Source: Corynebacterium tuberculostearicum
GTDB taxonomy: Bacteria; Actinomycetota; Actinomycetes; Mycobacteriales; Mycobacteriaceae
Direction of reading: 5' to 3'
DNA length: 64,000 nt
Assembly (NCBI RefSeq): GCF_016894265.1
Contig: NZ_CP069791.1
Coordinates: forward strand, 2,294,001 to 2,358,000
Shown here: piece after piece, positions 1-64,000 of the stretch
Position numbering within the stretch: position 1 is the first letter of the stretch
Layout of the letters: every line of letters begins with the position of its first letter
Position numbers and translations under genes: made by a program
Notes under the pieces: model-generated
What the model was told of the DNA's origin: nothing
The model's input: only the letters and a program-made list of their open reading frames with translations
Databases searched by the model: none

Positions 1-1
1 C

Positions 2-736
2 ACGATGCCGGGCGCAATTTTGACGCTCGCCCGCCGGTTTATGGAAAAACCCATCCATATCCGCGCCGAATCCGGCGAGCAGGATTTCACCCATTCCTCC
101 ACTCGCAAGGTCACCTTCCAGGCCCACCGCATGGATAAGGTTGCCGTCGTCGCCCACGCCCTGCAGGCCGCCGGCCGCGGGCGCACCATCATCTTCGCTC
201 GCACCAAGCGCGCGGCCGCCCAATTGGCCGATGACCTGGCCCGGCGCGGCTTCCACGTGGGCGCCGTCCACGGCGATCTAGGGCAAAAGTCGCGCGAGAA
301 GTCGCTGCATGCCTTCCGCACCGGCCAGGTGGACATCTTGGTCGCTACCGATATTGCCGCCCGTGGCATCGACGTTGATGATGTCACCCACGTCATCAAC
401 TATCAGGTTCCGGATGATCCGATGACCTTTGTCCATCGCATCGGCCGCACGGGTCGCGCCGGCCATACGGGCACCGCTATCACCTTGGTGGGCTACGATG
501 AGCTGGGCAAATGGCAGGTTATTAATGATGAGCTGGATTTGGGTGAGCCGAATCCGCCGCAGTGGTTCTCCACGTCCCCAGAGCTGGCCCAGGCTCTAGA
601 CATCCCCGCGGATGTAGAAGAGACTGTCGGCCCTGAGACCAAGGTCGTGGGCCAGGTTCCTGTCCGCGAGAAATCCCCCACCCGTACCACCGCGCGCCGC
701 GGCAGCTCCCGGCGCCGGCGAGGAGGCCGCCGATGA
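2..736 (+). CDS. DEAD/DEAH-box RNA helicase, C-terminal part (cut by window edge)
   Basis: ATP-dependent RNA helicase acting in RNA remodelling or ribosome assembly. Only the second RecA-like domain and tail are present; the reading frame is open to the left edge. The visible T-M-P-G is the end of a S-A-T-M-type motif III. Further on are V-A-T-D-I-A-A-R-G-I-D (motif V) and H-R-I-G-R-T-G-R-A-G (motif VI). The tail is Arg/Gly-rich, typical of RNA-binding ends. The stop overlaps the ATG of the next gene (ATGA), so the two are translationally coupled. The pair matches the mycobacterial rhlE-Rv3212 order, so it is probably the RhlE-type protein; the exact subfamily cannot be settled without the N-terminus. 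Confidence 0.93.
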   Translation, partial: TMPGAILTLARRFMEKPIHIRAESGEQDFTHSSTRKVTFQAHRMDKVAVVAHALQAAGRGRTIIFARTKRAAAQLADDLARRGFHVGAVHGDLGQKSREKSLHAFRTGQVDILVATDIAARGIDVDDVTHVINYQVPDDPMTFVHRIGRTGRAGHTGTAITLVGYDELGKWQVINDELDLGEPNPPQWFSTSPELAQALDIPADVEETVGPETKVVGQVPVREKSPTRTTARRGSSRRRRGGRR

Positions 737-1971
737 CTAAAGCTCCCATTTTGCGCTCGACGCCCCCCGATTGGAGGGCTACCGGCATTATTGCCGTGGT
801 CTGCGCCATCGCGGTCGGCGGGGCGGCTATTACCGCCAATATTAACCAGGCGCATCTCAGCCAAGCGGCCGTTCCTGGGGATAAGGATGCACCCGCGCTT
901 GCCGACGTCCCCGAGGCCCTCCACGAGTCCTTCAGCCTCCCCAACGAACCGGTTCCTGGCCAATACCGGGCGGTTTCGGCGCACGGCCTGACCATCACGC
1001 ACGCCGCTCACACGCTCACCGCCACGAACCCGGACGGCTCCGAGGCGTGGACTTATGAGCGCACAGATGCCGATCTCTGCTCGCTGTCGACAGCGTGGGG
1101 CAAAATCGTGGCGTCGTATGAAACCGGCGTGGGTTGCGGGGATACCGTGGCGATCGATGCCGCAACTGGCGAGTATGACAGCACCCGCAGCGCCGTCAAC
1201 TCAGAGAAAGTAGTACCCGTTTCCTCCAATGACCGGGTAGGAACGGTCTCCACCGACCGGATTGATCTGTGGCGCTCCGATATGGTGCGCACCGTGGAAT
1301 ACGGTGACGTGGAAGCTAAGCAGGAGCCAGACAAGCAACCGCATGAAGACTGCACCATTAGCTCCGCCCTTACCCGTACCGAGAATTTGGCACTGACCGA
1401 GTCCTGCCCCGATAAACCGGGCGCCACTTGGTTGCGTTTCCAAGACACCACCCCTGATGATTCCCGTGAGCCCGATATCGCTGCCGATGTGGACATAGCC
1501 ACCGACGGCGCCCGGCTTGTCGCTGTGGGACAAAAGGCCGCCGCCGTCTACCGCCCAGGACCGCACCCCACGATCGAGTCCTATGACAATAAGGGCGAAA
1601 AGCTGGACTCTACTTCGGCAGAGCCCTCTCCAGACATCGATGCAGGCGCCTCGCCGTTCGCCCCGGCAACCGCGGACCTGCCGCACCATATGACCTGGTT
1701 TGATGGCTCCCGGCTCTATCTCTTCAAGCCGAGCGACCTCGCAGTGGATCACGTGGTAGAAGATGCCATCGGCACCCCCATCGCCGTCGACGAGCACATG
1801 TTGGTGCCTACCCAAGCAGGCATTGCTGTCATGGATTGGTCCACCGGCAAAACCCTGCGAACCATACCGGTTGATCGCGGCGGCTACCACGGCCCCGTCT
1901 ACCTCACCTTGGCGGGCGACACCATCGTGGAAACCCGCGGCGATCAGGTCGTGGGCCTAAGCGCCGATTAA
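733..1971 (+). CDS. Membrane-anchored extracytoplasmic protein, Rv3212-like
   Basis: Conserved actinobacterial protein of unknown function, 412 residues. One hydrophobic segment near residues 17-36 (I-I-A-V-V-C-A-I-A-V-G-G) acts as a signal anchor; the rest looks extracytoplasmic, acidic and beta-rich. Repeated short motifs of the type 'tttDg-exxW' and 'xxxVDxxxGxxxxT' suggest a PQQ-like or beta-propeller fold, which is inference from pattern only. The start overlaps the helicase stop by 4 bp, so the two are co-translated, as for Rv3211-Rv3212 in Mycobacterium. No catalytic residues are recognisable. Confidence 0.8.
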   Translation: MTKAPILRSTPPDWRATGIIAVVCAIAVGGAAITANINQAHLSQAAVPGDKDAPALADVPEALHESFSLPNEPVPGQYRAVSAHGLTITHAAHTLTATNPDGSEAWTYERTDADLCSLSTAWGKIVASYETGVGCGDTVAIDAATGEYDSTRSAVNSEKVVPVSSNDRVGTVSTDRIDLWRSDMVRTVEYGDVEAKQEPDKQPHEDCTISSALTRTENLALTESCPDKPGATWLRFQDTTPDDSREPDIAADVDIATDGARLVAVGQKAAAVYRPGPHPTIESYDNKGEKLDSTSAEPSPDIDAGASPFAPATADLPHHMTWFDGSRLYLFKPSDLAVDHVVEDAIGTPIAVDEHMLVPTQAGIAVMDWSTGKTLRTIPVDRGGYHGPVYLTLAGDTIVETRGDQVVGLSAD

Positions 1972-1987
1972 CACCCTCCGCTACAGA

Positions 1988-2027
1988 AAGGGCCGCGCCT
2001 TCCGGATTTACCCGGGGCGCGGCCCTT
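1988..2027. terminator. Bidirectional intrinsic terminator
   Basis: A perfect 12-bp inverted repeat (AAGGGCCGCGCC at 1988-1999 and its complement at 2016-2027) sits between two convergent genes, 16 bp after the first stop. It can end transcription from both sides. Confidence 0.85.
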
Positions 2028-2046
2028 AGTGTGCGTGGCAGCGAAT

Positions 2047-2535
2047 TTAGAAGTTTGCTGCCGCCCACTCGGTGGAAGCACGAACGAACATCAGCAGGAA
2101 GATGACTACTGCGGCGCTCGCCAAGGTCACCGCACCAAGTAGCGGCGATCCGCCGCTAAACATCTGGAAGGAGCTCGCTGCCAAGATGAGCTCCACCAAG
2201 ATAATGGCTCCCCTACCCCAGCGCTTTCCTTTGACCATGGCCCAAGCACCGACGATGACAAAGCCAAAGACGATAAAGATAAATAGCGCGGTGCCCAGCC
2301 CCACAAAGCTTCCGGAGCCCGAGTCCGACACCATGGAACCATTTTCTGCGCCGGTCACCTCGCGCACAATCAGGAAGATACCGAAGCAGATGACGGCGAT
2401 GGACTGAACCACGGCGAGCGCTGCGGCCACGAGGACCGGCTGTGGCGCGCCCTGCTGGGCCTTCTCCTCACGCGCCGGCTGCGCGGAGGAAACATTTTGC
2501 TTTTTGTTTACCTGCTTTTTCTTCTGCTTAGACAC
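2047..2535 (-). CDS. Hypothetical membrane protein with Lys/Gln-rich N-terminus
   Basis: 162 residues. The first 30 residues are basic and polar (K-K-K-Q-V-N-K-K-Q), followed by four hydrophobic stretches (roughly residues 35-60, 75-98, 108-124 and 130-150), so it is a small integral membrane protein with a cytoplasmic tail. No family motif is recognised. Its place next to whiB1 resembles that of the membrane protein Rv3217c in Mycobacterium, but this is positional only. The gene is convergent with the upstream operon and divergent from whiB1. Confidence 0.75.
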   Translation of the reverse strand: MSKQKKKQVNKKQNVSSAQPAREEKAQQGAPQPVLVAAALAVVQSIAVICFGIFLIVREVTGAENGSMVSDSGSGSFVGLGTALFIFIVFGFVIVGAWAMVKGKRWGRGAIILVELILAASSFQMFSGGSPLLGAVTLASAAVVIFLLMFVRASTEWAAANF

Positions 2536-2820
2536 AAACCCACAGTCTACTCACCGGTCGAGGCCATTTCCTTGTGCGCCACTCAGGTTTCGCGGGGGCA
2601 GGGGTTAGCCGGGTAGATTTGACGCTTCTTCAGTCACCGCACTCAATGTTTTTTGGACAATGCACCAGTTCAGCGCGTTTCTCACAGGCTTCTTTCAACT
2701 CATACGTCGACCTAAATGACCCCCACACTAGTTTCATTCACGTGAGGTTGACCACAATTTCGCCTCTACCCCTAGCGGAGTCTGAGTAAACATGTCATGA
2801 TTCTGGGGTAGCAAAAAGAA

Positions 2821-2990
2821 AGAGGACGTAAACCTCTTCTTAACTTGAAGGAAACTTCAAGTAACCACAATGTGAACCATTGGCGGCGGCGACGCTGGCC
2901 CGACCTCGAGACCGGGCCCCACTGCACGCAGACCAGTTCACACAACCACCCACCCTGGCATTGGTTGCTTTTCATTTCTCATGAAAAGCA
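2821..2990 (+). promoter_or_regulatory. Structured leader upstream of whiB1
   Basis: The roughly 500 bp before whiB1 hold no gene. Four hairpins follow each other on the plus strand: AGAGG/CCTCT (2821-2837); an 8-bp stem ACTTGAAG/CTTCAAGT closed by a GAAA tetraloop (2843-2862); a long-range stem TGTGAAC (2871-2877) with GTTCACA (2936-2942) enclosing GGCCCG/CGGGCC (2897-2918); and a perfect 10-bp stem TGCTTTTCAT/ATGAAAAGCA (2966-2990). A Shine-Dalgarno AGGAGAT follows at about 3020. This looks like a long structured 5' leader or a separate small RNA. The stretch 2536-2800 shows nothing I can assign beyond possible promoter elements. Confidence 0.55.
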
Positions 2991-3033
2991 CTTGTGCTTA
3001 CTGCTGTCGAATTTTTGTTAGGAGATATCAATC

Positions 3034-3294
3034 ATGGATTGGCGCCACGAAGCTGTTTGCCGCGACGAAGACCCCGAGCTGTTCTTCCCAGTAGGCAATT
3101 CTGGTCCTGCACTTACCCAAATCGCTAAGGCCAAGCTGGTCTGCAACCGTTGCCCCGTTGCCACTTCCTGCCTGAAGTGGGCACTGGAGTCCGGCCTGGA
3201 CGCCGGCGTCTGGGGCGGCCTGTCTGAAGAGGAGCGCCGCGCCCTCAAGCGTCGCCGCAACCGCGGCCGTGGCCGCGCCCGCGTTTCTGCTTAA
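3034..3294 (+). CDS. whiB1: WhiB1-type iron-sulfur transcription factor (WhcE)
   Basis: 86-residue WhiB protein that binds a 4Fe-4S cluster and partners with the primary sigma factor. Ligand cysteines are C9, C37, C40 and C46 (C-N-R-C then C at +6), followed by the G-V-W-G-G turn at about 58-62 and a basic tail rich in Arg for DNA contact. The N-terminus M-D-W-R-H-E-A-V-C-R-D-E-D-P-E-L-F-F-P-V is the WhiB1 signature; the C. glutamicum orthologue is WhcE, part of the oxidative and heat stress response linked to SigH. A strong SD (AGGAG) lies 8-9 bases before the ATG, and a long structured leader precedes it. Confidence 0.96.
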   Translation: MDWRHEAVCRDEDPELFFPVGNSGPALTQIAKAKLVCNRCPVATSCLKWALESGLDAGVWGGLSEEERRALKRRRNRGRGRARVSA

Positions 3295-3377
3295 TAAGCA
3301 GCCCCCAATTTTCGTTTCGGCGCCCTTAGCCGCTACAGTTGAATAAAGTTCAGATACCCTCAACGAAGGAGTGCGCA

Positions 3378-3452
3378 ATGAGCAAGCGTGGTCGCAAGCG
3401 CAAGGATCGCCGCAAGAAGTCCGCTAATCACGGCAAGCGTCCTGGCGCATAA
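3378..3452 (+). CDS. 50S ribosomal protein bL37 (24 residues)
   Basis: A 24-residue, very basic peptide beginning M-S-K-R-G-R-K-R-K-D-R-R-K-K and ending N-H-G-K-R-P-G-A. It matches the actinobacterial large-subunit protein bL37 first seen in mycobacterial ribosome structures. An SD (AAGGAG) lies 8-9 bases before the ATG at 3378, and a strong intrinsic terminator follows 18 bp after the stop. Many annotations miss it because of its size. The SD, high Lys/Arg content and own terminator support a real, well-expressed gene. Confidence 0.92.
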   Translation: MSKRGRKRKDRRKKSANHGKRPGA

Positions 3453-3470
3453 CGCACAGCATTACTCAAA

Positions 3471-3512
3471 GCCCGGTTCCCTCGGTCACTTCGACCGTAG
3501 AACCGGGCTTTT
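3471..3512 (+). terminator. Intrinsic terminator after bL37
   Basis: Stem GCCCGGTTC (3471-3479) with GAACCGGGC (3500-3508), an inner CGGTC/GACCG stem, then TTTT at 3509-3512. It is a classic Rho-independent terminator. Confidence 0.9.
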
Positions 3513-3573
3513 GCTATGTCAGACGCAAATCGATGTCGCCTCCTAGCTCCCCGCCTGGCCTCTCCGTGCCTTA

Positions 3574-3658
3574 AGTCCAATGTGATCGGGCCGAATTGAA
3601 CACATTGGGGCCTCAATTCGGCCCTTCCACCCTCAATTCGGCCCGATCAGTATGGACT
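3574..3658. repeat. Cluster of overlapping, mutually exclusive inverted repeats
   Basis: Between bL37 and rshA a 17-bp arm TGATCGGGCCGAATTGA (3583-3599) is repeated inverted at 3633-3649; 4 bp outside each arm, AGTCC pairs with GGACT. An extra copy of the right arm's core (TCAATTCGGCCC, 3613-3624) lies in the loop, and CCAATGTG (3577-3584) can instead pair with CACATTGG (3601-3608). At least three alternative folds compete. It lies 62 bp past the rshA stop and may end or process that transcript, but it is longer than a normal terminator and has no T run. Confidence 0.7.
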
Positions 3659-3719
3659 CAAGCAAAAAGTTGGAAGATCAGGAGACCATGACCCCACGAC
3701 AGCGGGTGAGCAACAGTGC

Positions 3720-3992
3720 CTACCACGCCGTGTCGATGCGCGTGATCTCTACCGAAATGCGGCGGCGCAGCGCCTGCGGCGCCTTGGCTTGGCCATTACA
3801 GCAGTTACGCACCAGAGAGCGGATAATCTCCTCGCTCTCGAGGCGCTGTTGACAGAAATCGCACTGGGCAATGTGCTCGCGGATGGCGAGTGCGCGGGCA
3901 TAGGTGGTGGATTCATCGAGAAGCTCGCACAGGAGGGCCTGTACCTCTGGGGAGCTACACGCACCACAGTTGTGTTCCGTTGCGCGGTCCAT
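3720..3992 (-). CDS. rshA: Zinc-binding anti-sigma factor RshA
   Basis: 90-residue ZAS-family anti-sigma factor that sequesters SigH in reduced cells and releases it on disulfide stress. The motif H-I-A-Q-C-D-F-C (HxxxCxxC) near residues 40-47 gives three of the zinc ligands, with additional cysteines near the N-terminus (C-G-A-C). The ATG overlaps the sigH stop (TAATG), so the partners are made in a fixed ratio, as in other actinobacteria where RshA/RsrA follows its sigma gene. Confidence 0.93.
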   Translation of the reverse strand: MDRATEHNCGACSSPEVQALLCELLDESTTYARALAIREHIAQCDFCQQRLESEEIIRSLVRNCCNGQAKAPQALRRRISVEITRIDTAW

Positions 3993-4594
3993 TACTTCTC
4001 CTCCATGTCTGGGTGTTCTAATCCAATGCCTTGTTCTCGTGCCACGTCTTTCAACGCTTTCCGGAGCAATTTTCTTCCCCGGTGCAACCGGGACATCACC
4101 GTGCCCAGCGGAGTATCCATGATTTCTGCAATTTCTTTATACGCCAAGCCCTCTACATCCGCGTAGTACACCACCATCCGGTAATCATCGGGCAGGTCAT
4201 TCATGGCCTCTGAAATGGTGGCGTCCGGCATATCTTTAAGCGCTGATACCTCCGCGGATTCCAGGCCAGTGGAATCGTGCCCAGCAGTGGTATACAGCTG
4301 AAAATCGCTTAGGTCATCGGCCGAGGACTCCGTGGGGCGGCGCTTCGCCTTGCGGTAGGAGTTGATGTAGTTATTGGTCATGATGCGATACAGCCACGCC
4401 TTAAGGTTTGTACCTTGCTTGAAGGAATGAAAGGACTTATAGGCCTTGAGGTAGGTCTCCTGCACGAGGTCCTCAGCATCTTGCGGATTGCGCGTCATGC
4501 GCAGGGCACCGCCGTAGAGCTGGTCTAGCAGGGGCAGCGCTTCCGCTTCGAAGCGGCGCTGCAGCTCCTTTTCGCTGATTGTTTCTTTAGCCAC
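3992..4594 (-). CDS. sigH: ECF RNA polymerase sigma factor SigH
   Basis: Group 4 sigma factor for thiol-oxidative and heat stress. The start is taken as GTG at 4594 (V-A-K-E-T-I-S-E-K, 200 residues), with SD AGGAT 7 bases upstream; a longer frame reaches 4672 but would overlap the divergent ybaK. Region 2 is seen in [12 protein letters not shown] and W-L-Y-R-I-M-T-N, region 4 in [23 protein letters not shown]. It is coupled to rshA downstream. Residues around [15 protein letters not shown] match the SigH/SigR subfamily. Confidence 0.95.
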
Positions 4595-4601
4595 AATTTC
4601 T

Positions 4602-4624
4602 ATCCTAACGCGTAGCGTTAGGAT
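4602..4624. promoter_or_regulatory. Perfect palindrome between sigH and ybaK carrying both Shine-Dalgarno sequences
   Basis: ATCCTAACGC (4602-4611), spacer GTA, GCGTTAGGAT (4615-4624): a perfect 10-bp inverted repeat in the 37 bp between the divergent starts. Each arm contains AGGAT, which is the SD of sigH on one strand and of ybaK on the other. It could also be an operator. Confidence 0.65.
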
Positions 4625-4631
4625 CCCAGTC

Positions 4632-5135
4632 ATGTCTAAAAAGTCCCCGCATGCAGCCACCCCAGCGCTCAAAGTCGTGGAAGATGCCGGCGTAGACCAC
4701 CACGTCTACACCTTCGAGGCGGGCAAGGATCACTTCGGCGATCACGCCGCCGCGGCCCTCGAGGTAGAGCCGGAACGCGTGCTCAAAACCCTGGTCATCG
4801 ATTTAACGGCGGGCAAAGGGTCCAAGCGGCAGTTGGCGGTGTGCGTCATCCCTACCACCCACCACCTGAGCCTCAAGAAGGCCGCGGCCGCCCACGGCGT
4901 TGCTAAGGCCGCCATGGCGGATCCGCATGACGCGTCCAAGTCCTCCGGATACATCCCGGGCGGCATTTCCCCGCTGGGACAGAAGAACCCGCTGCCCACG
5001 GTCGTTGAGGAAACCGCCGTCCTTTTCGATACTGTCTTCATCTCCGGCGGGCGCCGCGGGCTGGATATCGAGCTCAATGCGGAGGACCTCGCAGAGCTGT
5101 GCTCTGCTAGCTTTGCTGATCTACTCGCCGAGTAG
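4632..5135 (+). CDS. ybaK: YbaK/EbsC-type aminoacyl-tRNA deacylase
   Basis: 167-residue trans-editing enzyme that hydrolyses mischarged Cys-tRNA(Pro). Family features: a conserved Lys in [10 protein letters not shown], the G-G-I-S-P-L-G-Q-K segment near residues 108-117 that lines the active site, and the ending [12 protein letters not shown]. The length is as expected for a stand-alone member. The ATG at 4632 has SD AGGAT 7 bases upstream inside a palindrome shared with divergent sigH. Its 3' end overlaps the convergent SRAP gene by 15 bp. Confidence 0.92.
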
Positions 5136-5768
5136 CTCCGGATAATCGTTGGATACGCTGCCCACAGCCTTGTCGGCGGGGTGAGTGTGGAAGCCACGCA
5201 GGGGCGTCGGCAAGAGCAGCTCAGCGGCTTCCTCGGGGCTGCCCTCCAGCCAGGTACGCATTTCTTCGGCCGCCAAGAAGCGTGGCAGGCGGTGGTGCAG
5301 CCACTCCATTTCTTCCGTGGCGGCGGTGGTGACAATCGTGGCGGACAGGCGGTCCAGGCCGGTGTCCCATAGGCCCGCCGCCCACAACAGGCCCTCCTCC
5401 GCGCGGACGTAATAGGGCTGCTTGCCGCCTTCTTCCTGGTGCCATTCGTAGTAGCCGTTCATGGGGATAAGGCAGCGCTGCCCCTTAAAGGCATGCCGGA
5501 AGGAGGGTTTGGTGGCCACCGTCTCCGCCCGGGCGTTAAACAGCGGCGGGCCGTCCAGGTCCTTCTTCCAGTGCGGCAGCAGCGCCCACCGCGCAGGGTC
5601 GACTTGGGCGAGGCTTTCGTGCACGCGCACCATCGCCACCGGCTGGGTGGGCGCAATATTGTAGCGCGGGCCTGGGGTACCTTGTGGGGCGTGGACCTCA
5701 GTAACTCCGGGCAGTGCGCCCACTTCATCGAGAAGGGACTCGGTAAAAAGAACGAATCTTCCGCACAT
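5121..5768 (-). CDS. yedK: SRAP domain protein (YedK/HMCES family)
   Basis: SOS-response-associated peptidase-like protein that covalently traps abasic sites in single-stranded DNA. The protein begins M-C-G-R-F, so Cys2 becomes the N-terminal nucleophile after Met removal. Also seen are Y-N-I-A-P-T-Q-P (Asn ligand), N-A-R-A-E-T-V (catalytic Glu), G-Y-Y-E-W and the H-R-L-P-R segment, with a late T-H-P-A-D-K-A-V-G. Length 215 is normal. Mycobacterium has the same neighbour order (Rv3226c, aroA, rsgA). It is divergent from aroA, whose promoter lies over its first codons. Confidence 0.95.
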
Positions 5769-5774
5769 GCCCTC

Positions 5775-5780
5775 TATTAT
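5775..5780 (+). promoter_or_regulatory. -10 box of leaderless aroA
   Basis: TATTAT lies 7 bases before the ATG at 5788, the distance expected if transcription starts on the start codon. There is no SD in between, so aroA is probably leaderless. Confidence 0.55.
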
Positions 5781-5787
5781 GGACGAT

Positions 5788-7068
5788 ATGTCTCAACCTT
5801 GGTCCGCCCCGCAAGCGGCAGGCCCCATTACGTGGGCCCAACACGTGCCGGGCTCGAAGTCTCTTACCAACCGCGCCTTCATCTTGGCGGCGTTGGCCGA
5901 TGCCCCCTCTACCCTGCGCGCGCCGCTGGTCTCGCGCGATTCGCAGCTGATGGAAAAAGCGCTGGAGTCTATGGGCGCGCGCTTCGAGCACGATGGCGAG
6001 GATATCCACGTCACCCCAGGCCCGCTCAGGGGCGCGACGGTGGATTGCGGCCTGGCCGGCACGGTCATGCGCTTTATCCCACCGGTAGCTGCCTTGGCGG
6101 ACGGCGCCGTGCTTGTCGACGGCGACGAGCAGGCCTACGCCCGCCCCATGTCCACCACTCTGGACGCGCTGCGCCAGCTCGGCGTGGAGGTGGATGGCGA
6201 TAGCTTGCCCTTTACCGTGCGCTCGCACGGGGTACCGGAAGGCGGCGAGGTTACTATCGACGCCTCTGGCTCCTCGCAGTTCGTCTCCGGACTCCTGCTG
6301 GCCGGTGCGCGCTTTGCCAAGGGCATCACCGTCACCCACGAGGGCGGTCCCCTACCGTCCATGCCGCACGTGGAGATGACCGTAGGCATGCTGCGCCAAG
6401 CCGGCGTACGCGTGGATTCCGGCGAGAATACGTGGACCGTGCACCCTGGCCCGATTGCCGGGCGGGAATGGGCAATCGAGCCGGATCTCTCCAATGCCAC
6501 GCCCTTCCTTGCCGCCGCTGCCGTCACCGGCGGCCGCGTGACCATTAAGCGCTGGCCTGCCAATACCACCCAGCCGGGCGACGCCATTCGCCATATTCTG
6601 GTGGATATGGGCGTCATGGTCACCCAAGAGCCGGGCTTTGTCACTGCCAAGGGCGCCAAGGACGGCGCGCTGCAGGGCATCGAGCGCAATATGGGCGATA
6701 TCGGCGAGCTCACCCCCACCGTCGCGGCGTTGTGCGCCCTGGCGGAGACCCCCTCTACCCTCACCGGCATTGCGCACCTGCGCGGGCACGAGACTGACCG
6801 TTTAAAGGCGCTGGCGGATAATATCAACGCCCTCGGCGGCAAGGTCACCGAGCTTGCCGACGGCCTGCATATCGACCCCGCCCCTCTCCACGGCGGCGAG
6901 TGGCCGTGCTACGCCGATCACCGCATGGCCACCGCGGGTGCGATTATCGGCCTGCGGGTACCGGGCGTAGAGGTAGAAGACATTTCCACCACCGCGAAGA
7001 CCCTGCCTGGCTTCGACCGCATGTGGGAGACGATGGTGGACCCCGAGCAACAGGAGAGCAATGGCTAG
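5788..7068 (+). CDS. aroA: 3-phosphoshikimate 1-carboxyvinyltransferase (EPSP synthase)
   Basis: Transfers enolpyruvyl from PEP to shikimate-3-phosphate, the sixth step of the shikimate pathway. 426 residues from the ATG at 5788 (M-S-Q-P-W-S-A-P). Seen: [11 protein letters not shown] near the N-terminus (phosphate binding), the [12 protein letters not shown] loop, [14 protein letters not shown], and near the end [11 protein letters not shown]. An upstream in-frame ATG at 5767 would overlap the SRAP start; I prefer 5788 because a -10 box sits 7 bases before it. It overlaps rsgA by 8 bp. Confidence 0.96.
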
Positions 7069-8086
7069 GCGTTTCGGTTCTTTCGATGAATCCGACGTGC
7101 GCGTGCGCCCCGGCAAAGGCTCGCGGCCGCGTACCAAGGACCGCCCCAAGCACAAAAATGCCAAGTTCGGCATGGTCATCACCAAGGACCGCGGACGCTG
7201 GGGCGTAGCGCTAGACGACGGCCCGCGGGTCACCGCCATGCGCGCCCGCGAGCTGGGCCGCACCGCCATCGAGGTGGGCGACCGCGTGGGCGTCGTGGGC
7301 GATACCTCCGGCAAGAAAGACACCCTGGCGCGCATTGTGAAGCTGGAAGAGCGCACCTCCGTCCTCCGGCGCACGGCCGATGACACCGACCCTTATGAGC
7401 GCATCGTGGTGGCGAATGCGGACCAGATGCTCATCGTCACCGCCGTGGCCGATCCGCCGCCGCGCTCCGGATTTGTTGAGCGCGCCCTGATCGCTGCATT
7501 CGTGGGCAATATCCACCCCATCCTGTGCTTGACCAAGACCGATCTCACGGACCCTGCTCCCTTCGCGGCGGAGTTCGCCGATCTCGATGTCACGGTGGTG
7601 GAAGCCGGCGTCGACGACGGGCTCGAGGCGGTGCGCCAGCACATCGACGGCCACGTCACCGCACTCATCGGACATTCCGGCGTGGGTAAATCCACCCTGG
7701 TCAACCGGCTGGTACCGGATGCGGATAGGGAGACAGGGGAAGTATCGGGCGTCGGCAAAGGCAGGCATACCTCCACCCAATCTGTGGCGCTCCCCCTCCC
7801 CGCCGAGGATGCATTCACCGGCGGCTGGATTATCGATACCCCCGGCATTCGTTCCTTTGGCCTCGCACACGTGGATGCCGATGACGTGCTTGGCGTCTTT
7901 GAAGACCTTGCCGCCGCCATCGAGGACTGCCCCCGCGGTTGTACGCATATGGGCCCGCCTGCGGACCCAGAATGCGGCCTCGATGATCCTGCGCTTATCT
8001 CCCCTGATACCGCCAGTGCGCGGCGGCGCGACGCGGTGCGCGGCCTACTCGAGGCCCTGCGCACCAACGTGGAGTGGGAAAATTAG
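7061..8086 (+). CDS. rsgA: Ribosome small-subunit assembly GTPase RsgA
   Basis: Circularly permuted GTPase that checks the decoding centre of the 30S subunit. An N-terminal OB-fold region (about 35-105) is followed by G4 T-K-T-D, G1 G-H-S-G-V-G-K-S (about residues 204-211) and G3 D-T-P-G-I-R-S-F, in the permuted order. The zinc module reads C-P-R-G-C-T-H-M then a Cys after P-A-D-P-E. Length 341 fits. The start overlaps the aroA end by 8 bp, implying one operon. Confidence 0.95.
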
Positions 8087-8331
8087 AGGTGGAAGCCGGT
8101 ATCGGCCATAACTCCCAAAATGGCATCCACGATGCCGAAGAATACATCGAGGATCTGGCCCCAGGTGCCCTGGGACGAGGTCTCTAGCAGCGCCAGCCAC
8201 GGGGTGGTGGGCACGGCGTCGGCAGCCGCATCTGCAGCTGGGGTGGTATCTGCCAGTGCGGCAGGCGCGGCGATGAGGGCTGCGCCCGCGGTAACGGTGG
8301 CCGCAGCGAGGTTCTTGAAACGCTGAGTCAT
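8083..8331 (-). CDS. Small secreted protein, unknown function
   Basis: 82 residues with a clear Sec signal peptide (basic start, hydrophobic A-A-A-T-V-T-A-G-A-A-L-I-A-A-P-A, cleavage around A-L-A-D). The mature part is only about 55 residues, Ala/Asp/Thr-rich and then hydrophobic at the end (V-F-F-G-I-V-D-A-I-L-G-V-M). SD AGGAG(A) is close to the ATG. Its 3' end overlaps the rsgA stop by 4 bp on the other strand. No family is recognised. Confidence 0.7.
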   Translation of the reverse strand: MTQRFKNLAAATVTAGAALIAAPAALADTTPAADAAADAVPTTPWLALLETSSQGTWGQILDVFFGIVDAILGVMADTGFHL

Positions 8332-8347
8332 GTTTTCTCCTTGAGTT

Positions 8348-8863
8348 TTAGAGCAATTCTACGAGGAAAGGGAGTTCGGTGGGGTGATAAAAGGCCATGA
8401 ACTTATCCAGTGCATCGCCCACGGCCAGCTCCGCATCTTCATCGCCCAAGTCTGCGGTATCGATGGCCTCGATGGCCCTCGCGGTGGTTTCCTCGGACTC
8501 CGCAATATCCACGTGGATGGACGCTAGGTCATCCTTGCTGAACTGTGCCGGCTTAAGCTCTACCACCGGCTCGCCCATATCCGGGCGCGGGGTAAGGACA
8601 GAATCATCCAAGTCTACCGAGATAACCACGCGGCGGTGCGGGAACTTCTCCTCATCGCCGATGGCCAAAAGGCGCATGGAGGCCATAGAGGCCTCGAGGA
8701 AGGCCGAGTAGGCAATTTCTTCTTCATCGCCCTCGGTATAGAACTCCTGCAGCGCAGGGGTCACCATAAAGCCCCAGCCGGAGCGCGCGGACAGCGAGCC
8801 GGTTTCTTCCAGTTCCGCCAGCATGGCGTAGGTCGCAGGGATGTAAACGCGGGCTTTAGCCAC
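8348..8863 (-). CDS. Conserved actinobacterial protein, DUF6912-like
   Basis: 171 residues, cytoplasmic, acidic. It starts at GTG 8863 (A-K-A-R-V-Y-I-P-A-T-Y), a start motif I associate with DUF6912 proteins that sit near aroA/rsgA and HAD genes in corynebacteria; the family name is from memory and moderately sure. The GTG overlaps the TAG stop of the upstream HAD gene (TAGTG), so the two are coupled. No catalytic motif is visible. Confidence 0.75.
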   Translation of the reverse strand: MAKARVYIPATYAMLAELEETGSLSARSGWGFMVTPALQEFYTEGDEEEIAYSAFLEASMASMRLLAIGDEEKFPHRRVVISVDLDDSVLTPRPDMGEPVVELKPAQFSKDDLASIHVDIAESEETTARAIEAIDTADLGDEDAELAVGDALDKFMAFYHPTELPFLVELL

Positions 8864-9273
8864 TAAAACTCACCTTCAATATCGAAGACTGCCTGGATTT
8901 CAACGGAGACGCGGTCAAAGCTGGTGTACAAAAAGCCCACCATGCCGGATTCCACGGCGGCGCGCACGTTGAGGATGGAATCATCAACCATGACACAGTC
9001 ATTGAGCGGCAGTTCTAGGGCATCCGCTGCCGCTTGGAAGGCTGCGACCTCAGGCTTTTCCGCCCCCACCTCGCCGGAGAGAACAACTGCGTCGACGTTT
9101 CCGCGGTACTCCCACTCGCGGATGTGCTCCGCGCCTGGTCCGCCTGGGTCATTGGACAGGATGGCGGTTGCTGCGCCATTTGCCTTGGCGGCGGCCAGCA
9201 GCGCCTTCCAGCGGCGGTTGTCTTCTTCGGTGCCGTCAAGGACGCCGACATAGTCAACGATTAGACCACGCAT
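8863..9273 (-). CDS. HAD-superfamily protein with altered motif I
   Basis: 136-residue HAD-like protein. The start is set at ATG 9273 (M-R-G-L-I-V-D-Y-V-G-V-L-D-G), with SD AAAGGAT upstream; the frame extends further but without family similarity. Motif I reads D-Y-V-G-V instead of D-x-D-x-T/V, so the second aspartate, the general acid/base of phosphatases, is replaced by Val. Motif II (I-L-S-N-D), the motif III Lys (G-A-E-K-P-E) and motif IV (M-V-D-D-S) remain. Phosphatase activity is doubtful; a binding or other role is possible. Coupled to the DUF6912 gene. Confidence 0.85.
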   Translation of the reverse strand: MRGLIVDYVGVLDGTEEDNRRWKALLAAAKANGAATAILSNDPGGPGAEHIREWEYRGNVDAVVLSGEVGAEKPEVAAFQAAADALELPLNDCVMVDDSILNVRAAVESGMVGFLYTSFDRVSVEIQAVFDIEGEF

Positions 9274-9449
9274 GTACTTAAATCCTTTGGTTACGATTCT
9301 CTTTAACTCCCCGAGAGTATAGCGAACCGCGCGCTCATTCGCGCCCACCCCTTTCAGGAAACCTTCAGAAATGGCGGGGTTGGGGCGGGCATGAGACAAT
9401 TATCACGCGTCCGCCTCCTGCCCTTATTCAGGAGCACTACTTCCCCACC

Positions 9450-9833
9450 ATGTACGAGCCCATTCCTGGCTACTCGCACCTCAAACTCTTCATTGCGCCC
9501 CACCGTGTGCGCTACGGCCGCTTGCCGACGTCCGCGGAAGTCGCCGCCCAGCACCGCATCCAAGGCTGGGTAGTCTTCGCGCTGGAGGTAGCCGCCGGCT
9601 ATCGCCCGCTAGCCCATCTCAATTCCCCGCGCTATTCGGATGCCATCCGCCTGCACATTGGATCGTGGGTACGCCGGCGCACAAGCCCCTATGCCACGGA
9701 CAGACTGCAATTAACCAGCCTGCACGCGCGGCCCAATGGCGAGTACTTTGGCTCCGCCTACATAGGCCAACAGCAGCATGCATTTACGGGCTCGGCGAGC
9801 CCCACCGGTTTAACGTCATTCCGCTTGCTCTAA
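9450..9833 (+). CDS. Rv3235 family protein (DUF6459-like)
   Basis: 127-residue conserved actinobacterial protein of unknown function. The segment A-L-E-V-A-A-G-Y-R-P-L-A-H-L (about 48-61) matches the family pattern EVxxGxRPxxQL, and the C-terminal part has the alternating beta pattern of the family. In Mycobacterium the relative Rv3235 lies a few genes from secA1, as here. SD AGGAG is about 14 bases before the ATG, rather far, so the start is tentative. It lies alone between two minus-strand genes. Confidence 0.75.
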   Translation: MYEPIPGYSHLKLFIAPHRVRYGRLPTSAEVAAQHRIQGWVVFALEVAAGYRPLAHLNSPRYSDAIRLHIGSWVRRRTSPYATDRLQLTSLHARPNGEYFGSAYIGQQQHAFTGSASPTGLTSFRLL

Positions 9834-9855
9834 CTCAGCGGGCAGGGCTTGGCGC

Positions 9856-10674
9856 CTAGGAGAAGAACTGACCCAGGTGAGAAAGGATTTCGGACCAGTC
9901 GAGTGCGGACCATCCGAATCCGGCGGCGCTGGTCAGCGCCGCTAAACCGGTGGCTAGGAGGCCACCTTCGAAGGCGGATAGACCGGAATGCTCGTTCGCC
10001 GTCGCATCCGCGGGCACGGTTCCCGCAGCATGGTGCGAGACGGCGGCCTGCTCCAAGGGTGCATTGACCTGCTTGGTGATGGTGACAATATCGTGCAGCG
10101 CCGCCGCATAGGAAGGGAACTCATCCGGGAAGGCGGAGCCAGTTTCCCCGATGGTCGGCAGCTGGCTACTTTGAGAGGTAGCCGCGTTGCCGGCGGGGGC
10201 CTGCGGCAAGTCCTTGGTAAACTCGCCCAGCTCGGCGCGAATTACCGCCTGGGCATAGTTGGCGCCCAGCATGTCGAGGTAATCCAATACGGCCGCTTCG
10301 GTGTACTGCTTGCCGTCTAGGGATTGCGTCCGCTCCTCTGGCTCCCACGGGAAGTCCAGTGGAGTGGAATAAATATTGCCATCGGTGCGCGCGGTATTGA
10401 GCCGGGCTTTGCCAAAGTAGTACTCGAAGGCGGCATCCGCCTTTTCCTGAGACAAAATTCCATCGGCCACCAATGCTTCCTTGCGCTGGGTAGCAATAGC
10501 CAGGATGGCCGCAGCCGCGTTATCCTGCTCAATCTTTTCGCCCGAATCCAAAATGATGCGCAACGAGGTGGCAGAATCACGCTGCATCTCATAGGCCACG
10601 GCCGGCGTGGCGCCACCGAGCAAGGTGGCAGACAGGAGCGTCGTAATACCGAGACGCAGAGAGCGGCGGCGCAT
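9856..10674 (-). CDS. Secreted hypothetical protein
   Basis: 272 residues. N-terminal signal peptide (M-R-R-R-S-L-R then a hydrophobic core, cleavage near A-V-A-Y at about 27-28). The mature region is mostly predicted helical and polar, with a Gly/Ala-rich hydrophobic stretch near the C-terminus (E-G-G-L-L-A-T-G-L-A-A-L-T-S-A-A-G-F-G) that could be a membrane segment. No recognised domain. It lies downstream of secA1 on the same strand but 140 bp away. Confidence 0.7.
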   Translation of the reverse strand: MRRRSLRLGITTLLSATLLGGATPAVAYEMQRDSATSLRIILDSGEKIEQDNAAAAILAIATQRKEALVADGILSQEKADAAFEYYFGKARLNTARTDGNIYSTPLDFPWEPEERTQSLDGKQYTEAAVLDYLDMLGANYAQAVIRAELGEFTKDLPQAPAGNAATSQSSQLPTIGETGSAFPDEFPSYAAALHDIVTITKQVNAPLEQAAVSHHAAGTVPADATANEHSGLSAFEGGLLATGLAALTSAAGFGWSALDWSEILSHLGQFFS

Positions 10675-10814
10675 CGTCAGTGGAGCTCCTCACAGGAAAT
10701 AAGCAGAAGGGACAGGTTTCTTATATTCTACTCATTTTTTCCTGAAAAGAAACCCGCCCCGCTCCCACTATCACGAGCGGGGGCTGGGCGGGATTGGACG
10801 AAGGGCGCCGAGGC

Positions 10815-13400
<2,586 letters not shown>

Positions 13401-13570
13401 GGTTAGTTAGTCCTTCTAGTCGCGACAATAAAGTTAACTCGTCGCTATTGTACTCACTCGCTTTCACAAAGCATCTCCCGCCTAGCACATAGGGCAGGCG
13501 CACAGCCTCCGTTCAGCCTGTATATCCCCCGCAACCTGCTTGCCGACGCCCCCTCCCCTAACCACACATT

Positions 13571-13600
13571 CGACCCCGCTGCATACTCGCAGCAGGGTCG
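13571..13600 (-). terminator. Intrinsic terminator after hpf
   Basis: CGACCC (13571-13576) pairs with GGGTCG (13595-13600), continued by GCTGC/GCAGC, just past the hpf stop on the minus strand. It separates hpf from secA1. Confidence 0.7.
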
Positions 13601-13625
13601 TTAGCTAAGAGAAGTATGAGCTCCT

Positions 13626-14270
13626 TTAAGCTTCAGCGTCTTCCGATAGGGAGATAATGCCGTAGTCGTAGGCGTGGCGGCGATAAACCACGGACGGCTT
13701 ATTGTTCTCCTCGTTGATAAAGAGGAAGAAGTCGTGGCCCACCAGCTCCATCTCGCTCAAGGCATCATCCACGCTCATCGGGGTAGCCGGGTGCTCCTTG
13801 GTGCGCACGATCTGGCCGGGTCGAACGTCCTCCACGGTCTCAGCATAAGGGTCAACGTAGCGCTCTTCCTTTGCGCGCTCAGCCTCGGCCTGCGCAACCA
13901 TTTCAGCGGCAATCTCGCCGGTGCCCTTCTGCGCGCGGTGACCGCTCTTGACGTTTTCGCGGCGCACCTTCACCTTGCGCAGGGAGCGCTCCATCTTGCC
14001 CAATGCGGTTTCGAGCGCTGCGTAAAAGGAATCTTCCTTGGCTTCAGCGCGGGCGATATGCCCCTTGCCCGTAGCGGTGATCTGGATGCGCTCCGCCTCG
14101 GAGTCACGGCGCGGGTTCGGCTCGTGCTGTAGCTCCACGTGGAAGAAGGTCAGGGTGGGGTCAAGGCGTTCAATCTTGGCCAGCTTGTCATTAACTCGCT
14201 CTTGGAAGTGATCGGGGACCTCGACGTTGCGGCCCGTAATCGTTACCTGAGCTTTGTTCGGCTGGGACAT
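13626..14270 (-). CDS. hpf: Ribosome hibernation-promoting factor, long form
   Basis: Binds the 30S decoding region and dimerises 70S ribosomes into inactive 100S particles. 214 residues: N-terminal HPF/YfiA domain (about 6-105, starting V-T-I-T-G-R-N-V-E-V-P), a charged linker, and the C-terminal dimerisation domain (about 155-210) ending Y-R-R-H-A-Y-D-Y-G-I-I-S. This is the long HPF typical of actinobacteria, in the conserved comF-hpf-secA1 order. Followed by its own terminator. Confidence 0.95.
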   Translation of the reverse strand: MSQPNKAQVTITGRNVEVPDHFQERVNDKLAKIERLDPTLTFFHVELQHEPNPRRDSEAERIQITATGKGHIARAEAKEDSFYAALETALGKMERSLRKVKVRRENVKSGHRAQKGTGEIAAEMVAQAEAERAKEERYVDPYAETVEDVRPGQIVRTKEHPATPMSVDDALSEMELVGHDFFLFINEENNKPSVVYRRHAYDYGIISLSEDAEA

Positions 14271-14414
14271 TGAGATGCCTCCCTTGAGTAGTGGGGACTA
14301 GAATTAATCACAGTAACTATCTCTCTGTGACACTCCTCATGATAGCACTGGTTATGACCTTTGCGGGAGATTTTTAGGCAACTCCCCTACCTCGAGGGTG
14401 GGCACCACCCCTAT

Positions 14415-15041
14415 CTAGGCATCAGCAAAGACCAATGCCCCACAGACTTCTACACCCGTGGCCTGCAGGGCGGCGATGCTGGCGGCGAGGGTGGCGCCGG
14501 TGGTAATGACGTCGTCGGCAAGCAGCGCAGGCGCCTGAGCAATAGGCACGCGCACGCGGACTCGGCCCTGCAGGTTTGCCCACCTATCCTGCGCGTTGAG
14601 CTCGGACTGGTCCGCGGTGGACTGGCCCATAGTAAGCGCCGCGCACACGCCCACACGCTGGTGCTGCGCCGCGGCGTGACACACAGCGGACACCGGATCT
14701 CCGCCGCGTGCCCGCGCCGAACGCGGCCGAGTAGGCGCGGGCACGAGGGTGAACTCGCGCGGGATATCGCCGCGGGCACTCAGATGGGCCAGCCCGGCCG
14801 CGAAGACGGCCCCCACATACTCGCGAACCGGCCGATTGCCTCGCTCCTTCATGCCAATAATGATGCGGCGGCGAATATCGGAATAGGGGCCGAGAGCATA
14901 GACGGGCGCGCCCAGCGGCCGAGGCCGGGCCACCATGTAGGGCGGCTGCCGCAAGTGATCGCGGCACTGTGGGCACAAAACCTCGCCCGGCGCGCCGCAC
15001 CCAGCGCACGCACGCGGAAAAATAAGCTCCCCCAAGCCCAT
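14415..15041 (-). CDS. ComF family phosphoribosyltransferase-like protein
   Basis: 208 residues. N-terminal zinc-finger motif C-A-G-C-G then C-P-Q-C, and a C-terminal type I PRTase fold with the PRPP-binding loop L-L-A-D-D-V-I-T-T-G-A-T at about 170-181. ComF proteins assist DNA uptake in competent bacteria; in actinobacteria the role is unknown. It follows lpqB by 36 bp on the same strand, so it is likely read from the mtrAB-lpqB transcript. Confidence 0.9.
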   Translation of the reverse strand: MGLGELIFPRACAGCGAPGEVLCPQCRDHLRQPPYMVARPRPLGAPVYALGPYSDIRRRIIIGMKERGNRPVREYVGAVFAAGLAHLSARGDIPREFTLVPAPTRPRSARARGGDPVSAVCHAAAQHQRVGVCAALTMGQSTADQSELNAQDRWANLQGRVRVRVPIAQAPALLADDVITTGATLAASIAALQATGVEVCGALVFADA

Positions 15042-15077
15042 ACTTGCCTCTCCCCAGCCGCGCAGGCCCTCTGGCGG

Positions 15078-16811
15078 CTAATTAGAAACGATAGGGGAAG
15101 AACGCCGACCCTGCAGGCCGGAGACCTCGCGCCAGTTGGTTTCGTCCATGACGGTGGAAGGAAGCTCAAGCATAGCGTGCGAATCAGTAATAAAGAGCTT
15201 GGTAGGTGAGGTTGCCACGGCCACCACGGGGGCGGTGATATTGCCGGTAGGCATGGTCGAGGCCGAGGAACCATCCTGCTCGATGCGCCATACGGGCGAC
15301 TGGCTCGAGGAAGTACCCACGATGAGCGAGCCATCCGCATTCCAATCCAGCGAAAGGGCCGAGCCGGATACTTCGGGGCCCACCTCGCGGGCGTTGACGA
15401 TGCGCTTATCGCCGCTGCTGGATTGGGCAACGGCCGCGATATACACGTGGCCATCAATAATCATGGCCACGCGCGCACCGCTATGGGACAGGCGGATAAC
15501 GGAGATTTCGCTCTCGATATCGTCGATGCTGCGGGCATCCACCTCGGATTCGGAGATGCGGCCTGTGGTCTTGGAGCGCACCACGCGCACGATGCGATCG
15601 CCATCGACCACGGTCCAGGCGGCTTGCCCGTTGTACTCGAAGGTCGGCCGTGCCAGTGTGGGGCCATCCACTGAATCCTGCAGCTGGCCGTCAAGCTCGC
15701 CTATCTGCAGCGAGAAGTCACTATTAGACTTGCGGCGCACGGCCGCAACGAGGCCGCTATCGGCAACATCTACGGATTGCACGTCGCCGCTGCTGCCCAG
15801 CGTGGACTTCACGGGCTCGGCCACGCCATCGTCCACCTCGAGCAGGTTGCCCTCATTAAGGGCATAGAGCTTGGACAGTGAGGTGCTGCTTTCCTCCGGG
15901 TTATAGTCCGCGAAGTCATCCACGCTCAGGCTATCCATGCCCTCTACTAGGTCACCACCATCGGCCTTGACCTTGAAGGGGCCGGGATGGCCGGCTTCCG
16001 TGAGCGTCCACACCAACTGGGCCGCAAAGAGCGTGCGATCATGGGAGTCCAGGTCAGCAAGGCCCTCGAATTGGTAGCCCTGTTCGGGGTCATAGCCAGC
16101 GAAGGTGACATTCTCTCCCGCTGCCCGGCGGGTAGCGGGCGCAATGCTAGCTGAAGGTCCCTCCATCAACAGCGTAAGGAGCGTCGACTCCGATTGTTCG
16201 CCGCCCTTGTACAGCCAGCGGCGGTCTGGAACCAGCACATAGTTGCTCTGCTTAAAGAAGTACAGCGATTGCGGGGTGTAGTGATTGCGCATTTCATTGC
16301 GCTCCATTACTACTCCGGCCGGCAAGCCATCGACGCGCCATCTATCGTCTTGCATCTTCATGTAGATGACGGCCTCGTAGCCCTCATTTTCCGGCACGTA
16401 CGCACCGCCGGTTTTAAGGCGGCCGATGATGGTGCCGCGCACTGTGAAGGCGCGCTCATTATCCCTCGAGCTTTGCTTACTAGCGGGCGCGGTAACGATG
16501 TCCAAGCTATCGACCACCATCACATCGCCGCTGGCGTCCCAGGCTTCGCGGGCGTTATCAGTCAGAAAGCCGCGCGCGACCTCATGATCGTTTCCCGGCA
16601 CGGCGGAAGCCTGGTAGAAATCGCGCAACGTCAAGTCCGGGTCATCGCCGGGTTGCGGTGCAATGACTTCTTCCGGGCCATCCTCTTGCTGTTGGTAGGT
16701 ACCGACCACCTGCGGACTGGTGTTTTTCGGCAGGGTGGAACAACCACTGACAAAAAGCACGGCCGCTGCGGTGCCGACAACTGCGGTCTTGTGATACTTC
16801 GCTCTCAACAC
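15078..16811 (-). CDS. lpqB: Lipoprotein LpqB, partner of the MtrAB system
   Basis: 577-residue secreted lipoprotein: signal peptide with lipobox V-S-G-C (Cys about 24). An N-terminal region followed by a GerMN-like domain (about 190-300) and a C-terminal beta-propeller-like region fit LpqB. LpqB binds the extracellular part of MtrB and modulates MtrA signalling and envelope properties in mycobacteria. The start is 2 bp after the mtrB stop, so it is co-translated, in the universal mtrA-mtrB-lpqB order. Confidence 0.95.
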   Translation of the reverse strand: MLRAKYHKTAVVGTAAAVLFVSGCSTLPKNTSPQVVGTYQQQEDGPEEVIAPQPGDDPDLTLRDFYQASAVPGNDHEVARGFLTDNAREAWDASGDVMVVDSLDIVTAPASKQSSRDNERAFTVRGTIIGRLKTGGAYVPENEGYEAVIYMKMQDDRWRVDGLPAGVVMERNEMRNHYTPQSLYFFKQSNYVLVPDRRWLYKGGEQSESTLLTLLMEGPSASIAPATRRAAGENVTFAGYDPEQGYQFEGLADLDSHDRTLFAAQLVWTLTEAGHPGPFKVKADGGDLVEGMDSLSVDDFADYNPEESSTSLSKLYALNEGNLLEVDDGVAEPVKSTLGSSGDVQSVDVADSGLVAAVRRKSNSDFSLQIGELDGQLQDSVDGPTLARPTFEYNGQAAWTVVDGDRIVRVVRSKTTGRISESEVDARSIDDIESEISVIRLSHSGARVAMIIDGHVYIAAVAQSSSGDKRIVNAREVGPEVSGSALSLDWNADGSLIVGTSSSQSPVWRIEQDGSSASTMPTGNITAPVVAVATSPTKLFITDSHAMLELPSTVMDETNWREVSGLQGRRSSPIVSN

Positions 16812-16813
16812 GC

Positions 16814-18592
16814 TTATTTCCTCCTGCCCTCAAAGTCCGGGGCCTTATAGGCGCGCCTGTCCGGAGCGGCCGCGCCGCGGTTAAGCTCACGTTCCGAAGG
16901 CCAGAGGATGCCATCGCCTTCTACCTCACCATCGGTGTCCCTGTCACTCTTCTCGACGTGCAGTGAGCTCATGCCGGATGAAATGGCCGGCGTTACAGAG
17001 GCGGGCCCGGCATCCAGCTCGGCGGCGCCAGTGTCCTGTGCTTCTGTAGCTTCAGCATCGGGTTCTGCCAGCTCACTACCATCCGCAGTGCTGGTGACGG
17101 GTGCGCCGGGAATCTCCACAGCGATGGGAGCCTCGCCCACCTCGGTATTCGGGGTGCGTGGAATAATGAGGCGGAAGCGAGAACCAAATCCCTCGTAACC
17201 GGTGGCATCTAGCGTGCCGCCGTGCAGGACGGCATCCTCGCGGGCGATAGCCAGGCCCAAACCGGTGCCGCCAGAATGGCGTTTGCGGGAAGAATCCGCA
17301 CGCCAGAAGCGGTTGAATACCAGCTCTTCCTGGCCAGGTTTTAAGCCTACGCCATGGTCCGTAACGGTAACGCCCACCGCAGCGTCCGTGGCTGCGACGT
17401 CTACCGCCACTGGATTGCCCTCCGAGTGGTCAATGGCATTGGCCAGAAGGTTGCGCAAGATCCGCTCAAGGCGGCGGGAATCGGCCTCGACTCCGATGCG
17501 CTCCTCCGGCAGGTTGAGCTGGACTTCCACGTCGAGCTCGCGGGCCAAATGCTCCACCTGCCCGTAGGCCGCCTCCACACACGAGCGCAGATCAATGGCT
17601 GCCGTAGACAAATCCGCCACACCAGCATCGTGGCGAGAAATCTCCAGCAAGTCCGCGAGCAATTCCTCGAAACGATCGAGCTCACTAGACATCAGGCGGG
17701 AAGCTCGCTGGGCGCCGTGCGGCAAGCTATCACTTTCGGCCTCAATCATGTCCGCGGCCATGCGCACGGTGGTCAATGGGGTGCGCAGCTCATGGGAGAC
17801 GTCAGAAGTAAACTGCCGCTGCAAATCGCCGTACTCCTCCAGCTGTGCAATTTGGGAGGAAAGCTTATCGGCCATGTTATTGAAGGATGCGGCCAAGCGA
17901 CCCATCTCATCATCGCTATCGACGGCCATGCGCTCCTTCAAATGACCCGCCGCCAAGCGCTGCGCAATGCGCGAGGCCGAGCGAATTGGCGTAATTACCT
18001 GCTGGGTGGCTAGCCAGGCAATGCCCACCAGCAACACCACGACCACTACGCCGGCCGCCGAGAGCAGGCCGCGCATCAACGCCATGGTGGATTCTTCCGA
18101 TTCCATGGACAACGCCAGGTAGACCTGCGTATGGGGAATATCGGTATCGGTAGGCGTGCCTACTAGCAAGGCGTTGTAGTGATCACCATTTTCGCGCGGA
18201 GCTGGGAAATACTGCTGCGCAATCTGGCCTTGATCCACCATTTCCCGCAGCTGATCCGGCACGGGGAAATCCTCGGGCGAAGTGGTAACAGAGCCATCCT
18301 GGTTTTCCACCACGATGACCGGTTCATAGACCGCCTGGGCATCGCCCTGTTGGGCGGAGAGCTGGCCCAAAGCAGCACGCGCAGAGTTGATGCGCACCTG
18401 GACGGAGTTAGCGGAACTGGTGGCATCGATCTGCTGTTCCACGGCCGTGCGGGCGCGCTCCAGCTCCTGTTGGGCCACGTCTTCTTTCTGGCTGACCAGG
18501 CGTTGGGTAAGCACGGACACCAGCGCGTAGGCCAAGATGATCATGACCACCGAGGAAGCGACCAAGATCATGCCAATGACGCGCGCCTGCAA
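16814..18592 (-). CDS. mtrB: Sensor histidine kinase MtrB
   Basis: Membrane sensor of the MtrAB system controlling cell-wall growth, division and osmotic response. From the TTG at 18592: TM1 (about 5-28), extracytoplasmic domain to about 170, TM2 (about 172-195), HAMP, H-box D-V-S-H-E-L-R-T-P-L, then N-box N-A-I-D-H, and ATP lid motifs D-H-G-V-G-L and S-G-G-T-G-L-G-L-A. Tail is long and acidic. The in-frame sequence upstream (18649 to 18593) encodes R-D-A-F-I-T-T-W-R-T-S, like the start of other MtrB proteins, but has no ATG, GTG or TTG; the true start may be an ATC or ATT. Confidence 0.95.
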   Translation of the reverse strand: MQARVIGMILVASSVVMIILAYALVSVLTQRLVSQKEDVAQQELERARTAVEQQIDATSSANSVQVRINSARAALGQLSAQQGDAQAVYEPVIVVENQDGSVTTSPEDFPVPDQLREMVDQGQIAQQYFPAPRENGDHYNALLVGTPTDTDIPHTQVYLALSMESEESTMALMRGLLSAAGVVVVVLLVGIAWLATQQVITPIRSASRIAQRLAAGHLKERMAVDSDDEMGRLAASFNNMADKLSSQIAQLEEYGDLQRQFTSDVSHELRTPLTTVRMAADMIEAESDSLPHGAQRASRLMSSELDRFEELLADLLEISRHDAGVADLSTAAIDLRSCVEAAYGQVEHLARELDVEVQLNLPEERIGVEADSRRLERILRNLLANAIDHSEGNPVAVDVAATDAAVGVTVTDHGVGLKPGQEELVFNRFWRADSSRKRHSGGTGLGLAIAREDAVLHGGTLDATGYEGFGSRFRLIIPRTPNTEVGEAPIAVEIPGAPVTSTADGSELAEPDAEATEAQDTGAAELDAGPASVTPAISSGMSSLHVEKSDRDTDGEVEGDGILWPSERELNRGAAAPDRRAYKAPDFEGRRK

Positions 18593-18660
18593 AGAGGTGC
18601 GCCACGTTGTAATGAAGGCGTCTCGAATGCGCCTTAGACGCTCAATGATGCCGATGGCCC

Positions 18661-19353
18661 TTACTCCCCGGCGCCGGCCTTGCCGGTCTTATACCCCACG
18701 CCGCGCACGGTCAGCACAATCTGCGGGTCTTCCGGATCGTGCTCGATCTTGGCACGCAGGCGCTGGACGTGCACGTTTACCAAGCGCGTATCAGAAGCAT
18801 TGCGATAGCCCCACACGGATTCCAACAGCGACTCACGCGTATGTACCTGGCCGGGGCGGCGCGCCATCTCCAGCAGCAGGTCAAACTCCAGCGGGGTCAG
18901 GTTCAGCTCGGTGCCATCGGTGCGGCGCACGGTATGCTCCGGCACATCAATGACAATGTCCGCAACCTCCAGGATTTCAGATTCCGCAGAATCGGTGCGG
19001 CGCAGGCGCGCACGGATGCGGGCGATGGGCTCCTTGGGCTTGAATGGCTTGGTGATGTAATCATCCGCGCCGGATTCAAGGCCAAGGACCACATCAACCG
19101 TATCGGTTTTGGCGGTCAGCATAACGATGGGCACGGAGGATTCACGGCGAATGGCACGGCAAATATCTACGCCATTCATGCCCGGGAGCATGAGGTCCAG
19201 CAGGATGAGGTCCGGCTCGTGCTGCTCAAAGGCAGGCACGGCGTCATTGCCGTCCATGACCGGAATGGGCTTGAGTCCCTCGGACTCGAGCACAATGGTC
19301 AGCATCTCTGAGATAGCCGGATCGTCATCGACAACCAAAATCTTGGGCGCCAC
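18661..19353 (-). CDS. mtrA: Response regulator MtrA
   Basis: OmpR/PhoB-type regulator, 230 residues. Receiver domain 1-120 with acidic pocket D-D-D, phospho-acceptor Asp in L-I-L-L-D-L-M-L-P-G-M (about 53), T in M-L-T-A-K and Lys in T-K-P-F. Winged helix 130-225 with R-L-V-N-V-H-V-Q-R-L-R-A-K-I-E and V-R-G-V-G-Y. MtrA controls wall-hydrolase and osmoregulation genes. It follows tmk by 3 bp and precedes mtrB. Confidence 0.97.
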   Translation of the reverse strand: MAPKILVVDDDPAISEMLTIVLESEGLKPIPVMDGNDAVPAFEQHEPDLILLDLMLPGMNGVDICRAIRRESSVPIVMLTAKTDTVDVVLGLESGADDYITKPFKPKEPIARIRARLRRTDSAESEILEVADIVIDVPEHTVRRTDGTELNLTPLEFDLLLEMARRPGQVHTRESLLESVWGYRNASDTRLVNVHVQRLRAKIEHDPEDPQIVLTVRGVGYKTGKAGAGE

Positions 19354-19356
19354 GTT

Positions 19357-19971
19357 TTATTCTCCTACAAGGTCTTTTATCGCTGAAATAATAGTATCCG
19401 CATCGGCGGTAGCGATCCAGCGTCCACCCCAGCCCGCATCTGCCAAGCGCCGGTAGGCTGCGGCGGTGCGTTCCTGCAACCCGCCATCGCGTTCGTAGCG
19501 GTCGCGTTCCCGGCTGGCGTCTGCCTGGGCTCGTGCCTGCGCTCTTTCCGACGCCACCTCTACCGCCGTATCCAAATACACCTGCAGGTCTGCCTGCGGC
19601 AGGCCGAGGGTGCTAAATTCCAGATCGTGTACCCACTCCATCACCGCATCGTCTTCGAGCCGCGCCGCCGAATACGCCGCATTGGAGGCCACGTAACGAT
19701 CCAATAGCACCACGGTGTCGGATTCCTTGGCGCGCTGCAGCTGGTCCTTGACGCCATAGCGATCCAACGCGAATAGCGTCGCCATGGCATAAGCCGAATC
19801 CGTGAGGTCGCCCATCTTTCCGTAGAGCGCCTTTTGCGCTAGTTGCGCGTGAATCGAGTCCGCATAGCGCGGAAAAGCAATAACCTCTACGGGCCGGTCC
19901 AACGACTCCTTGAGTGCGGAGACCAACGTATTTTTACCGGCACCGTCGATGCCTTCGATGCTGATCAGCAT
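19357..19971 (-). CDS. tmk: Thymidylate kinase
   Basis: Phosphorylates dTMP to dTDP for DNA synthesis. 204 residues, P-loop E-G-I-D-G-A-G-K-N-T, the DR[YH] motif in L-L-D-R-Y-V-A-S-N-A-A-Y, and a lid with R-D-R-Y-E. The D-G-A-G-K-x-T loop matches the actinobacterial type. It heads the mtrA-mtrB-lpqB gene string, as in Mycobacterium (Rv3247c-Rv3244c), but sahH, next door in Mycobacterium, is absent. Confidence 0.95.
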   Translation of the reverse strand: MLISIEGIDGAGKNTLVSALKESLDRPVEVIAFPRYADSIHAQLAQKALYGKMGDLTDSAYAMATLFALDRYGVKDQLQRAKESDTVVLLDRYVASNAAYSAARLEDDAVMEWVHDLEFSTLGLPQADLQVYLDTAVEVASERAQARAQADASRERDRYERDGGLQERTAAAYRRLADAGWGGRWIATADADTIISAIKDLVGE

Positions 19972-20052
19972 AGGTGTGGGCTATCTTCCCTTCTGTTATT
20001 TCACCCGCGGGGCCGCTTTCGCGCCGCTGCTGCCGCGGGCAGCAGGATCGAC

Positions 20053-20406
20053 TTAGGACAGGGCCTCAATGAACGGTTCGAGGTCATATTCTTCCTCGAC
20101 GTTTTCGAGCACCTCGAGGGCATTTTCCGTCAAGGTCTCGCTGCCAGAGCCCACCAGTTCCCTAATATAGGGGTAGTCTTCGACAACTTCGCCCGCGCTA
20201 AAGGGCGCACCAGCCCAAATGGCAGCAATGGTGGCCGCCGCTTGAGCATTCTGTTCCTCTTCTTCGCTGAGTTTTGGCTTGCTGTGTGCGACCTCGCAGG
20301 CATCCTCGACGGCGCGAATTACCCCTTCTTCATCGAGGTTTGCCATCTCGTCCAAGAAATCCACGTTGAGGTCCGTGCTGAAAATGTTTTCGTCCCAAGT
20401 ACTCAC
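20053..20406 (-). CDS. DUF4259-like small acidic protein
   Basis: 117 residues, strongly acidic. The start (T-W-D-E-N-I-F-S-T-D-L-N-V-D-F-L-D-E-M) follows the DUF4259 pattern GxWGxxxFxNDxAxDFLxxL, and the rest is helical with a conserved-looking A-A-A-T-I-A-A-I-W segment. Function unknown. A single gene upstream of tmk on the same strand but 81 bp away. Confidence 0.75.
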   Translation of the reverse strand: MSTWDENIFSTDLNVDFLDEMANLDEEGVIRAVEDACEVAHSKPKLSEEEEQNAQAAATIAAIWAGAPFSAGEVVEDYPYIRELVGSGSETLTENALEVLENVEEEYDLEPFIEALS

Positions 20407-20653
20407 TTTTTGACTCCTTCGGTGCTTTCAGCGCCATTTATACACGCTTTCTTGGTGAAAGAAAGCAGGCAATGAAAAGGTTTGCATGGCCTTCTACGCC
20501 CGTGAACTGCCCTTTTGTTTACTTATCACAGAATTGCGACGCCGTCGCAATGTTTCCCAAACATGATAGTCTCGTTACCAACTTGTTACCGGGGCGCCGT
20601 ATCGCCCTCCCCCTTGGGCTGTAACGGCCCGCCTCATAGAAAGGACAGCCACG

Positions 20654-21442
20654 ATGAAGCCAGATTCGCGCCGCGTCTACGTGTTCATTGTGGCCGGACT
20701 GATCGCCGCGGTCGTCGTCGGAGTCGCCGTCTGGCGCATGAGCTCGCCAAGCGCCAACTATTCCAATGCCGCGGATCAGTCCGCGACCACCTCCGTCTCC
20801 CCGACCCACACCGCAGCCGAGGAGACCACCACTTCTTCAACGGACCGCTCCCCCTCGAAGAAGCACTCCTCGCGCACCACGACATCAACTGCCTCGTCCG
20901 GTGATGCCAAGCACCAGCAGCCGCACAACAACGATCCGTTTCTCGCCCCTAATGCGGTAGTGCGCCCACAGGCAGCAACCCAGCCCACCAAGGTCTACCG
21001 TCCAGAAAACATCTCCCCGCAGGGCACCGCCTCGCAGGGCAATACCACCACCCAGGGTGGTCAGGGCACCGGCCAGGGCAATCAGCGTCTAACGCCTGAT
21101 TACCCGAGCAACCAGAACGGCTCGCAGGCTACTGGTGCCCCGCAGAGCAACCAGGGCGGCACCACCCCGCCGGCCACCACTGGTCCGTCCACTCCACAGC
21201 CCTCACCTGAGGCACCTGCCGCGCAAGATAACTCGGGCAAGAATTCCAACGCTCCGGCCCAGGAACCAGCTGGCACGGAGCGACCCGAGGCCGAGAAGGC
21301 GGAGCAGGAACAGCTCACCGGCCATGCCGCTGCAGAGCGATCTTCCGCCGATCAGAACCAGGAGCCTACCGACTTGGTGCCAACTAAGCAGGCACCGGCC
21401 ACGGCCCAGCAGGCTCCGAGGGAAGCGGCGCCTACGCGCTAA
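20654..21442 (+). CDS. Single-pass membrane protein with low-complexity Thr/Gln/Pro tail
   Basis: 262 residues. One membrane segment at about 10-28 (V-F-I-V-A-G-L-I-A-A-V-V-V-G-V-A-V), then a disordered extracytoplasmic part rich in Ser/Thr, then Gly/Gln/Thr (about 115-160), then Pro/Ala/Glu. Such tails are seen in wall-spanning anchored proteins, but no family is recognised. SD GAAAGGA precedes the ATG. It is followed by a very strong hairpin. Confidence 0.7.
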   Translation: MKPDSRRVYVFIVAGLIAAVVVGVAVWRMSSPSANYSNAADQSATTSVSPTHTAAEETTTSSTDRSPSKKHSSRTTTSTASSGDAKHQQPHNNDPFLAPNAVVRPQAATQPTKVYRPENISPQGTASQGNTTTQGGQGTGQGNQRLTPDYPSNQNGSQATGAPQSNQGGTTPPATTGPSTPQPSPEAPAAQDNSGKNSNAPAQEPAGTERPEAEKAEQEQLTGHAAAERSSADQNQEPTDLVPTKQAPATAQQAPREAAPTR

Positions 21443-21469
21443 TTCGGAGCCGGTTCTCGGCGTAGACGA

Positions 21470-21530
21470 ACAAAACAAGCACGTTTCCTCGATTTTAAAG
21501 GCAGAAATCGGGGAAACGTGCTTGTTTTGT
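21470..21530. terminator. Long near-perfect hairpin after the low-complexity gene
   Basis: 19-bp perfect arms (start ACAAAACAAGCACGTTTCC at 21470-21488, complement at 21512-21530), continued through a T-G wobble by CGATTT/AAATCG, with a 9-base loop. The ends are A-rich and T-rich, so it can terminate in both directions. Confidence 0.85.
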
Positions 21531-21621
21531 ATGCGCTGGAACGCGGTAGTTACGACGCAGCCACAATGTGCGCCAAAAATTGGGCGGAGCAGACCGCAAC
21601 GCGGCCGTAATGATGACTGAA

Positions 21622-21666
21622 AAGCACGCTTCGCCTGAAACCGGAGAACGGCGGCGAAGCGTGCTT
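21622..21666 (-). terminator. Intrinsic terminator of manA
   Basis: AAGCACGCTTCGCC (21622-21635) pairs with its complement at 21653-21666; read on the minus strand it ends in TTTT just past the manA stop. Its arm start AAGCACG is the same as part of the neighbouring hairpin. Confidence 0.85.
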
Positions 21667-21684
21667 GTGTGGGTTAAACGCGGA

Positions 21685-22914
21685 CTAGGCGCGGGCGACG
21701 AAGAGGTCGGCGGCGTCGGATTCCGCAGTAGCGGTAACGAGACCCTCGGAGGCTGGCAGCCAGACGGCCTGGCCTGGGGTCGCGGTGAGGGTCTTGCCCC
21801 CAGCATCGGTAAAGGTTACGGAACCTGCGGTACACAGGGCGATGGTCGGGCCATCGTAATCAAGATCCACAGAAGACGAACCGGTAAGCTCCACGCGATC
21901 CAGCAGGAATTCCTCGATGGGTACTGGGTAGGACCATGCGGCGGCATCGTGGACATTGTCTTGGGCGGACTTATCTTGTTGCTGCACACGCGGCTCATCG
22001 GCAGCGGCGTACGTCAAGACCTTGACCAATTCTGGAACGTCCACGAACTTAGGCGTCAGGCCACCGCGCAACACGTTATCGGAGTTCGCCATGATCTCCA
22101 CGCCGAGGCCCGAGACATAGGCGTGAAGCTGACCGGCATCCAAGTAGACGGCCTCACCGGGCGAGAGCTCGATGTGGTTGAGCAGCAATGCGCCCAGCAC
22201 ACCGATATCGCCTGGGTAGCGCTGGTTGAGATCCAGCACCGTGGACATGACGCGGGACTTCCAATCGGCTGGGTCGGCGGCGATCAGGCGCTCGCCAGCG
22301 GCAACAATGGCGGAAATGAGCTCCTTGCGCTTGGCAGACGGAATGGTAATCCATGTGGTGAAAAGGACGCGCAGGTTGGCGGACTCGGTGGTTGCCGAAG
22401 GGTCGTCGTCAAGCATGGCAACGTAGTGGTCCAGCTCCGGGCACTCGAGGGCGGCAAAAAGCTCGCGGGTGCGCGCCAAGGGGCGGAAGCCGGCCATGGC
22501 ATAGAAATCCGTGAGCGCGACAATGAGCTCGGGCTTGTGATTATCGTCCTTGTAATTGCGATTAGACGCGGTGAGCTCGATACCGGCGGCGTTTTCGCGG
22601 GCAAAGCCCTCTTCCGCCTGCGCCTTTGACGGGTGGGCCTGCAAGGACAGCGGCTCCTCGGCCGCAAGCACCTTGAGCAGGAAGGGCAGGCGCTCGCCGT
22701 ACTCGGCAGAAACGCGGCCACCTAGCTGCCCTGCCGGATCCTCGGCAATGACCTCATTGAGCAGGTGGCCATCCACCGTGGAAGGGTCGCCGGGATGGGC
22801 GCCGAACCACAGCTCTGCGACGGGCTTGTCGGAATCGGGCTGGCCCTGCAGGTGCGGGATAAGGGTACGCGAGCCCCAGGAATAATTGCGAGTGGCGCTG
22901 TGCAACAGCTGCAT
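21685..22914 (-). CDS. manA: Mannose-6-phosphate isomerase, class I
   Basis: Interconverts fructose-6-P and mannose-6-P, the entry to GDP-mannose for mannolipids and glycans. 409 residues; type I motifs L-Q-A-H-P-S-K (zinc ligand His), P-E-L-I-V-A-L, Y-V-S-G-L-G-V-E-I-M-A-N-S-D-N-V-L-R-G-G-L-T-P-K (zinc and substrate). Starts right after tobH on the same strand (6 bp), giving the conserved tobH-manA pair. Confidence 0.95.
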   Translation of the reverse strand: MQLLHSATRNYSWGSRTLIPHLQGQPDSDKPVAELWFGAHPGDPSTVDGHLLNEVIAEDPAGQLGGRVSAEYGERLPFLLKVLAAEEPLSLQAHPSKAQAEEGFARENAAGIELTASNRNYKDDNHKPELIVALTDFYAMAGFRPLARTRELFAALECPELDHYVAMLDDDPSATTESANLRVLFTTWITIPSAKRKELISAIVAAGERLIAADPADWKSRVMSTVLDLNQRYPGDIGVLGALLLNHIELSPGEAVYLDAGQLHAYVSGLGVEIMANSDNVLRGGLTPKFVDVPELVKVLTYAAADEPRVQQQDKSAQDNVHDAAAWSYPVPIEEFLLDRVELTGSSSVDLDYDGPTIALCTAGSVTFTDAGGKTLTATPGQAVWLPASEGLVTATAESDAADLFVARA

Positions 22915-22920
22915 GTGTTT

Positions 22921-23943
22921 CTATCCTTTAGAAATCTCGTAGGCGGTCGCGGCAAAACTCCGCGTAATAAGCTGCAGTGAGCGGGCAAGATGCCCCATGC
23001 CCGGTTCCGGGTCGATGCTGCGGACTGCAAGCGAGTTGGGCAGGTTCGCCTCTTCCTGCCCCCAGAAAACTACCTTCAAGGGTACCAAAGCGCCCTCAGC
23101 ACCATCGCCATCAATAAAGGGGTCAAAGAAGAGATCAGTGGCCGGGGAACTATCAGAATCCCGGTCGAGCGCGCGGCGCAATTCGGCCGGGTCCACATAA
23201 GCGCTCGGCAGGCCATGTACGGCCCAGATGGTCGCGGCCATGCGGGCCACGAGGGCGTCGAGCTGCACGTGCTCGCGACGCTCAGAATAAGAGTACGGGT
23301 CGAGCACGCAGGAATGGATGACGCGGGCGCCGTCGATAAACTCGCGCAGTTGGCGGCCCGGATTGGTAGTGGCATCGCGCTCGGGAGAAAGCTGGGCTAG
23401 CTCGCGGTCCACGGCCGCAGCGAGGTCCTCAAGGGTCTCCCTCACCGCGGTCGGGCCCTGATAGAGAAGGCAGCACAGCGCATGCAGGGCGGCAATGCTC
23501 CGCGCGGGCGAGCTACCCTCGGCCGTCGGCAAGCAAGGGGTGACGAACGTATCCTCCGGGCAGTCCTCCACCAGTGGGCCCTTAGCCGGTCCGATGAGCA
23601 GGGTGGTGGCACCGCGCTGGCTGGCAGTTATGAGGGCGCGCGACGCCCAGTCGCACTCGCCGGGCTCGCCGACGACCACGACCAGGTCCAGCGCCCCCAC
23701 GTAGCGCGGGAGCGATTCGGTCACCACAATTGGGATCCGCAGCGGCTCGGCTAGGCCAACTCCCAGGTGGGCGGCCTGGCGGGCAATCGCGTCGGTGGGA
23801 ATAATGACAAGCGAGCGGGGATTGAGCCCGCTGAGCGCCTCGCCCCAGCGCTCCACTTCTCCGGCCACCAGGCGGATTTGGGCGCCTTCGTGCGCCACAT
23901 CAAAAAAGCGCACGGTTTCGGCATCATAATTACCGGTATCCAT
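22921..23943 (-). CDS. TobH-type phosphosugar isomerase-like protein (Rv3256c family)
   Basis: 340 residues from ATG 23943 (M-D-T-G-N-Y-D-A-E-T-V-R-F-F). The protein resembles actinobacterial 'TobH' proteins, related to bifunctional phosphoglucose/phosphomannose isomerases, which sit between manA and manB in Mycobacterium. The middle part has two Rossmann-like stretches (S-L-V-I-I-P-T-D and D-L-V-V-V-V-G-E-P-G-E-C). Activity unproven. A -10 box (TATGCT on the minus strand, 23952-23957) sits exactly 8 bases before the ATG, so the gene is likely leaderless. Confidence 0.8.
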   Translation of the reverse strand: MDTGNYDAETVRFFDVAHEGAQIRLVAGEVERWGEALSGLNPRSLVIIPTDAIARQAAHLGVGLAEPLRIPIVVTESLPRYVGALDLVVVVGEPGECDWASRALITASQRGATTLLIGPAKGPLVEDCPEDTFVTPCLPTAEGSSPARSIAALHALCCLLYQGPTAVRETLEDLAAAVDRELAQLSPERDATTNPGRQLREFIDGARVIHSCVLDPYSYSERREHVQLDALVARMAATIWAVHGLPSAYVDPAELRRALDRDSDSSPATDLFFDPFIDGDGAEGALVPLKVVFWGQEEANLPNSLAVRSIDPEPGMGHLARSLQLITRSFAATAYEISKG

Positions 23944-23951
23944 GTGGCCCA

Positions 23952-23976
23952 AGCATAGTCGGGCGCCCACTAAGAT
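23952..23976. promoter_or_regulatory. Paired leaderless -10 boxes of tobH and cobA
   Basis: TATGCT (minus strand, 23957-23952) is 8 bases from the tobH ATG and TAAGAT (plus strand, 23971-23976) is 8 bases from the cobA ATG. The two divergent starts are only 41 bp apart, so the two polymerase sites must overlap. Confidence 0.6.
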
Positions 23977-23984
23977 GAAGTCCT

Positions 23985-24722
23985 ATGACTTCCGCACAGA
24001 TCCATCCTGTAACCCTGATTGGCGGCGGCCCCGGCGCGTGGGACCTCATTACCGTGCGCGGCATGCGTGCCCTGCAGGATGCAGAGGTTATCCTTGCCGA
24101 TCACCTGGGACCTACGGCGCAGCTCGATAAGCTGTGTGATATTTCTTCCAAAGAGCTTATTGACGTCTCCAAGCTCCCCTATAAGAAGTCAATCTCGCAG
24201 GAAAAGATCAACGAGCTGCTCATCGAGCACGCCCGTGCCGGCCGCAAGGTGGCCCGCCTTAAGGGGGGCGATCCCTTCGTCTTTGGGCGCGGCTTTGAAG
24301 AGGTGCAAGCGCTGGCGGAAGCGTCTATTCCCGCCACGGTCATTCCGGGCGTGACCTCCGCCATTTCCGTTCCCGCGGCCGTGGGCATCCCGGTAACTCA
24401 GCGCGGCATCGTCCACGGATTCACGGTGGTATCCGGCCACCTGCCGCCCGGCCATGAGAAGTCCTTGGTGGACTGGGCAGCGCTCGCCCGCTCTGGCGCC
24501 ACGCTCGCGGTCATCATGGGTGTGAAAAATGCCCCGGCGATTGCCAGTGCGCTAATCGACGCCTCCCTCTCTCCCTCTACTCCCTGCGCCATCATCCAAG
24601 AAGGCACGCTTTCTACCGAGCGCGCCTACCGTTGCACCTTGGGCACCCTTGCGCAGACGATGGCCGAGCACGAGATCTCCGCGCCGGCGGTCTACGTCAT
24701 CGGCGAGGTGGCCGGGCTCTAG
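23985..24722 (+). CDS. cobA: Uroporphyrinogen-III C-methyltransferase
   Basis: SAM-dependent enzyme making precorrin-2, the precursor of siroheme used by sulfite reductase. 245 residues: G-G-G-P-G-A-W-D-L-I-T near the N-terminus (SAM site), the L-K-G-G-D-P-F-V-F-G-R-G motif at about 92-103, and V-P-G-V-T-S-A close after. No fused HemD or CysG domain. Next to cysY (ferrochelatase) and cysI, its products feed the sulfite pathway. Leaderless start inferred from TAAGAT 8 bases upstream. Confidence 0.93.
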   Translation: MTSAQIHPVTLIGGGPGAWDLITVRGMRALQDAEVILADHLGPTAQLDKLCDISSKELIDVSKLPYKKSISQEKINELLIEHARAGRKVARLKGGDPFVFGRGFEEVQALAEASIPATVIPGVTSAISVPAAVGIPVTQRGIVHGFTVVSGHLPPGHEKSLVDWAALARSGATLAVIMGVKNAPAIASALIDASLSPSTPCAIIQEGTLSTERAYRCTLGTLAQTMAEHEISAPAVYVIGEVAGL

Positions 24723-24829
24723 CACCCCCTCGAGGCCTTCAGCGTCCGCGAGGCCGACTTGTGGCCGCGCTCTATCCCACCGCAGTTGGGGTTTGGCCCG
24801 TATCGTGGCCAAAGGTCGCGGCGGAAGTG

Positions 24830-25879
24830 CTACGCGCGGTCAGCAGCGGGGCTTTCGGGCGCCTTATCCTGCACGATGGTGACGCCAGACTTGCCCGAAC
24901 CGTGGACGCGGTGGGCGGCAGCGACGCGCTCCGGATAATCCGGGGCATGGAAATCCGCGTGGGCGGCTTCCTCAGCGTTTTCGGCTTCCAATTCCGCCGC
25001 ACGCGCACGCCTGGTGCGCAACGCGCCACGAATGGTGGCTGCTACACCAGCCGCGACCACGACCGCGATGACAACCGGGGTAACTGCTGCAGGCACTGCC
25101 CAGCCAAAGTACGTCTCGGCACCGCCGATAACTTTGCTGATATTCAGGCTCACGATGGCCGTACCCACTAGTCCGCCGAGCAGAACCGGGTTGATGCGGG
25201 AGATGAGCCACGCGGCGATGGGCGCGGTGATAGCGCCGCCGATGAGCAGGGCAATGACTGCGGCCAAATTGGCGACGATATCGTGCCAGAGCCCGACGAT
25301 AAAGCCTGCGGTAGCGCCGAAGGTCACTAGGAACTCAGCGGCGTTGACCGTGCCGACGATGCGGCGCGGCTGCTCGCGGCCGATGGCCATGAGCGTGGAG
25401 GTCGACACCGGGCCCCAGCCGCCACCACCGGTGGAATCGACGAATCCGCCCACAAGGCCAAGACCGGCGAGAAACGGCGTGGAGTGGGTGCGCTTATAGG
25501 CGGAGCCACGGCGGCGTGGTTGGGAGAAACGCCAAATGAGGTTGGCGCCGATGCCCACCAGGATGAGTGCGGTCACCGGCGCGGCCGCCGCGGTGGAGAT
25601 ATTCGACAGCAACGTGGCGCCCAAAAAGGCGGCGATCCCGCCCGGCACGCCGAGACGGACCACGGTTTTCCAATCCACGTTGCCGAAGCGCGCGTGGCTC
25701 AATCCAGAAATGGCCGTGGTACCAAGCTCGGCGGTATGAACGACGGCCGAGGCCTGCGCGGGGCCAAGGCCGGCAAGAAGCAGCATCGTGGTGGACGTGA
25801 CGCCAAAGCCCATGCCGATGCCACCGTCCACGAGGTTGGCGGCCGCACCGGCGAGCGCGATGAGGATGAGGGTTAGCAT
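24830..25879 (-). CDS. cysZ: TSUP-family permease (CysZ-like)
   Basis: 349 residues from ATG 25879 (M-L-T-L-I-L-I-A-L-A-G-A-A-A-N-L-V-D-G-G-I-G-M-G-F). Eight or so membrane helices and the duplicated TauE/SafE motif (G-I-G-M-G-F-G-V and later G-F-V-D-S-T-G-G-G-G-W-G). In C. glutamicum the last gene of the cysIXHDNYZ operon is such a permease, needed for sulfate uptake. Here the sulfate-activation genes are missing, so its substrate may be sulfite or another sulfur anion. Overlaps cysY by 7 bp (ATGCTAA). Confidence 0.88.
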   Translation of the reverse strand: MLTLILIALAGAAANLVDGGIGMGFGVTSTTMLLLAGLGPAQASAVVHTAELGTTAISGLSHARFGNVDWKTVVRLGVPGGIAAFLGATLLSNISTAAAAPVTALILVGIGANLIWRFSQPRRRGSAYKRTHSTPFLAGLGLVGGFVDSTGGGGWGPVSTSTLMAIGREQPRRIVGTVNAAEFLVTFGATAGFIVGLWHDIVANLAAVIALLIGGAITAPIAAWLISRINPVLLGGLVGTAIVSLNISKVIGGAETYFGWAVPAAVTPVVIAVVVAAGVAATIRGALRTRRARAAELEAENAEEAAHADFHAPDYPERVAAAHRVHGSGKSGVTIVQDKAPESPAADRA

Positions 25880-26559
25880 GGCACGAACACCTCTTGTGCG
25901 GCGCGGCGGGCGTGGTGAAAGCGGTCTGCGACGAGGCCCGCGAGGTCGGTTCCTAGCGGGCGGTCGACGGTTGCGGGAACGCCCGCCAGCCGGTCCAGGA
26001 GCAGGCCCTCGGTCACGAAGAGCGGAATCACGCGCACGCGAGAGGGGTCTTGATGCTCGCGGCACAGGGACACGATCCCTTCGCGACCACCGCGAGTGGC
26101 GAATTCCACCGCCGTAGGTACGCCGGTGAGCGCGAAGGTGCGGTGGGCGAGCTCACGGATGGCATCGTTCGCCGCAGTATCGGAGGACCCAACGGAGTAG
26201 ATGACCACATGGGCATCGCCAGGCCGGGTACGGGAGGCGAGCACGCGGGCGAGGTCCTCGCCGGTGCCGAGCCCAGGGGCGAGGTGGAGGGAAAGGTGGG
26301 AGGTTTGGGCGGCGTCGGCAAGCGTGCGCGGGACGTCCACGCGCTGGTGGTAGCCCTGGGTAAAAAGCAGCGGAACTACAACGGTCTCGGTCTCCCCGAG
26401 CTGGGCGAGCTCGAGCGCGGCCATGGTGAGGTCGGGCTCGTTGAATTCCAGGTGCGCCGCGCGGGCTGGTCGCAGACCCGTGGCCTGGGTCAAACGCTCA
26501 ATGCCGGCCGCGGCGCCCGGGTGCCGCGAACCGTGGGACAGGGTAATAAGTGCGGGCAT
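25873..26559 (-). CDS. cysY: Sirohydrochlorin ferrochelatase-like protein (CysY/CbiX)
   Basis: Inserts iron into sirohydrochlorin (inferred) to finish siroheme. 228 residues from ATG 26559 (M-P-A-L-I-T-L-S-H-G-S-R-H-P), with SD AAGGA 8 bases before; a longer frame upstream overlaps cysX and has no family match. The active-site His is in L-S-H-G-S-R; a second half with V-I-Y-S-V-G-S-S-D and V-I-P-L-F-V-T-E-G shows the duplicated CbiX fold. Between cysX and cysZ, as in C. glutamicum. Confidence 0.88.
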   Translation of the reverse strand: MPALITLSHGSRHPGAAAGIERLTQATGLRPARAAHLEFNEPDLTMAALELAQLGETETVVVPLLFTQGYHQRVDVPRTLADAAQTSHLSLHLAPGLGTGEDLARVLASRTRPGDAHVVIYSVGSSDTAANDAIRELAHRTFALTGVPTAVEFATRGGREGIVSLCREHQDPSRVRVIPLFVTEGLLLDRLAGVPATVDRPLGTDLAGLVADRFHHARRAAQEVFVPC

Positions 26560-26570
26560 GGGGCGCATCC

Positions 26571-26822
26571 TTAAGCCTGCGGTGCCGTGGAGTGTCCGCG
26601 GCGGGCAAGCGAGCGCTTTAGGGCCTCGTTGGAGGACACGGCCGGTGCGGGGGCTACCGGGGCATCGTCTTGGCCGTGAAAGCGCACGGAGAAAATCCGC
26701 AGGCATTCCTGGCACTTCCAGGCAAAGTCATCTTCCTCATCCGGGAAGAGGTCGGTGCCGGCGCAATACGGGCAGAAGCTGGGATGGTTGCGGTTGGGGT
26801 TGGGCTGGCGGCGAAAATTCAC
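26571..26822 (-). CDS. cysX: CysX, small zinc-ribbon-like partner of sulfite reductase
   Basis: 83 residues with C-P-Y-C near 17-20 and C-Q-E-C near 37-40, a two-knuckle metal site. In C. glutamicum CysX follows cysI and is proposed to be a small redox or metal protein that passes electrons between Fpr2 and CysI. The GTG start overlaps the cysI TGA (GTGA), so it is coupled to cysI. Confidence 0.87.
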   Translation of the reverse strand: MNFRRQPNPNRNHPSFCPYCAGTDLFPDEEDDFAWKCQECLRIFSVRFHGQDDAPVAPAPAVSSNEALKRSLARRGHSTAPQA

Positions 26823-28495
26823 TGCAAGTCCTCCTCCTTGGCGCGCAAGACCCAGTGGCGGAATTGCTCGCCTTCCTCGCGCTGCTCTTTGTATTTGTTG
26901 ACTAGGCGAATGACGTACTCGGGCACCTCATCGGCGACGACCTTGTGGCCGCGCAGCTTACGGCCCCAGTCCGGGGACAGGCCAAGGGCGCCACCCAGGT
27001 GGACCTGGAAACCCTCGACGCGGTTGCCCTCGGAATCGGTAACAATCTGGCCCTTCAGGCCAATGTCCGATACCTGCGAACGCGCACAGGCGTTGGGGCA
27101 GCCGTTGAGCGCGATGGAAATCGGCACGTCCAGATCTCCCAAGGTGTCTTCCAGGGTGTCTACCAACTCGATGGCGCGGGCCTTCGTGGTCACGTGCGCG
27201 AGCTTGCAGAACTCCAGGCCGGTGCAGGAGATGACGCCGCGGCGGAATTCGGACGGCTGGGAGTACAGGCCGGTCTCATCGAGCGCGCGGGAGAGCGCCG
27301 GAATGTCTTCTTCCTCCACATCAAGGAAGAGCAATTCCTTCATCGGGGTGGTGCGAATGCGGCTGATGCCGAACTTTTCGGCCACGTCCGCAATGGCGAT
27401 GAGCTGCTCGCCGGTGGCGTGTCCCACGGTGGGCTTTACGCCAACGTAGAACTTGCCATCCTTCTGGCGGTGCACGCCAAGATGATCGCGGGAGCCGGGC
27501 TCGACCTCCAGTGGGATGCCATCCAGCAGTGGCTTGTCTAGGTATTCTTCCTCCAGCACCTGACGGAACTTTTCGATGCCCCACTTGGCTACCAAGAACT
27601 TCAGGCGGGCGCGGTTGCGGTTGCGGCGGAAGCCGTAGTCACGGAAGATGCCGACCACCCCGGCCCAGACCTCCGGCACGCGCTCTAGGGGAACCCAGGC
27701 GCCGAGGGACTGCGAGAGCATCGGGTTGGTGGACAGGCCTCCACCAACGAAGCAATCGAATCCCGGGCCGTATTCGGGGTGGTTCGCGCCCACGAAGGCA
27801 ACGTCTTGAATCTCGTGCGTGACGTCCTGACGGGAGTTGCCGGAGATAGCGGTCTTGAATTTGCGCGGCAGGTTATGGAATTCCTCGCGCGGCAGGTAGT
27901 TATTCTTGATTTCTTCGATGGCCGGGGTGGCATCGATAATCTCGTCCTCGGCCACGCCGGCAACCGGAGAGCCCAAGATGACGCGGGGAACGTCACCGCA
28001 GCCCATGAGCGTGCTCAGCCCCACTGACTCGAGCTTGTCCCAAATGGTGGGCACATCCTCGATTTGAATCCAGTGCAGCTGGATATTCTGGCGGTCCGTA
28101 AAGTCCGCCGTGGAGCGGGCATAATCGCGCGAGATCTCACCGACGGCGCGCAGCTTGGCAGGATCGGCACGCCCGCCGTCGAAGCGCACGCGCATCATGA
28201 AGTACTCGTCCTGCAGCTCGGCGTTGGACAGCTTGGAGGTCATCTCGCCGCCCAAGTTCTGGTTGCGCTGAGTATAAAGGCCCAGCCACTTGAAGCGAGG
28301 GGCTAGGTCATCGGCTGGGATAGAGGAAAATCCCTGCTTGGAGTAGATATCGATGACGCGCTGCTTGGCAGAAAGCCCGCCGTCTTCCTGCTTAATTACC
28401 TCATCGTTATTGAGGGGCTCGGTACCGTCAATCTTCCATTGGCCTTCGGGCTTTTTGGCGCGGTGCGTGCGCTTGGTATTAGTCGCGGTGGTCAT
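26819..28495 (-). CDS. cysI: Sulfite reductase (ferredoxin type), siroheme protein
   Basis: Six-electron reduction of sulfite to sulfide. 558 residues from ATG 28495 (M-T-T-A-T-N-T-K-R-T-H); an in-frame upstream ATG at 28537 is less likely by comparison with C. glutamicum CysI. It carries two nitrite/sulfite reductase half domains and the 4Fe-4S/siroheme ligands in C-T-G-L-E-F-C (C-x5-C) and C-P-N-A-C (C-x3-C). F-T-D-R-Q-N-I-Q-L-H-W and G-F-R-R-N-R-N-R-A-R-L-K-F are substrate and siroheme contacts. Divergent from fpr2 across 253 bp. Confidence 0.95.
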   Translation of the reverse strand: MTTATNTKRTHRAKKPEGQWKIDGTEPLNNDEVIKQEDGGLSAKQRVIDIYSKQGFSSIPADDLAPRFKWLGLYTQRNQNLGGEMTSKLSNAELQDEYFMMRVRFDGGRADPAKLRAVGEISRDYARSTADFTDRQNIQLHWIQIEDVPTIWDKLESVGLSTLMGCGDVPRVILGSPVAGVAEDEIIDATPAIEEIKNNYLPREEFHNLPRKFKTAISGNSRQDVTHEIQDVAFVGANHPEYGPGFDCFVGGGLSTNPMLSQSLGAWVPLERVPEVWAGVVGIFRDYGFRRNRNRARLKFLVAKWGIEKFRQVLEEEYLDKPLLDGIPLEVEPGSRDHLGVHRQKDGKFYVGVKPTVGHATGEQLIAIADVAEKFGISRIRTTPMKELLFLDVEEEDIPALSRALDETGLYSQPSEFRRGVISCTGLEFCKLAHVTTKARAIELVDTLEDTLGDLDVPISIALNGCPNACARSQVSDIGLKGQIVTDSEGNRVEGFQVHLGGALGLSPDWGRKLRGHKVVADEVPEYVIRLVNKYKEQREEGEQFRHWVLRAKEEDLQ

Positions 28496-28654
28496 GGTGT
28501 AGATCTCAACCTGCCTTTCCAAAGTATTGAAAGACAACCTACCCGTCTAAAATGAGCAGACAAAGCGGTCTTTTTTAATTTCACGTAAAAAATCGCCCTG
28601 AACTGCACGAAAGGAAGAATATTTTTAGAATCTAATTCAACTCCTTGCCGCAAT

Positions 28655-28718
28655 CTAGACTAAACGGTTCAATGGCCAGAAAGATAAGCCTCCAAAAATG
28701 AACCTAGCGGTCTAGACC
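28655..28718. promoter_or_regulatory. Candidate sulfur-regulator sites between cysI and fpr2
   Basis: TAGAC-N6-GTTCA at 28656-28671 differs at two positions from the McbR box TAGAC-N6-GTCTA of C. glutamicum, and GGTCTAGACC at 28709-28718 is a perfect 10-bp palindrome 30 bp before fpr2. The 253-bp divergent spacer 28496-28748 is AT-rich and otherwise shows no gene. Confidence 0.4.
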
Positions 28719-28748
28719 CCGCGATTAAGAGAAAGGCATTCACGCAGC

Positions 28749-30104
28749 ATGAATCAGCCCCTGAAGGTAGCCGTCATCGGCGCAGGCCCGGCCGGCATTT
28801 ACGCCTCCGATATCCTGGTGAAAAAGACCGGCGGCGAGGTACAGATTGACCTCATCGAGCAGATGCCCGCGCCCTTCGGCCTCATCCGCTACGGCGTAGC
28901 GCCGGACCACCCGCGCATTAAGGGCATCATCAAGTCCCTGCACCGCGTGCTCGATACCGAGCAGATTCGCCTGTTGACCAACGTGCACATCGGCCGTGAC
29001 ATCACCGTCGACGAGCTGCAGCAGCACTACGATGCCGTGGTCTTTGCCACCGGCGCCGTGGGCGACCGCCACCGCGATATCCCTGGCGCGGACTTGGACG
29101 GCGTGCATGGCGCCGGCGAGTTCGTCGGCTTCTACGATGGCAACCCGCGCTTTGAGCGCGATTGGGATCTGTCCGCCAAGGAGGTGGCGGTCATTGGCGT
29201 GGGCAATGTGGGACTGGACGTCTCCCGCATCTTGGCCAAGACCGGCGATGAGCTCAAGGTCACCGAGATCCCCGATAATGTCTACGAGTCCCTGGCTAAG
29301 AACCAAGCTGAGACTGTGCGCGTTTTCGGCCGCCGCGGCCCGGCGCAGGCCAAGTTCACCCCGCAGGAGCTCAAGGAGCTGGACCATTCCGAGTCCATTA
29401 ATGTTGTGGTCTCCCCCGAGGACATCGACTATGACGAGGCCTCGCTGGCCGCGCGCCAGGAGAGCAAGTCCACCGACTTGGTGTGCCAGGTGCTGGAGCA
29501 GTATGCCATCCGCGATCCTAAGGAGGCGCCACACACCCTGCAGATCCACCTCTTTGAGCAGCCGGTAGAGATTTTGGGCGAGGACGGCAAGGTCAGCGGC
29601 ATCAAGACCGAGCGCACCGCCCTCAACGGCGATGGCAGCGTGCACGGCACCGGCAAATTCACCGAATGGCCGGTGCAGGCGGTCTACTTCGCTACCGGTT
29701 ACCGCTCCGATGCGGTCGATGGCGTGCCTTTCAACCAGGACAAGAACGTCATCAATAACGATGGCGGCCATGTCATCGATGCGGCCGGCGCGGTAGTGCC
29801 GGGCCTCTACACCACCGGGTGGATTAAGCGCGGCCCGGTGGGTCTGATTGGCAATACCAAGTCCGATGCCACGGAGACGATTGGCATGCTGCTTGCCGAC
29901 GCCGCTTCTGGCACCCTCCCCTCCCCCTCCAGCGCCGCGGATATCACCGAAGTCTTTGCTGAGCGCGGTATCGAATACCTGACGTGGCAGGATTGGCAGC
30001 GCTTGGACGCGGCCGAGCGCGCCCTAGGCGAGCGCGAGGGCCGCGAGCGTAAGAAGTTTGTGGAGTGGGAGGACATGGTCTCCCACTCGCGTGCCGAGGT
30101 TTAG
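28749..30104 (+). CDS. fpr2: Ferredoxin/flavodoxin-NADP reductase, FprA type (Fpr2)
   Basis: FAD- and NADPH-binding reductase (adrenodoxin-reductase-like) delivering electrons to sulfite reductase. 451 residues: FAD fold V-I-G-A-G-P-A-G-I-Y-A-S-D at about 10-22, G-L-I-R-Y-G-V-A-P-D-H, NADP fold V-I-G-V-G-N-V-G-L-D-V-S-R at about 151-163, and C-terminal G-W-I-K-R-G-P-V-G-L-I-G-N-T. In C. glutamicum fpr2 is divergent from cysI, exactly as here. It overlaps the convergent manB stop by 4 bp. Confidence 0.95.
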   Translation: MNQPLKVAVIGAGPAGIYASDILVKKTGGEVQIDLIEQMPAPFGLIRYGVAPDHPRIKGIIKSLHRVLDTEQIRLLTNVHIGRDITVDELQQHYDAVVFATGAVGDRHRDIPGADLDGVHGAGEFVGFYDGNPRFERDWDLSAKEVAVIGVGNVGLDVSRILAKTGDELKVTEIPDNVYESLAKNQAETVRVFGRRGPAQAKFTPQELKELDHSESINVVVSPEDIDYDEASLAARQESKSTDLVCQVLEQYAIRDPKEAPHTLQIHLFEQPVEILGEDGKVSGIKTERTALNGDGSVHGTGKFTEWPVQAVYFATGYRSDAVDGVPFNQDKNVINNDGGHVIDAAGAVVPGLYTTGWIKRGPVGLIGNTKSDATETIGMLLADAASGTLPSPSSAADITEVFAERGIEYLTWQDWQRLDAAERALGEREGRERKKFVEWEDMVSHSRAEV

Positions 30105-31468
30105 CGGCGGATGATGGCAAGGACCTCGTCGACGATGGACTGCACCTCGTCGGCGGTCTTTGCCTCTACATTGAGGCGCAGCAGCGGCTCCGTATTGGAC
30201 GCGCGCACGTTGAACCATGCCTCGGTTCCCTTGAGCTCGACGGTCACACCATCGAGCTCATCGACGGACTCAATCTTATCCGCCAGCTCATCCAGCACCG
30301 CCTGGGTAGCGGCCTTCTGGTCCTCCACGGTGGAGTTGATCTCACCGGAGGCCTCGTAGCGGGAGTACTCCGCCATGAGCTCGCTCAGCGGCTTATCGGA
30401 CTGGCCCAGCGCGGCCAGCACGTGCATCGCAGCAAGCATGCCGGAATCGGCGTTCCAGAACTCCTGGAAGTAGTAGTGCGCGGAGTGCTCGCCACCGAAG
30501 GCGGCCTGGTGCTCGGCCATCTGCGCCTTGATGAAGGAGTGGCCCACGCGGGTGCGCACCGGGGTGCCGCCCTTTTCCTTAATGAGCTCCGGCACGGTCT
30601 TGGAGGTAATCAGGTTGTGGATGATGGTAGCGCCGGGGAACTTCTCCAGGTAGCGCTCAGCAACCAGTGCACAGATGGCAGAAGGAGAAACCGGCTGGCC
30701 CTTTTCATCCACCACGAAGCAGCGGTCCGCATCGCCGTCGAAGGCCAAACCAATATCAGCCTTCTGATCCACGGTGAACTTCTGCAGATCCACCAGGTTC
30801 TTTGGATCCAAGGGGTTCGCCTCGTGGTTCGGGAAAGTGCCATCGAGCTCGAAGTACAAATCGCGGACGTCGAAAGGCAAGCCATTGAAGACGGCCGGCA
30901 CGGTGTGGCCACCCATGCCGTTGGCGGCATCGACAGCCACGACGAGCGGCTTGGAATCCTCCAGCGGTACCAGCTTGCGCAGGAAGTCGGCGTAGCCGGC
31001 CAGAATCTCCTGCTCGGCAATTGCGCCCTCGGTGCCGGTGAACTCCGGGGTGCCGTCGATAAGCATCTGCTTAATCTGCTCCAAGCCGGTCTCCTGGCCC
31101 ACCGGTACCGCGCCGGCGCGGCAGAGTTTAATGCCGTTGTACTTGGCTGGGTTATGGGAAGCGGTAAACATAGCGCCCGCACACTCCAGGGAACCGGCGG
31201 CGTAGTAGAGCTCGTCGGTAGAGGTTAGCCCCAGCAGGGTCACGTTGAGGCCCTGCGAGGTCACACCCTCAGCAAAAGCGCGCGCCAGAGACGGCGAGGA
31301 CGGGCGCATATCGTGGCCGACAGCCACGGTGTTTTCGCCTTCTTCCCGCAGGATGGCGGCAAACGCGGCGCCCGTATCGCGCACGAAGTTCTCATCGATA
31401 TCTTCGCCCACCACGCCACGGACGTCATAGGCCTTAATTACTGCATCAAGATGCTCACGAGTTCGCAT
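30101..31468 (-). CDS. manB: Phosphomannomutase/phosphoglucomutase
   Basis: Converts mannose-6-P to mannose-1-P for GDP-mannose. 455 residues from ATG 31468 (M-R-T-R-E-H-L-D-A-V-I-K-A-Y-D-V-R-G). Catalytic phosphoserine in T-A-S-H-N-P-A-K-Y-N-G-I-K, metal loop F-D-G-D-A-D-R, sugar loop G-G-E-H-S-A-H, and phosphate loop R-A-S-N-T-E-P. TACTAT on the minus strand at 31477-31482 is 8 bases before the ATG, so the mRNA is probably leaderless. Confidence 0.95.
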   Translation of the reverse strand: MRTREHLDAVIKAYDVRGVVGEDIDENFVRDTGAAFAAILREEGENTVAVGHDMRPSSPSLARAFAEGVTSQGLNVTLLGLTSTDELYYAAGSLECAGAMFTASHNPAKYNGIKLCRAGAVPVGQETGLEQIKQMLIDGTPEFTGTEGAIAEQEILAGYADFLRKLVPLEDSKPLVVAVDAANGMGGHTVPAVFNGLPFDVRDLYFELDGTFPNHEANPLDPKNLVDLQKFTVDQKADIGLAFDGDADRCFVVDEKGQPVSPSAICALVAERYLEKFPGATIIHNLITSKTVPELIKEKGGTPVRTRVGHSFIKAQMAEHQAAFGGEHSAHYYFQEFWNADSGMLAAMHVLAALGQSDKPLSELMAEYSRYEASGEINSTVEDQKAATQAVLDELADKIESVDELDGVTVELKGTEAWFNVRASNTEPLLRLNVEAKTADEVQSIVDEVLAIIRR

Positions 31469-31476
31469 AACCTGCA

Positions 31477-31482
31477 ATAGTA
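31477..31482 (-). promoter_or_regulatory. -10 box of leaderless manB
   Basis: TACTAT on the minus strand with an 8-base gap to the ATG, the same spacing as tobH, cobA and DUF3499. Confidence 0.55.
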
Positions 31483-31522
31483 CTCCCGCCCGCTGGGAAA
31501 CTACCGCACCACGGGGTTCGTG

Positions 31523-31990
31523 TCAGTCCTGTTCCGGTTCTGCGGGCGTCGTTTCATCGGGCACGACCGAAAGGTGCGCGCGGCGCGCCTTTTTGGCATA
31601 AGCCACGCGGCGGGTGCGAAAGACCGGGTGGTTCGAATTGGCAGGGTCCGCCCCATCAAAGGTCGCGGAATAGTCGATTGGGTCTGCACCGGAGCCGGCG
31701 CTGCGGTCATCGACCAAGCCGGTGGTCACGCGGCCGTCTTCCTTGACCGCCTCCGCCAAGGCCATCAGGTCATCTTCTTCGTCCAGCTCAATGCGGTCCA
31801 CACGCACCAGTTCCCAGCCCACTGGGGCGGAAATGCGGTCGCGGTGGGTCGCACACAGATCCCAGCTGTGTGGGTTCTCCTCTTCCGCCAGCGGGCCGAC
31901 GACGGCCGTCTGGTCCGCGTAAGCGTAGGTCAATGTCGCCACGGCGGGGCGGCCGCAGCCTGGGCGGGAGCAATGGCGAGAAATAGTCAC
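31523..31990 (-). CDS. DUF3499 family protein
   Basis: 155 residues, conserved between manB and whiB2 in actinobacteria (Rv3258c in Mycobacterium). N-terminal C-S-R-P-G-C and later L-C-A-T-H give a likely zinc-binding set (two Cys, Cys and His), and W-D-L-C-A-T-H-R-D-R is a family hallmark. Function unknown. GTG start at 31990 lies 8 bases after a TAGACT -10 box (minus strand, 31999-32004), so it is probably leaderless. Confidence 0.9.
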   Translation of the reverse strand: MTISRHCSRPGCGRPAVATLTYAYADQTAVVGPLAEEENPHSWDLCATHRDRISAPVGWELVRVDRIELDEEDDLMALAEAVKEDGRVTTGLVDDRSAGSGADPIDYSATFDGADPANSNHPVFRTRRVAYAKKARRAHLSVVPDETTPAEPEQD

Positions 31991-32086
31991 AGCGCATAAG
32001 TCTAAACCCTTGGTTTAGATTTAGATAGTCTTCACCCCGGCGTGGCTCCGCTAAATCCGGCCCGCCAGCGCCTTAGAATCAGGGTC

Positions 32087-32557
32087 ATGACCGCCGCTCG
32101 CCCGCATATCCGCCCCGCCCGCGACCGCCACGGCCACGGCATGCGCGGACCGCTCCTCCCCCAGCAGACCCCGCGCTACCGCAGCGCGCGCGAGCACTTC
32201 GACATGGCCGTATTGGAGGCCTATGCCCCCATCCAAAACGCCTTCGCGCCACAATTGCGAGGCCTCGACTTGGCCGTGGATACCATCCCACGCATGCGGC
32301 TTTCGCCCGATATGACCGTGCTACCGGATGAGATTATCGCCGATGGCCCAGTTCCCCTTGGCCGCGTGGTTCCCGCCGGTGTAGATTCCGAGGGCCAGCC
32401 CACCCGCGCGCGCCTAGTCATCTTCCGCATGCCCATCGAGCAACGTGCCTCTACCCCGTCCGAGCGCTCCGAGCTCCTAGGCACCGTTATTACCGCGCTG
32501 GTGGCCAACTACCTCAACTTGGATCCCGAAGAAGTGGACCCGCGCTATAGCTGGTAA
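32087..32557 (+). CDS. Metallopeptidase-like family protein with lost zinc motif (Rv3259 type)
   Basis: 156 residues from ATG 32087 (M-T-A-A-R-P-H-I-R-P-A-R-D-R-H-G). The core M-R-G-P-L-L-P and F-D-M-A-V-L-E-A-Y match the zincin-like PF06262-type proteins next to whiB2 in actinobacteria. Where peptidases carry HExxH, this protein has T-V-I-T-A-L-V-A-N-Y-L, so no zinc site and probably no peptidase activity. TAGAAT 7 bases before the ATG suggests a leaderless start. Divergent from DUF3499. Confidence 0.8.
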   Translation: MTAARPHIRPARDRHGHGMRGPLLPQQTPRYRSAREHFDMAVLEAYAPIQNAFAPQLRGLDLAVDTIPRMRLSPDMTVLPDEIIADGPVPLGRVVPAGVDSEGQPTRARLVIFRMPIEQRASTPSERSELLGTVITALVANYLNLDPEEVDPRYSW

Positions 32558-32586
32558 CCTCCGGCAAGTTTCGCGGCAGCAGAAAA

Positions 32587-32620
32587 GCCCCTGGCCGCAC
32601 ATTGCGTGCTAACCAGGGGC
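32587..32620. terminator. Bidirectional terminator between the metallopeptidase-like gene and whiB2
   Basis: GCCCCTGG (32587-32594) pairs with CCAGGGGC (32613-32620), flanked by AAAA on the left, between two convergent genes. Confidence 0.75.
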
Positions 32621-32637
32621 CTTACTGGACACCTTAA

Positions 32638-32931
32638 TTATCCAATCTCGCGCTTGAGGCGGCGGCGCTCACGATCCGATAGCCCGCCCCAAATACCGAA
32701 GCGCTCATCGTGCTCCAGCGCGTACTCCAAGCATTCATCGCGTACCGCGCAGGCCTGGCAGATGCGCTTGGCCTCACGGGTAGAGCCTCCCTTTTCGGGG
32801 AAGAATGCTTCAGGGTCGGTCTGCGCGCACAGCGCCTGGTCCTGCCACTCCTGCTCGACGGCACCGAAGAGTTCATCGAGCGACATCTCTGCAGCAGCAC
32901 CGCCACGGAGAATGGCGTTGTTATTAGCCAT
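32638..32931 (-). CDS. whiB2: WhiB2-type regulator (WhcD), cell division control
   Basis: Iron-sulfur WhiB protein essential for septation in related species. 97 residues from ATG 32931 (M-A-N-N-N-A-I-L), with GTG 32940 as an alternative start. Ligands: Cys in A-L-C-A-Q-T-D-P-E-A-F-F-P-E-K-G-G-S-T-R, then C-Q-A-C and C at +6 (V-R-D-E-C), followed by G-I-W-G-G-L-S and a basic tail. The F-P-E-K-G-G-S segment is diagnostic of WhiB2. A long upstream region without genes holds its promoter. Confidence 0.95.
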   Translation of the reverse strand: MANNNAILRGGAAAEMSLDELFGAVEQEWQDQALCAQTDPEAFFPEKGGSTREAKRICQACAVRDECLEYALEHDERFGIWGGLSDRERRRLKREIG

Positions 32932-33180
32932 TTTGTCCACGCCTTTTCCTTTCTCCGAGGTTGGGTAATTCTCATCAGCGCGACCGACTGTACACCACAT
33001 TTCCTTTGGGCTACCCCGCTGGGACTGTGTGGAAGTAACGGCGCCGGCCGCTGTTTCTTTCACTGATGTAATTTCACACCGGATCACTAAATATCGTCAA
33101 CCCGAATTGGCGGCTTCTTCGCGCTTTCCGGCAAAAACGCAGCACACGATCCCCATGCGTCACATCCGTAACAACTGATC

Positions 33181-33238
33181 CCCCGCGGGGGTGTAGGTAG
33201 GGGGTACTACATGTAGTGGTACCCCGTTTTTCTGTCAA
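33181..33238 (-). promoter_or_regulatory. Palindromic promoter region of whiB2
   Basis: On the minus strand TTGACA (33233-33238) is followed after 17 bp by the palindrome CTACATGTAG, itself framed by GGGGTA/TACCCC, and then CCCCGCGGGG (33181-33190). The nested palindromes lie where the -10 should be, so they look like an operator. The 5' leader to whiB2 would be about 260 bases. Otherwise nothing is seen in 32941-33370. Confidence 0.5.
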
Positions 33239-33370
33239 CAATTTTCAGGAAATTCCGGCGTGTCGCGCGCACAACCCCGCAAAGAAGGGATCCATGCGCT
33301 TCATATCTGTGAAGATTTCGTACCATGTCGGCCGGTGCAGACAGGCGTAACAGGTGGCCCCATAAAAGAA

Positions 33371-33406
33371 AGGCCGAACCGAGGCTCTTTATCCTCAGTT
33401 CGGCCT
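33371..33406 (-). terminator. Intrinsic terminator of manC
   Basis: AGGCCGAAC (33371-33379) and GTTCGGCCT (33398-33406) with inner GAGG/CCTC; on the minus strand it is followed by TTTCTTTT. Confidence 0.85.
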
Positions 33407-33450
33407 ATGTCAGCTAGACCTAGTGCAGCGCCCAGACCACGGCGAAAGCG

Positions 33451-34545
33451 TTAAGCATCGGAGCTAAAACGCACGCCGGCATCAGGAATAGAAACGCCGG
33501 GGAAGACTCGCATGCCGTCGAGAAGCTCGCAGCGTGCGCCGATATGCGCGCCTTCACCAATGACACAGTTCTCAATGACCGCGTTGGCGCCAATGTGAGC
33601 GCCGGAGGCAATGATCGAGTTGTGAATGATGGCGCCTGGCTCAATGCGCACGCCGTCAAAGACAACGGTGCCCTCCAGACGGGAGCCCGCGCCCACCTCA
33701 GAGCCTCGGCCCACGGCGGTACCGGACAGCAGCAGCACGCCGCCAGCGATGCCGGCGGAGGGATCCACCAGGGATTCACCAGTCTTGCCCTCAATCAGCG
33801 GGGAAGGCGCGATGCCACGTACCAGGTCGGAGGAACCACGGGTGAAGTCATCCGGGCGGCCCATGTCGCGCCAGTAGGAGTTGTCTACGTGGCCGACAAC
33901 TAGACGGCCTTCAGCCAAGAGCCCTGGGAAGGTTTCGCGTTCGACGGAAACAACGCGGTTGGCCGGAATGGACTCGATGACGGAGCGCTTGAACACATAG
34001 CAGCCGGCGTTGATCTGGTTGGTTGGCGGATCCTCGGTCTTTTCTAGGAACGCGGTAACTCGGCCGTTGGAGTCGGTCGGCACGCAACCAAACGCACGCG
34101 GGTCAGCTACGTTGAGCAGGTGCATGGTGACATCGGCGTCCTTGTCATGGTGCGTGGTGAGGATGCCTTCCAGATCCATGCCGGAGAGCACGTCGCCATT
34201 GAAGACCATGACCGTGTCATTGCGCAGCTTGTCGTAGACGTTGCGGATGCCGCCGCCGGTGCCGAGCGCGGTCTCTTCCACCACGTACTCGATCTCCAAG
34301 CCCAGATCGGAGCCATCACCGAAGTACTCCTCAAAGACCTCGGCCTTATAGGAGGTAGACATGACGACGTGCTCGATGCCGGCGGCCTTGATGCGGGCGA
34401 GCAGGTGCTGCAGGAACGGGTAGTTTGCCGTCGGCAGCATCGGCTTCGGTGTACCGATGGTTAGTGGGCGCAGGCGGGTGCCGCGACCGCCGACGAGAAT
34501 CACTGCATCCGTGCTGGCACCGTGGGTGGTGGCTGCTTCAGTCAT
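33451..34545 (-). CDS. manC: Mannose-1-phosphate guanylyltransferase
   Basis: Makes GDP-mannose from mannose-1-P and GTP. 364 residues from ATG 34545 (M-T-E-A-A-T-T-H-G), SD AAGGA upstream. N-terminal nucleotidyltransferase domain with L-V-G-G-R-G-T-R-L-R-P-L-T, P-K-P-M-L, F-N-G-D-V-L-S-G; C-terminal left-handed beta-helix of hexapeptide repeats (about 255-350: I-I-H-N-S-I-I-A-S-G-A-H-I-G). In Mycobacterium the orthologue (Rv3264c) is next to wbbL, as here. Confidence 0.93.
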   Translation of the reverse strand: MTEAATTHGASTDAVILVGGRGTRLRPLTIGTPKPMLPTANYPFLQHLLARIKAAGIEHVVMSTSYKAEVFEEYFGDGSDLGLEIEYVVEETALGTGGGIRNVYDKLRNDTVMVFNGDVLSGMDLEGILTTHHDKDADVTMHLLNVADPRAFGCVPTDSNGRVTAFLEKTEDPPTNQINAGCYVFKRSVIESIPANRVVSVERETFPGLLAEGRLVVGHVDNSYWRDMGRPDDFTRGSSDLVRGIAPSPLIEGKTGESLVDPSAGIAGGVLLLSGTAVGRGSEVGAGSRLEGTVVFDGVRIEPGAIIHNSIIASGAHIGANAVIENCVIGEGAHIGARCELLDGMRVFPGVSIPDAGVRFSSDA

Positions 34546-34646
34546 AGTCTTCCTTATGTATGCGGACAGTTTTATTCTGTGATTTTCTGAGGGACAGTGT
34601 AGAGCGTATGGCGCACAATCCAGGTCAACGGCACGCGCACCGGGCC

Positions 34647-35525
34647 TTAAGAACGTGCCGAGGCTGAGGCAATAAGCCCGCGGACTCGCAGTCCCAGCCA
34701 CAACGCACCGCGCAGTGGGGCCTGCCACCGCCCGGGGTGGCGGTCTGCCTGAAAGCGATAGGCGGAGTTGTGGTGGGCGCGCAGCATCGCTCCGGCGTGC
34801 GCTTGGGTGGAATGCCCCTTAGCGTGGCTGATGACGGCCTCCGGGCAGAAAATGTTCTGGTAGCCGGCGCGCGTGAAGCGATCTCCTAGATCCACGTCTT
34901 CGAGGTACATGAAATAGCGCTCATCAAACCCACCGATGTCGTCGAAGGCCTCCCAGCGCACAAGAAGGCAGGAACCGGATAACCATCCGGCCGGACGCTG
35001 GGCGGTCATATCGGATTCATCGCGGTAGGCGCGCGACCATGGATTGGACGGCCAGATCGAAGAAAAGAGTGCGTGCCCAATGCCGGTAGCCACGGTAGGC
35101 ACGGCGCGGGCCGAGGGATAATTGCTGCCATCCGGTTCCACGATGCGCGGGCCCACGGCCGCAGCATCCGGCCACTGGCGGGCGCACTCGATGAGCTGGT
35201 CAATAGATCCCGGGGTAAAGGTGACATCGGGATTAGAGATAAGGAAAAATTCCTCATCCACGCCACCGTGCTCGCGGGCGAAGCGGGCACCCGCATTCAT
35301 GCCAGCGCCGTAGCCGATATTTCCGCCGGTATCGAGAAAGTCCACCCCGGCGCGTTCGCGGGCGGCGGCCTCGGGCACGCCGTCGGTGGAGCCATTATCC
35401 GCAAGCACGACCTTGGTGCCGCGAGCGCAAGCGCCCGGCAGGGAGTTCAAAAAACTACCGAGGTATTCACCGGGACTATAGGTCACGGTGATCACGGCCA
35501 GCGGGGATTGATTTGGTGTAGTCAC
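34647..35525 (-). CDS. wbbL: Rhamnosyltransferase WbbL, arabinogalactan linker
   Basis: GT2-family enzyme that adds rhamnose to decaprenyl-PP-GlcNAc, forming the linker between arabinogalactan and peptidoglycan. 292 residues from GTG 35525 (V-T-T-P-N-Q-S-P-L-A-V-I-T-V-T-Y). Seen: A-D-N-G-S-T-D-G, G-N-I-G-Y-G-A-G-M-N-A-G, S-N-P-D-V, and the late F-D-E-R-Y-F-M-Y-L-E-D-V-D-L (catalytic acidic residues). Lies 101 bp upstream of manC on the same strand, divergent from the LCP gene. Confidence 0.92.
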   Translation of the reverse strand: MTTPNQSPLAVITVTYSPGEYLGSFLNSLPGACARGTKVVLADNGSTDGVPEAAARERAGVDFLDTGGNIGYGAGMNAGARFAREHGGVDEEFFLISNPDVTFTPGSIDQLIECARQWPDAAAVGPRIVEPDGSNYPSARAVPTVATGIGHALFSSIWPSNPWSRAYRDESDMTAQRPAGWLSGSCLLVRWEAFDDIGGFDERYFMYLEDVDLGDRFTRAGYQNIFCPEAVISHAKGHSTQAHAGAMLRAHHNSAYRFQADRHPGRWQAPLRGALWLGLRVRGLIASASARS

Positions 35526-35670
35526 AATGGCCCCGAGCTTAGTCACAGGCGCTCCTCGCACTGGGCAGGGACACTGCCCGAACACGCGAAATCGGACACG
35601 GATCACTAATTTTTGCCCGTTCTGCCCTAAACTGTCTCCAGATCCCCACCAATCTAGAAAGCCTCCAGTT

Positions 35671-37302
35671 GTGACTTCTGAGAACACTCGTCGGGCGCGC
35701 ACGATCCAGCCGGCGCCCTCTGCCGCTAGTGCGGTGAAGCAAAAAGGTTCCACGGCCATCAAGGCGATCGTGGCACTCCTGTCTGCCTTGATCCTGGTGG
35801 TATCTGGCGTGGGTTATGCCACCGTGGGTCGACTAGATAATGGCATGTCTTCGGCCACGGACTTGTCCCTGGACGGCCAGGGCTTGTCCGGTGACTCGCA
35901 CGATGGCGCAGTGGATATCTTGCTGGTGGGCAAGGATTCGCGTACCGATGCCAAGGGCGATCCCCTCTCTGAGAAGGAATTGGCGGACCTGCACGCCGGC
36001 GTGGCCGATGGTGAGGAAAATACCGACACCATGATGCTCATCCGCGTTCCGGAGGACGGTTCCCGCGCTACTGCCGTATCCATTCCGCGCGATACCTATG
36101 TCAAGGATCCGGACTACGGCAATATGAAGATGAATGCTGTCTTCGCCTCCCACAAAAACGCCAAGGTGGAAGAGCTCGAGCAAGAAAATGCCGAGGCGGA
36201 GGCCAAGGGCAAAAAGAAGCCGCACTCGGATAAGGACATCGAAAAGCAGGGCGTCGAAGCCGGCCGCGAAGGATTGCTGGCCATGGTGCGCACCCTGACC
36301 GGTGTGTCCATCGATCATTACGCGGAGGTGGGCCTATTGGGCTTCACCCTGCTAACTGACGCCGTCGATGGCGTGGATGTCTGCCTCAACGATGATGTTG
36401 ATGATGACATGTCTGGCGCTAAGTTCAGCAAGGGCAAGCAGACCCTCGACGGCGGCAAGGCCCTAGCTTTCGTGCGCCAGCGCTATAACCTCCCGCGCGG
36501 CGACCTCGACCGTATCGTGCGCCAGCAGGCCTTCATGGCTTCCCTAGTCAATAAGATCCTGGACAATGACACCCTGGCTAATCCTTCCAAGCTGTCCAAG
36601 ATTGCCAAGGCGGTAGAGCGCTCCGTGGTCATCGATGACGGCTGGGACATCATGGGCTTTGTCACCCAGCTGGCGGGCCTGGCCGGCGGCAATGTCACCT
36701 TCACCACTATCCCGGTGACCTCCATCGACGGCCAGGGCGATTATGGCGAGTCCATCGTCACCATCGACGCCTCCGAGGTCCACCGTTTCATGGATGACCT
36801 GGCTAAGACCCACGATGAAGCCACCGATGAATCCAAGGCCGAGGATAAGGACAAGCAGGACAAGGCGGAAAAGGACAAGGACGTCGATCCGAATATCAAT
36901 ATTCACGTCCTCAACGCCGGCAATATTGATGGCTTGGCCGCAGGCATTGGTTCCTGGCTGGAGGACAAGGGCTACACGGTGGAGCGCTCCGCGAACGCGC
37001 AGCCGGGCATCTACAGCGAGTCGCAGGTCGTCGCCGCCGATCCATCGAGCAAGGAAGCTAAGGCCCTGGCCAAGAAGCTGGGTGGGCTGCCGGTGGCAGA
37101 GAACCCGCAGCTCGACGATGACACCCTCATCGTGGTTGCTACCGATGACTACCAGGGACCTTCCGATGAGGAGGCCAGCGCCCAGCAGCCGGAGGAAGAC
37201 ACCTCCAGCCAGCCGGTTGGCACCCCGGGCAATGACTTCGGTACCGCCAAGGTTTCCCCGGAGATCGATGCTGGTGGCGACGGCCCGCGCTGCGTGAACT
37301 AG
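35671..37302 (+). CDS. LytR-CpsA-Psr (LCP) family wall-polymer ligase
   Basis: Attaches arabinogalactan to peptidoglycan in this group (Lcp1/CpsA role). 543 residues from GTG 35671 (V-T-S-E-N-T-R-R-A). One membrane anchor at about 33-53, LCP domain about 75-360 with D-I-L-L-V-G-K-D-S-R-T-D, V-S-I-P-R-D-T-Y-V and F-V-R-Q-R-Y-N-L-P-R-G-D-L-D-R, then an acidic Lys/Asp-rich linker and a LytR_C domain (I-N-I-H-V-L-N-A-G-N-I-D-G). An extra Glu/Lys-rich insert at about 170-190 interrupts the LCP domain. Divergent from wbbL. Confidence 0.94.
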   Translation: MTSENTRRARTIQPAPSAASAVKQKGSTAIKAIVALLSALILVVSGVGYATVGRLDNGMSSATDLSLDGQGLSGDSHDGAVDILLVGKDSRTDAKGDPLSEKELADLHAGVADGEENTDTMMLIRVPEDGSRATAVSIPRDTYVKDPDYGNMKMNAVFASHKNAKVEELEQENAEAEAKGKKKPHSDKDIEKQGVEAGREGLLAMVRTLTGVSIDHYAEVGLLGFTLLTDAVDGVDVCLNDDVDDDMSGAKFSKGKQTLDGGKALAFVRQRYNLPRGDLDRIVRQQAFMASLVNKILDNDTLANPSKLSKIAKAVERSVVIDDGWDIMGFVTQLAGLAGGNVTFTTIPVTSIDGQGDYGESIVTIDASEVHRFMDDLAKTHDEATDESKAEDKDKQDKAEKDKDVDPNINIHVLNAGNIDGLAAGIGSWLEDKGYTVERSANAQPGIYSESQVVAADPSSKEAKALAKKLGGLPVAENPQLDDDTLIVVATDDYQGPSDEEASAQQPEEDTSSQPVGTPGNDFGTAKVSPEIDAGGDGPRCVN

Positions 37303-37327
37303 CACTTCTCCCTTACGATGGGCGGGT

Positions 37328-37990
37328 ATGGAACTACTCGCCCATCTTTTGCGTGCCGATGCCGCCTCCCCGCGGCTTACCGTATACAACGAGGCCACCG
37401 GCGCTCGCATGGATTTTTCTGCGCAAACGCTCGACAATTGGGTGGCCAAGATCGCCAATATGCTGGAAGAAGAGCTCGACTTAGAGGCGGATTCCACCAT
37501 CGCCATCGATCTTCCTTCCTCGTGGCAGGCGGCCGTCGTCGCCTTGGGTGCCCTTGCTGCTGGCCCTTCCTATAGCTTTGGCGAGGCTGCCGCGCTTGCC
37601 GACGTCGTCTTTACCTCCCCCTCCCGCTACTCGGCCGCCCACGAGCGCCAGCCGCAGGCCGACATTGTGCTCATTAGCGAGGACCCCTTTGGCCGCGGCG
37701 TCGTAGAGTCCGGCGGGGAGCTGCCCACCGGCGCCATCGATTTTGGTCCCACCGTGCGCTTCTACGGTGATCAGTACTTTGGCGAAACTCAACCACTGCC
37801 CCAGCTTGTCGATGCCCCCGCATCTGCCGAGCGCCTGCTTTCTACCGGCTGGTCCGATAATGAGTCTTTCTCCCGCGCCGTGCTCGAGCCCCTAGCCGCT
37901 GGTGGTTCCGCGGTCATCGTTGCCGGCATGTGCCCGGCCGAGCGCTTGGAGGAAATCGCCGCCAATGAGAAGGCCACCGCCCGCCTCTAA
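37328..37990 (+). CDS. TIGR03089 family protein
   Basis: 220 residues, resembling the N-terminal part of AMP-binding ligases but lacking the ATP-binding signature, as in the TIGR03089 family (Rv3268 in Mycobacterium, next to the LCP gene cpsA). The start M-E-L-L-A-H-L-L-R-A-D-A-A-S-P-R-L-T-V-Y-N and the D-F-S-A-Q-T-L-D-N-W-V-A-K-I-A-N-M-L segment are family features. It follows the LCP gene by 25 bp, so one transcript is likely. Function unknown. Confidence 0.9.
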   Translation: MELLAHLLRADAASPRLTVYNEATGARMDFSAQTLDNWVAKIANMLEEELDLEADSTIAIDLPSSWQAAVVALGALAAGPSYSFGEAAALADVVFTSPSRYSAAHERQPQADIVLISEDPFGRGVVESGGELPTGAIDFGPTVRFYGDQYFGETQPLPQLVDAPASAERLLSTGWSDNESFSRAVLEPLAAGGSAVIVAGMCPAERLEEIAANEKATARL

Positions 37991-38035
37991 TAGTTTCTGT
38001 ATGCAGGCTTGGCCCAGATACACTTAACCCTCGTT

Positions 38036-38773
38036 ATGTTTCTGGGAATCTCCGCGGACGTATGGTCCTCTCTCTTCATTGGCCTCCTCATCCTCGCTGG
38101 CACCATTACTCAGGGCACCATTGGTTTTGGCTTAGGCACCATTGCCACGCCCATTATCGCGCTCATTCGACCTGAGCTCGTGCCCACCCTCATTCTGCTG
38201 CTCGCACTGTGCATTTCCAGCTATACGCTCTCGCGCACCTTCCGCGAGACGTCCTGGCGCGTTGTGGGGATTTCTTCCCTCGCCCGCATTCCCGGTTCCC
38301 TGGTGGGCGCGTGGTCAATCGCCATCCTCTCTCCCGATGGGCTGTCCATCTTCATCGGTTGCGCCGTACTCCTTGCTATGACGCTATCCAGCTTGGGATG
38401 GAGCCCGCGCCCTACCACCGCCAATACGCTCATCGCCGGCGTAGCCTCCGGCATCCTGGGCACCTCGACTTCCATCGGCGGCCCGCCGATGGCGCTGATC
38501 ATGAAGCGCTTCGACCCAAACCGCACACGAGGCACCTTAGCGGGCACCTTTGTCCTCGGAACCTTAATCTCTCTTATAATTTTGGCGTTCAATGGGCAGA
38601 TCACCAGCACTCAGGTGACCGCCGCGGCGGCCTACTTCCCCCTTGTTGTCGTCGGCCTCATTGCCGCCAACTACCTCAACCGATTTATAGATAGGCACCT
38701 TCTCAACCGTATCGTCATCATCGTGGCCATCGCTGCGGCCCTTATGCTGATTCTCGAATCGGCCCTATTCTAG
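38036..38773 (+). CDS. TSUP-family permease (TauE/SafE type)
   Basis: 245 residues from ATG 38036 (M-F-L-G-I-S-A-D-V-W); a TTG at 38009 is the alternative. About eight helices and the duplicated motif (Q-G-T-I-G-F-G-L-G-T-I and G-I-L-G-T-S-T-S-I-G-G-P-P-M-A-L). TSUP proteins move sulfite, sulfoacetate or other small anions. It is only distantly similar to the CysZ-like permease at 24.8 kb, so not a recent copy. Last gene of the conserved envelope block on this side. Confidence 0.85.
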   Translation: MFLGISADVWSSLFIGLLILAGTITQGTIGFGLGTIATPIIALIRPELVPTLILLLALCISSYTLSRTFRETSWRVVGISSLARIPGSLVGAWSIAILSPDGLSIFIGCAVLLAMTLSSLGWSPRPTTANTLIAGVASGILGTSTSIGGPPMALIMKRFDPNRTRGTLAGTFVLGTLISLIILAFNGQITSTQVTAAAAYFPLVVVGLIAANYLNRFIDRHLLNRIVIIVAIAAALMLILESALF

Positions 38774-39275
38774 CCCCGGGCCCTACCCCTCAGCAGAAAA
38801 CCTCGGCAGGCTCCAGTTGCGAAACATGCCAACCTCTGCCATGTAAACGCCTATAACTTATGTCACGTAACATTCATAACAAAGCATTTTATACCCCTTC
38901 CCTACCCGCTTAAATGCAGCGCACGACGCATATTGTGACGTGACCACAACTTTTCGTCAGGCCCCTAAACCCCTCCCAGAGGCCACCCAAACACCCCCAG
39001 ATAGGGGCCCACTCCCTTCGTGTCGATTCTCTATTGTATAGACAATCATTTATCAATATTTTTTCACGCACTATCAGCCGTTTAGCGGGAACAAGCCCCA
39101 ATAAACAGCTTAGTCTATATAAAAAATACCCACCCGTCGGCGTGGCAAATATATAGACATCTAAGAGATGAATTAATTCTGTGCCTGTTTTAGCGTTTTC
39201 TCAGCGCAACATTGAGAGTTGCTGGATTTCATTCATAAGTTCATTCATTTTCTACCTGCCCAGGAGAAGTTATAT
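38774..39275. promoter_or_regulatory. AT-rich region upstream of the secreted 463-residue protein
   Basis: About 500 bp without a gene, clearly AT-richer than its surroundings towards 39275. It holds TGTGA-N6-CACAA at 38934-38949, one base short of the GlxR (CRP-type) consensus, and ATTGT-ATAG-ACAAT at 39033-39046. SD GGAG lies before the next ATG. No RNA gene is seen. Confidence 0.4.
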
Positions 39276-40667
39276 ATGTCGATTCGTCGTCGCATGACCG
39301 GCCTGACCGCCGGCCTCATCGTCGCCGGCACCGCATTCGCGGCACCGCTGGCTGGCGCAGCTACCCAGACCGAGTCCTACCCGGAGACCCCGGCCCTGAA
39401 CCCGGACCTGCCAATCATCCACACCACCCACGGTTCCGACCACATGAAGGCGAATATCCTGAACCCTCGCCCGGTATGTAACCCGTGGGAGGACCACCGC
39501 ACCGTGGTCTACAAGGTCTCCGACCGCTTCCTGCCGGCCGGCACCATCTCCACCACCAACCAGACCAAGAAGGACATCCCGCTGCAGCAGGATCTGTCCA
39601 AGTCTCAGTCCATCTCCCTTTCCGTCAACGGTGACCGCACCGAGACCACGTCCATGAACCTGGGCGGCAAGGGCTCCAAGAAGGGCGCTGAAGGCTCCTT
39701 CGGCATTTCTCACGAGATCGCTACCAAGATTGGTGCTAGCGCTTCCTACTCCCTGTCTTGGGATGCTGGCCAGTCCATCGGACCTTACGACGTTCCGCCA
39801 AACCACACCGGCGAGGCTACCTACGGCTTCCGCGTGCTGAACATGACTGGCACCCAGCAGTACTGCAAGCCAAACGGCACCTGGTCCACTCCGACCGCTT
39901 GGAACGCTATGCAGCCGGTAAAGAACGAGGTTCGCGTCAAGCTGTACGATAAGCTGTCTGACTCCTACGCTCCCAACAAGGACGCTCAGAACACCACCGA
40001 CGTCAATGACCCGAAGGTCGTTGAAGAGGACAAGAACCTCGAGGCTGACGCAGAGGTAGTCAAGGAGTCCGAGGGCAACGCCAAGGAAGCAACCGAGAAG
40101 GTCTCTGAAGCAGAGGGCAAGAACGAAGAGGCTGCTGACAAGAAGAAGCAGGAAGAGGTTGACGCCAAGGAAGACAAGAAGGACTCCAAGCACAAGCTCG
40201 ACCTCGAGCCTTACCTGACCGTTTCCGGCGCTAAGCACGCTGGCTTCGCAGGCACCGTTGCTCTGCGCGCCAAGAACGTTGGCTCCGAGCGCTACTACGG
40301 CGAGTTCCCAGCTACCCAGTTCCGCGTGGACGTGAAGACCGCTAAGGGCCCGAAGGGCGTTGACCGCCTCATCACCCCGCGCTCCTCCAACGGCGCTCAC
40401 ATCCGTGACCTGGGCTTCAACGAGAAGACCTCCACTCGCTCCTTCGAGGTAACCCTGGCTAACCCGATTAACGCTGGCGAAGAGGCCCGCATCGCTAACC
40501 TGGACTTCGGCGACGGCAACACCAAGGAAGGCCGCCTCATCAACAACATCGAGGTAACCCAGACCTCCCGCATCAAGGGTGATGACTCCAAGCACAACGA
40601 CCAGAACGTTGACTCCCGCGAGCACACCCTGAATGACTTTGGCAAGAAGAACGAGGGCCTGTTCTAA
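39276..40667 (+). CDS. Secreted three-part protein with beta-rich modules and charged linker
   Basis: 463 residues from ATG 39276, SD GGAG. Sec signal peptide about 1-29 (cut near A-G-A-A). Region 60-230 is rich in Ser/Thr beta strands: two amphipathic alternating stretches (about 105-130 and 140-165) joined by G-G-K-G-S-K-K-G-A-E-G, then Y-D-V-P-P-N-H-T-G-E, a layout like the insertion hairpin of aerolysin-type pore formers; this is inference. Cys68 and Cys197 could form a disulfide. Residues about 240-308 are an Asp/Glu/Lys helical linker; 309-440 is a second beta domain. Codons are strongly biased (Leu mostly CTG, Lys AAG), suggesting high expression. No family recognised with certainty. 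Confidence 0.85.
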   Translation: MSIRRRMTGLTAGLIVAGTAFAAPLAGAATQTESYPETPALNPDLPIIHTTHGSDHMKANILNPRPVCNPWEDHRTVVYKVSDRFLPAGTISTTNQTKKDIPLQQDLSKSQSISLSVNGDRTETTSMNLGGKGSKKGAEGSFGISHEIATKIGASASYSLSWDAGQSIGPYDVPPNHTGEATYGFRVLNMTGTQQYCKPNGTWSTPTAWNAMQPVKNEVRVKLYDKLSDSYAPNKDAQNTTDVNDPKVVEEDKNLEADAEVVKESEGNAKEATEKVSEAEGKNEEAADKKKQEEVDAKEDKKDSKHKLDLEPYLTVSGAKHAGFAGTVALRAKNVGSERYYGEFPATQFRVDVKTAKGPKGVDRLITPRSSNGAHIRDLGFNEKTSTRSFEVTLANPINAGEEARIANLDFGDGNTKEGRLINNIEVTQTSRIKGDDSKHNDQNVDSREHTLNDFGKKNEGLF

Positions 40668-40717
40668 GAATACCCTACTTCTGCCCTAGGAAAATAGTTT
40701 CCTAGCCAGTCACTCCC

Positions 40718-40760
40718 AGAAGGCCGCTGCATCATCAAACGGTGCGGCGGCCTTCTTTCT
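40718..40760 (+). terminator. Intrinsic terminator after the secreted protein
   Basis: AGAAGGCCGC (40718-40727) pairs with GCGGCCTTCT (40747-40756), then TTCTT. A smaller perfect hairpin CTAGGAAA/TTTCCTAG lies just before at 40686-40705. Confidence 0.8.
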
Positions 40761-40798
40761 TACCCTCGCCTACCCATACACGTCATTACTCCGCTTCA

Positions 40799-40978
40799 GA
40801 TGTTCCCACCGTGGTCGTGGACGAGCACCCAGAGATTGAAGAGCTCTTCGCTCCCCTTTCGCAGTTGCTTACCGACGAAAAGATGCAGGAACTCAACGCC
40901 CGCGTCGACGTCGATGGCGAAGACTACATCACCGTGGCGCTAGATTTCTTGAAGGAAGAAAACCTGATCGCGGACTAG
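40799..40978 (+). pseudogene. Remnant of an osmoprotectant (QAT) ABC substrate-binding protein, C-terminal end only
   Basis: About 59 codons encode D-V-P-T-V-V-V-D-E-H-P-E-I-E-E-L-F, then L-T-D-E-K-M-Q-E-L-N-A-R-V-D-V-D-G and finally D-F-L-K-E-E-N-L-I. This is the closing segment of ProX/OpuCC-type binding proteins (pattern LTxExLxELNxxVDVDGxxPxxVAxxFL). Everything before it is missing: upstream is the terminator of the preceding gene. The frame is intact to its stop and is followed by its own terminator, so it looks like the leftover 3' end of a deleted gene. Confidence 0.7.
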
Positions 40979-41002
40979 CTGCGGCACCTTAACAAGATTC
41001 CC

Positions 41003-41038
41003 AAAGACCGTTGCACCACCCTCGGTGCGGCGGTCTTT
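41003..41038 (+). terminator. Intrinsic terminator after the binding-protein remnant
   Basis: AAAGACCG (41003-41010) and CGGTCTTT (41031-41038) with inner GCACC/GGTGC. Confidence 0.8.
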
Positions 41039-41139
41039 AACATTTATTTAACTTAGATCACAAATTTGCTTTCGTTCACCAGAACCTTCAGATAGATTGT
41101 GTATGTTACCCCATTCACAAACACTGGAGGATGAATTCT

Positions 41140-42456
41140 ATGTCTCACACGACTGCGAATGCGCCCGCTTCACCAGCCAGCCCACCCACCACTGGCGGTG
41201 CAGGTACTTCACCCAGCGGCCAGGTGACCACTAATAAGGCCGTCAATAGCCAATGGACCATCACGCTCTTCGGCACCGCCGTGGGTGCAGGCATCCTCTT
41301 CCTGCCGATTTCGGCCGGCAGCTTCGGCTTCATCCCGCTACTGGTGGCTACCCTGCTCATCTTCCCAATGACCTACCTGGCCCACCGCGCGTTTTCTTGG
41401 ATCATCAGCTATTCCCCGCTACACGGCGAAGATGTCCTCGCGGTACTCACTCACTTCTTCGGCCGCGGCAATGGCATCATCCTGGCAATCATCTACTGGT
41501 TCACCATCTTCCCGGTGGTGCTCATCTACGGCGTATCGATTACGAATACGGTCGATAGCTTCATCGTCAACCAGCTGGGCGGCCCGGAAATCTCCCGCTA
41601 CATCCTGGCGCCACTGTGCGTGGGCCTCATGACACTCGCGCTCGCCTTTGGCAACGCCATCATGCTCAAGATTGCCCAGTTCGTGGTCTACCCGCTCATC
41701 GTGGCGCTCGCAGCGGTATCGCTCTACCTCATCCCGCAATGGGACTTGGGCTCCTTCCTGGAAGCCGGCGACCACAGCGCCGGCGGCGTCCTCAAGGCCA
41801 TCATCCTCATCCTTCCAGTATTGGTCTTCTCCTTCTCCTTCGTTGCCGCCATCTCCCAGTTCTCCCTGGGCATGGAGAAGGAATACGGCGCGGACCACCA
41901 CGCGCAGTCCGATAAAGTCATCCGCAACTCCGCCATCCTGCTGACCATCTTCACCATGTTCTTCGTCTGGTCCTGCGCCCTGGCCATGGGCGCGGACGGC
42001 ATGCAGGAGGCTAATGACAAGAACCTGCCGGTACTCTCCTACTTCGCCAACGAAACCGGCACCCAGTTTATGGCCTACATGGCGCCCATTGTCGTTATTT
42101 GCGCGGTGGCCTCCTCCTACTTCGGCCACGCCCTTGGCACCATCGAGGGCACCCAGTACCTCTTCAACCTGGGCGCGCCAAAGGCCACGAAGAAGATGTC
42201 TACGCGCACGCTCGACCTGTGGACCTACCTCTTCATCTTTGTTTCAACCTCCCTGGTAGGTATTTTCAACCCCTCCATCCTGGATATGATTTCCGTCGTG
42301 GGCGGTGTCTTCTTCGCCTTCATGACCTACCTGCTACCCATCTGGGTCATCTACCGCGTGGAGGCACTGGCACGGTTCCGGGGCAACAAGACCAACTTCT
42401 TCGTGGCGATCATGGGTCTTATCGTGCTCTTCGCCACCATCTGGGGAATGTTCTAA
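41140..42456 (+). CDS. Amino-acid permease, HAAAP/SdaC-type (serine or threonine)
   Basis: 438 residues from ATG 41140 with SD GGAGG 9 bases before (the ATG at 41131 is too close to the SD). About eleven membrane helices; the start W-T-I-T-L-F-G-T-A-V-G-A-G-I-L-F-L-P-I is the hydroxy/aromatic amino acid permease signature, and the middle F-V-A-A-I-S-Q-F-S segment fits SdaC/TdcC rather than tryptophan permeases. Probably imports serine/threonine with protons. A ThrE-type exporter lies 3 kb away. Confidence 0.87.
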   Translation: MSHTTANAPASPASPPTTGGAGTSPSGQVTTNKAVNSQWTITLFGTAVGAGILFLPISAGSFGFIPLLVATLLIFPMTYLAHRAFSWIISYSPLHGEDVLAVLTHFFGRGNGIILAIIYWFTIFPVVLIYGVSITNTVDSFIVNQLGGPEISRYILAPLCVGLMTLALAFGNAIMLKIAQFVVYPLIVALAAVSLYLIPQWDLGSFLEAGDHSAGGVLKAIILILPVLVFSFSFVAAISQFSLGMEKEYGADHHAQSDKVIRNSAILLTIFTMFFVWSCALAMGADGMQEANDKNLPVLSYFANETGTQFMAYMAPIVVICAVASSYFGHALGTIEGTQYLFNLGAPKATKKMSTRTLDLWTYLFIFVSTSLVGIFNPSILDMISVVGGVFFAFMTYLLPIWVIYRVEALARFRGNKTNFFVAIMGLIVLFATIWGMF

Positions 42457-42516
42457 TAATTCCACAAAAACATGGTTCGACAAGGCCTTTTCCTCTCTGG
42501 CAGGGTGGGAGACATC

Positions 42517-42807
42517 ATGTCAGAACAGGAAAAGGATCCCGACCTAAAGATTAAGCTCGGGCAGAACAACGAAATCAAAATTAAAAACAAGTACGAGACG
42601 TTTTCCATCGCCAATGACATCGCCATCTCTGTGGTCTTCATCCTTGGCTCAGTGCTGACACTGGCCGGCATGTCAATGGTCGCCACCGTCTTCTACCTTC
42701 TCGGCAGCCTGGGCATGGCAGCCCGCCCAGCTATCCGCTTGAAGCGGCGCACGCACCTGCAACGCATTGGAGCGGATGCCAATACCGCCGAAAGCTACGA
42801 CTACTAG
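42517..42807 (+). CDS. YrhK-domain small membrane protein
   Basis: 96 residues from ATG 42517, SD GGGAG. A polar N-terminus (D-L-K-I-K-L-G-Q-N-N-E-I-K-I-K-N-K-Y-E) precedes two membrane helices (about 35-55 and 58-75) and R-P-A-I-R-L-K-R-R-T-H-L. The pattern N-x-Y-E-x-x-S-I-x-N-D-I plus G-S-x-x-x-x-x-R-P-x-I-R is that of YrhK-like proteins, function unknown. It follows the permease by 60 bp and precedes small RNA copy 1. Confidence 0.75.
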   Translation: MSEQEKDPDLKIKLGQNNEIKIKNKYETFSIANDIAISVVFILGSVLTLAGMSMVATVFYLLGSLGMAARPAIRLKRRTHLQRIGADANTAESYDY

Positions 42808-42909
42808 GCGCAATGGGCAGACGCGGCTAACAGTAAACTTTCAGCAACTCGCAGCGACCTATCAGGCGCAACCCATTGCAGTAGCAGCCCCGTACCCCAT
42901 ACTTAAATC

Positions 42910-43058
42910 ATGCGTTTGAGAGAGCGCATACGAGAGAGATAGAGAGAACCCCTCAGTTTCCAGAGGGCGGCTTTAAGCCGATACATGGGAACACCTTGTA
43001 GAGAGAGACGCCTGCGGCCCTCGGCTCCTTTTAGGTTCCGAGGGCCGCAGGCGTTTTA
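42910..43058 (+). ncRNA. Small RNA, family copy 1, with own terminator
   Basis: About 150 bases after a CCCCATACT promoter-like box. Order: hairpin P1 ATGCGTT/AGCGCAT (42910-42929); unpaired AGAGAGATAGAGAGAACC; P2 CCCTC/GAGGG (42950-42967) with loop AGTTTCCA; P3 CGGCT/AGCCG (42968-42980); P4 ACATGG/CCTTGT (one mismatch, 42983-42999) whose GGGAAC can pair with GTTTCC of the P2 loop; then a 16-bp terminator stem (43009-43024 with 43038-43053) and TTTTA. No ORF. It follows the yrhK gene, so it may also come from that 3' end. Confidence 0.75.
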
Positions 43059-43073
43059 CACGGCTCCACGGTA

Positions 43074-44393
43074 CTACTCGTGCAGCTTATTTTTCTTCGA
43101 TGCGAAGAGAACTGCGATGCCGGTCACCAGCGCCGCGGCCACCAAATAGAAGGCGGGGGCGAGCTGCAGGCCCGTGACGTCAATAAGCCACGTGGCAATC
43201 ATCGGTGCGGTACCGCCAAATACAGCGTTGGCGGTATTAAACGTCAACGCGAAACCGGACAGGCGCACGTGGGTGGGGAATTGTTCGGAAAGGAAGGAGG
43301 GCAGGACGCCGTCGTTAAGCGCCAGCACGCCGCCCAAGCAGACCTGAATGATAATGACAAGGAAGAGCCCGGCGCCATCGAGAAGCATGAAGGCCGGAAT
43401 GATGGTCGCGCCCATGAAGGCGGCCGCGCACAGCATCGTCGTGCGGCGACCAAGACGGTCCGAAAGCATGCCGGTGAGCAGGGCAAAGCCCACATAGAAT
43501 GCGGACGCCACCGAGGACGCGATAAATGCCGGCGTCGCGACCATGCCCAACTCCTCCGACAGGTAAGTGGGCAGGTAAGTCAAAATGACGTAGAAGCCAA
43601 TGGCGTTGAGCACCGCGCCCGCAAAGGCAATGGCTAGGGCCTTGGGGTACTTCAGAACCTCGCGCAGCGGGGACTCCTCCGGCTCATCCTGGTCCTCAAA
43701 GTGGGAGGACTCTTCCGTGTTGCGGCGAATCCACAGGCCGTATAGACCCAAAGGCAGCGCAATCAGGAATGGCACACGCCAACCCCAGGAATCCAGGGCG
43801 GTATCATCAAGGACTCCAGTCAGCAGCGCCGCAATGAGCGAGCCCAAGAGCAAGCCCGAGGCCGTCGCGGAGGGCACCACCGCCGAATAGATGCCACGCT
43901 TGCCGGCTGGGGCAATCTCAGCCAGGTGCGTGGCCGCGCCCGCATACTCGCCGGCTGCGGAAAAGCCCTGCACCATGCGGCACAGCAATAGCAAGATGGA
44001 GGCGGCAAAGCCTATGGTGGAATAGCCCGGCAGGAAACCGATGCACGCAGTTGCCACCGACATCATCACAATAGACACCGTCAGCGTATGGATGCGCCCG
44101 TATTTATCACCAAAGTGACCCCACACGATGCCGCCCAAGGGCCGCACTAGGAACGACAACGCGAAGAGCGCAAACGTCATAATCAGCGCGCGGCGGCCTT
44201 CCATCTCCGGAAAGAACACACGGGAGATAATCGCGGACATATAGATATAGGCCGCATAGTCGAACCACTCGATGAAGGTGCCAATAAACGCCGCCTTAAT
44301 GGCCGAGCGATGCTGGCGCCTGGTTTCTTCCGCATCCTCTACCTGCGCCGGCACAACGTCCTTGGCTGGGGGTTGGGCTGTGAGAGGAGACAT
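43074..44393 (-). CDS. MFS transporter, metabolite:H+ symporter (MHS) family
   Basis: 439 residues, SD GAGG 8 bases before ATG 44393. Twelve helices; MHS features are the N-terminal F-I-G-T-F-I-E-W-F-D-Y-A-A-Y and the loop 2-3 motif G-H-F-G-D-K-Y-G-R (about 93-101), and S-D-R-L-G-R-R between helices 8 and 9. Relatives carry proline/betaine, shikimate, citrate or alpha-ketoglutarate; the substrate here cannot be told. Bounded on both sides by small RNA copies 1 and 2. Confidence 0.9.
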   Translation of the reverse strand: MSPLTAQPPAKDVVPAQVEDAEETRRQHRSAIKAAFIGTFIEWFDYAAYIYMSAIISRVFFPEMEGRRALIMTFALFALSFLVRPLGGIVWGHFGDKYGRIHTLTVSIVMMSVATACIGFLPGYSTIGFAASILLLLCRMVQGFSAAGEYAGAATHLAEIAPAGKRGIYSAVVPSATASGLLLGSLIAALLTGVLDDTALDSWGWRVPFLIALPLGLYGLWIRRNTEESSHFEDQDEPEESPLREVLKYPKALAIAFAGAVLNAIGFYVILTYLPTYLSEELGMVATPAFIASSVASAFYVGFALLTGMLSDRLGRRTTMLCAAAFMGATIIPAFMLLDGAGLFLVIIIQVCLGGVLALNDGVLPSFLSEQFPTHVRLSGFALTFNTANAVFGGTAPMIATWLIDVTGLQLAPAFYLVAAALVTGIAVLFASKKNKLHE

Positions 44394-44630
44394 GCTCCTC
44401 ACCTCGATTCTGTAGCTCTACAAGCAGGTGAAACGGCGCAGCCTGACTGCGCGCATATCTTCCACCCTACAGAAACAAACTATGTTCTACGTCACTTTCA
44501 CGCGCCAATGTTGCACATCTCCACCCCAGTCCTGCTTTCCGACGCCCTCCCCACCCCATTCCCAGCCACTAACAGCAACCCAACAGCCGGACCCCATGGC
44601 CGCTACAGCCCAGTGCCCCATACTGAGATT

Positions 44631-44770
44631 GTGCGTTTGAGAGAGCGCATATGAGAGAGATAGAGAGAACCCCTGCAGTTTCCACAGGGCGGCAGATGCC
44701 GATACATGGAAACGACATGAGAGACGCCCGTGGCCTCCAGCTCCGAAAGGAACTGGGGCCACGGGCGTTT
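44631..44770 (+). ncRNA. Small RNA, family copy 2, with own terminator
   Basis: About 140 bases, same architecture as copy 1: P1 GTGCGTT/AGCGCAT (44631-44650), the same purine 18-mer, P2 CCCTG/CAGGG (44671-44689) with loop CAGTTTCCA, P3 CGGC/GCCG (44690-44701), P4 CATG/CATG (44705-44719) with GGAAAC able to pair with GTTTCC, then a different terminator stem (44725-44767) and TTT. P2 shows a compensatory C-G to G-C change against copy 1. Preceded by the same CCCCATACT box. It is divergent from the MHS gene, so it needs its own promoter. The rest of 44394-44790 shows no gene. Confidence 0.78.
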
Positions 44771-44790
44771 CCCTAGCTAGAGTCTAGGCA

Positions 44791-46101
44791 TCATGCGGAA
44801 GAAGGCCGTTGCGGAAGCTTTTTATCAAAATCAATTAGGCGACCAAAGGCCCAATCCTTATCAGTAAGCAAGCGAGAAAACACCAAACCGGCACCAATAG
44901 ATCCAACTACCATCATTCCAGTTGCCACATTGGCCAACGCTTGATCCATCTGACCATCGTTCAAATAAAACACCGCCCGGAACATTGTCACCCCTGGGAT
45001 CATAATCACCGCGGCCGGAACGGTGGTTGTAATACGAGGAAGACGCGCCCTTTTAGAAGCTACTGCCCCCAGCAACCCGATGATTAATCCACCCACAAAG
45101 GCTGCAAAGAAAATGGTTGTTCCCGCGTGAATTAGAATCAAACGAAGCTCATTTGCCACGGTTCCAACGCACGCCGCTACTAAGACCATGCGGCGAGAAG
45201 AGTTAAAAAGAAAAGCAAACCCAGCAATGCCCAGAAAACTTGCCAGCGGCGCCAACAGAAACCATTGCATATCCTGCGCAGGTGCAGGTGGGTCAGGACT
45301 AAGTTTTGTCAGCCAGCTAACCATAGAGACCGTGAAAGCCGCCGTGAATATGACGGTAAAGGCGTACCCCAATCTGACAATCCCCGCATCAAGATCAAAT
45401 CGCGCTATGTCGATCAAAGCAGAGAAAAGTGGAAACCCGGGAATCAGGAATAAAACGGCCGCCACAAAACCCGAGGACAGTTCACTGGGTTCCACCGAGC
45501 CTATAGCCCCGAAAAATTCCGTCAACAAGAAGAAAACTATGCTTGCCGTCGCACCACCAGCAATCACTCCTCCAATTTGATGAACGTGACGGTGGAGAAC
45601 TGTATAACGAACAAACTGGCCTGCAAACGCCGCCAAAGCAACCAACCCCACTGCTTCCAGCGGGAAAAAATTAAGATACGCAAACGCCGCACATGCGATC
45701 GCGGCAGCGAAAGAAAGAGTTAGACCGCCCCAGCGCTTTTTGACATTATGCTCGATAGTATCCAGCATCGCCGCTAATTCCTGAGCGGTGATCCCTGCGT
45801 AGAGGCGATTGTGGGTTAAATCTTCCAAGGCTTCAATCCGAGAGGCATCAACTGCAGGCGAATGTTGCCGAGCAATGACCGTCCGGAAGTATTCGCCGCG
45901 GTGAAACGTACAGGTAATCTGCGTCAGACCCACTGTGGCATCTAGATGGTCAAACCCCAATGCTCGCGCACTCCGTTTCATCCCTCTAAGTACGCGATAA
46001 CCAGAGGTGCCGGCACCCATTAGGAGCATTCCCACCCGCAATACAACGTCCGCCTCGACACCCATTTGCCGATGCATCTCTGGATCAAATTGTTGTGCCA
46101 T
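44791..46101 (-). CDS. Threonine/serine exporter family protein (ThrE-like)
   Basis: 436 residues from ATG 46101, SD GAGG 7 bases before. Cytoplasmic N-terminal DUF1212-type domain (about 1-135: L-L-M-G-A-G-T-S-G-Y-R-V and T-F-H-R-G-E-Y) and about ten membrane helices including a second ThrE_2-like half, as in C. glutamicum ThrE, but with a shorter tail. Codons and composition are AT-richer than in the neighbours, which hints at acquisition. Export of threonine, serine or a related solute is inferred. Confidence 0.85.
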   Translation of the reverse strand: MAQQFDPEMHRQMGVEADVVLRVGMLLMGAGTSGYRVLRGMKRSARALGFDHLDATVGLTQITCTFHRGEYFRTVIARQHSPAVDASRIEALEDLTHNRLYAGITAQELAAMLDTIEHNVKKRWGGLTLSFAAAIACAAFAYLNFFPLEAVGLVALAAFAGQFVRYTVLHRHVHQIGGVIAGGATASIVFFLLTEFFGAIGSVEPSELSSGFVAAVLFLIPGFPLFSALIDIARFDLDAGIVRLGYAFTVIFTAAFTVSMVSWLTKLSPDPPAPAQDMQWFLLAPLASFLGIAGFAFLFNSSRRMVLVAACVGTVANELRLILIHAGTTIFFAAFVGGLIIGLLGAVASKRARLPRITTTVPAAVIMIPGVTMFRAVFYLNDGQMDQALANVATGMMVVGSIGAGLVFSRLLTDKDWAFGRLIDFDKKLPQRPSSA

Positions 46102-46352
46102 CTCTCCTCCTCTGACACTGCTCCTGGCGCACAATTAAAGACTTGTCGACCCCAACCCGATAGCGCGCTTGTAGTTTTCCTAGAATCTTACGCAAAAGAA
46201 GCCTCTTGTGAATCAGGCTCATCGATCCAAAAGCCTCCACCTTGATACCCGTAAGTTGATTGAGCTATTTTTTATCCTCTGCCAAATGATTGCCACTATA
46301 TTCACAGGCAAATACCAGACCTATGGCAGCCTAGCGCGTTATCTTTAATTTA

Positions 46353-46440
46353 CGTGTTCGAGAGAACGCAAGAGAGATAGAGAGAACCAGTTCCAGCGCC
46401 CTGTGGCCCCAAGCGAGGCCCGGGCGTTGGAGCTGTTTTA
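46353..46440 (+). ncRNA. Small RNA, family copy 3 (short form)
   Basis: P1 GTGTTC/GAACGC with GAGA loop (46354-46369), the shared AGAGAGATAGAGAGAACC (46371-46388), then directly a 13-bp terminator stem (46389-46401 with 46421-46433, two wobble pairs) and TTTTA. P2-P4 of the other copies are missing. It lies between divergent thrE and convergent amidohydrolase genes. The surrounding 46102-46612 holds no gene; a GGAAGG-type repeat follows at 46462. Confidence 0.65.
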
Positions 46441-46612
46441 GGGGTCTGCAGGTTGGGGCGTGGGGGAAGGAGAAGGCGTCGGAAAGCGGTGCATGGCTCA
46501 AATTCGCGGTTATAGATCCTACGGGCTACCCCCGCCACCTCATACAGCGCGCATGCCAAAAGGAATGGCCACACACCCTATTGGAGCCGTGCGGCCGAAT
46601 GCTGCGCTTCGG

Positions 46613-47830
46613 TTAGCTGTTTCCTAGGTAACTCATCGCAGCGGCGATAAGGGCTTCGGTGCCGGTGCGCAGAGTGGGCTGGAGCAGCGGAGCGAAGTGC
46701 GGACTGTGGTTGGGGACATCCTTTTCTTCTTCGCGGCCGGAAAATACCCAAAAGCAGTAGGGAACGCCGAAAGCGCGGGCGATGGTGGAAAAATCTTCCG
46801 AGGCGGTGAGGGGCTCGGCATCAAGGACGCGGTCGGTGCCGAAGTAGGACACAAAGGCTTCCTTAAGGCGTTCCGTAGTGCCCTCATCATTGCTGGTAAG
46901 CGGGTAGGAATCGTGATAGCTGAACTCGGCCGGCTGCGGGCTGCCGGCAGCCTGACACTCGGCATTGACAATGCGCTCGATGGCGCCGGTGATTTTATCG
47001 CGTACCTGCTCGCTATAGGCGCGCACATTGATTTTCAGGTTGGCCTCGAAGGGGATGATATTGGCCTTCGAACCGGCGTTGATGGCTCCCACGGTCAGCA
47101 CGCCGGATTCGGATGGGTTGAGTTCGCGGGAGATGACCGTCTGTAAACGCATGACGATGGCGCTGGCCAGTACCACGGGGTCAACGCTGAGGTGCGGCAT
47201 GGAGCCGTGCGAGCCTTGACCATAAACCTTGACGTCCATACTTACCGCGGTGGACATGAATGGGCCGGAGGCCAGCGCCACGGTGCCGGCGGGAAAGTTG
47301 CTGGCAAAGACGTGTTGGCCAAGTACTACGTCGGGCGTGGCGACCTTGTCCACAAGTCCGTCATCCACCATGGATTGGGCACCGGCGGCAATCTCCTCGC
47401 CCGGTTGGAAAATTAGCTGTAGGGTGCCGGACCACTGGTCGGTGGCCTGCGCCATGAGCGCACCCATGCCCAGCAGGCTGGCGACATGGGAATCGTGGCC
47501 GCAGGCGTGCATGACGGGGACCGTGTTTCCTTCCTGATCAACGGCGGTATCGGTCGAGGCGTAATCCAGGCCGGTGTCCTCCTTAACCGGTAGGCCATCG
47601 AAATCCGCGCGCAGCATGACGGTTGGCCCGGCACCGTTTTCCAAGACACCGACCACGCCGCCGCCTACTTCAATTTGGTAAAAGCCAAGGTCGGAAAGCT
47701 TGTCCTTGGTAATGCCCAGCGTGCGCTCTTCCTGCATGGATAGCTCCGGGTGCTGGTGCAGATCCTTATACAGCGGCTCCTGCCACACTTTGACGGAGTC
47801 ATAGTTGCTGCAAACGGTAGGGACAGACAT
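46613..47830 (-). CDS. M20 amidohydrolase, N-acyl-amino-acid type (AgaA-like)
   Basis: 405 residues. Metal-dependent hydrolase: H-A-C-G-H-D-S-H near 110, catalytic Glu in F-Q-P-G-E-E near 143, further ligands in G-Q-H-V-F and the late S-P-H-F-A-P. The N-terminal L-H-Q-H-P-E-L-S-M-Q-E-E and the middle Q-T-V-I-S-R-E resemble AgaA, the acyl-glutamine aminoacylase of axillary corynebacteria that frees odour acids. Substrate here unproven; peptide or N-acyl amino acid cleavage is likely. ATG 47830, SD GGAGG. Confidence 0.9.
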   Translation of the reverse strand: MSVPTVCSNYDSVKVWQEPLYKDLHQHPELSMQEERTLGITKDKLSDLGFYQIEVGGGVVGVLENGAGPTVMLRADFDGLPVKEDTGLDYASTDTAVDQEGNTVPVMHACGHDSHVASLLGMGALMAQATDQWSGTLQLIFQPGEEIAAGAQSMVDDGLVDKVATPDVVLGQHVFASNFPAGTVALASGPFMSTAVSMDVKVYGQGSHGSMPHLSVDPVVLASAIVMRLQTVISRELNPSESGVLTVGAINAGSKANIIPFEANLKINVRAYSEQVRDKITGAIERIVNAECQAAGSPQPAEFSYHDSYPLTSNDEGTTERLKEAFVSYFGTDRVLDAEPLTASEDFSTIARAFGVPYCFWVFSGREEEKDVPNHSPHFAPLLQPTLRTGTEALIAAAMSYLGNS

Positions 47831-48090
47831 TGCTTCCTCCTAGTGGGCTCGCGGTGGATTGTGGGGGCCAATGTAGTGGGGCGGGAGGAAGGTGGGCGTC
47901 GACAAGCGGGGCATCTTTGTAATGCCGGACATAGTTGGGCGGTGGAGCGACCAGCGCCATAGGGGGTTGCGCTGCGACTTTATAGAATATTCGATGACGT
48001 GTCTACCTTTAACTCATCGGCTTCTTATTATTCATCAGAAGTTTGTTTTCTGTGTAGCTGGGTGTCACCTGCCCGCCCTAGATTGACCGA

Positions 48091-49071
48091 GTGACTTTTC
48101 AGGAAGACTCTCTCGGTGCCGGTGGCGCCGGCACTACAACCGCATCTCCCACACGCGCGGAAAGCCCCGGTGATTCCGCGGCGCTTGTCCGCAAGGCCAA
48201 GCGCAACCGACACAAGGAATGGCTGCTGGCAGCAGCACTGCTTGCTCCCAACCTGATCCTGCTGGCCGTATTTACCTACCGGCCCCTGCTGGACAATATC
48301 CGCCTCTCCTTTTTCAATTGGAATATCTCCAGCCCCACCTCCACCTTCGTGGGCTTGGATAACTATGTGGAGTGGTTTAGCCGCGATGACACTAAGACCA
48401 TCGTGCTCAACACCCTGGTTTTTACCTTCTTCGCGGTGATTGGCTCCATGGTTATCGGCCTAGCGCTGGCCTTGCTGCTCAACCAGAACATTAAGGGCCG
48501 CAACTTTGCGCGCTCGGTGGTCTTTGCTCCCTATGCTATTTCCGGCGCGGCCATTGGCATTGCCTTCCAATTCGTCTTCGACCCCAACTTTGGCCTCATC
48601 CAGGAAATACTGGGCTGGTTCGGTGTGGACTCCCCCAACTTCTACGCAGTACCGGGCTGGGCCATGTTCATGGTGACCTTTACCTTTGTGTGGAAGAACC
48701 TGGGCTATACCTTTGTCATCTATTTGGCAGCACTACAGGGCCTGGATAAGGAATTAGATGAAGCTGCCGCTATCGACGGCACCGGACGCTGGCGCAAGTT
48801 CTGGCGCGTGACCATGCCGCAGCTGCGCAATACCACCTTCTTCTTGTCCATTACGGTGCTGCTCAACTCCGTGCAGGTCTTCGACATCATCAACGTCATG
48901 ACCCGTGGCGGCCCGCAGGGCAATGGCACGCAGACGCTGGTCTTCCAGATCTACAACGAGACCTTCGTCAACTTCCGCGCCGGCTACGGTGCGACTGCCG
49001 CCACCATCTTGTTCCTCATCCTGCTCATCATCACCCTGATCCAGGTCCGCATCATGGATAAGCGAGGTTAA
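48091..49071 (+). CDS. ugpA: ABC transporter permease UgpA (glycerol-3-phosphate type)
   Basis: 326 residues, GTG start, TAGATT 6 bases before it (possible leaderless start). Six helices after a polar N-terminus; the EAA loop reads E-A-A-A-I-D-G-T-G-R-W-R-K-F near residue 228. First of four genes in the order A-E-B-C with short gaps, the order of C. glutamicum ugpAEBC for glycerol-3-phosphate uptake. The related sugar systems differ in gene order. Confidence 0.9.
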   Translation: MTFQEDSLGAGGAGTTTASPTRAESPGDSAALVRKAKRNRHKEWLLAAALLAPNLILLAVFTYRPLLDNIRLSFFNWNISSPTSTFVGLDNYVEWFSRDDTKTIVLNTLVFTFFAVIGSMVIGLALALLLNQNIKGRNFARSVVFAPYAISGAAIGIAFQFVFDPNFGLIQEILGWFGVDSPNFYAVPGWAMFMVTFTFVWKNLGYTFVIYLAALQGLDKELDEAAAIDGTGRWRKFWRVTMPQLRNTTFFLSITVLLNSVQVFDIINVMTRGGPQGNGTQTLVFQIYNETFVNFRAGYGATAATILFLILLIITLIQVRIMDKRG

Positions 49072-49077
49072 CCCGAC

Positions 49078-49944
49078 ATGGCTACTTCTACCCTTCACAT
49101 GGTCACGGATGAATCCCCCACCGCCCGCCGCGCCAAGCTCATCGGCGGCTACCTGGGCATCCTGGCGGTCTTGCTGCTCATTGGCCTGCCGCTGTTTTGG
49201 ATCCTCATGACCTCGTTTAAGGCCAAGGGCGATATTTATACCGACCCGGTCAATTGGCTTCCGCCGGTGTGGGAAACCGAGAACTACTCCGATGCCACCA
49301 CCCGTGTGCCGTTCTGGACTTACCTGCGCAACTCGGTGCTCGTTACCGCAGTACTGTCCATCATCAAGATTGTGCTGGGCGTCATCTCCGCCTATGCGCT
49401 GGCCATCTTACGCTTCCCGGGCCGCCACTTGGTGTTCCTGCTGGTCATTTCCTCGCTCATGGTGCCCAGCGAAATCACCGTCATTTCCAACTACGCCTTG
49501 GTCAATTCCTTGGGCTGGCGCAATACCTTCGTGGGCATCATCGTACCGCTAGCCGGCGTGGCCTTCGGTACCTTCTTGATGCGCAACCACTTTTTGTCCC
49601 TGCCCTATGAGCTGGTGGAAGCCGCCCGCATGGACGGCGCCGGCCCTATCCGCCTGCTCACCAAGGTGCTCCTGCCGGTCTCATGGCCCACGCTGACCGC
49701 ATTTTCTGTCATCACCATGGTCAATGAATGGAATACCTACCTGTGGCCCTTCCTCATGGCGGATACGGAGGATGTCGCCCCGCTGCAGGTGGGTCTGACC
49801 ATGCTGCAAAACAACGATGGTGTGACCAACTGGGGCCCGGTAATGGCCGCCACCATTCTCACCATCATCCCAATGGTCATCATCTTCCTAGCCTTGCAAA
49901 AGTACATGATTCAAGGCCTCACCACTGGCGCCGTGAAGGGTTAG
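49078..49944 (+). CDS. ugpE: ABC transporter permease UgpE
   Basis: 288 residues, six helices, EAA loop E-A-A-R-M-D-G-A-G-P-I-R-L near residue 181. Pairs with UgpA to form the channel. It starts 6 bp after ugpA, so the two are translationally linked. Confidence 0.9.
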   Translation: MATSTLHMVTDESPTARRAKLIGGYLGILAVLLLIGLPLFWILMTSFKAKGDIYTDPVNWLPPVWETENYSDATTRVPFWTYLRNSVLVTAVLSIIKIVLGVISAYALAILRFPGRHLVFLLVISSLMVPSEITVISNYALVNSLGWRNTFVGIIVPLAGVAFGTFLMRNHFLSLPYELVEAARMDGAGPIRLLTKVLLPVSWPTLTAFSVITMVNEWNTYLWPFLMADTEDVAPLQVGLTMLQNNDGVTNWGPVMAATILTIIPMVIIFLALQKYMIQGLTTGAVKG

Positions 49945-50026
49945 AAGGCTTCTTCCCCACCCACGCTCGCCGTTTCCACTTGTTTTTGTTTCCCCCCCCT
50001 TAACCACGCTTTTTAAGGAGAACTAC

Positions 50027-51349
50027 ATGCTACGCCGCAAATTCCTCGCCCTGGCCTCCACGGCCGCTTCTGCTACCGCACTCGCTGCTTGTGCCGGCAC
50101 CTCGTCCACCAATTCACAGGGTGGCAACGACAAGGGCGGCGACGGTGAAGTCACTGAGCTGACTTGGTGGTCCAACCACCCCGGCACGTCCAAGGACATT
50201 GAGAAGGAGATCATCTCCCGCTTTGAAAAGGAGAACCCGGACATCAAGGTCAACCTCGTTGATGCCGGCAAGAACTACGAAGAAGCAGCACAGAAGTTCA
50301 ACGCCGCGCTCACCGGCCAGGACCTGCCGGACATCGTGGTGCTGTCTGACGTCTGGTGGTACAACTTTGCCATCAATGGCCAGATTGCCAACGTGGACGA
50401 CCTTGCCAAGGAAGCGGGCATCGACCTGTCTACCTACGTACAGCCGCTCTACGAGGACTACAAGTACGACGGCGGCCACTTTGCGATTCCTTTCGCTCGT
50501 TCCACGCCGTTGTTCTACTACAACAAGGACGCGTGGAAGAAGGCTGGACTGCCGGACCGTGGCCCCAAGTCCTGGGATGAGATGGATGAGTGGTCCAAGA
50601 AGTTGGCTGAGGCTGATTCCAAGATGAAGCCTTTTGGCTGGGGCGATGCCGTGGACTACCTGGGCTGGATCTTCCAGGGCCCGCTGTGGTCCAAGGGCGG
50701 CGCTTACTCCGATGAGTGGGACCTGAAATTCACCGATGACAAGACCATCAAGGCCGTCGAGTGGCTCAAGGACATCACCGATGAGAAAAACGGTTACTCC
50801 TACGTGGGCAATGACATGGCCATGGAGTTCGGCACCGGCCGCGCCGCCGCCACCGTCCTGTCCACCGGTGATCTGGCGGGTCTGACCGATACCGCCAAGT
50901 TCGAGCTCGGCACCGCCTTCTTGCCTAACCCGACTGGCGACGGCGCCTGCCCCACCGGTGGTGCCGGCCTGGCCATCCCGGCCGGCATCAGCAAGAACCG
51001 CCAGCTGGCTGCTATCAAGCTCATTGACTTCATCACCAATGAGGAAAATACCTGCTACTGGTCCCAGAACGTGGGCTACATGCCGGTGCGCTCCACCGCG
51101 GTGGACAACGAGGACCAGAAGAAGTTCATGAAGGACAACCCGAACTTCGAAACCGCTATCAAGCAGCTGCCTGAGACACGCCCGCAGGACAATGCCCGCG
51201 TCTTCCTGCCCGGCGCGGACCAGGAAATCGGCGGCGCCTTTGAAAAGATCGTCACCAACCGCGATGACGTCACCAAGGTGCTGACCGATCTGCAAAAGAC
51301 CCTGCAGTCTATCTACGACAATCAGGTTAAGACCGTCATCAATAAGTAG
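50027..51349 (+). CDS. ugpB: Substrate-binding lipoprotein UgpB
   Basis: 440 residues. Lipoprotein signal with lipobox A-L-A-A-C (Cys about 23), a Gly/Asp-rich tether, then an extracellular solute-binding family 1 fold. F-A-R-S-T-P-L-F-Y-Y-N-K-D near 153-165 and K-S-W-D-E are typical of glycerol-3-phosphate binders. SD AAGGAG. Presents the ligand to UgpAE on the outer face of the membrane. Confidence 0.9.
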   Translation: MLRRKFLALASTAASATALAACAGTSSTNSQGGNDKGGDGEVTELTWWSNHPGTSKDIEKEIISRFEKENPDIKVNLVDAGKNYEEAAQKFNAALTGQDLPDIVVLSDVWWYNFAINGQIANVDDLAKEAGIDLSTYVQPLYEDYKYDGGHFAIPFARSTPLFYYNKDAWKKAGLPDRGPKSWDEMDEWSKKLAEADSKMKPFGWGDAVDYLGWIFQGPLWSKGGAYSDEWDLKFTDDKTIKAVEWLKDITDEKNGYSYVGNDMAMEFGTGRAAATVLSTGDLAGLTDTAKFELGTAFLPNPTGDGACPTGGAGLAIPAGISKNRQLAAIKLIDFITNEENTCYWSQNVGYMPVRSTAVDNEDQKKFMKDNPNFETAIKQLPETRPQDNARVFLPGADQEIGGAFEKIVTNRDDVTKVLTDLQKTLQSIYDNQVKTVINK

Positions 51350-51395
51350 GCTCTCGCAGCCACTCCCCCGCCCCACTAGTTTCTGAAAGGTAACC

Positions 51396-52517
51396 ATGGC
51401 TACTGTCACCTTCGATGGCGCAAGCCGCATCTACTCAAAGGACGCGGAACGCCCCGCCGTTGACCGCCTCAACCTGGATATTGCCGATGGCGAATTCTTG
51501 GTCCTCGTCGGCCCATCCGGCTGCGGCAAGTCCACCAGCCTGCGTATGCTGGCAGGCCTCGAGCCCACCGACCGCGGCTCCATCCGCATCGGTGGTAAGG
51601 ACGTCACCGGGGTCAGCCCATCGGACCGCGACGTGGCCATGGTCTTTCAGAACTATGCCCTCTACCCCAATATGTCCGTGGCGCAGAATATGTCCTTCGC
51701 GCTGGAAAACCGCAAGGTCCCGAAGAACGAGATTAAATCCCGCGTGCACGAGGCCGCGAAGATCCTGCAGATGGAAGACCTGCTGGACCGCAAGCCGGCT
51801 AATCTTTCCGGTGGCCAGCGCCAGCGCGTGGCCATGGGCCGCGCCATCGTCCGCGAACCGGCCGTATTCTGTATGGACGAGCCGCTGTCCAACCTGGATG
51901 CCAAGCTGCGCGTTTCCACCCGCGCGCAGATCTCCAACCTGCAGCGCCGCCTTGGTACCACCACCGTATATGTCACCCACGACCAAACTGAGGCAATGAC
52001 CATGGGCGACCGCGTCGCCGTTCTCAACGCCGGCGTCCTACAGCAGGTGGATACCACCCGTACCATTTATGACCGCCCACAGAACGTTTTTGTCGCCGGA
52101 TTCATTGGCTCCCCGGCGATGAATATCTACGACCTCACCCATAACTCCTCTGAGCTCACCATCGGCTCTACCCACATCAATCTGGCTAACTACAACTTTG
52201 AGGGCGTAGAGACCGTCACGGTGGGCATCCGCCCGGAAGACTGGCAGCTAAGTGATACCGGCAATGGCGGGGCAAAGTTCACCGTCGCGCACGTCGAGGA
52301 GCTGGGCAACCAGACCTATGTCTATGGCGAGCTTGACGACGCCGCCGGCAACAGCTCCGCCGACGGTGTACTCAAGTCCTCGACCCGGATGGGTGGCCAG
52401 ACCGGCATTTTGGTCGATGCCCGCGGCCGCTATGCGGTGGGCGATACTTTCTACGTTTCCCCCGACCCGGACCGCGTGCATCTATTTAGCACCACTACTG
52501 GCGAACGCCTGAACTAG
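51396..52517 (+). CDS. ugpC: ABC transporter ATPase UgpC
   Basis: 373 residues. Walker A G-P-S-G-C-G-K-S-T near 39, Q-loop F-Q-N-Y-A-L-Y-P, signature L-S-G-G-Q-R-Q-R-V, Walker B V-F-C-M-D-E-P-L-S-N-L-D, H-loop V-T-H-D-Q; C-terminal MalK-type OB domain from about 240. Such ATPases often serve more than one importer. Last gene of the ugp operon. Confidence 0.92.
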   Translation: MATVTFDGASRIYSKDAERPAVDRLNLDIADGEFLVLVGPSGCGKSTSLRMLAGLEPTDRGSIRIGGKDVTGVSPSDRDVAMVFQNYALYPNMSVAQNMSFALENRKVPKNEIKSRVHEAAKILQMEDLLDRKPANLSGGQRQRVAMGRAIVREPAVFCMDEPLSNLDAKLRVSTRAQISNLQRRLGTTTVYVTHDQTEAMTMGDRVAVLNAGVLQQVDTTRTIYDRPQNVFVAGFIGSPAMNIYDLTHNSSELTIGSTHINLANYNFEGVETVTVGIRPEDWQLSDTGNGGAKFTVAHVEELGNQTYVYGELDDAAGNSSADGVLKSSTRMGGQTGILVDARGRYAVGDTFYVSPDPDRVHLFSTTTGERLN

Positions 52518-52545
52518 AAGTGGCAAATAGGCAGTTGACACCTTA

Positions 52546-52580
52546 GTTTCTTATTCTTCCCTTTGCGGACAATAAGAAAC
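52546..52580. promoter_or_regulatory. Inverted repeat before the secreted protease
   Basis: GTTTCTTATT (52546-52555) and AATAAGAAAC (52571-52580), perfect 10-bp arms with 15 bases between, 29 bp after ugpC. Without a T run it is more likely an operator than a terminator; a possible promoter TTGCGG/TATGCT overlaps its right side. Confidence 0.5.
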
Positions 52581-52692
52581 GGATATATGCTCGCGCGCAT
52601 AAGACGCCCATGTAGTCCCGTTTACCACGGATATTGCTGGGAATATCGCACTCTGCGAACCTTAAAATCAACCGAAAGGTAACTCACTGCCT

Positions 52693-53310
52693 ATGCCTTC
52701 TTTCAAGAAGCTTTCTGCCGCCACTCTGACCGCTTCCGCCATCCTTGGTACCGTCGCCGCACCGGCCGCAAGCGCCAAGAGCGACCCAGTTCGCTCCCTT
52801 ATTGATCCAGGCACCTGCAAGACCATCACCAATCTGGCCAATGATGGCAAGCCGGTTCCGGATCCTTTCATCCTCCACGATGAAGACTCCGTAAAGCCGT
52901 ACTTCAAAGATGGCGTTTTGGAGTACAAGGTGGTCGAAAACTTCCCGTACCGCAAGCAGCTGGATGCCGCGGTTGCCGAGTGGAACAAGGCCCTCGGCGA
53001 CAAGGCTTCCCTGAAGGAAGTTAAGCCTTCCGAGGCAGACGATGACACCGTCGCCATCATCTACAAGCCGGACCCGAACGGCTACGTGCAGGGCGCCGCC
53101 TACCCGGACCACAAGATGGTCTTCATCAAGATTCCTAATGCCCAATACCCAGAGGCAGTCCAGGGCACCATCGCCCACGAGCTGGGCCACATGATGGGCG
53201 CGGGCCACTCCTGCGCCGGCGCGCTTATGGCCGGCGCTAACCAGAACCCCATCTCCTACCACGTGACCCCGCTGGATGCGGCGGCTGTTGTCCAGGGCCA
53301 GTTCGACTAA
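52693..53310 (+). CDS. Small secreted metzincin-like zinc protease
   Basis: 205 residues. Signal peptide about 1-28 (A-A-P-A-A-S-A-K). The zinc motif H-E-L-G-H-M-M-G-A-G-H at 162-172 is HExxHxxGxxH, with Met179 in L-M-A-G as a candidate Met-turn, the hallmark of metzincins such as snapalysin or matrixins. Cys42 and Cys174 may pair. The protease part is only about 90 residues before the motif, near the minimum for the fold. Start is uncertain because the SD (AAAGG) is 13 bases away. Single gene after ugpC. Confidence 0.82.
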   Translation: MPSFKKLSAATLTASAILGTVAAPAASAKSDPVRSLIDPGTCKTITNLANDGKPVPDPFILHDEDSVKPYFKDGVLEYKVVENFPYRKQLDAAVAEWNKALGDKASLKEVKPSEADDDTVAIIYKPDPNGYVQGAAYPDHKMVFIKIPNAQYPEAVQGTIAHELGHMMGAGHSCAGALMAGANQNPISYHVTPLDAAAVVQGQFD

Positions 53311-53485
53311 ACTGCCTGCACCTCCCCTAGGTTCCTGCACCGGCACCTAGGGGACTTTTATATACCCCGCCCCCTTTGGGGGGTGTTGGCTGGGTCGCAT
53401 TTGGAGGAAGGGGGACGTCGGTAAGCGGGGCTACTGCTAACGTTGCCGTTATTCAAAGGTTTGCATTAGAAAAGGAGCCCGCTTT

Positions 53486-54880
53486 ATGGATACGTGGGAA
53501 CCCACCCTGTCGACCGGCCCGCTGCTAGGCATTGCGGTGGCCGCCATCGCCGTGATTTTGGTGCTGGTCATTTATTTCAAGCTCCACGCTTTTCTCACCC
53601 TGCTGGTGGTCTCGGCGCTCACGGCGCTGGCCGCGGGCATTCCACTCGAGGGCATTGTGCCCACCATGACCGAAAGCTTTAGCTCCACTCTGGGCTCGGT
53701 GGCGTTGCTGGTGGGACTGGGCGCCATGATCGGCCGGTTGGTGGAAGCCTCCGGTGGCGCTAAATCGCTTGCCGACGCCATGGTTCACCGCTTCGGCGAA
53801 TCCAAAGCACCCCTTGCCCTCGGCCTGGCTTCGCTAATTATGGGCTTTCCCATCTTCTTCGACGCCGGCCTGATTGTGATGCTGCCGGTGATCTTCGCCG
53901 TTGCTCGCCGTTTGGACGGCCCCGTCCTTGCCTTTGGTCTGCCGGCCGCCGGTGCGTTTTCTGTCATGCACGTGTACCTGCCGCCGCACCCAGGCCCTGT
54001 GGCGGCGAGCGAGTTCTACGGCGCTGACCTCGGCCTCGTCCTCCTCGTTGGTCTGCTGCTTGCGCTGCCTACCTGGTACATTTCCGGCTACCGCTTCGGC
54101 CTGCTTTCCGGCAAGAAATTCCCCCTCAAGGTTACTGATGCCATCGCCGGCCCGGTGCTTTCTGAGGAAGAACAGCCGCTCAAGCCCGCCTCTGCCCCAA
54201 CGGTGATTTCCCTCCTGCTCATCCCGATGGTGCTCATCTTCTTCAACACCGGACTCAATGCCCTGGCGTCCTATGGCACCATCGATGCCGACGCCGCGTG
54301 GGTACGGTTCTTCGTCATGCTCGGCCAGACTCCTATCGCGCTACTTATTACGGTGCTCGTCGCGCTCGTGGTCTTGGGACCGCGCCGCGGCGTGGACAAG
54401 ACCGCGCTGGAAAAGCTCATCGATTCTTCGCTTGGCCCCATCTGTTCCGTCGTGCTCATCACCGGTGCCGGCGGCATGTTCGGTGGCGTTCTGCGCACCT
54501 CCGGCATTGGCGACGCCCTGGCCGATTCGCTTTCCGGCCTTGGCATCCCCGTTATCCTTGCCTGCTATCTCATCGCCGTGGCGCTGCGCCTGGCACAGGG
54601 TTCGGCCACCGTAGCACTAACCACGGCCGCCGCGCTCATGGTTCCCGCCGTGGAAGCCGGCGGATTCAATGAGCTGCAGCTCGCCCTTATCGTCGTGGCC
54701 ACCGCCGCCGGTTCCGTCTTCGGCTCTCACGTCAACGACTCCGGCTTCTGGCTCGTCGGCCGCCTGATGGGCATGGATACGGTCACCACACTGAAGACCT
54801 GGACGGTCAACCAAATTCTAATTTCCGTCATCGGCTTTGCCCTAGTCTTGGTGCTCTACGCAGTAGCAGCGCTCTTTTAG
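53486..54880 (+). CDS. gntP: Gluconate:H+ symporter, GntP family
   Basis: 464 residues, about twelve or more helices. GntP hallmarks: G-L-G-A-M-I-G-R-L-V-E-A-S-G-G-A near 75, L-P-A-A-G-A-F-S-V-M-H-V-Y-L-P-P-H-P-G-P near 150, and G-S-H-V-N-D-S-G-F-W near the end. SD AAAGGAG precedes the ATG. Convergent with gluconokinase, the next enzyme of the pathway; the stops overlap by 4 bp. Confidence 0.95.
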   Translation: MDTWEPTLSTGPLLGIAVAAIAVILVLVIYFKLHAFLTLLVVSALTALAAGIPLEGIVPTMTESFSSTLGSVALLVGLGAMIGRLVEASGGAKSLADAMVHRFGESKAPLALGLASLIMGFPIFFDAGLIVMLPVIFAVARRLDGPVLAFGLPAAGAFSVMHVYLPPHPGPVAASEFYGADLGLVLLVGLLLALPTWYISGYRFGLLSGKKFPLKVTDAIAGPVLSEEEQPLKPASAPTVISLLLIPMVLIFFNTGLNALASYGTIDADAAWVRFFVMLGQTPIALLITVLVALVVLGPRRGVDKTALEKLIDSSLGPICSVVLITGAGGMFGGVLRTSGIGDALADSLSGLGIPVILACYLIAVALRLAQGSATVALTTAAALMVPAVEAGGFNELQLALIVVATAAGSVFGSHVNDSGFWLVGRLMGMDTVTTLKTWTVNQILISVIGFALVLVLYAVAALF

Positions 54881-55386
54881 GCCCCAGCCTTAATCCAAGC
54901 AGCAGCTTCTTGGACAATCTCCTCAACTGGCCGCGTCACCTCAAAGACGTGGCCAGTTTCGTCTTCTTCCAGCGGCTCCAAGGTATCGAACTGCGACTGC
55001 AAGAGCGACGCCGGCATAAAGTGCCCCGGCCGGTGCTGCATCCGCTCATGCAGCACATCGAAGTCGCCGTGCACGTTAGCGAACACCACGGCTGGGCAGT
55101 ACTCGCGAATCAAATCCCGGTACTTGCGCTTCAGCGCGCTGCACCCCACCATCGCACCTTCTGGCCTATCCGCCAGCCACTGACCAATCTGCTTCAACCA
55201 CGGCTCCCGGTCCGCATCATTAAGCGGTGTTCCAGCAGCCATCTTGTCGATATTGGCCTGCGGGTGCATGTCATCGCCATCGCGGTACTCCAGACCTACC
55301 AACGGCGACAGCGCCTCCCCCACCGTTGTCTTCCCCGAGCCGGATACTCCCATCACTACGATGTGGCGGAAACTGATCTGGTTCAT
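54877..55386 (-). CDS. gntK: Gluconokinase
   Basis: 169 residues, phosphorylates gluconate to 6-phosphogluconate for the pentose phosphate path. P-loop G-V-S-G-S-G-K-T-T near 14, D-G-D-D-M-H-P, and C-S-A-L-K-R-K-Y-R-D near 84, the family core. Length as expected for the small thermoresistant type. Convergent and overlapping with gntP, an unusual arrangement for pathway partners, so they must have separate promoters. Confidence 0.95.
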   Translation of the reverse strand: MNQISFRHIVVMGVSGSGKTTVGEALSPLVGLEYRDGDDMHPQANIDKMAAGTPLNDADREPWLKQIGQWLADRPEGAMVGCSALKRKYRDLIREYCPAVVFANVHGDFDVLHERMQHRPGHFMPASLLQSQFDTLEPLEEDETGHVFEVTRPVEEIVQEAAAWIKAGA

Positions 55387-55523
55387 GGTAGCTCCTTGGG
55401 TTGGGGTTCTTCCCCCTCGATTTTATCCTCCTGAAGTTCCCAATTGAGATACGCCCATCCCCTGTGGATCGTTCTCCTATTATTATGAGAACGCCCCCTG
55501 CTTTGAATTCTAAGGATGCTTTG

Positions 55524-58106
55524 ATGAGTAACCGACAGCAATCTTTTTCCTGGAGAACCGTTCTTCCCGTCGTCTTAGAGACGATGCGGGGTATGTCCGT
55601 AGTCGCTTACCCTGAACTATTTGAAGACGTTCAAAAAATTGCTGAAGCGGACTTTCCAGGACAAGCTCACCGCCAGCTCAAAAGCCGATCAGTTGTGGAA
55701 GACCGGACGCGATGGGCAGTGTTCTATGCAAGGAGATTAGGCTTTGTCAGCTCCTCTACACCGGGGTCCTTTTCCTTGACCGCCGAGGGCGCCACTTGGC
55801 TTGCTTCCAACCCATACCCTTTAGGCAAAGATCAGATCCGAGAAATCGACGACCTTGTCTCTAAAGCGCATAAGCAACGAGAAGTCCATTCGGGCCCGCA
55901 AGAAGAGGTTCCTGAAGAATCAAGTGCGGATTTTTTCTGGGTACTTCGAGCGGGCCGTAATGGTGAACGCGAAAAGAAAGCTTTAGAGTCCAATCTAGGC
56001 ATCCCAGGTATGGACTACGGCCCGGAGGTGAATAAGCAAACTACCTTAGACTCCATCAAGGCCTCGATGGTGCGAGAGCACCCAGATCTCAAAGCACAAA
56101 CATCCACCAGCTACGCTTCTCAACTCAACCGGTTTAAAAACCACATGCAGGTTGGCGACTTGGTTCTGATGCCAAGCAAGTTGCATAGAGGGCGAGTTTA
56201 TTTTGGCTATGTTTCCGGCGATTACGAGTACCGCCCTCATGAGCCAAAAGAAATGCGGCACGTTCGACCAATCAACTGGTCAAGCGATTTCTTTAATCGC
56301 GATGACCTAGGAATAGACCTTCAGCGTTCACTGACTTCACTGCTTACTATTTGCCAGGTTTCTCGGAACCATGCCTTTGACCGAGTAGAGTCCGTCATCC
56401 AAGGCATGGGAGATCCTGACTTTTCCTCTGAAACTCCATTGTCACCGTCGTTTGACTGGCCGGAATTTTTCGCAGAACTCGCCACCAAACTTCTTGCCTT
56501 CAAAAACAACCGCGCGGAGCTACTCGAAAAACTAAAAGAGACTGCTGAAATCTCAGGACGCCCGCTCCGGTTCAAGCACCTATGGAAATGGCACATAGAT
56601 GATGAAGAAGTGCCCGCTACTGATATGGATCCTTTTACCATCCTCGGTGTTGCTAACCGGCAAATTTCGACATCTAATAAGGTGGCAATTTGCCAAGCCT
56701 TTAAAACCGTCTTCGGAATTGAAGCCCCAGCACCAACGGATTTTTCGGGACTGCCCCAACTCAACAACTTACGCTCGTGCTTTGCTACGAAGCCGTCAGA
56801 TGTTATTAATCTAAGTTTTTGGGAGAATAGCTGGAGCCTTTTCGCTTCGGCCCTCGCGGTGAGCCAATCGGATACGCCCGAAAATCGAGCTCAGTTTATA
56901 CACGATTTCGACGTGATGACCAAAGACCGCCAGATCACGGCATACACCATGGCATTGTTCTGGGCGCGTCCCCGCTATTTCCTCACTTTCGATTCAGTCA
57001 TCACCAAGTATCTTGCCCAAGACTCCGCGCTTGGAATCAATATTCAGAAAAATGTTTCGACGGGTAAAGATTATTTGCTTACACTCGATGAAATCCGAGA
57101 TTGGCTTACTACTGCCGAGATCGAACCGGCTAATTTTCCCCAATTGTCTTACGAAGCATGGGTTTTCAACCAAGAACCAACCGATGCTACTGCCCAAACC
57201 GTAGAGTCTTCGTCGGAAGAGGATGTCTATACCATTTCTGCAATTATCGAAGACGGATGCTTTATCCCGAAAGACGATCTCGAACTAATGCTGGAACGCC
57301 TGAAGGAAAAGAAAAACCTGATTCTTCAAGGCCCGCCGGGTACGGGAAAGACTTGGCTTGCACGTCGCTTGGCATATATCTTGTGCAAGTCAGACGCAGA
57401 AGATGTAGTCACCTCCGTCCAATTCCACCCTTCTACTTCTTATGAAGACTTCGTTCAGGGTTTCCGTCCCAGCAGTAGCGGGAAGCTTGAACTAAAAGAT
57501 GGCCCATTCCTCCAAGCAGTGGAAAAAGCTAAGGAGGACTCCAATCCACACGTAGTGGTGATTGAAGAGATCAACCGCGGCAATCCAGCGCAGATTTTTG
57601 GTGAGATGCTTACCCTCTTGGAAGCTGACAAAAGAAACCCTGAAAATGCGCTTACCACGCTTTATAGCAAAGAAGGAGAAGCAGTTTTCCTTCCCGATAA
57701 CTTTTACGTCATCGGCACGATGAACCAAGCAGACAGGTCCCTTGCCATGGTAGATATGGCTTTACGTCGTAGGTTCGCTTTCATTAATCTCGTACCGCAG
57801 TTGGGATCCACTTGGCGGAATTTTTGTGTTTCCAACCGTAATCGCAATGACGAGGCTCTCAGTGAAATCGCGCGAAGGATCGAAAAGGTCAATCAATTGA
57901 TCCGAGACGATTTCAATCTCGGTGATGACTACCTAATCGGACACAGCTTTGTTACTCCACGCCGAAAGCTTGCAGACAGTTCCTTCGATGCAACTATGGA
58001 ATGGTTTGACCAGGTAGTAGCCTCGGATCTCAAGCCGCTCATAGCAGAGTATTGGTTCGACAATCCTGCGAAGCGAGAGCAGGCCCTCGATGTCCTCAAC
58101 GGATAG
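55524..58106 (+). CDS. McrB-type AAA+ GTPase with N-terminal winged helix and EVE-like domain
   Basis: 860 residues from ATG 55524 (M-S-N-R-Q-Q-S-F). Region 10-95 looks like an Mrr N-terminal winged helix (L-P-V-V-L-E-T-M-R-G-M then L-T-A-E-G). Region 130-290 has the EVE/PUA-like pattern W-V-L-R-A-G-R-N-G-E-R, V-G-D-L-V-L-M-P and V-S-G-D-Y-E-Y, a candidate reader of modified bases. Walker A G-P-P-G-T-G-K-T starts at 603, Walker B V-V-V-I-E-E-I-N-R-G-N at about 676-686, sensor G-T-M-N-Q-A-D-R-S at about 732. GC is much lower than around it. Overlaps mcrC by 17 bp. Confidence 0.9.
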   Translation: MSNRQQSFSWRTVLPVVLETMRGMSVVAYPELFEDVQKIAEADFPGQAHRQLKSRSVVEDRTRWAVFYARRLGFVSSSTPGSFSLTAEGATWLASNPYPLGKDQIREIDDLVSKAHKQREVHSGPQEEVPEESSADFFWVLRAGRNGEREKKALESNLGIPGMDYGPEVNKQTTLDSIKASMVREHPDLKAQTSTSYASQLNRFKNHMQVGDLVLMPSKLHRGRVYFGYVSGDYEYRPHEPKEMRHVRPINWSSDFFNRDDLGIDLQRSLTSLLTICQVSRNHAFDRVESVIQGMGDPDFSSETPLSPSFDWPEFFAELATKLLAFKNNRAELLEKLKETAEISGRPLRFKHLWKWHIDDEEVPATDMDPFTILGVANRQISTSNKVAICQAFKTVFGIEAPAPTDFSGLPQLNNLRSCFATKPSDVINLSFWENSWSLFASALAVSQSDTPENRAQFIHDFDVMTKDRQITAYTMALFWARPRYFLTFDSVITKYLAQDSALGINIQKNVSTGKDYLLTLDEIRDWLTTAEIEPANFPQLSYEAWVFNQEPTDATAQTVESSSEEDVYTISAIIEDGCFIPKDDLELMLERLKEKKNLILQGPPGTGKTWLARRLAYILCKSDAEDVVTSVQFHPSTSYEDFVQGFRPSSSGKLELKDGPFLQAVEKAKEDSNPHVVVIEEINRGNPAQIFGEMLTLLEADKRNPENALTTLYSKEGEAVFLPDNFYVIGTMNQADRSLAMVDMALRRRFAFINLVPQLGSTWRNFCVSNRNRNDEALSEIARRIEKVNQLIRDDFNLGDDYLIGHSFVTPRRKLADSSFDATMEWFDQVVASDLKPLIAEYWFDNPAKREQALDVLNG

Positions 58107-59187
58107 TTCCCCTCAACCGGAAGACATATACGTTCCTATTCGAAGTGTATGGATGCTCCAGCTATACGCCTCGCAGTCTTTTATTGATGGGCATATATCC
58201 AACGCCTCGGTGGAAGACGCGGGTGTTGAGCTTCCAGAGCTGATCGGAACGATGCTGTGTGACGCTGTAGAAAGGCGTTTTCGGAGAGAATTGAGCATTG
58301 GTTTCACCCTTACCGAACGAGATATAACTCGGGTGCGAGGCCGAATTGACATGTACGAAACCACTCGCCACCAACTCCTTGAAAAGGGACTCATTGCCTG
58401 TGAGTTCAATGAACTCACCATCAATAGCAAAGTTAACCAATTCCTTAAGTACGCCCTCGAATATGCAGCACAAATGCTCTTAGACGTAAGCAGTTGCGAT
58501 GCTGCGCACCGGTGCAAGGTGCTTGCTCGAAGGCTTACTCAAATGGGGGTTTCCAAGCCGAAATCGACAGCCTTCCCTCGTGGAAGGCTGTCTCCTGCAG
58601 ATAAGAAACCGGTTGCAGTAGCCAGACTGCTTTTGGAATTGGCCGTGCCCGCGCGTGGGGATGACGCCCATACTCGATTCAGCAGAAAGCAACTCACGCA
58701 ACACGAGCTCCGAAAGCTTTTCGAAAAGGCTCTATTTGGTCTGTTTCAATACCACCTCAGCCCTATCGGTTGGAAAGTAAGCAGCGGAGAATGGTTGCAC
58801 TGGAATGCTCAACAAACGCCCAGACAATTACCGAGTATGCAGACAGATATCATTCTGCGATCCCCAGAAGGTGAAATTACAGTTATTGATGCCAAGTTCA
58901 CGAATATGTTTATTGAGAATCGCGTAGGAAACGAATCCTTGAAGAGCCCGCACCTTTATCAGCTTTACGCCTACTTACGTAGCCAAGAAGCGCTTGGCGG
59001 AGAGTGGAAAACCGCAAAGGGCATCATGCTCTACGCTTCTTCGGGTCGAAGCTTACAGGATGAGACGATTTCATTCCTCCTCGACGGACACCCCGTAGCT
59101 TTCGCTAGCATCAATCTCGAAACCTCAATTCGTGAGTTTCGCCAGAAAGCGCTTCATCTTGTGGCCCCGAATCTCGAAGTCCTTTAG
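58090..59187 (+). CDS. mcrC: McrC-type restriction endonuclease subunit
   Basis: 365 residues, nuclease partner of the McrB-like ATPase; together a Type IV system that cuts modified DNA. PD-(D/E)xK site: Asp in Q-T-D-I-I-L near 252, then V-I-D-A-K-F near 266-271, followed by H-L-Y-Q-L-Y-A-Y-L. The N-terminal part (about 10-120) matches McrC's 5mC-BREC_2-like region. No methyltransferase lies nearby, as expected for Type IV. Low GC, like its partner. Confidence 0.92.
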   Translation: MSSTDSSPQPEDIYVPIRSVWMLQLYASQSFIDGHISNASVEDAGVELPELIGTMLCDAVERRFRRELSIGFTLTERDITRVRGRIDMYETTRHQLLEKGLIACEFNELTINSKVNQFLKYALEYAAQMLLDVSSCDAAHRCKVLARRLTQMGVSKPKSTAFPRGRLSPADKKPVAVARLLLELAVPARGDDAHTRFSRKQLTQHELRKLFEKALFGLFQYHLSPIGWKVSSGEWLHWNAQQTPRQLPSMQTDIILRSPEGEITVIDAKFTNMFIENRVGNESLKSPHLYQLYAYLRSQEALGGEWKTAKGIMLYASSGRSLQDETISFLLDGHPVAFASINLETSIREFRQKALHLVAPNLEVL

Positions 59188-59264
59188 AAAGAATCTCACG
59201 AAAGTCCTTAATGACTCCCCAAGCTACGCAAGCAAAGAAGAGGTGAAACATAAGGGCGCAAAGC

Positions 59265-59312
59265 AGCCACGTTATGACCCCGAACTGGTGGTTCAGGAGC
59301 CATAACGTGGCT
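59265..59312. terminator. Hairpin between mcrC and the nucleoside hydrolase
   Basis: AGCCACGTTATG (59265-59276) pairs with CATAACGTGGCT (59301-59312), with GAAC/GTTC in the loop. It sits between convergent genes and marks the right end of the low-GC McrBC segment. T runs are weak, so it is a likely rather than certain terminator. Confidence 0.65.
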
Positions 59313-59369
59313 GAAAGTTGGGTCCCCTCGCGGTGGACGTGCAGCTGAGGCGGGCGAGGCGAAGGTGGC

Positions 59370-60311
59370 CTAGGCGAGGTTTTTGAGGGCGTCGGTGACA
59401 AGGCGCCAGAAACCGGCGTGGTCAAGGGTGGTGGCGACTTGGGTGTGGCAGGAGGCGTCGGCAGGCTCGCGCAGATCGGTGACGGTCATGCCGGTGGTCA
59501 GCGCGCCGGCGAGCTCGACGTGGACGGGGGCCTTGCGGGTCTGGACGATGTCCGGATCGATGAGGTAGGCGATGGTGCACGGGTCGTGTACCGGCGGGTT
59601 ATCAAAGCCCTGGTTGGCCTGGTAGGCCTTGCGGAAGAAACCAAAGAGGCCGACGACGAACTCCGAGACGGGAGTATTTAGCGCCTTGATTTCGGACTCG
59701 ACTTCTGGGGTGGCAAGCGCCTGGTGAGTAAGATCGAGGCCCACCATGGTCACGGGCCAGGGCTCTTCGAAGACGATGTGGGCGGCCTCAGGATCGATCT
59801 TGATATTGAATTCGGCGACTGGGGACCAATTGCCCTCGTGGTAGCCACCGCCCATGAGGACGACTTCCTTGACGCGCTCCACGATGCGCGGCTCCTTGCG
59901 CGCGGCCATCGCGATATTGGTAAGTGGGCCGGTGGGCACCAGGGTGATGGTGCCGGGCTCATGGGACATGATGGTGTCGATGATGAAGTCGATAGCGTGG
60001 ACGTCGGCAAGCGCCGTGCTTGGCTCCGGAAGTTGGACGCCCTCGACGTCCATGCCGGTGGAGCCGTGGATGGCCTCGGCGACCTCGACGGGGCTCACGA
60101 GCGGGCGATCGCAGCCTGCGTACACCGGAACCTCTGGGTGGCCGGCGATTTCCTTGACCACCAGGGCATTGTGGGAGACTTTATCCAAGGTCTGGTTGCC
60201 GCCTACGGTGGTAATGCCCAGTAAGTCAATGGTGGGGTTGCCCATAGCTAGGAGCAAGGCCACCGCGTCATCGTGGCCGGGGTCGCAGTCCAGAATGATT
60301 TTTCGCGTCAT
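59370..60311 (-). CDS. Nucleoside hydrolase, inosine-uridine preferring type (UriH-like)
   Basis: Hydrolyses ribonucleosides to base and ribose. 313 residues: D-C-D-P-G-H-D-D-A at 8-16 (calcium/ribose site), V-L-M-G-G-G-Y near 150, E-F-N-I-K-I-D-P-E-A near 167 and H-D-P-C-T-I-A-Y-L near 238. It starts 9 bp after the transporter gene upstream, so the pair forms a salvage unit like uriT-uriH of C. glutamicum. No uriR or ribokinase gene is in the window. Confidence 0.93.
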   Translation of the reverse strand: MTRKIILDCDPGHDDAVALLLAMGNPTIDLLGITTVGGNQTLDKVSHNALVVKEIAGHPEVPVYAGCDRPLVSPVEVAEAIHGSTGMDVEGVQLPEPSTALADVHAIDFIIDTIMSHEPGTITLVPTGPLTNIAMAARKEPRIVERVKEVVLMGGGYHEGNWSPVAEFNIKIDPEAAHIVFEEPWPVTMVGLDLTHQALATPEVESEIKALNTPVSEFVVGLFGFFRKAYQANQGFDNPPVHDPCTIAYLIDPDIVQTRKAPVHVELAGALTTGMTVTDLREPADASCHTQVATTLDHAGFWRLVTDALKNLA

Positions 60312-60320
60312 GCCACGAGC

Positions 60321-61745
60321 CTACTTTCGGGCGTTGACGGCCGCCACGGTGTCATCGATGGACTCCGGGCGAGGAATGAGGAAGGACAGGGCAAGGGCCG
60401 CAAGCAGAATAATGACGCCGGCGATCATGCCCGCGCGGTAGCCGTGCTCGAAAGAACCGGAAACCGCGAAGAGCACGGCAAAGGACAGACCCGCGCCGAG
60501 GTTGAAGGCACCGGCGTTCATGCCGGGCAGGTAGCCCTGGTTATCGGCCGGTGAAAGCACAATGCCCAGGCCATTGAGCATAATATTGGCAATGCCGGCG
60601 TAGGTTACGCCCAAGAAAATGGAGACGAAGAGCAGGGTCCATGCGTTCGGGGCACCAACCACGAAGATAGAAATAATCAGGCCGACGACGGTGCCGATGA
60701 GGCCGGTTTGCAGGACGTACTTATATCCCAGCTTGGAGGCCATCCAACCAGCAATCGGGCCAAAGACCAAGCCCGCAAGGGCGTACGGGGTAAGGGTGAC
60801 CCAGGAAATGGTGCTGGCGGAAATGCCGGCACCGGCGTCTGGGTCCTGGCCGAGGTTTGGAATGAGGCCGTTCATTACTGCAAAGACGCCGGTCATGGTG
60901 AGCAGCGTGGTAGAAAGCAGTGCCCACGTGCGGCGCTGCTTCAGGTAAGCCACCGGAACGAGCGGATCTGCGACCCTCTTCTCCACATTCCAGAAGGCCC
61001 AGAAGCCGGCGGCACCGATGAGGAGAAGGATGATGACGAGGAACCAATTGGCCTCGGCAAGCTTGCCGGCTTCGTTGAATGCGGTAAGAACGCAACCCAG
61101 CGCCACGGCCAGGGGTAGAACACCCGCCCAATCCATGCGCGGGGTTTCGGTGGCCGTGGACTCCTTGGTAAATACCTGCACCGCTACTACTGCGATGGCG
61201 CACAGTACTGCCATGGTCCAAAAGACCGAGCGGTAGCCGAAGTTGCCTGCCAGCCAACCGCCAGCCAGAGCATCCACGCCAGCAATGCCACCGTTTACCG
61301 AGGTCACAATGCCCAGCAACAGGGCGTACTGCTGCTCATTGAGGACCTGCTGGCGCAGCATAATCAGGCACAGCGGAACCGTAGGTCCTGCCACGCCCTG
61401 GATGATGCGGCCGATAAGCAGCACGGCGACGTTCGGTGCGACGGCGGAAGCCACGCAGCCCAGCGCAGCAACCGCCATCATGCCGACGAGGACCTTTCTG
61501 CGGCCGATGAGGTCGCCCCAGCGTGGAAGAAAGAGCGAGAACAATGCCGCGGCCGTAAAGAAGGCAGTCTGTGTCAGGCCGATCTGTGCGGTGGTGGCAC
61601 TCAGCTCATCCTCCATCGTCGCCAAGGCGGGCGAGAGCATCGACGCATTGAGCTGGAAGGCAAACACCGCCGTAAGCAGTGCGAACATCAATGGGATATA
61701 GGAGCTGGGCTGGAGCTTTGGGGGCTCGGAGGTGGTGGAAGTCAT
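60321..61745 (-). CDS. MFS transporter, probably uridine/nucleoside uptake (UriT-like)
   Basis: 474 residues with about 14 helices (DHA2-like size). Motif A-type loop G-D-L-I-G-R-R-K-V near 79 and G-R-I-I-Q-G-V-A-G-P near 112. Drug-efflux relatives share these motifs, but the tight link to a nucleoside hydrolase argues for nucleoside import, as for C. glutamicum UriT. This is inference from context. Confidence 0.85.
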   Translation of the reverse strand: MTSTTSEPPKLQPSSYIPLMFALLTAVFAFQLNASMLSPALATMEDELSATTAQIGLTQTAFFTAAALFSLFLPRWGDLIGRRKVLVGMMAVAALGCVASAVAPNVAVLLIGRIIQGVAGPTVPLCLIMLRQQVLNEQQYALLLGIVTSVNGGIAGVDALAGGWLAGNFGYRSVFWTMAVLCAIAVVAVQVFTKESTATETPRMDWAGVLPLAVALGCVLTAFNEAGKLAEANWFLVIILLLIGAAGFWAFWNVEKRVADPLVPVAYLKQRRTWALLSTTLLTMTGVFAVMNGLIPNLGQDPDAGAGISASTISWVTLTPYALAGLVFGPIAGWMASKLGYKYVLQTGLIGTVVGLIISIFVVGAPNAWTLLFVSIFLGVTYAGIANIMLNGLGIVLSPADNQGYLPGMNAGAFNLGAGLSFAVLFAVSGSFEHGYRAGMIAGVIILLAALALSFLIPRPESIDDTVAAVNARK

Positions 61746-61874
61746 GGCTTTAAACGTAGTTGATGAATCCTGCGCTCGATAGTGGAAAGCTTGGCTCAGC
61801 TAGTTCTCGCCCAAGACATGAAAAGTACTGCTTAACGCTCCAGATATTTTCTAATTGTCTACTATCCATAGTTT

Positions 61875-62480
61875 ATGAAGATTCTCTCCTACATAATCGC
61901 TGTCGCAACGGTGATGCTTTCTTTGGCTTCCTGTTCCTCTCCGGAGTCACAGAAGGAAGAAACGACGGCACCTAGCACCTCCAGCACGGCAGATAGTTCA
62001 ACTATCAGCTCCAGTTCCACAAGCTCTGCCCCGGTAACGTCCTCTTCGGAGCCACAACCGACAGCGAAAGCTGAGCCTTCGCTTGCCGACGCTCCCCTAA
62101 CGAACACTGCCGAATCCACCGCAGAACCCACCCTGACCGAGTGCGTCTATGGCGGCGGTAGCTGGACCACCAACGGTTGGTACAGCGATGGAACTATCCG
62201 CTGGGCGCAAGAATGCCAAAACCTCCACGACGAGCAGATGGCAAAGTACTCCTACCGGTGCCCGCAAACGAATCACTACGTCTCCGATCCATCTCAGTGT
62301 TCCTCCCCGGCGGGCAGCGGGAACGGGGGTTCAGATTCGGATTTGCCCGCAGCGATGACACGAACCGGCGAGGTGGAAGAAGAGCACATGCGAGCACATA
62401 AATGGTGGGCGGATTGCGTGAACGCAAACTCCCCGGAGTACTGCCGAGAGAACGATCCATGGCAGCGAGGTGGTTACTGA
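61875..62480 (+). CDS. Ser/Thr-rich lipoprotein, unknown function
   Basis: 201 residues. Lipoprotein signal with L-A-S-C (Cys about 20), then a Ser/Thr/Glu tether to about 85, then a small Cys-containing domain with T-E-C-V-Y-G-G-G-S-W, Q-E-C, Y-R-C-P, Q-C-S and two more cysteines near the end (D-C-V, Y-C-R), so several disulfides are likely. No SD is obvious; the ATG could be leaderless. Family not recognised. Confidence 0.75.
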   Translation: MKILSYIIAVATVMLSLASCSSPESQKEETTAPSTSSTADSSTISSSSTSSAPVTSSSEPQPTAKAEPSLADAPLTNTAESTAEPTLTECVYGGGSWTTNGWYSDGTIRWAQECQNLHDEQMAKYSYRCPQTNHYVSDPSQCSSPAGSGNGGSDSDLPAAMTRTGEVEEEHMRAHKWWADCVNANSPEYCRENDPWQRGGY

Positions 62481-62573
62481 CGTTCTCTTACTATTGCCGC
62501 AGAATTAACCAGCGATTCACTGCGGCTATTTAGGCTGGAAAAGTTCCTTATAGGCCTTTTAACGGAGCTTTGT

Positions 62574-64000
62574 ATGTCTGATTCAAATAGTCGTCCTTCT
62601 TTTAATCGTCGTAATTTCCTGCAGATTGCTGGTGTTTCGGCCGCGGCGGTGGCTGCTGGAATTAATGCACCGGCCAAGGCGGGTGCACAGTCGAGTCTGA
62701 GTTCATGGGGTTCTTCGCAAGGCGGTGAACTGCCGCAGGATTCGGAGCTTTTTGGCCTAGGTGTAGCGGCGGGCACGCCGCGGCACGATTCGATGATCTT
62801 GTGGACGCGCCTGGCCCCTGAACCGCTGGCCGAGGATGGCCATGGCGGCATGACCGGCGGCGATGTTCGCGTGGGTTGGGAAGTTGCGAAGGATGAGGGG
62901 TTTGGGGACGTCGTCAAGCAAGGCGAAGCACTAGCCCAACGCGAGCTGGCGCACTCGGTGCACCCGCAGGTGACTGGGCTGGAGCCTGCAACTGAGTATT
63001 TTTATCGCTTCCGCGTGGATGGCAAGGTGAGCCCAGTAGGTCGGTTTAAGACTCTGCCCGCGCCCGACGCAAAGGTGGATAATTTCACCTTCACCGTAGC
63101 TTCCTGCCAGGCGTGGTACCACGGCTATTTCACCCCATGGAAGCACATTGCGCAGGAACCGGACCTGGATATGACGATTTTCGTGGGCGACTACATCTAC
63201 GAGTACGGCATTGTGGAAGGCGATAATCTCTGGCGCCAAGGCGCAAGCGTGCCTGATGTTTTCAAGGCCAAGGTGGAGACTCTGGAGCAGTACCGCCTGC
63301 GCTACTCGCTCTTTAAGTCCGATGAGAACCTGCAGGCCGCTCACGCGCGCGCCGCGATGGCGATTGTGTGGGATGACCACGAAGTAGAAAATAACTACGC
63401 CGGTAATTGGTCCGAGATTGGCACCAAAGCCGAGCACTTCCTTTACCAGCGCGCGGCTGCTTACCGTGCCTTTTACGAGAATCTGCCGGTTGCCCCGCCC
63501 GCGCTTCCCGAGGGCCCCAATAACCGCATCTATGATTCCTTCGACGTGGGCACGCTAATGCGTTTCAATCTGGTCGATACCCGCCAATACCGCGAAGCAT
63601 CTGCAGAAGATGCCAGCATCTTGGGCGCGGAGCAGGAGCAGTGGCTCAACGATAAGCTCGCCACTTCCCCGGCACAGTGGAACGTGGTGGTCAATAGCGT
63701 GGTCGTCGTGCCGATCGCCGATAGCACCGATCAATGGGACGGCTTCCCCGCAGCGCGTCGCCGGCTTATCGAATCCCTTTCCAAGGTCAGTGACCCGATT
63801 GTCTTCACCGGCGATATTCATCAGCACTGCGCTGCCGAAATCCAATCTGAATCCGGCCAACCTGTAGGAGTGGAATTGGTTGCTACTTCCATTGCTTCCG
63901 ATGGCGATGGCTTCGCCGGCTCCAAGAGCACCGAGTGGCTGGAAAAGCCATATGTGAAGGCCATGGATAAACGCCGCGGCTACATCAAGGTGCGCGCTTC
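62574..64000 (+). CDS. phoD: PhoD-type alkaline phosphatase/phosphodiesterase, Tat-exported (runs off window)
   Basis: At least 475 residues, cut by the window end. Twin-arginine signal R-R-N-F-L-Q-I-A-G-V near 12-21, cleavage near A-K-A-G-A-Q, then a PhoD N-terminal beta domain (about 55-160). Metal motifs: S-C-Q-A-W, F-V-G-D-Y-I-Y-E-Y-G, W-D-D-H-E-V-E-N-N and F-T-G-D-I-H-Q-H near the end of the visible part. Releases phosphate from organic esters at the cell surface under phosphate need. SD CGGAG before the ATG. No PhoR-type box seen. Confidence 0.93.
   Translation, partial: MSDSNSRPSFNRRNFLQIAGVSAAAVAAGINAPAKAGAQSSLSSWGSSQGGELPQDSELFGLGVAAGTPRHDSMILWTRLAPEPLAEDGHGGMTGGDVRVGWEVAKDEGFGDVVKQGEALAQRELAHSVHPQVTGLEPATEYFYRFRVDGKVSPVGRFKTLPAPDAKVDNFTFTVASCQAWYHGYFTPWKHIAQEPDLDMTIFVGDYIYEYGIVEGDNLWRQGASVPDVFKAKVETLEQYRLRYSLFKSDENLQAAHARAAMAIVWDDHEVENNYAGNWSEIGTKAEHFLYQRAAAYRAFYENLPVAPPALPEGPNNRIYDSFDVGTLMRFNLVDTRQYREASAEDASILGAEQEQWLNDKLATSPAQWNVVVNSVVVVPIADSTDQWDGFPAARRRLIESLSKVSDPIVFTGDIHQHCAAEIQSESGQPVGVELVATSIASDGDGFAGSKSTEWLEKPYVKAMDKRRGYIKVRA

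Follow-up and report, generated by a model that had tools for sequence, protein, structure and literature searches.

Three small RNA genes in the window

What are the three related segments that lie close together between the genes of Corynebacterium tuberculostearicum, what switches them on and what might they act on? They occur on the plus strand of a 64,000-nucleotide stretch (NZ_CP069791.1, positions 2,294,001 to 2,358,000; hereafter the window) at about 42910-43056, about 44631-44771 and 46352-46440, and direct reading of the sequence bears out the original prediction that they are related stand-alone small RNA genes. Each has a P1 hairpin, a GA box, a promoter and its own terminator, and the shared motif AGAGAGATAGAGAGAACC is exact in all three. 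The box CCCCATACT, predicted upstream of copies 1 and 2, is present there and includes the -10 hexamer CATACT (42898..42903 and 44619..44624, plus strand), while copy 3 has TATCTT instead (46340..46345, plus strand). The separate terminators, claimed to have stems of unlike sequence, were also confirmed, and all three copies fold far better than shuffled sequences (z of -8.65, -8.99 and -6.91 for copies 1, 2 and 3, with 0 of 200 shuffles as good in each case).

Copies 1 and 2 are full forms. Copy 1 (42910..43056, predicted start 42910) consists of the P1 hairpin (42910-42929), GA box 1 (42932-42950), P2 (42950-42954 with 42963-42967), the pseudoknot strands (42956-42962 with 42986-42992), P3 (42968-42980), GA box 2 (about 42999-43009) and the terminator (43006-43056). 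Copy 2 (44631..44771, predicted start 44631) has P1 at 44631-44650, GA box 1 at 44653-44671, P2 at 44671-44675 with 44685-44689, pseudoknot strands at 44678-44684 with 44707-44713, P3 at 44690-44701 and the terminator at about 44721-44771. Copy 3 (46352..46440, predicted start about 46352) is a short form: it lacks the pseudoknot domain and retains P1 (46353-46370), the GA box (46371-46388) and the terminator (about 46389-46437).

The genes between the copies are all on the minus strand, and the next plus-strand gene is ugpA-like at 48091. A same-strand gene directly downstream, as expected for a riboswitch or cis-acting leader, is absent for the window copies, and across the family, 95 of the 114 copies with a downstream neighbour have it on the opposite strand, as judged by crude ORF calls; thus the claim that these RNAs are not leaders of a neighbour stands. 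Copy 1 is convergent with an MFS transporter gene (43074..44393, minus strand; Pfam MFS_1) and copy 2 with a ThrE-type exporter gene (44791..46101, minus strand; Pfam ThrE and ThrE_2), and their terminators, ending at distances of about 17 and about 19 bases from the respective stop codons, probably serve both strands. The transporters adjoining the window copies differ in kind. A duplicated regulator of the intervening transporters, as had been suggested, is not supported, since copies here and in other genomes adjoin other genes and the complementarity within the own genome points elsewhere.

Distribution of the family

A fourth copy was found elsewhere in the genome (C1:1239141), with AGAGAGATAGAGAGAACC exact at C1:1239163. 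With up to two mismatches, this motif occurs at only four places in the 2.43-Mb genome; the control pattern read backwards matched three places, probably because the GA repeats are nearly symmetric. Two covariance models were built: R1 for P1 and the GA box from 15 seed copies, and R2 for the full form from 17 long-form seeds, the window's genome being excluded. R1 at E <= 0.01 matched 47 of 242 genomes of the genus, 35 of them strongly and 12 weakly, and three of the weak matches that were read (L127-L129) are non-members by eye. R2 at E <= 0.001 matched 35 of the 242, identical to the strong set of R1, with 1-7 matches each, and it recovered copies 1, 2 and 4 in the window's genome. The copies that had been expected in other Corynebacterium genomes are therefore there. 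When the order was sampled evenly, R1 (E <= 0.001, strict filters) matched 7 of 397 genomes. The match was strong in the own genome and marginal in one other genome of the genus and in five further genomes; beyond the genus, this sample gave no strong match. The motif pattern was found in 43 stretches of named genomes, 41 from Corynebacterium and two from unrelated organisms (L150 and L166), and the species include C. tuberculostearicum, C. kefirresidentii, C. striatum, C. minutissimum, C. aurimucosum, C. macginleyi and C. phoceense. From 129 matches, 120 were kept after dropping nine at or below 17.2 bits, and removal of L127, L128 and L129 as well as the degenerate L095:4261 left 116.

The original prediction did not recognise the family, and Rfam does not list it either. 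Rfam 15 gave no match in the window at the gathering cut-off, and at 11 loci with diverse copies it found only tRNAs and one TPP riboswitch, away from the RNA genes. At E <= 10, the region 42400-46700 gave nine matches, all under the cut-off, the best being RybB in the terminator of copy 1 (22.2 versus 40 bits). We found no description of this RNA in the open-licence literature. These copies almost certainly represent a real, unlisted small RNA family in a group of Corynebacterium species.

Structure of the RNA

The conserved part is the P1 hairpin, whose loop is GAGAG, together with a GA box that hardly varies. All forms except the short one add an H-type pseudoknot, usually followed by a second GA box, which is missing in some long-form copies (e.g. 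L080 and L085). RNAalifold on 11 copies predicted P1, P3 and a helix of the two pseudoknot strands, with 5 of 19 pairs changed on both sides. For 17 long-form copies, 93.3% of the cells in P1, P2 and P3 were paired; the covariation score was 0.236 versus 0.105 in shuffles, and 19 cells were changed on both sides versus 5.5, neither value being reached in 500 shuffles; the count of doubly changed pairs in the same copies was not unusual (5 versus 3.7; 109 of 500). Sliding the partner strands destroyed the pairing of P1, P2 and P3, though the tested structure was itself read from the same 17 sequences.

Since the alignment of all forms (A4) misaligns the pseudoknot, the strands of this element were extracted from the copies and tested by permutation. 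In 37 selected copies, a strand 3' of P3 is the partner of the P2 loop, and this pairing is poorest in L115 and L119. In a first control that included related loops, 10% of cross pairs reached the mean of the own pairs, and the later permutation test was restricted to unlike loops. Among 11 clusters of unlike loops, the own pairing averaged 16.55 versus 11.16 for permuted partners, and none of 20,000 permutations was as good. The two pseudoknot strands change together, and the covarying H-type pseudoknot is well supported.

Promoter and upstream repeats

Of the 97 distinct copies across all genomes, 96 have a -10-like hexamer ending 6-8 bases ahead of the T of P1; by a list of hexamers that we drew up, CATACT accounts for 71 of the 97 copies and CATAAT for 17, followed by four rarer forms. 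The base before this T also begins an ATG or GTG in 86 of the 97, and [M/V]RLRER[I/M]RER can be read in 34, which might suggest a leaderless micro-ORF beginning at the predicted transcription start. However, the reading ranges from 2 to 59 residues, indels in P1 shift the frame, the short form lacks it in part and the first base doubles as a P1 pair, so that we regard such a coding role as very unlikely.

Upstream repeats were counted in 44 nonredundant upstream regions (under 75% alike) of the 116 copies. Pairs of CAG are concentrated at spacings of 11 (47 pairs), 10 (15), 21 (26), 22 (27) and 33 (23), most other spacings having 1-8 pairs each, and the repeat unit is ACTnnCAG(G/C) plus two bases. 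In the window, these tandem repeats lie on the plus strand at 42828..42866 for copy 1 (CAG at 42831, 42842, 42852 and 42863; spacing 11, 10 and 11), 44560..44587 for copy 2 (CAG at 44563, 44573 and 44584) and 46302..46330 for copy 3 (CAG at 46305, 46316 and 46327; spacing 11 and 11), the first half-site of the last being TTCACAGG. A strict tandem-repeat pattern applied to the own genome did not pick up copies 1 and 2, in which the repeats stand at distances of 10 and 11. Tandem-repeat matches elsewhere in this genome were seen at 1363387 and 1181382; the former lies between ftsY-like and antiporter-like genes (named by eye), and no sRNA-like sequence was seen there.

The candidate regulator

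The window's genome has four regulators of the OmpR type. One is a PhoP orthologue (328 bits to M. tuberculosis PhoP, the next different regulator scoring 181 bits), another is RegX3, and the remaining two are presumably MtrA, in the window, and MprA. The PhoP repeat of M. tuberculosis is AC(T/G)(T/G)(T/G)YARC and a PhoP site is given at lipF; both resemble the unit found here, the 2-base gap at lipF being our own interpretation (PMC3413638). The PhoR box of C. glutamicum, CCTGTGAAaatCCTGTGAA, also resembles this unit when reversed, and PhoR is autoregulated there (PMC3353115).

The reversed PhoR half-site, compared with base shuffles, gave z of 11.6 (two repeats) and 12.2 (three) at period 11, with lower but often still positive values at other periods; as controls, the half-site written backwards gave 4.6-4.7 and the unreversed one about 0. 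The published PhoP consensus likewise found direct repeats of the PhoP type at the sRNA promoters (z 9.3 at period 11 and 8.1 at 10), whereas the control upstreams gave 1.5 for phoR, near background, and 3.1 for pstS. In the RNA-bearing genomes tried, a sense CAG pair precedes phoP/phoR at spacing 11 in 18 of 18 and at spacing 22 in 17 of 18, and the pstS upstreams have such a pair in 0 of 18 in sense and 2 of 18 in antisense orientation. By a matrix derived from the sRNA promoters, the phoR upstreams are individually weak (p 0.020-0.228 each), in a test that is conservative because its control windows came from stretches also holding sRNA promoters (top 24.4 bits). From these sequence features, a stress-sensing regulator probably switches the sRNA genes on, and control by PhoP seems a likely and the best reading.

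Alternatively, the same family could be under a different response regulator, for example MprA. The same type of repeat stands before an ECF sigma gene, which we take to be sigE-like, and this strong site (23.3 bits, p 0.005) makes a regulator other than PhoP possible; yet the upstream of the gene that we take for mprA lacks the repeats (5.7 bits, p 0.27). In C. glutamicum, sigE is an MprA target by gel shift, but the MprA motif is TKTTAAGAAM (PMC12113857). We consider such a regulator improbable and retain PhoP. Phosphate control was first considered because of a ugpAEB-like operon at 48.1-51.3 kb of the window. The ugpA upstream (12.6 bits, p 0.042) has no sense-strand CAG pair at spacing 10-12 or 21-22 (one pair at spacing 11 is antisense) and the pstS upstreams have repeats of the GTTCACC/GTTAACC type instead of CAG units, so that phosphate control is not claimed.

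A candidate target

With up to one mismatch, TCTCTATCTCTC occurs in the own genome at the four RNA genes and at four other places, which by eye are near a tRNA-like sequence, in codons 4-7 of a lipoprotein-like gene, inside a transporter-like gene and at a gene with a staphylococcal-nuclease (SNase) domain by Pfam. The SNase site lies directly before the Shine-Dalgarno sequence, and its predicted duplex with the GA box (-27.3 kcal/mol) has 16 bp, one of them a G-U pair. None of 467 crudely called background starts was as strong (mean -7.1, 5% at -12.8 and 1% at -16.2), nor was any of 400 shuffled GA boxes, and the strongest background start (-20.9) sits over an RNA gene. At the lipoprotein site, the fraction of shuffled GA boxes as strong was 0.185.

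Of 30 genomes searched, 10 gave an SNase orthologue (E <= 1e-15); six of these belong to the 18 genomes with the RNA and four to the 12 presumed to lack it (no exact motif and no strong R1 match). The leaders of five whole orthologues in genomes with the RNA gave -27.3, -16.1, -13.0, -14.4 and -20.8, and two in genomes presumed without it gave -3.7 and -9.6. In the remaining three matches, the alignment begins at query residue 7, 15 or 203, so their upstream sequences, with scores of -8.1, -9.9 and -5.0, may not be leaders. The fractions of shuffled GA boxes as strong on the five leaders were 0, 0.033, 0.175, 0.290 and 0.010, so that two of the five (0.175 and 0.290) were no better than shuffles; the leaders are rich in pyrimidines and shuffled GA boxes therefore bind them too. 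Because this support from orthologues is mixed, the target is the weakest step of the proposal. Among the genes of the window's genome, the SNase-domain gene is the best target candidate by the duplex predictions, and pairing of the GA box at translation starts is suggested tentatively.

Possible modes of action

Our main reading, to which we give a probability of roughly 45%, is that these are multicopy trans-acting sRNAs that are driven by PhoP and act through the GA box on translation starts, with the SNase gene as best candidate. The response regulator of PhoP/PhoR would bind the 11-bp tandem repeats upstream of the promoter and activate transcription, and the unpaired GA box would pair with UC-rich stretches at translation starts and block translation, with the pseudoknot as a scaffold that may keep the GA boxes open or protect the RNA.

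The main rival is a protein sponge, in which repeated GAGA motifs titrate an RNA-binding protein and the copies jointly set the dose. GAGA recurs in unpaired parts (the P1 loop, GA box 1, the P3 loop of the long form and GA box 2) while the stems vary, each genome has 1-7 copies, and near-complementary sites in the own genome are few (four besides the RNA genes, with up to one mismatch). This reading leaves the 16-bp match adjoining the Shine-Dalgarno sequence unexplained, and we know of no protein that binds such GAGA RNA in these bacteria, so we judge it rather doubtful. CsrB/RsmY RNAs bind and titrate an RNA-binding protein; they are likewise multicopy and repeat a short purine motif in unpaired places, but their motif is GGA and not GAGA, and the RNAs here have a pseudoknot core and a binder that is only putative. 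By analogy, a Csr-like circuit might combine both ideas: a multicopy scaffold driven by PhoP, whose pseudoknot between the GA boxes would present GAGA to an undescribed actinobacterial RNA-binding protein, pairing targets being a second layer. We think this still less probable than the sponge. Several copies per genome at different places would also fit a mobile or repetitive element without function; the promoter phasing, the covarying pseudoknot, the separate terminators and the lack of any exact motif match in viral contigs make that hardly credible. Trans-acting RNAs under PhoP remain our preferred reading.

Comparison with other actinobacterial RNAs

Post-transcriptional control in Actinobacteria is little understood, and a compact multicopy family whose pseudoknot is well supported, whose unpaired motif is fixed and for which a candidate regulator can be named would offer a tractable system in common skin corynebacteria. 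The 6C RNA is also an actinobacterial sRNA of about 100 bases that occurs in Corynebacterium, but its name comes from stem-loops with runs of C (PMC4046766), and the copies here have no Rfam match. Mcr7 of M. tuberculosis is a PhoP-dependent non-coding RNA proposed to pair with the ribosome-binding site of tatC (PMC4038636), similar to the proposal here. By its published description, however, Mcr7 is about 350 bases long versus about 90-147 here (PMC4038636), and R1 had no strong match beyond the genus in the order sample. An sRNA family driven by PhoP in Corynebacterium would parallel this mycobacterial link between PhoP and Mcr7.

Spacing and variants of the sRNA copies

The P1 hairpins of the three plus-strand sRNA copies start at window positions 42911, 44632 and 46353, so that successive starts lie exactly 1721 bases apart both times. 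The same 1721/1721 spacing was found in a close relative (G247). Since the spacing ranges from 1720 to 1722 bases in close relatives and from 1732 to 1749 in other genomes, its equality probably results from similar gene lengths.

Some copies elsewhere look degenerate: one at L052:5585-5622 has lost both pseudoknot and terminator, and the GA box of another, at L095:4261-4299, has decayed. In five genomes (L101, L104, L107, L110 and L113), a distinct short form lies near a full copy; its P1 contains TTGGAGAG, and the CAG triple is absent from its usual place in these five.

Neighboring elements and related repeats

The fourth sRNA copy is preceded, some 160 bases upstream, by an oppositely oriented TPP riboswitch (L050:6869-6979, minus strand; 56.2 bits against a cut-off of 54.3). 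At C1:2021442 of the window's genome (about 1500-1520 of L178), a strong tandem repeat like those of the sRNA promoters occurs immediately 5' of an ECF sigma factor gene, which we take to be sigE-like.

Upstream of pstS (L183-L200), many of the 18 RNA-bearing genomes compared carry GTTCACC/GTTAACC-type repeats, which resemble RegX3 boxes. The window itself harbors histidine kinase and OmpR-type regulator genes (16814-19353), a pair that resembles MtrB-MtrA.
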